From contig JAUWSP010000026.1 in NCBI GenBank assembly GCA_030610025.1, positions 1-12,244 on the forward strand: DNA of 12,244 bases, written 5' to 3'. The translations under genes were made by a program, and so were the position numbers. The stretch's first letter is position 1, and every line of letters begins with the position of its first letter. Shown piece after piece: positions 1 through 12,244 of the stretch. The stretch comes from Acidobacteriota bacterium (GTDB lineage Bacteria; Acidobacteriota; Thermoanaerobaculia; Multivoradales; JAHEKO01). Below the pieces are notes generated by a model. That model saw only the letters and a program-made list of their open reading frames with translations, was not told where the DNA came from and made no database searches.

Positions 1-179
1 AAGATGCGGGCCTGGTGGTACCTGAGTGGGAGCAACGGGCCCGCGGCGCCTCGCGCAAGGTCTACCGATTGACCGCGGCGGGGGAGCAACGGCTTGGTGA
101 GCTGACGACCGAATGGCAGGGCTTTGCCGCCGCCATCGAGGACATTCTCGAAGGCAAAGAGCCCGAGGAGGAGAAATGA
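1..179 (+). CDS. PadR-family transcriptional regulator, C-terminal part (partial at window edge)
   Basis: The reading frame is open from base 3 and ends with TGA at 177-179, giving 58 visible residues. They read as the end of a PadR winged-helix repressor. The wing is seen as EWEQRARGASRKVYRLTAAG, followed by a helix with the usual spaced aromatics (EWQGFAAAIEDIL). The RKVYRLTAAG stretch is typical of PadR proteins, which bind DNA as dimers and often repress an adjacent membrane-protein gene. The last codons overlap the next start in an ATGA junction at 176-179, so the two are almost certainly one operon with coupled translation. The DNA-recognition helix lies outside the window, so operator specificity cannot be judged. 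Confidence 0.85.
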   Translation, partial: DAGLVVPEWEQRARGASRKVYRLTAAGEQRLGELTTEWQGFAAAIEDILEGKEPEEEK

Positions 180-910
180 TAAAACCCGAGAATCGCTACA
201 TCGACGACGTCATGCGCCACGTATTCGCCGCCGAAGAGGACCGCGAGCGGCTCGAGGCCGACCTGCATTCACACTTCAGCGAGGCGGAAGCCGAGGGCAG
301 GGCCCAGCGCGAGATCATCGAGGGTCTGGGAACGCCCGAAGAAGTCGCGACTGCCTTCAATGCCGAACGCGAAATTCGCTACGCCAGCTTCTGGCAGCGT
401 CTGGTGGCATTCATTGGTGACTTCGGACTTCTCGTGTGCCTCACCGTGCCGGCCCTGATCCTGGTTTTCTTGATGGGAGTCGTCGGCGAAGAACCCGGCG
501 ACGTGTCGGTCCTCTGGCTGATCGTCTGTGGATTGCTCTTCCTGGCCCTGCTCGGCCTAGGTATCTTCTATTTCCCGCTTCTCGAGGCGCACTTTGGCAA
601 GACCCTGGGCAAGCACCTGATGCGCATCCGGGTGGTGCGCGAGAACGGTGCGCCCATCGGTCTCGGCCAGGCCTTCGTGCGGCGGCTGTCGCTCTACTTC
701 GAGATGCTGTGGATCGACGCGCTCTTCATCCCGTTCACCGACAAGCGCCAGCGGGCACTCGACATCATCGCCAAGACCATCGTGGCTCGAGAGCCCGGCG
801 AGAGCGCTCCCTGGTGGGCCTATGTTGTGTGCCTGTTCCTGCCAGCCGCAGCGGTGCTTTGTCTCCTTTGTTTGTTCGCACTTTTCGGCCCGGCCTGCCA
901 GGCGATCTGA
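176..910 (+). CDS. HAAS/DUF1700-like plus RDD-family membrane protein, PadR partner
   Basis: This is a 244-aa protein. Residues 1-66 form a soluble acidic helical region (RLEADLHSHFSEAEAEGR, then LGTPEEVATAFNAE) like the HAAS/DUF1700 domains found next to PadR regulators. From residue 70 it is an RDD-type membrane domain: the signature Arg and Asp are R75 and D82 (QRLVAFIGDFGLL), the linker GKTLGKHLMRIRVV follows, and a second conserved Asp is D196 (RQRALDIIAKTIV). Hydrophobic segments are at about 79-101, 112-134, 170-187 and 213-238; the last is an extra C-terminal helix. The ATG at 176 was chosen because it overlaps the PadR stop (ATGA) and has GGAGGAG just upstream; the in-frame ATG at 113 lies inside PadR. 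PadR probably controls its expression. The transported or sensed molecule is unknown. Confidence 0.85.
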   Translation: MIKPENRYIDDVMRHVFAAEEDRERLEADLHSHFSEAEAEGRAQREIIEGLGTPEEVATAFNAEREIRYASFWQRLVAFIGDFGLLVCLTVPALILVFLMGVVGEEPGDVSVLWLIVCGLLFLALLGLGIFYFPLLEAHFGKTLGKHLMRIRVVRENGAPIGLGQAFVRRLSLYFEMLWIDALFIPFTDKRQRALDIIAKTIVAREPGESAPWWAYVVCLFLPAAAVLCLLCLFALFGPACQAI

Positions 911-925
911 CCTTCATCGTGATGT

Positions 926-950
926 AGGGTCGGGGCTCGCCCCCTCCCGC
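926..950. repeat. GC-rich palindrome just downstream of a stop codon
   Basis: GGGGC at 932-936 and GCCCC at 939-943 form a perfect inverted repeat with a two-base centre. The stretch runs on into CTCCCGC. It starts about 15 bp after the RDD gene stop. A similar arrangement (GGGCGGGGC, then CCCTCCCGC) lies just after the Ser/Thr kinase gene at the right end of the window. It could be a transcript 3' end or a dispersed intergenic repeat. There is no T-run, so a standard intrinsic terminator is not supported. Confidence 0.35.
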
Positions 951-981
951 GGTGCCCCTGACTCAAGTCTCGGCCGAGGAG

Positions 982-1010
982 TTTTGACCCCGAATAAGTG
1001 CCTGGCACCT
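982..1010. repeat. REP-like palindromic element with core GTGCCTGGCAC
   Basis: The core GTGCCTGGCAC at 998-1008 is a perfect odd palindrome (5-bp arms around T). It is preceded by TTTTGACCCCGAATAA. I recall very similar strings (TTATTCGGGG next to GTGCCAGGCAC) as dispersed intergenic repeats in several proteobacterial and acidobacterial genomes, where REP-like elements can be linked to RAYT transposases. No such transposase is in this window. Only one copy is visible, so its repeat status rests on recollection. Confidence 0.4.
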
Positions 1011-1020
1011 GCACGACCCT

Positions 1021-1040
1021 CTGAAACGGCCGGCGCCCTA
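1021..1040 (+). repeat. Dispersed copy of the intergenic TGAA(G/A)CGGCCGG repeat
   Basis: CTGAAACGGCCGGCGCCCTA matches the 24-nt unit that is tandemly arrayed at 9174-9303. It lies in the gap between the RDD and STAS genes. Related single copies are at about 4462 and 12145, all in the same orientation. Confidence 0.5.
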
Positions 1041-1112
1041 CCGCCGATCCAGGTAACATCTATCGAGAAAAGCGTCTTCTTCCAGAGGGCATCGGAAAGG
1101 CAGAGCCCGGCA

Positions 1113-1124
1113 AACCCCGGGGTT
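1113..1124. promoter_or_regulatory. Perfect 12-bp palindrome upstream of the STAS gene
   Basis: AACCCCGGGGTT is a perfect dyad centred about 43 bp before the STAS start codon, in what should be the leader or promoter. It could be a regulator-binding site or a small RNA hairpin. A palindrome of this length can occur by chance in GC-rich DNA. No convincing -35/-10 pair was found for this gene. Confidence 0.25.
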
Positions 1125-1160
1125 GGGGTGGCAACCAGACCCAGAGAAAGGGACGACCTC

Positions 1161-1586
1161 ATGAGCGCATGGATCCTTCGCTTTTCTGGCAACAAGATCA
1201 CGATTGGAGCCCGCAGGCCGGTCACTGTCCTTCGCGTTACGGCTGAAGGAGAAGAGACCGAGTTGGAAGTGGTCGAGGTGGGTGGGGAGGAGTATCCAGG
1301 ACTCCGAGATCTCGTTCGGGTCCAGATAGAGCAGGGGCGCCCGCGCCTGATCCTGGATCTGGGCTCCGTAGAACGGATCGACTCCGATGGAATTGGAGAG
1401 GTGGTCGCCGTCTGGCAGCACGCTAAGAACACGGGTGGTGAGTTGGTGCTCGCGAGTCTCCAGCCCAGGGTTCGGGATCTCTTCAGAATCCTCTTCCTGG
1501 ACAAGGTGATTCCGGTTTTCGACTCCTTGCCAGAAGCGGTCCAGTATCTTTCTCCTTCCAGCAACGAACCCCCCGATCGAGCATAA
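1161..1586 (+). CDS. STAS-domain protein (anti-sigma factor antagonist type)
   Basis: This is a 141-aa single-domain protein. The central motif VERIDSDGIGEVVAVWQHAK (residues 70-89) matches the conserved region of anti-anti-sigma factors such as SpoIIAA (DSSGLG). S75 aligns with the serine that is phosphorylated by a cognate kinase in those proteins; the second Ser of the motif is Asp here. GGELVLASLQPRVRDLF and the closing SLPEAVQYL also fit the STAS fold. In partner switching, the unphosphorylated protein sequesters an anti-sigma kinase and a SpoIIE-type phosphatase resets it. The ATG at 1161 was chosen because AGAAAGGGA lies about 8 nt upstream and homology begins after it; the longer open frame from 648 runs through the RDD gene and the repeat-filled gap. 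No RsbW-like kinase is nearby. A candidate phosphatase is about 1.7 kb downstream on the other strand. Confidence 0.85.
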   Translation: MSAWILRFSGNKITIGARRPVTVLRVTAEGEETELEVVEVGGEEYPGLRDLVRVQIEQGRPRLILDLGSVERIDSDGIGEVVAVWQHAKNTGGELVLASLQPRVRDLFRILFLDKVIPVFDSLPEAVQYLSPSSNEPPDRA

Positions 1587-1620
1587 AGACGGCCAACGCC
1601 TCTGGTAATCGGCTCGTCTT
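1586..1620 (+). terminator. Stem-loop after the STAS gene, possible terminator
   Basis: AAGACGGCC at 1586-1594 can pair with GGCTCGTCTT at 1611-1620, giving a 9-bp stem with one bulged T and a 16-nt loop. It begins at the STAS stop codon (TAA 1584-1586) and ends exactly where the next promoter's -35 box starts. A-rich sequence lies at the 5' foot and CTT ends the 3' arm, but no real U-tract follows. Isolating STAS transcription from the XRE gene is plausible. Confidence 0.4.
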
Positions 1621-1655
1621 GACAGTGTTAAGTGTTTACTATACACTTAACACCA
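1619..1655 (+). promoter_or_regulatory. Promoter of the XRE operon, predicting a near-leaderless mRNA
   Basis: A consensus -35 TTGACA lies at 1619-1624. With a 17-bp spacer the -10 is TACACT at 1642-1647. The expected transcription start is about 1654-1655, one or two bases before the ATG at 1656. No Shine-Dalgarno sequence precedes that ATG. Together these suggest a leaderless or almost leaderless transcript. Confidence 0.65.
1625..1653. promoter_or_regulatory. Perfect 11-bp inverted repeat, probable autoregulatory operator
   Basis: GTGTTAAGTGT at 1625-1635 and ACACTTAACAC at 1643-1653 are exact reverse complements, separated by 7 nt (TTACTAT). The dyad starts right after the -35 hexamer, covers the spacer and the -10 box, and ends 2 nt before the start codon. 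Bound protein would block RNA polymerase directly. It is AT-rich in a GC-rich region, and the first gene encodes an XRE-type DNA-binding protein, so self-repression is the natural reading. Half-site centres are 18 bp apart, fitting a symmetric dimer or a pair of dimers. Confidence 0.8.
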
Positions 1656-2018
1656 ATGAAGAGCTTTGGTACCTACGTCCGCAAGCAAAGAGAACGGCTC
1701 CGAGCAGGGGATCCCGAGTATTCCCTCCGGAAGGTCGCTGCCCGCATCGGGGTGGCACCGTCGTTCTTGAGCAACGTCGAGCGCGGCCAGGAGTCTCCGC
1801 CCTCGGAGCCCAAGATTCACGCCCTGGCAAGCGTGCTCGGCGAAGACCCGGACGTTCTGCTGGCCCTGGCCGGCAAGATCTCGACAGACCTGCAGCAGGC
1901 GATCTGCCACCGGCCGCAGGTCTTCGCCCGGCTCATTCGTGAGCTCAAGGACCTCCCCGACCATGCCGTCGAGCAGGTGGAGCAGGCCGCGCGTCAGGTT
2001 CGGGAAGGTCAATGGTAG
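1656..2018 (+). CDS. XRE/Cro-type helix-turn-helix regulator
   Basis: This is a 120-aa protein. Residues 1-67 are a classic XRE HTH: FGTYVRKQRERLR, then SLRKVAARIGVAPSFLSNVE as the two helices of the motif, then ERGQESPPSEPKIHALASVLG. The C-terminal 50 residues are helical (DPDVLLALAGKISTDLQQAI, FARLIRELKDLPDHAVEQVE), like the dimerisation tails of XRE proteins that accompany a second effector gene. The ATG at 1656 is preferred because an upstream in-frame start (1632) would lie inside the operator and promoter and add residues unlike the family. It has no Shine-Dalgarno, in line with the leaderless promoter. The next gene begins 14 nt downstream and is probably co-transcribed. It likely represses its own operon through the adjacent dyad. 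Confidence 0.88.
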   Translation: MKSFGTYVRKQRERLRAGDPEYSLRKVAARIGVAPSFLSNVERGQESPPSEPKIHALASVLGEDPDVLLALAGKISTDLQQAICHRPQVFARLIRELKDLPDHAVEQVEQAARQVREGQW

Positions 2019-2019
2019 A

Positions 2020-2025
2020 AGGAGG
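2020..2025 (+). promoter_or_regulatory. Strong ribosome binding site that fixes the downstream start
   Basis: AGGAGG lies 7 nt before the ATG at 2033 and directly after the XRE stop codon. It supports that ATG over the in-frame ATG at 2012. It also contrasts with the XRE gene itself, which has no such site. Confidence 0.75.
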
Positions 2026-2032
2026 TAGATCC

Positions 2033-3067
2033 ATGATCGAGCTGCAGCGCGACGCCCTGACTTTCTCGTTTCCCGACGTGCATCCCGAGGCCAGACTCTC
2101 CATCGACTTCCAGCGCACCCTGCGTATCCCTGACGACGGCGACGACTATCCCTTGCCGCCCGGGTTGGGGCGCTTTCCCACTCGGCTGGTGGACGACTTC
2201 TCGAAGGAGGTTCCCCGGACCTGGCTCCAACACGGTGGCGTGATGCTGCCGATGTATCAATCTGAAGCCCTCTGGTTGAATTTCGAGTGCGGCTGGGTGG
2301 AGATGCACCGCGCCCAGTATCCGTTCGCCGTCAAGATCGCCGCGGGCAAGATCAACGCCGTCTCAGGCGATGCCTGGAGCGACAGACTTCAGCGTCGTTC
2401 GCAGGACTATATGGTGGCGCCGGAACAGCCCTGGCTGGATGGCTTCTGCGTGGAGAAGGGCTTCATCCGTCAGTTCGTGGCCATGCCGCTCGGCTCCGGC
2501 TACAGCGCCGAAGAGCAGCTCACCGGGGAAGCCGAATTCGGCGGCCTCCAGGTCATCGTCTACCCGATGAAGCGGGAGGTCTTCGAACGTAGGTTCCCGA
2601 AGCGCCCAGAGAGGATTGGCGATGCCAGCGCTCTCTACCGGCACATGGATATGGCGGTCTGCGGTGCTGCAGCCGACATGGCCCTCGCCCCCGGTGGCCG
2701 GATGCATCAGGAAATCTACGAAGATCCCTTTTCCTTCGACGATTGGGATCGCGAGCACACCAGTCGATGCTTCGTCCACCTGGCAAACTCGCTGGTCTGG
2801 CGGGCCATCACGGGTTCGGACCCCCCATCGGTGCCGCCGACTGCGAAGGAGTACAAGAAGGCCGGCCTGCCCTGGTACGACTACTACGACGACAAGGCCG
2901 TCGCGCTGGGCGGCTCCAAGAAGCTCGATGGGCTCGACAGCGTTGCGGTGATGGGCGAGAAGAAGGGTGACGTCCCGCTCCCGGAGAACGAGAGCGTCAC
3001 GCCGGAGAACATCGTCAACCTGCGACGCGGCCTCAACCCCGGCCAGGTCCGTGAGGGGAGCTTCTGA
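2033..3067 (+). CDS. Conserved protein of unknown function paired with the XRE regulator
   Basis: This is a 344-aa protein with no signal peptide or membrane segment, so probably cytoplasmic. Blocks that look strongly constrained are YPLPPGLGRFP (39-49), GGVMLPMYQSEALWLNF (68-84), AGKINAVSGDAWSDRL (104-119), EQPWLDGFCVEKGFIRQFVA (131-150), LTGEAEFGGLQVIVYPMK (163-180), HQEIYEDPFSFDDWD (225-239), SRCFVHLANSLVWRAITG (244-261) and KKAGLPWYDYY (275-285). I recall this block pattern from a widespread uncharacterised family in actinobacteria, myxobacteria and acidobacteria, sometimes labelled integral membrane protein without evident basis. No catalytic motif or nucleotide-binding loop is recognisable. 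The start is set by AGGAGG 7 nt upstream. Expression is presumably under the XRE operator. The 3' end overlaps a minus-strand remnant by 35 bp. Confidence 0.85.
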   Translation: MIELQRDALTFSFPDVHPEARLSIDFQRTLRIPDDGDDYPLPPGLGRFPTRLVDDFSKEVPRTWLQHGGVMLPMYQSEALWLNFECGWVEMHRAQYPFAVKIAAGKINAVSGDAWSDRLQRRSQDYMVAPEQPWLDGFCVEKGFIRQFVAMPLGSGYSAEEQLTGEAEFGGLQVIVYPMKREVFERRFPKRPERIGDASALYRHMDMAVCGAAADMALAPGGRMHQEIYEDPFSFDDWDREHTSRCFVHLANSLVWRAITGSDPPSVPPTAKEYKKAGLPWYDYYDDKAVALGGSKKLDGLDSVAVMGEKKGDVPLPENESVTPENIVNLRRGLNPGQVREGSF

Positions 3068-3269
3068 AGTAATAGCGGCCCACCAGTTCGAGATCTCCGC
3101 TCGAAGACAGGCCACTGAGTCGAATGGAGTAGTCGCCACGCGGTAGCAGCTCGGATGGCAGGATGAGTGTTACGGCGACTCTGTCGCCCGCACTCGCGGC
3201 GCCCAGCTTGCTCTGGGACCACAGCTCGGTGCGATCTAGCCAAACGGCGGAGGTCGTTGTCGAGATCAT
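3033..3269 (-). pseudogene. Remnant of an anti-sigma-like protein (C-terminal domain only)
   Basis: The open frame encodes 78 aa. The core (AVWLDRTELWSQSKL, VTLILPSELLPRGDYSIRLS, GDLELVGRYYF) resembles the C-terminal beta-sandwich of acidobacterial zf-HC2/anti-sigma-like proteins, which normally follows a zinc-binding domain and a membrane helix. Both are missing here. The ATG at 3269 lies 9 nt after the phosphatase stop, with no Shine-Dalgarno. After GRYYF, where family members I recall nearly end, the frame runs ten more residues into the 3' end of the convergent gene before a stop. These features suggest a decayed fragment. A short coupled protein that binds the upstream phosphatase is the alternative. 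The family assignment is by recollection. Confidence 0.45.
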
Positions 3270-3278
3270 GCAGAGGCT

Positions 3279-4004
3279 TCAGGGTAGGGCGGTTTCCGTT
3301 CGCGAGTAGCTGCCTCCGGTGCGTGAAATTGCCACTAGATTGATGTCGTCCGGCAGGGGACGGCCGTGGCTGAAATCGACCGCCTCCGAGACCAGGGAGT
3401 CGATCGAGTTGATGCCATCGGAGGAGAGCAGCAGCACGTCGCCGGGCTCCAGGGTCAGTTTTCGGTAGGGATAGGCCCCGGAGGCCGCTCCGCCAAAGAG
3501 CCCGAGGGGGAATCCCGGAACCTGCACTTCCTCGACCTGGTCCTGGGAGCAGCGCAGCACGAACGGATAGGGCAAGCCGGCGTTGGCTAGAAGCATCTCG
3601 GGGCTGGCGGCACAGATCCTGACCACCGTGGCCGCCACATAGACACCTTTCGGTGTTTTCCGATGCAGGCGAGCGTTCATCGCTGCCAGGATGGAATCGG
3701 GTTCCTGGTTGGTCCTGGCGGTCTCCTGAAAGGCGGCCTTGACGAGCATGGTGATGAGTGCCGCCTCGGCACCGTGTCCCATGACATCGGCAACCAGAAG
3801 GACCACGCACTCGGGTCGACGGATGAGATCGAGGAAGTCGCCCCCCAGGGATTCGCAGGGACAGTACAAGCTGGTCAGCCGAAACTCTCCGATGGGCTTG
3901 GAGACATCCGGCAAGAGACTCTGCTGCACGCTGGCGGCCCTTTCGAGCTGCTCGCGCAACGACCGCTGCAGATCAGGTTTCTGCAGATTCCGCACGCCTG
4001 GCAT
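3279..4004 (-). CDS. SpoIIE-type PP2C Ser/Thr phosphatase (RsbU-like), shortened near the C-terminus
   Basis: This is 241 aa from the chosen start. A short coiled coil (LREQLERAASVQQSLLPD, 16-33) is the usual linker before SpoIIE domains. Phosphatase motifs follow in order: ESLGGDFLDL (51-60), VADVMGHGAEAA (71-82), ANAGLPYPFVL (140-150), GFPLGLF (164-170), LLLSSDGI (191-198) and LPDDINLVAI (217-226). The metal-binding Asp positions D56, D73, D197 and D219/D220 are kept. Only about 20 residues separate SDGI from PDD, where the family usually has about 50-60, so a helical flap region appears deleted. The natural substrate of such enzymes is a phosphorylated STAS protein; one is encoded at 1161-1586. 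The start at 4004 has AAGGGA 9 nt upstream. ATGs at 4070, 4076 and 4298 are in frame; the extra residues are low-complexity and weakly coding-like, so the start is uncertain. Confidence 0.85.
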   Translation of the reverse strand: MPGVRNLQKPDLQRSLREQLERAASVQQSLLPDVSKPIGEFRLTSLYCPCESLGGDFLDLIRRPECVVLLVADVMGHGAEAALITMLVKAAFQETARTNQEPDSILAAMNARLHRKTPKGVYVAATVVRICAASPEMLLANAGLPYPFVLRCSQDQVEEVQVPGFPLGLFGGAASGAYPYRKLTLEPGDVLLLSSDGINSIDSLVSEAVDFSHGRPLPDDINLVAISRTGGSYSRTETALP

Positions 4005-4100
4005 CGATGGCGTTCCCTTGGGGGTGCCCTGCCGGATATCGTGATGGCCTGGTTGCTGTTTGAGTGGCATGGTCATGATGTGTCGGCAGTGGATCGGGGT

Positions 4101-4120
4101 CTCTATATAGAAATATACGT
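4101..4120 (-). promoter_or_regulatory. AT-rich island, possible -10 region for the phosphatase gene
   Basis: CTATATAG and AATATA at 4103-4117 stand out in GC-rich surroundings. On the minus strand they give TATATT or TATATA, both near the -10 consensus, about 100 nt before the preferred start and about 30 nt before the ATG at 4076. No good -35 box sits at the right distance. Confidence 0.3.
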
Positions 4121-4460
4121 ATCTGTCCGAAAACGTTTCGCGGCGCAGTGCGATGGCGGGCTGACGTTGCTGGTTCGATGGCGGAAAAACGCAGGCCTGA
4201 GGCCCCCCTGGCCACCCAGGCTCCTGGGAGCGCCGACCACGGTGCTGGCTTCGAGTTTCTGGTGTATGAGAGGGGAGTAGGGCTTTCCTACAAGACAAGG
4301 GCTCGAACTGCCCCTGCCTTCACCCAGGCGAGTTCGAGAACAGCCGGTGATCGGCAGGTGCCGCCCCCCACAGAGATTGCGGTGTTCCTAACGAGTATAG
4401 GAGCATTGGCGGCTGCCTACCAGTCGGGTCGCCTTCTTGGGACCCAGACCTCGACAGTCC

Positions 4461-4476
4461 GTTGAAGCGGCCGGTG
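4461..4476 (+). repeat. Dispersed copy of the intergenic TGAAGCGGCCGG repeat
   Basis: GTTGAAGCGGCCGGTG shares the TTGAAGCGGCCGG core with the array at 9174-9360. It lies 24 bp beyond the stop codon of the secreted NTF2-like gene. Confidence 0.45.
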
Positions 4477-4499
4477 GGGTCACGTCTCCCGGTTGCCGT

Positions 4500-5054
4500 T
4501 CATCGCGGGACACTGGCAAGAGCGGAGCGAATCTGGTTGGCCAGGCTCTTCATCTGGGTGGAAACCAGCAGTTTCCATTCGTCACCCCGCTTCTTGCACG
4601 AGACGACCTCCATGCCTTCGACCTCGACGTCACCCACCATGAGCCTGTTGCGGGTCAAAACGTGGGCGACGTCTGAGCCCTCCATCACCTCTCCCAGAAC
4701 CTCCATGCCATCGAAATTCACCCGGCCCTGAGCTTCTGCCTGCGCCAGCGCGGCGCGCAAGAAGGAGGCGAAGAACTCCATATCCGATAACGCGGCTATC
4801 GATTGTGCAGTAGCTCCGGCACCGAAGAATGCCTCGCGAAACTGCTGTTGAGCGACAGGTGGGGCAGTATCGATGACACCCAGCGAATGGCGGAACTCGG
4901 TCAACGCGGATGGATCGAAAAACGCAGCGGCCGCGTCGAAGTCACCCTTCTGCAGTTGCTTGAAGAAGGCCTCCGTTGTCTCTGTAGGCGTGGCTCCATA
5001 GACCGAACTGCTCGACAGAATCAGAAGGACAAACGCGATTCGCAAAATCTTCAT
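4500..5054 (-). CDS. Secreted NTF2-like / lumazine-binding-like protein of unknown function
   Basis: This is a 184-aa protein. Residues 1-20 are a signal peptide (MKILRIAFVLLILSSSSVYG) with a probable signal-peptidase I site before ATP; there is no lipobox Cys. The mature part begins with TETTEAFFKQLQKGDFDAAA, a helix typical of NTF2-like or DUF4878-like domains, and ends with a beta-rich half (VAHVLTRNRL, VEGMEVVSCKK, GDEWKLLVS) in which the final DEWK-L resembles the last strand of that fold. It probably acts in the periplasm; no ligand can be predicted. The ATG at 5054 is preferred because GGAG lies 9 nt upstream and the signal peptide begins there; an ATG at 5063 and a GTG at 5069 are in frame. 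It is divergent from the sensor-kinase operon, with 189 bp between the starts. Confidence 0.75.
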   Translation of the reverse strand: MKILRIAFVLLILSSSSVYGATPTETTEAFFKQLQKGDFDAAAAFFDPSALTEFRHSLGVIDTAPPVAQQQFREAFFGAGATAQSIAALSDMEFFASFLRAALAQAEAQGRVNFDGMEVLGEVMEGSDVAHVLTRNRLMVGDVEVEGMEVVSCKKRGDEWKLLVSTQMKSLANQIRSALASVPR

Positions 5055-5095
5055 GGTCGTCATCTCCACAACGCAGTGAGTGCCAGATTCGTTCC

Positions 5096-5101
5096 ATTGT
5101 A
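5096..5101 (-). promoter_or_regulatory. Candidate -10 box for the secreted NTF2-like gene
   Basis: On the minus strand this reads TACAAT, a 5/6 match to TATAAT, and predicts a leader of about 35 nt. The only -35-like hexamer, TTGCAC (revcomp of 5122-5127), is 20 bp away, which is too far for a standard promoter. Confidence 0.35.
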
Positions 5102-5196
5102 TGGGAACCTCTGCCCCCCCGGTGCAAGCCTCTGGGTGCGAAGGCGGAAGTTGCCTCTGCTGACCATCGGCTCCACACGCCGTGCGTAGACCGGGT

Positions 5197-5202
5197 TACA
5201 AT
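5197..5202 (+). promoter_or_regulatory. Candidate -10 box for the sensor-kinase operon
   Basis: TACAAT (5/6 match to TATAAT) lies 41 bp before the TTG start and would give a leader of about 35 nt. No good -35 is seen upstream, so an activator-dependent or alternative-sigma promoter is possible. It forms a divergent pair with the minus-strand TACAAT at 5096-5101. Confidence 0.35.
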
Positions 5203-5228
5203 CTCATCAACGATAGAGAACGAAGCTC

Positions 5229-5237
5229 AGGAGGAGG
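5229..5237 (+). promoter_or_regulatory. Ribosome binding site supporting a TTG start
   Basis: AGGAGGAGG ends 6 nt before TTG at 5244. No ATG or GTG in this frame lies between here and the receiver core VVIVDDD, so this site makes the rare TTG start convincing. Confidence 0.7.
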
Positions 5238-5243
5238 TCAGCC

Positions 5244-7469
5244 TTGTCCGACCGTGGACATGTCGTAATCGTCGACGACGACGCATCCAGCGCCGATACG
5301 CTGCAGGAGCTGCTGGAAAAGGACGGCTATACCGTCGACCAGACAGCCAGCGGCCCGCGAGCCCTCGAGGCCATCGCCAAGGCCAAGCCCAACCTCGTGC
5401 TGGTGGACACCCACCTGGAGCACAGCAATCCGTTCGAGCTGCTCGACGAGCTCGAGCAGAGCTCGAATGCGCTGGACATTCCGGTGATCTTCATGACCAC
5501 CCTCGACGACGCCGAGGCCAAGGTCAAAGGGCTCGAGTCGGGAGACGACCTGATCGTCAAGCCATTCGATGCGCGCGAAGTCCTGGCCCGCATCGAGCGC
5601 CAGGTCACGGTCTCCAAGGTGCGCATGGCCCTGCGCGAGTCGGAGGCCAAGTTCCGGTCGGTCATGGAGTCGGCGATCGACGCGATCATCTCCGGCGACG
5701 CCGAGGGCAGGATCCGGTCGTGGAACAGTGCGGCGACGGCGCTCTTCGGTTTCACCGAGGCCGAGGTGATCGGCCAGCCCATCGACCTGATCATCCCGGA
5801 TCGTTTCCGAGAAGCCCATCAGAAGGGCATTCACAGGGTCAGCTCGGGCGGACCGACTCACGTGATCGGCAAGACCGTCGAGCTCGCGGCCATACGCAAG
5901 GATGGGAGCGAGTTTCCAGTGGAGTTGTCATTGGCGACCTGGTTCCTGGACGACGAGCGCTACTACACCGGCATCATCCGCGACATCAGCGAACGCAAAC
6001 AGGCCGAGCAGAAGTTCCGCTCGGTCACCGAGTCGGCGATCGACGCCATCATCTCGGCCAACCACGTGGGAGAGATCATCAGCTGGAACAAAGCGGCCAC
6101 CGACATCCTCGGCTACACGGAGGAGGAGGCGGTCGGCCAGCGTCTCGAGCTGATCATTCCCGAGCGATATCACGATGCGCACCGCAACGGCATGGCGCGA
6201 TTCACGGCCACAGGCGAGGCCCACGCGATCGGCACCACAGTCGAGCTTGCGGCTCGCACGAAGAGTGGAGAAGAGATGCCGATCGAGCTCTCGTTGTCGA
6301 CCTGGACGGTTCGCGACGAGCGCTACTACACTGGCATCATCCGAGACATCGGCGAGCGCAAGAGGGCGGAGGAAGCCCTGCGTGCGAGCGAGCAGACACT
6401 GCGGGAGCGTCAGGAGGAGCTGAAGACGAAGAACGAGGCGCTGGAAGAGACGCTGAACCAACTCAACGAGATGCACAACCAGCTCATCATCCAGGAAAAG
6501 ATGGCCTCGCTGGGCAAGCTCAGTGCCGGCATGGCGCACGAGCTCAACAATCCGGCCGCCGCCGCCCAGCGCGGTGCCGCGCAGCTGCAGGCCACCTTCT
6601 CTCAATTGCAGGGCATCCAACTGCGGCTCGGCGAACAGAAGCTCGATCAGGCGCAGCTGGACAAACTGGTGGAGCTCTATCGAGTGGCCAGGGAACGCGC
6701 CGAGAGGCCGACCGAGATGAAGGCCATCACCCGTACCGATCGAGAGAACGCTCTCGAGGAGTGGCTGAAAGTGCAGGGCATCGATACCTCGGGAGAGCTG
6801 GTACCGTCTCTGGTCAGCCTCGGCAGTGGGGAGGGCGATCTCGAGGCCTTGACCGAGCTGTTCCCTGCCGAACAGTTCTCGCTGGTGATCGATTGGCTGA
6901 GTTGCATGTACGCGATCTACAGCCTGCTCAGCGAGATCAGCATCGGTTCCGGCCGCATCGCCGAGATCGTCAAAGCGCTCAAGACCTACACCTACATGGA
7001 CCAGGCGCCGGTCCAGTCCGTGGACGTGCGTGAGGGCCTGGAGAACACGTTGATCATCCTCAACAGCAAGATGAAGAGAGGCGTGACGGTGGTCCGGGAG
7101 TATTCGGAAGACCTGCCGGTCATCGAGGCCTACGCGAGCGAGCTGAACCAGGTGTGGACGAACATCATCGACAACGCGACGGATGCCATGGAGGGAGAGG
7201 GCACTCTCGTTGTCAGGACGCGGCGGGACGAACCATGGGTGGTTGTCGAGATCGAGGACAGCGGTCCAGGCATCCCCGAGGAGATCCAGTCGAAGATCTT
7301 CGATCCCTTCTTCACCACCAAGGGTGCCGGGCAGGGCACGGGTCTGGGGCTGAATATCAGCCGCAACCTCATTGGTCAGAAACACTTCGGTGAAATTTCC
7401 GTAGAGTCGAAACCGGGCAGCACATGCTTTGCCGTCCGGCTGCCGATAGATCTCAAGCCCACTGAGTGA
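5244..7469 (+). CDS. Hybrid sensor histidine kinase, REC-PAS-PAS-HisKA(insert)-HATPase
   Basis: This is a 741-aa soluble protein starting at TTG. Residues 6-122 are a receiver: acidic pocket D11-D13, phospho-acceptor D55 (LVLVDTHL), T85 and K106 (VKPF). Residues 134-254 and 255-375 are two PAS/PAC domains, each opening with KFRSV and closing with [11 protein letters not shown] coiled coil (377-425) leads to the H-box [20 protein letters not shown] with H432. About 125 helical residues (445-568) separate it from the second DHp helix ([15 protein letters not shown]); the usual spacing is a few tens of residues. The ATPase domain has the N-box (N640, N644), DSGPGIP (672-678), FDPFFTTK (686-693) and [10 protein letters not shown] (696-705). 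There is no membrane segment, so a cytoplasmic signal is sensed. The N-terminal receiver suggests input from another kinase. Its stop overlaps the next gene as GTGA, so the partner is the receiver/reductase fusion. Confidence 0.93.
5643..6368 (+). repeat. Tandem duplication of the PAS/PAC module (2 x 363 bp)
   Basis: Residues 134-254 and 255-375 of the kinase align without gaps at a 121-residue period, with about 60% identity by manual count. Identical blocks include [15 protein letters not shown] and [12 protein letters not shown]. The unbroken register points to an in-frame tandem duplication followed by divergence. Confidence 0.75.
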
Positions 7470-9157
7470 GCTCGGACGGGATGGAGAAGAGGAACGTGAT
7501 CAAACCAATTGTCATGACGGTCGATGATGAGGCGCATGTGCTCAACGCCATCGCCCGGGACCTGCAGGCGCGTTATCAGAAGGAATACCAGATCGTGAAG
7601 GCGAGCTCTGGCGCCGAGGCGTTGGAGACGGTGCTGGAGTTCAAGCGACGCAACACTCCGGTGGCGCTCTTCGTGGTCGACCAGCGCATGCCGGTGATGA
7701 GCGGCATCGAGTTTCTGACCGAAGCCATCAAGCTCTATCCGGAGTCGAAGAGGGTCCTGCTGACCGCCTACGCCGACACCGATGCGGCGATTGCCAGCAT
7801 CAACGCCATCGGTCTCGACTACTACCTCATGAAGCCCTGGGACCCCCCGGAGGAGCGTCTCTATCCCGTGCTCGACGACCTGTTGAGTGACTGGGCGGCC
7901 AGCGTGCCGGTGCCGTACGACGGCATTCGACTGGCCGGCACCCTGTGGTCGCCGAGCTCGCACAACGTCAAGGAGTTTCTAGCCCGCAGCCAGATACCGT
8001 ACAAGTGGTTGGATATCGAGCGGGACTCCGAGGCAAGGGAGTTGGTCGACTCGATCACGGAAGGTCGGTCTCGTCTGCCGGCACTGTTCTTTCCGGACGG
8101 CAGCACCCTGGTGGATCCAGACCTGCGCACCCTGGCGGACAAGGTCGGTCTCACGACCCAGGCCGAACAGCCCTTCTACGACCTGATCGTCATCGGTGCC
8201 GGCCCTGCGGGTCTGGCGGCAGGTGTCTACGGGGCCTCCGAGGGCCTACGAACGGTGGTGATCGACAAGGATGTGGCCGGTGGCCAGGCCGGGACCAGCG
8301 CCCGGATCGAGAACTACCTGGGTTTTCCCAAGGGCATCAGCGGCGCGGATCTGATGCGACGTGCGGCAACACAGGTGCAGCGCCTCGGCGCCGAGATCCT
8401 GACAGCCCAGGAGGTCACCGGGGTACGAGTCGAGGGTCCCTACAAGATCGTGACCCTGGGTGACGGCAGTGAGCTCAGAAGTCATGCGCTGCTGATCGCC
8501 ACCGGAGTCAAAGTGCGCGAGCTCGATGTGCCGGGCATCGAGCCCTTTGTGGGTGGCTCTGTGTACTACGGAGCGGCAACGTCCGAGGCCGCCCACTACC
8601 AGGGGAAGAAGGTCTTCGTAATCGGTGGCGCCAACTCGGCCGGCCAGGGTGCGATGTTCCTGTCGCGGTTCGCGAGCGAGGTGGCGATCCTGATCCGCGC
8701 GGACTCCCTCAAGGAGAGCATGTCCCAATACCTGATCGATCAGATCGACGGGACGGAGAACATTGCGCTGAAGACCAATACCGAGGTGGCAGCCGTGGCC
8801 GGCACCGATCGTCTCGAGTCACTTACGATCAAGAACAACATTACGGGCGAGACCGAAACGACTCCTGCCGACGCAATCTTCATCTTCATCGGTGCCGTGC
8901 CCCACTCGGACATCGTGGAAGGCATCGTCGAGCGTACCGAGGTCGGGTTCATCCCCACGGGGCAGGACCTGATTCATGATGGCCGTCGGCCGAACAACTG
9001 GAAGCTGAGGCGCGACCCCTTCTTGCTGGAGACCAGCGTGCCGGGTATCTTCGCCGCAGGCGACGTCCGCGAAGGCGTCGTGAGAAGAGTGGCCTCTGCA
9101 GTCGGCGAAGGCGCCGTCTCCGTCACCTTCATCCACAAATACCTCGAAACCGTCTGA
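7466..9157 (+). CDS. Fused response regulator / glutaredoxin-like / thioredoxin-reductase-like flavoprotein, cysteine-free
   Basis: This is 563 aa from GTG 7466. Residues 15-140 are a receiver (D20-D21, phospho-acceptor D72 in FVVDQRMP, T100, K123 in LMKPWD). Residues 152-230 look like a glutaredoxin-fold domain (LWSPSSHNVKEFLARSQIPY, WLDIERD, RLPALFFPDGSTL), with WSPSS where an active Grx has CxxC or CxxS. Residues 237-563 are a thioredoxin-reductase-like oxidoreductase: FAD motif GAGPAGLAAG (244-253), GGQAGTSARIENYLGFP (272-288), NAD(P)H motif VIGGANSAGQGA (385-396) and closing FAD motif FAAGDVRE (529-536). The TrxR CATC site is replaced by YYGAATSEA. No cysteine occurs in the whole protein. 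I recall this fusion being catalogued as fused response regulator/thioredoxin-disulfide reductase. The start overlaps the kinase stop (GTGA); ATG 7481 and GTG 7496 (GGAG 9 nt upstream) are alternatives. Kinase-controlled flavoenzyme activity is inferred. Confidence 0.9.
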   Translation: MSSDGMEKRNVIKPIVMTVDDEAHVLNAIARDLQARYQKEYQIVKASSGAEALETVLEFKRRNTPVALFVVDQRMPVMSGIEFLTEAIKLYPESKRVLLTAYADTDAAIASINAIGLDYYLMKPWDPPEERLYPVLDDLLSDWAASVPVPYDGIRLAGTLWSPSSHNVKEFLARSQIPYKWLDIERDSEARELVDSITEGRSRLPALFFPDGSTLVDPDLRTLADKVGLTTQAEQPFYDLIVIGAGPAGLAAGVYGASEGLRTVVIDKDVAGGQAGTSARIENYLGFPKGISGADLMRRAATQVQRLGAEILTAQEVTGVRVEGPYKIVTLGDGSELRSHALLIATGVKVRELDVPGIEPFVGGSVYYGAATSEAAHYQGKKVFVIGGANSAGQGAMFLSRFASEVAILIRADSLKESMSQYLIDQIDGTENIALKTNTEVAAVAGTDRLESLTIKNNITGETETTPADAIFIFIGAVPHSDIVEGIVERTEVGFIPTGQDLIHDGRRPNNWKLRRDPFLLETSVPGIFAAGDVREGVVRRVASAVGEGAVSVTFIHKYLETV

Positions 9158-9173
9158 TCCGCGCCCACCCTCG

Positions 9174-9360
9174 ATTGAAGCGGCCGGCGCCCCCACAATT
9201 GAAGCGGCCGGACCTGTGCCGGCCGAAGCCTTACGCCCGCCCACGGCGCCCCCACAACTGAAACGACCGACGCCCCAAAACTGAAACGACCGACGCTCCC
9301 ACAATTGAAGCGGCCGGACCTATGCCGGCCGAAGCCTTGCGCCCTCCCACGGCACCCCTG
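9174..9360 (+). repeat. Intergenic repeat array with two hairpin-bearing long units
   Basis: Five adjoining units begin A(T/C)TGAA(G/A)CG(G/A)CCG(G/A). They lie at 9174-9197, 9198-9256, 9257-9279, 9280-9303 and 9304-9360. Units 1, 3 and 4 are short (23-24 nt, ending CGCCCC-CA). Units 2 and 5 are long (about 57-59 nt) and nearly identical to each other. Each long unit carries a perfect 7-bp stem, CGGCCGG / CCGGCCG, with a 7-nt loop (ACCTGTG or ACCTATG), then GAAGCCTT. The array fills most of the 248-bp gap between the flavoprotein gene and the Ser/Thr kinase gene. The hairpins could protect or end the upstream transcript, but no T-tract follows. Reading frames across it contain stops and are not protein-like. 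Confidence 0.8.
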
Positions 9361-9385
9361 TCAACCGACCGCCATGCAGTACAAT
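9358..9385 (+). promoter_or_regulatory. Candidate promoter of the Ser/Thr kinase gene
   Basis: CTGTCA at 9358-9363 (4/6 to TTGACA), a 16-bp spacer, and TACAAT at 9380-9385 (5/6 to TATAAT). The predicted start near 9392 leaves a very short leader of about 14 nt, in which only a weak AGG (9391-9393) precedes the ATG. The promoter lies directly after the last repeat unit. Confidence 0.5.
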
Positions 9386-9405
9386 TCTCCAGGTAAGAAT
9401 CAATC

Positions 9406-12111
9406 ATGATCGGCACGACGGTTTCTCACTATCGGATCACCGGCAAGCTCGGTTCGGGCGGCATGGGTGAGGTGTACGAAGCCGAGGACACCGAACTGGG
9501 ACGGAGAGTTGCCCTCAAGGTTCTGCCAGAGCACTTGGCCTCCGACCCTGATCGTCTCGAGCGATTCAGGCGCGAAGCGCGAGCCGTGGCGTCACTGAAT
9601 CATCCAAACATCGTCACGCTCCATTCGGTAGAGGAGTCCGATGGCCGTCACTTCCTGACCATGGAGCTGGTGGACGGGAAGTCTCTGGATGCGCTCATCC
9701 CGGAGGCCGGCTTCGATCTCGAGCGCCTCTTCGAGCTGGCCATCCCGATCGCCGATGCTCTTTCAGCGGCCCACGAGAAGGGGGTCGTCCATCGGGACCT
9801 CAAGCCCGCCAACGTCATGGTGGGTGAGGACGGGCGCCTCAGGATTGTCGACTTCGGTCTCGCCAAGCTCTGGGAAGAGAGTCTCGAGGACACCGATACC
9901 GAGCTGGCCACCGAAGGGCTGACCAAAGAAGGTGTCGCCATGGGAACGGCGCCCTACATGTCACCGGAGCAGCTCCAGGGCAAGGAGATCGACCACCGGT
10001 CCGACCTGTTCTCTCTCGGGATTCTGCTCTACGAAATGACGACGGGGAAGCGGCCCTTCAAGGGCCAGTCCGCGATCGAGCTGGCGTCCGCGATCCTCAA
10101 AGACAACCCGGACTCGGTCACCGACGTCCGCGAAGGAGTGCCTCGGCACCTGGGACGAATCATCCGGCACTGCCTGGAGAAGGATCCGGATCTGCGCTTT
10201 CAGTCGGCCAAGGATGTGCGCAACGAGCTGGCAGGCTTGAAAGGGGAGGTGGAATCGGGTGAGGTGCCGCTCAGCACCGGAGGGATGCCGGCGGTTGCCG
10301 CGCCGGTATCTGCCTCGAAGCAGGCCAGGCCGGCTTGGTTGATCCCCGGCCTGGTGGTCGCAGCCGTGATCGTCGTTGCCGGACTCATCTGGATGATGCG
10401 GGGCAGGGAAGAAGCGCCACCGGCCGAGACATCTGTTGCCGCTGGAGCCGCCGCCGAGGCAGAACATAAGAAGATCGTGGTCCTGCCCTTCGAGAACCTG
10501 GGCACGGAAGAGGAAGCCTACTTCGCTGCCGGCATCACCGACGAAATCACCGGGCGCCTCGGTTCGGTGAGCGGGCTCAGAGTGATCTCGCGCAAGAGTG
10601 CCCTGCACTATGCCGATACCGATAAGACCATTCAGCAGATCGGCGAAGAGCTTGGCGTCGGCTACGTGCTTGAAGGCACGGTGCGATGGGCGAGCAGCTC
10701 GGAAGGCTCCAGCCGCGTGCGTATCACGCCGCAGCTCATCCGAGTGGCCGACGATAGCCAACTCTGGTCGAATACCTACGACCGGGTCATCGAAGACATC
10801 TTCGAGGTGCAGTCGGACATCGCCACCCAGGTGATCGATGAGCTGGGCATCACGCTGCTCGAGCCCGAGCAGCGGGCGGTGGAGAGCCGACCGACCGAGA
10901 ACATCGAGGCCTACCAGGCCTATCTCCGCGGCCTGCAGTACGCCAACCATCCGGATTCCACCGAGCGCAACATGCGGCTGGCCATCGAGATGTTTCAACG
11001 CGCCTCCGAGCTCGACCCCTCCTTCGCTCAGGCCCACGCCTGGCTCAGCCACGCCCAGGCGCGCTATTACTGGTTCGGTCACGATCTGTCCGAAGCGCGA
11101 ATGCAGCTCGCCCGACAGTCGGCGGCGCAGGCCCTGGCCCTCGATCCGGATCTGCCCGAGGGGCACGTAGCGATGGGCTATGTGCATTACTACGGTTCCA
11201 GGGACTACGACAGCGCACTGAAGGAGTTCGCCCTGGCCGAGCAGTCCAAGCCCAATGACAAGGAGATCATCGCCGCCATCGGCTACATTGCGCGGCGACA
11301 GGGCGAGTGGGAATTGGCGGCGACGCAGTTCGCCAAAGCACTGGAGCTCGATCCGCAGGACGCGAATCTCACCATCGATCTGGGTGGCGCTCATCAGCGG
11401 CTGCGTCGCTACGAGGAGGCCGACGCGGCATTCAATCGGGCTATTTCGATGTTCCCAGACCAGAATCGGGCTTACGGTGACAAGGCCTTGAATCTATGGC
11501 AGTGGCACGGCGATGCCTCACTGACGCGGCCGATTCTCGAGCAGATGCCGGTGCAGGACAGCGAGGACGCGCTCTTTGCCTGGTGGAGGCAGGAGCTCTG
11601 GGAACGAGATTTCCGCCAGGCCGCGGAGCGGTTGGCAGTGGCGCCAAACGACTTCTTCCAAGCCAATGTCATTCAAATCATGCCCAAGGCGTTCCTGGAG
11701 TCCTACACCTACTTTCTGGCTGGAGACAGCGAGCGCTCGCAGGCCGCCGCCGAGAAGGCGCTGCCGCACATGGAGCGCTACGTGAGGGAGCGGCCCGATG
11801 ATCCCTTCTCCCACATTGGTTACGGACTCATGCTGGCGGCCGTGGGGCGCCATCAGGAGGCCGTGAGCGAAGGCGAGCTGGCGATGGAGATCCTCCCCCT
11901 GGAGAGGGATGGGATCTACGCTCCCTATCTCATCTACTGGGTGGCCAGTATCTACAACATGGTCGGCGACTACGACGCGGCCCTCGACCAGCTCGAGACG
12001 CTGCTGTCGAACCCCACGACCGTATCGGTGGCAACGCTGGAGGGCAACGTCGAGTGGGACAAAGTTCGCGACTTGCCTCGCTACCAGCAGCTCGTCGAGA
12101 AGTATCGGTAA
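9406..12111 (+). CDS. Membrane Ser/Thr protein kinase with TolB-like domain and TPRs
   Basis: This is a 901-aa protein. Residues 9-275 are a complete Hanks-type kinase: glycine loop GSGGMGEVY (16-24), K38, E57, catalytic HRDLKPANV (129-137, D131, N136), DFG (149-151), activation-loop end MGTAPYMSPEQ (179-189) and R264 near the end. A linker leads to one membrane helix at about 311-331 (WLIPGLVVAAVIVVAGLIWM). Outside the cytoplasm, residues 356-480 form a TolB-N-terminal/FlgO-like domain (KIVVLPFENLG, AAGITDEITGRL, GVGYVLEGTVR, QLWSNTYDR). About seven TPR-like repeats occupy 500-870, clearest at 526-551, 569-595, 604-633, 638-668, 672-697 and 819-855. The order kinase-TM-TolB-TPR is common in Acidobacteriota. 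It probably senses envelope or periplasmic protein partners and phosphorylates cytoplasmic targets; the ligand is unknown. It appears monocistronic. Confidence 0.95.
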   Translation: MIGTTVSHYRITGKLGSGGMGEVYEAEDTELGRRVALKVLPEHLASDPDRLERFRREARAVASLNHPNIVTLHSVEESDGRHFLTMELVDGKSLDALIPEAGFDLERLFELAIPIADALSAAHEKGVVHRDLKPANVMVGEDGRLRIVDFGLAKLWEESLEDTDTELATEGLTKEGVAMGTAPYMSPEQLQGKEIDHRSDLFSLGILLYEMTTGKRPFKGQSAIELASAILKDNPDSVTDVREGVPRHLGRIIRHCLEKDPDLRFQSAKDVRNELAGLKGEVESGEVPLSTGGMPAVAAPVSASKQARPAWLIPGLVVAAVIVVAGLIWMMRGREEAPPAETSVAAGAAAEAEHKKIVVLPFENLGTEEEAYFAAGITDEITGRLGSVSGLRVISRKSALHYADTDKTIQQIGEELGVGYVLEGTVRWASSSEGSSRVRITPQLIRVADDSQLWSNTYDRVIEDIFEVQSDIATQVIDELGITLLEPEQRAVESRPTENIEAYQAYLRGLQYANHPDSTERNMRLAIEMFQRASELDPSFAQAHAWLSHAQARYYWFGHDLSEARMQLARQSAAQALALDPDLPEGHVAMGYVHYYGSRDYDSALKEFALAEQSKPNDKEIIAAIGYIARRQGEWELAATQFAKALELDPQDANLTIDLGGAHQRLRRYEEADAAFNRAISMFPDQNRAYGDKALNLWQWHGDASLTRPILEQMPVQDSEDALFAWWRQELWERDFRQAAERLAVAPNDFFQANVIQIMPKAFLESYTYFLAGDSERSQAAAEKALPHMERYVRERPDDPFSHIGYGLMLAAVGRHQEAVSEGELAMEILPLERDGIYAPYLIYWVASIYNMVGDYDAALDQLETLLSNPTTVSVATLEGNVEWDKVRDLPRYQQLVEKYR

Positions 12112-12122
12112 CCAGGAATATC

Positions 12123-12170
12123 AGGGCGGGGCATGTCCCTCCCGCTGAAGCGGCGGGCGTCCCTGCCGGC
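12123..12170. repeat. GC-rich palindromes and a degenerate repeat copy after the kinase gene
   Basis: GCGGG and CCCGC (within 12126-12144) can pair around GCATGTCCCT. The string CTGAAGCGGCGGGCG (12145-12159) is a degenerate copy of the TGAAGCGGCCGG repeat, followed by TCCCTGCCGGC, which echoes the long-unit hairpin. It lies between two convergent genes, so it may serve as a bidirectional transcript end, but no T-run is present. Confidence 0.4.
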
Positions 12171-12173
12171 CAA

Positions 12174-12244
12174 CTATCGAACTGCCTGGAACTCGTGATC
12201 ATCAGTCTCGTACTTCGGGTAGATGAAGCTCGTTCGGACCTGTG
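12174..12244 (-). CDS. C-terminal tip of a minus-strand gene (partial, unidentified)
   Basis: On the minus strand one frame is open from the window edge to TAG (12174-12176). It ends with TSFIYPKYETDDHEFQAVR. Its codons are G/C-ending at most positions away from the stop (AGC TTC ATC TAC CCG AAG TAC GAG), as in the neighbouring genes, and the composition is protein-like. Only about 23 codons are visible, so no family can be named. It would be convergent with the Ser/Thr kinase gene, about 62 bp apart. A chance open frame is possible. Confidence 0.4.
   Translation of the reverse strand, partial: QVRTSFIYPKYETDDHEFQAVR

Follow-up and report, generated by a model that had tools for sequence, protein, structure and literature searches.

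The window analysed here, a stretch of 12,244 nucleotides from an Acidobacteriota bacterium (contig JAUWSP010000026.1), raises the question of what a response regulator with a thioredoxin reductase (TrxR)-like core may do if both of its dithiol sites are replaced. The gene in point lies at 7466..9157 on the plus strand and encodes, in an open frame of 563 codons counted from GTG 7466, a receiver, a glutaredoxin-like domain and a TrxR-like flavoprotein. The initial annotation claimed that this protein has no cysteine at all and that WSPSS and YYGAATSEA stand in place of the dithiols; the 563-aa translation, counted and recounted, indeed contains zero Cys, and the replacements are located at residues 161-166 (WSPSSH) and 367-375, respectively. 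The true start is probably GTG 7496, resulting in 553 aa, since this is the length of most relatives among the matches listed, those inspected start at the equivalent residue and an AG-rich stretch precedes this codon; the Cys count is the same for either start. The dithiol positions 162, 165, 369 and 373 are encoded by TCG, TCG, GGA and TCC, and three of these four codons are separated from a Cys codon by two base changes. Since, in addition, the frame is open and the pairs are missing in the relatives listed too, a sequencing error or a pseudogene was rejected as the explanation.

The receiver and both cofactor motifs of the protein are intact. The receiver (7511..7849, plus strand; residues 16-128, Pfam Response_reg PF00072) carries the phospho-acceptor D72 (7679-7681), which together with the acidic pair D20 and D21, T100 and K123 is kept in 106/106 loci of the receiver form. 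WSPSSH of the glutaredoxin-like domain is encoded at 7946..7963 (plus strand) and corresponds to WCPDCH in L121, a Cys-bearing sister protein; Pfam Glutaredoxin PF00462 is matched at residues 163-209 with 26.0 bits against a cut-off of 22.9. The TrxR-like FAD/NAD(P)H domains cover 8174..9151 on the same strand (residues 237-562; Pyr_redox_2 match at residues 238-549) and include the FAD-binding GAGPAG (8195..8212, residues 244-249), the segment YYGAATSEA (8564..8590) replacing the redox-active CATCDG, with E374 (8585-8587) aligned to the TrxR Asp, the NAD(P)H-binding GGANSAGQ (8624..8647, residues 387-394) and R541 (9086..9088) shortly past the C-terminal FAD motif GDVR, all on the plus strand. 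In the 61-sequence alignment A1 G244, G246, P247, G249 and G387 are invariant, so that the integrity of the receiver and of both cofactor motifs, read initially from the letters, is supported by conservation.

The loss of the pairs was followed among 120 relatives, i.e. the matches listed of at least 8000 scored proteins, one entry being the window's own protein, and over 106 loci, left after 117 loci had been reduced to 111 matched and then to 106 full-length ones (the window is L001 among them; L022, L027, L048 and L052, with an ORF start called upstream of a stop, were left out). Neither in the 120 relatives listed nor in the 106 loci, the window being included in each, is there a Cys at either TrxR position. 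The first glutaredoxin position is Cys in 1/120 relatives listed and 0/106 loci, the second in 3/120 and 4/106, respectively, and both together never. The total number of cysteines among the relatives listed is zero in 19, one in 74 and two in 27. A lone Cys occupies position 339 in 88 of the 107 rows of the receiver alignment, which contains the window twice, and position 378, four residues beyond E374, in 47/107 of these rows and in 26/57 dithiol-less rows of the tree described below, the window protein having Tyr there. Some members may therefore have retained a chemistry based on one thiol close to the former site. Aligned homologues thus make the loss of active-site pairs general, while the total absence of cysteine is not, many members having a single Cys at 339 or 378. 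Judged from sequence, dithiol loss is a family trait and zero Cys in the window protein is incidental; the Cys-free composition was rejected as a point of interest, as 19/120 relatives listed also have none.

The phylogenetic tree comprised 33 receiver forms picked for spread, 13 Cys-bearing sisters, 20 rows labelled as cyclic-nucleotide forms (the Pfam domain was found in 18/20, while L130 and L134 end at a contig edge with no visible input domain), three divergent rows (L132 has a receiver match, for L131 and L133 neither input domain gives a match at E 0.001) and one orphan, L219, with no input domain. The 57 dithiol-less proteins form one clade (100/100), in which the core sits behind receiver or cyclic-nucleotide-binding domains, and its sister is a glutaredoxin-TrxR fusion with both dithiols. 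This sister (about 413 aa; some entries are named FAD-dependent oxidoreductase) shares with the window protein the two-domain core and a C-terminal insertion, with 40-43% identity in five members, but L121, for example, has no receiver, and WCxxC and CxxCD are kept in 120/120 sister proteins listed, in contrast to the window family lacking both pairs. Glutaredoxin-TrxR fusion would have lost both dithiols, most simply once, its core being joined to receiver or cyclic-nucleotide-binding inputs. Six YpdA rows make up a separate clade (100/100) apart from the window family in this tree, which was built without ferredoxin-NADP reductases proper; dithiol loss by shared descent with the YpdA branch gets no support from it.

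The family name deserves reconsideration. The profile TIGR01292 (thioredoxin-disulfide reductase) gives 239 bits, below its curated cut-off of 343.45, and TIGR04018 (YpdA) 77.4 bits, below 339.9. The window protein has in common with TrxB of TIGR01292 the FAD motif GxGxxG and the NAD(P) glycine motif, but it lacks the redox-active CXXC and has IRA for HRR, Glu for Asp and Arg for Gln; the glutaredoxin domain is likewise matched, but the active-site Cys of CXXC/CXXS is absent. With this score and no CXXC, the name thioredoxin-disulfide reductase is probably wrong here, as had been suspected in the initial annotation. Many of the 120 relatives listed are named thioredoxin reductase (NADPH) at the source, and if this name is wrong, so are redox-network reconstructions counting these genes as thioredoxin reductases. 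The architecture as such is already catalogued: a receiver with TrxR-like output was termed Mycobacterium-like (PMC5847659), and a response-regulator output is listed as TrxB in a table (PMC9953108), the relevant excerpts of both censuses making no mention of missing dithiols or of a glutaredoxin-like domain. A literature search over open-licence PMC papers found no report of dithiol loss in the receiver-TrxR family and, among the titles listed, no study of this protein.

The further claim that the protein cannot do dithiol chemistry holds in part: the absence of CXXC bars an internal dithiol relay but not every disulfide reaction. TrxR-like ferredoxin/flavodoxin-NADP reductases (FNRs) and YpdA/Bdr have the TrxR fold with no CXXC, as does the window protein, and one such enzyme, FNR3 of Bacillus cereus, reportedly reduces bacillithiol disulfide (PMC10294844). 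One may thus imagine a flavin reducing a low-molecular-weight disulfide, or cysteines of a partner with a neighbouring gene, such as a thioredoxin or the zinc-finger protein, in some members via a single Cys. The lone Cys378 near the old active site and some neighbours agree with such a route: a UBP-type zinc finger gene is found near 10/106 receiver loci and 4/20 other forms, the Rhodococcus pyridinivorans plasmid form adjoins trxA, clpB and a zinc-finger gene, and a mycothiol-dependent dehydrogenase gene comes after the Tsukamurella gene set. We nevertheless regard it as quite unlikely, as both pairs are gone while the sister lineage keeps both, the YpdA rows fall outside the window family, and in the window protein residue 378 is Tyr and the Cys count is zero. 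In the window's own genome (84.6% complete) no match to the UBP zinc-finger family was found.

The positions vacated by the dithiol are not occupied at random. In the tree residue 369 is Gly in 49/57 dithiol-less rows and never Cys, residue 373 is likewise never Cys, and the Asp beside CXXC is changed to Glu at 374 in 57/57. Arg occupies position 541 in 57/57 dithiol-less rows, with Gln in 12/12 and 25/25 of the thiol-type rows having a letter there, and the changes of Arg to Ser at 258 and of Glu to Gln at 394 are each found in 57/57. On account of this uniformity the active site looks rebuilt, with a fixed replacement rather than drift. From the alignment to TrxR we deduce that E374 and R541 would be positioned at the flavin. 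The same residues bear on the idea that the flavoprotein core is a mere dimerisation scaffold with no redox role, suggested by the fact that both domains have lost their defining catalytic pairs: with FAD/NAD(P)H motifs and residues 374 and 541 invariant in rows from several phyla, which is unexpected if cofactor chemistry is dispensable, such a pseudoenzyme appears very improbable. Structure models add weak evidence by the conformation that AlphaFold chose: the window model lies 1.7 A from the flavin-reducing structure 5mh4 of Lactococcus lactis TrxR and 6.8 A from the flavin-oxidizing 5mjk, the Cys-bearing sister model being in between (3.5 and 4.4 A, respectively), and another flavin-oxidizing structure, 5w4c, is 2.2 A from the sister model and 4.6 A from the window model. 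In the flavin-reducing conformation, loop 367-375 would point away from the flavin.

The HRR motif of TrxR binds the 2'-phosphate of NADPH. It is present in 24/25 thiol-type rows and reads IRA in the window protein, while among the 57 dithiol-less rows VRG (30) and VRA (9) are found, the rest being similar. A change in this NADPH motif as part of the dithiol loss was rejected, because the Cys-bearing sister already has VRG at this site in 13/13.

Directly upstream, at 5244..7469 of the plus strand, a receiver-PAS-PAS histidine kinase of 741 aa is encoded, with the phospho-acceptor box AHELNNP around H432 (6537-6539). The stop of this kinase gene shares bases with GTG 7466 and stands 26 bases ahead of GTG 7496. 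A histidine kinase of like kind, detected with a profile for which kinases of these very loci had served as the source, lies within 3 kb of 86/106 receiver-form loci, always on the same strand, and of 0/20 other forms (Fisher p 1.6e-12, loci taken as independent); it was also present at 4/4 further receiver loci and at only one of the three divergent members. No such kinase was found within 3 kb at 20/106 receiver loci, 13 of which are flanked by 2 kb or more on each side. The core is shared with a Rhodococcus plasmid protein publicly annotated as cyclic nucleotide-binding domain-containing thioredoxin-disulfide reductase; the TrxR site of the R. pyridinivorans cyclic-nucleotide protein reads YYAATNQEAR (L239 and L241 were left out of this motif comparison of six named plasmid proteins), and relatives of this build fall into the dithiol-less clade. 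They differ from the window protein by the other input domain and by the lack of such a kinase within 3 kb in 20/20 sampled from the window's phylum. A constant third gene, as a candidate acceptor, was sought around the 106 receiver loci and 20 other forms and none was found.

These observations also concern the possibility that the protein is a redox sensor with no useful turnover, in which flavin or NAD(P)H occupancy would control the receiver, through its phosphorylation or its partner, and the signal would leave via receiver or kinase. The joining of one core to two regulatory domains, receiver and cyclic-nucleotide-binding, and the lack of a constant acceptor gene would fit it, whereas the kinase at 86/106 receiver forms against 0/20 others fits the receiver as an input side and the invariant Glu in the TrxR Asp column exceeds the needs of ligand binding; we consider this reading unlikely. 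Sequence alone does not discriminate between a sensor, an oxidase and a reductase acting on a non-thiol acceptor.

The reading that we favour, with just under an even chance of being right, is that of an NAD(P)H flavin oxidoreductase gated by phosphorylation, whose acceptor would not be a thiol. It would provide the output of a two-component system, with a redox flavoenzyme in place of a DNA-binding domain. The upstream kinase would phosphorylate D72, altering the packing of the receiver on the flavoprotein dimer and hence its activity. Hydride would pass from NAD(P)H to FAD and electrons straight from the flavin, in the rebuilt site tuned by E374 and R541, to an acceptor other than thioredoxin, the candidates being oxygen, quinone, ferredoxin or flavodoxin and a dedicated partner, while the glutaredoxin-like domain may be retained as a structural or docking piece. 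The extension of this reading to the whole family is more doubtful: a widespread flavoenzyme family that dropped dithiol chemistry once could have become a signalling output, with phosphorylation or cyclic nucleotides directly switching the flow from NAD(P)H via flavin to a dedicated non-thiol acceptor. In that case a two-component system would govern a redox reaction with transcription left untouched. Were this mechanism true, two-component and cyclic-nucleotide signalling would gain a directly controlled redox enzyme as output, and the Cys-bearing sister would offer a natural comparison for a thiol enzyme turning into something else.

The family is found in Acidobacteriota, Chloroflexota, Cyanobacteriota, Actinomycetota, Deinococcota, Pseudomonadota and others. 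Phage records gave weak matches only, one of them with 33.5% identity across more than 80% of the query. On plasmids of Deinococcus, Caballeronia, Streptomyces and Tsukamurella the gene for the oxidoreductase shares 4 bases with that for the kinase, and HATPase_c is present in all four partners.

As the initial annotation had it, the reading frame at 7466–9157 (+) of the window is translated into 563 residues without a single Cys and contains the motifs WSPSS and YYGAATSEA. Pfam matches in the product are Response_reg (residues 16–128), Glutaredoxin (163–209) and Pyr_redox_2 (238–549). The true start of the flavoprotein gene is probably GTG 7496, since most of the listed relatives are of 553 aa, those that were read start there, and AG-rich nucleotides precede this codon. 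The gene upstream, 5244–7469 (+), encodes a histidine kinase with a receiver, two PAS domains, an AHELNNP box at H432 and HATPase_c, and stops 26 bases ahead of GTG 7496. The combination of a receiver with thioredoxin reductase (TrxR) output is already catalogued as an architecture: PMC5847659 names it "Mycobacterium-like", and PMC9953108 tabulates a TrxB class among response regulators. Public entries are called FAD-dependent oxidoreductase, thioredoxin reductase (NADPH) or cyclic nucleotide-binding domain-containing thioredoxin-disulfide reductase. No report on missing dithiols or on a functional test of these proteins was found in the literature searched, and within searchable literature clade-wide loss of both dithiols appears to be undescribed.

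The initial annotation raised the question of whether Cys loss is general. Among the matches listed (n = 120, 79–100% identity, the window's own entry included), residue 369 is Gly and residue 373 Ser in 120/120, therefore the TrxR pair is missing there; at the glutaredoxin-like (Grx) site Cys occupies the first position (162) in 1/120 and the second (165) in 3/120, and two Cys spaced within five residues were found in 0/120. The 106 full-length fused proteins of the locus set, window included (lowest identity about 51%), have Gly at 369 in 106/106, Cys at 373 in 0/106, and Grx-site Cys in 0/106 (first position) and 4/106 (second). Thus, loss of the pairs is general, with none complete, while total absence of Cys is confined to 19/120 listed relatives; judged from both sets of counts, zero Cys is incidental and pair loss is the family trait. 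When the 106 proteins are aligned with the window entered again (107 rows), a lone Cys stands at 339 in 88 rows and at 378 in 47, the latter position being four residues beyond E374, near the old TrxR active site in sequence.

The search of 297 genomes of the window's phylum yielded, besides receiver forms, proteins in which a cyclic-nucleotide-binding domain precedes this core, as well as a single Grx-TrxR fusion of 423 residues (L121), from the same order as the window and with WCPDCH and CATCDG. A second such fusion (L226; WCPDCR and CATCD) is found in a genome from the window's genus, and with L121 as query WCxxC and CxxCD are kept in 120/120 among the matches listed. In a maximum-likelihood tree built on 102 rows covering the TrxR part and rooted at the midpoint, 57 pair-less proteins form one clade (support 100/100) on a long stem (0.72), sister to 13 Cys-bearing Grx-TrxR rows (clade 100/99; pair 96/87). 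Outside both are canonical TrxR rows, an AhpF row and six YpdA rows. Among the 57, Cys is seen at 162 in two rows, at 165 in six and at 378 in 26; CXXC occurs at either old site in 0/57 and at other places in three (L096, L119 and one of two L124 proteins). Their inputs are a receiver in 34 (33 plus the divergent L132) and a cyclic-nucleotide-binding domain in 18, while two end at a contig edge and three are without a recognised input domain. The simplest history suggested by the tree is that both pairs were lost once and the input domain was swapped at least once, the direction of loss being argued from parsimony because rooting is at the midpoint. Swaps may have been repeated, since the base of the clade is without resolution and receiver rows L114 and L232 fall outside the main group of receiver forms. 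Five proteins of a different kind, about 400 aa (L220–L224; in L220 WCPYC lies in a glutaredoxin domain and CATC in a TrxR domain), are all placed with canonical TrxR, away from the L121 kind, so Grx-TrxR fusions may have arisen more than once. A further Cys-bearing Grx-TrxR protein of 699 aa (P0188) carries a C-terminal carboxymuconolactone-decarboxylase domain.

Comparison of 57 pair-less rows with 13 sisters and 25 TrxR-type rows revealed fixed replacements: Glu for Asp at 374 (57/57 versus 13/13 and 25/25), Arg for Gln at 541 (57/57 versus 12/12 and 25/25), Ser for Arg at 258 (57/57 versus 13/13 and 25/25) and Gln at 394 (57/57) versus Glu in 13/13 sisters and 17/25 TrxR-type rows. Column 374 adjoins the CXXC site, 541 the C-terminal FAD motif, and 394 the NAD motif; the Asp of TrxR is an acid-base residue. 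The FAD and NAD glycines are invariant in a 61-sequence alignment including five Cys-bearing sisters. HRR is absent from the pair-less rows, which have VRG, VRA and similar, and the sister already has VRG (13/13), so that a shift in NADPH preference may have preceded the dithiol loss.

With its cofactor motifs complete, its pairs missing and a fixed set of new residues about the site, the protein is best read as a putative phosphorylation-gated NAD(P)H flavin oxidoreductase, from which electrons would exit to an acceptor other than a thiol; a pure sensor is a serious rival. Alternatively, the flavin may reduce an external disulfide, as reported in PMC10294844 for a CXXC-free TrxR-like FNR. The lone Cys at 378, perhaps the mark of a subgroup that uses one-thiol chemistry, would allow a one-thiol variant in many relatives but not in the window protein itself, where 378 is Tyr (8597–8599). 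A profile made from the kinases at these same loci detects a histidine kinase within 3 kb of 86/106 receiver forms (70 within 300 bases), always on the strand of the flavoprotein gene, downstream in 55 and upstream in 31; 58/106 receiver loci have 2 kb on each side, 13 of the 20 kinase-free ones among them. Further receiver loci have a kinase in 4/4 cases and divergent members (L131–L133) in 1/3, while the profile has matches near 0/20 proteins labelled as cyclic-nucleotide forms (domain seen in 18; 17 flanked by 2 kb or more at each end), giving Fisher p 1.6e-12 for 86/106 versus 0/20 without correction for relatedness. This pairing argues that the receiver is the putative kinase substrate and the flavoprotein its output: the kinase would phosphorylate the receiver and thereby gate the oxidoreductase activity.

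On annotated plasmids of Deinococcus, Caballeronia, Streptomyces and Tsukamurella, oxidoreductase and ATP-binding protein genes overlap by 4 bases. Each of the four partners (L236:6680–8080, L237:6653–8056, L239:6650–8110 and L241:6656–8140) has HATPase_c and its own cyclic-nucleotide-binding domain, the same input type that substitutes for the receiver in other flavoprotein forms. In Nostoc the closest downstream gene annotated as ATP-binding protein is 2.6 kb off. A UBP-type zinc finger gene comes after the flavoprotein/kinase set in Streptomyces and Tsukamurella, precedes the Rhodococcus cyclic-nucleotide form, which also adjoins trxA and clpB, and is nearby in 10/106 receiver and 4/20 cyclic-nucleotide-labelled loci. 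The Rhodococcus pyridinivorans plasmid segment (L240:1–6693) combines clpB, a J-domain protein, a CbpM-type chaperone modulator, trxA and the UBP zinc finger beside this form and looks like a protein-stress cluster. At L124:5284–9754 one 324-aa ORF lies between two convergent cyclic-nucleotide-domain flavoproteins.

Elsewhere in the window, a STAS domain (PF01740, 1296–1538) within the ORF 648–1586 (+) and a SpoIIE-type phosphatase on the opposite strand (3279–4298) are a possible partner-switching pair of this neighbourhood. A 351-aa ORF (2012–3067, +), for which Pfam and NCBIfam searches gave nothing at E 0.001, overlaps the final bases of an HTH regulator gene (1632–2018). Downstream of the flavoprotein gene, 9406–12111 (+) encodes a Ser/Thr protein kinase with TPR repeats.
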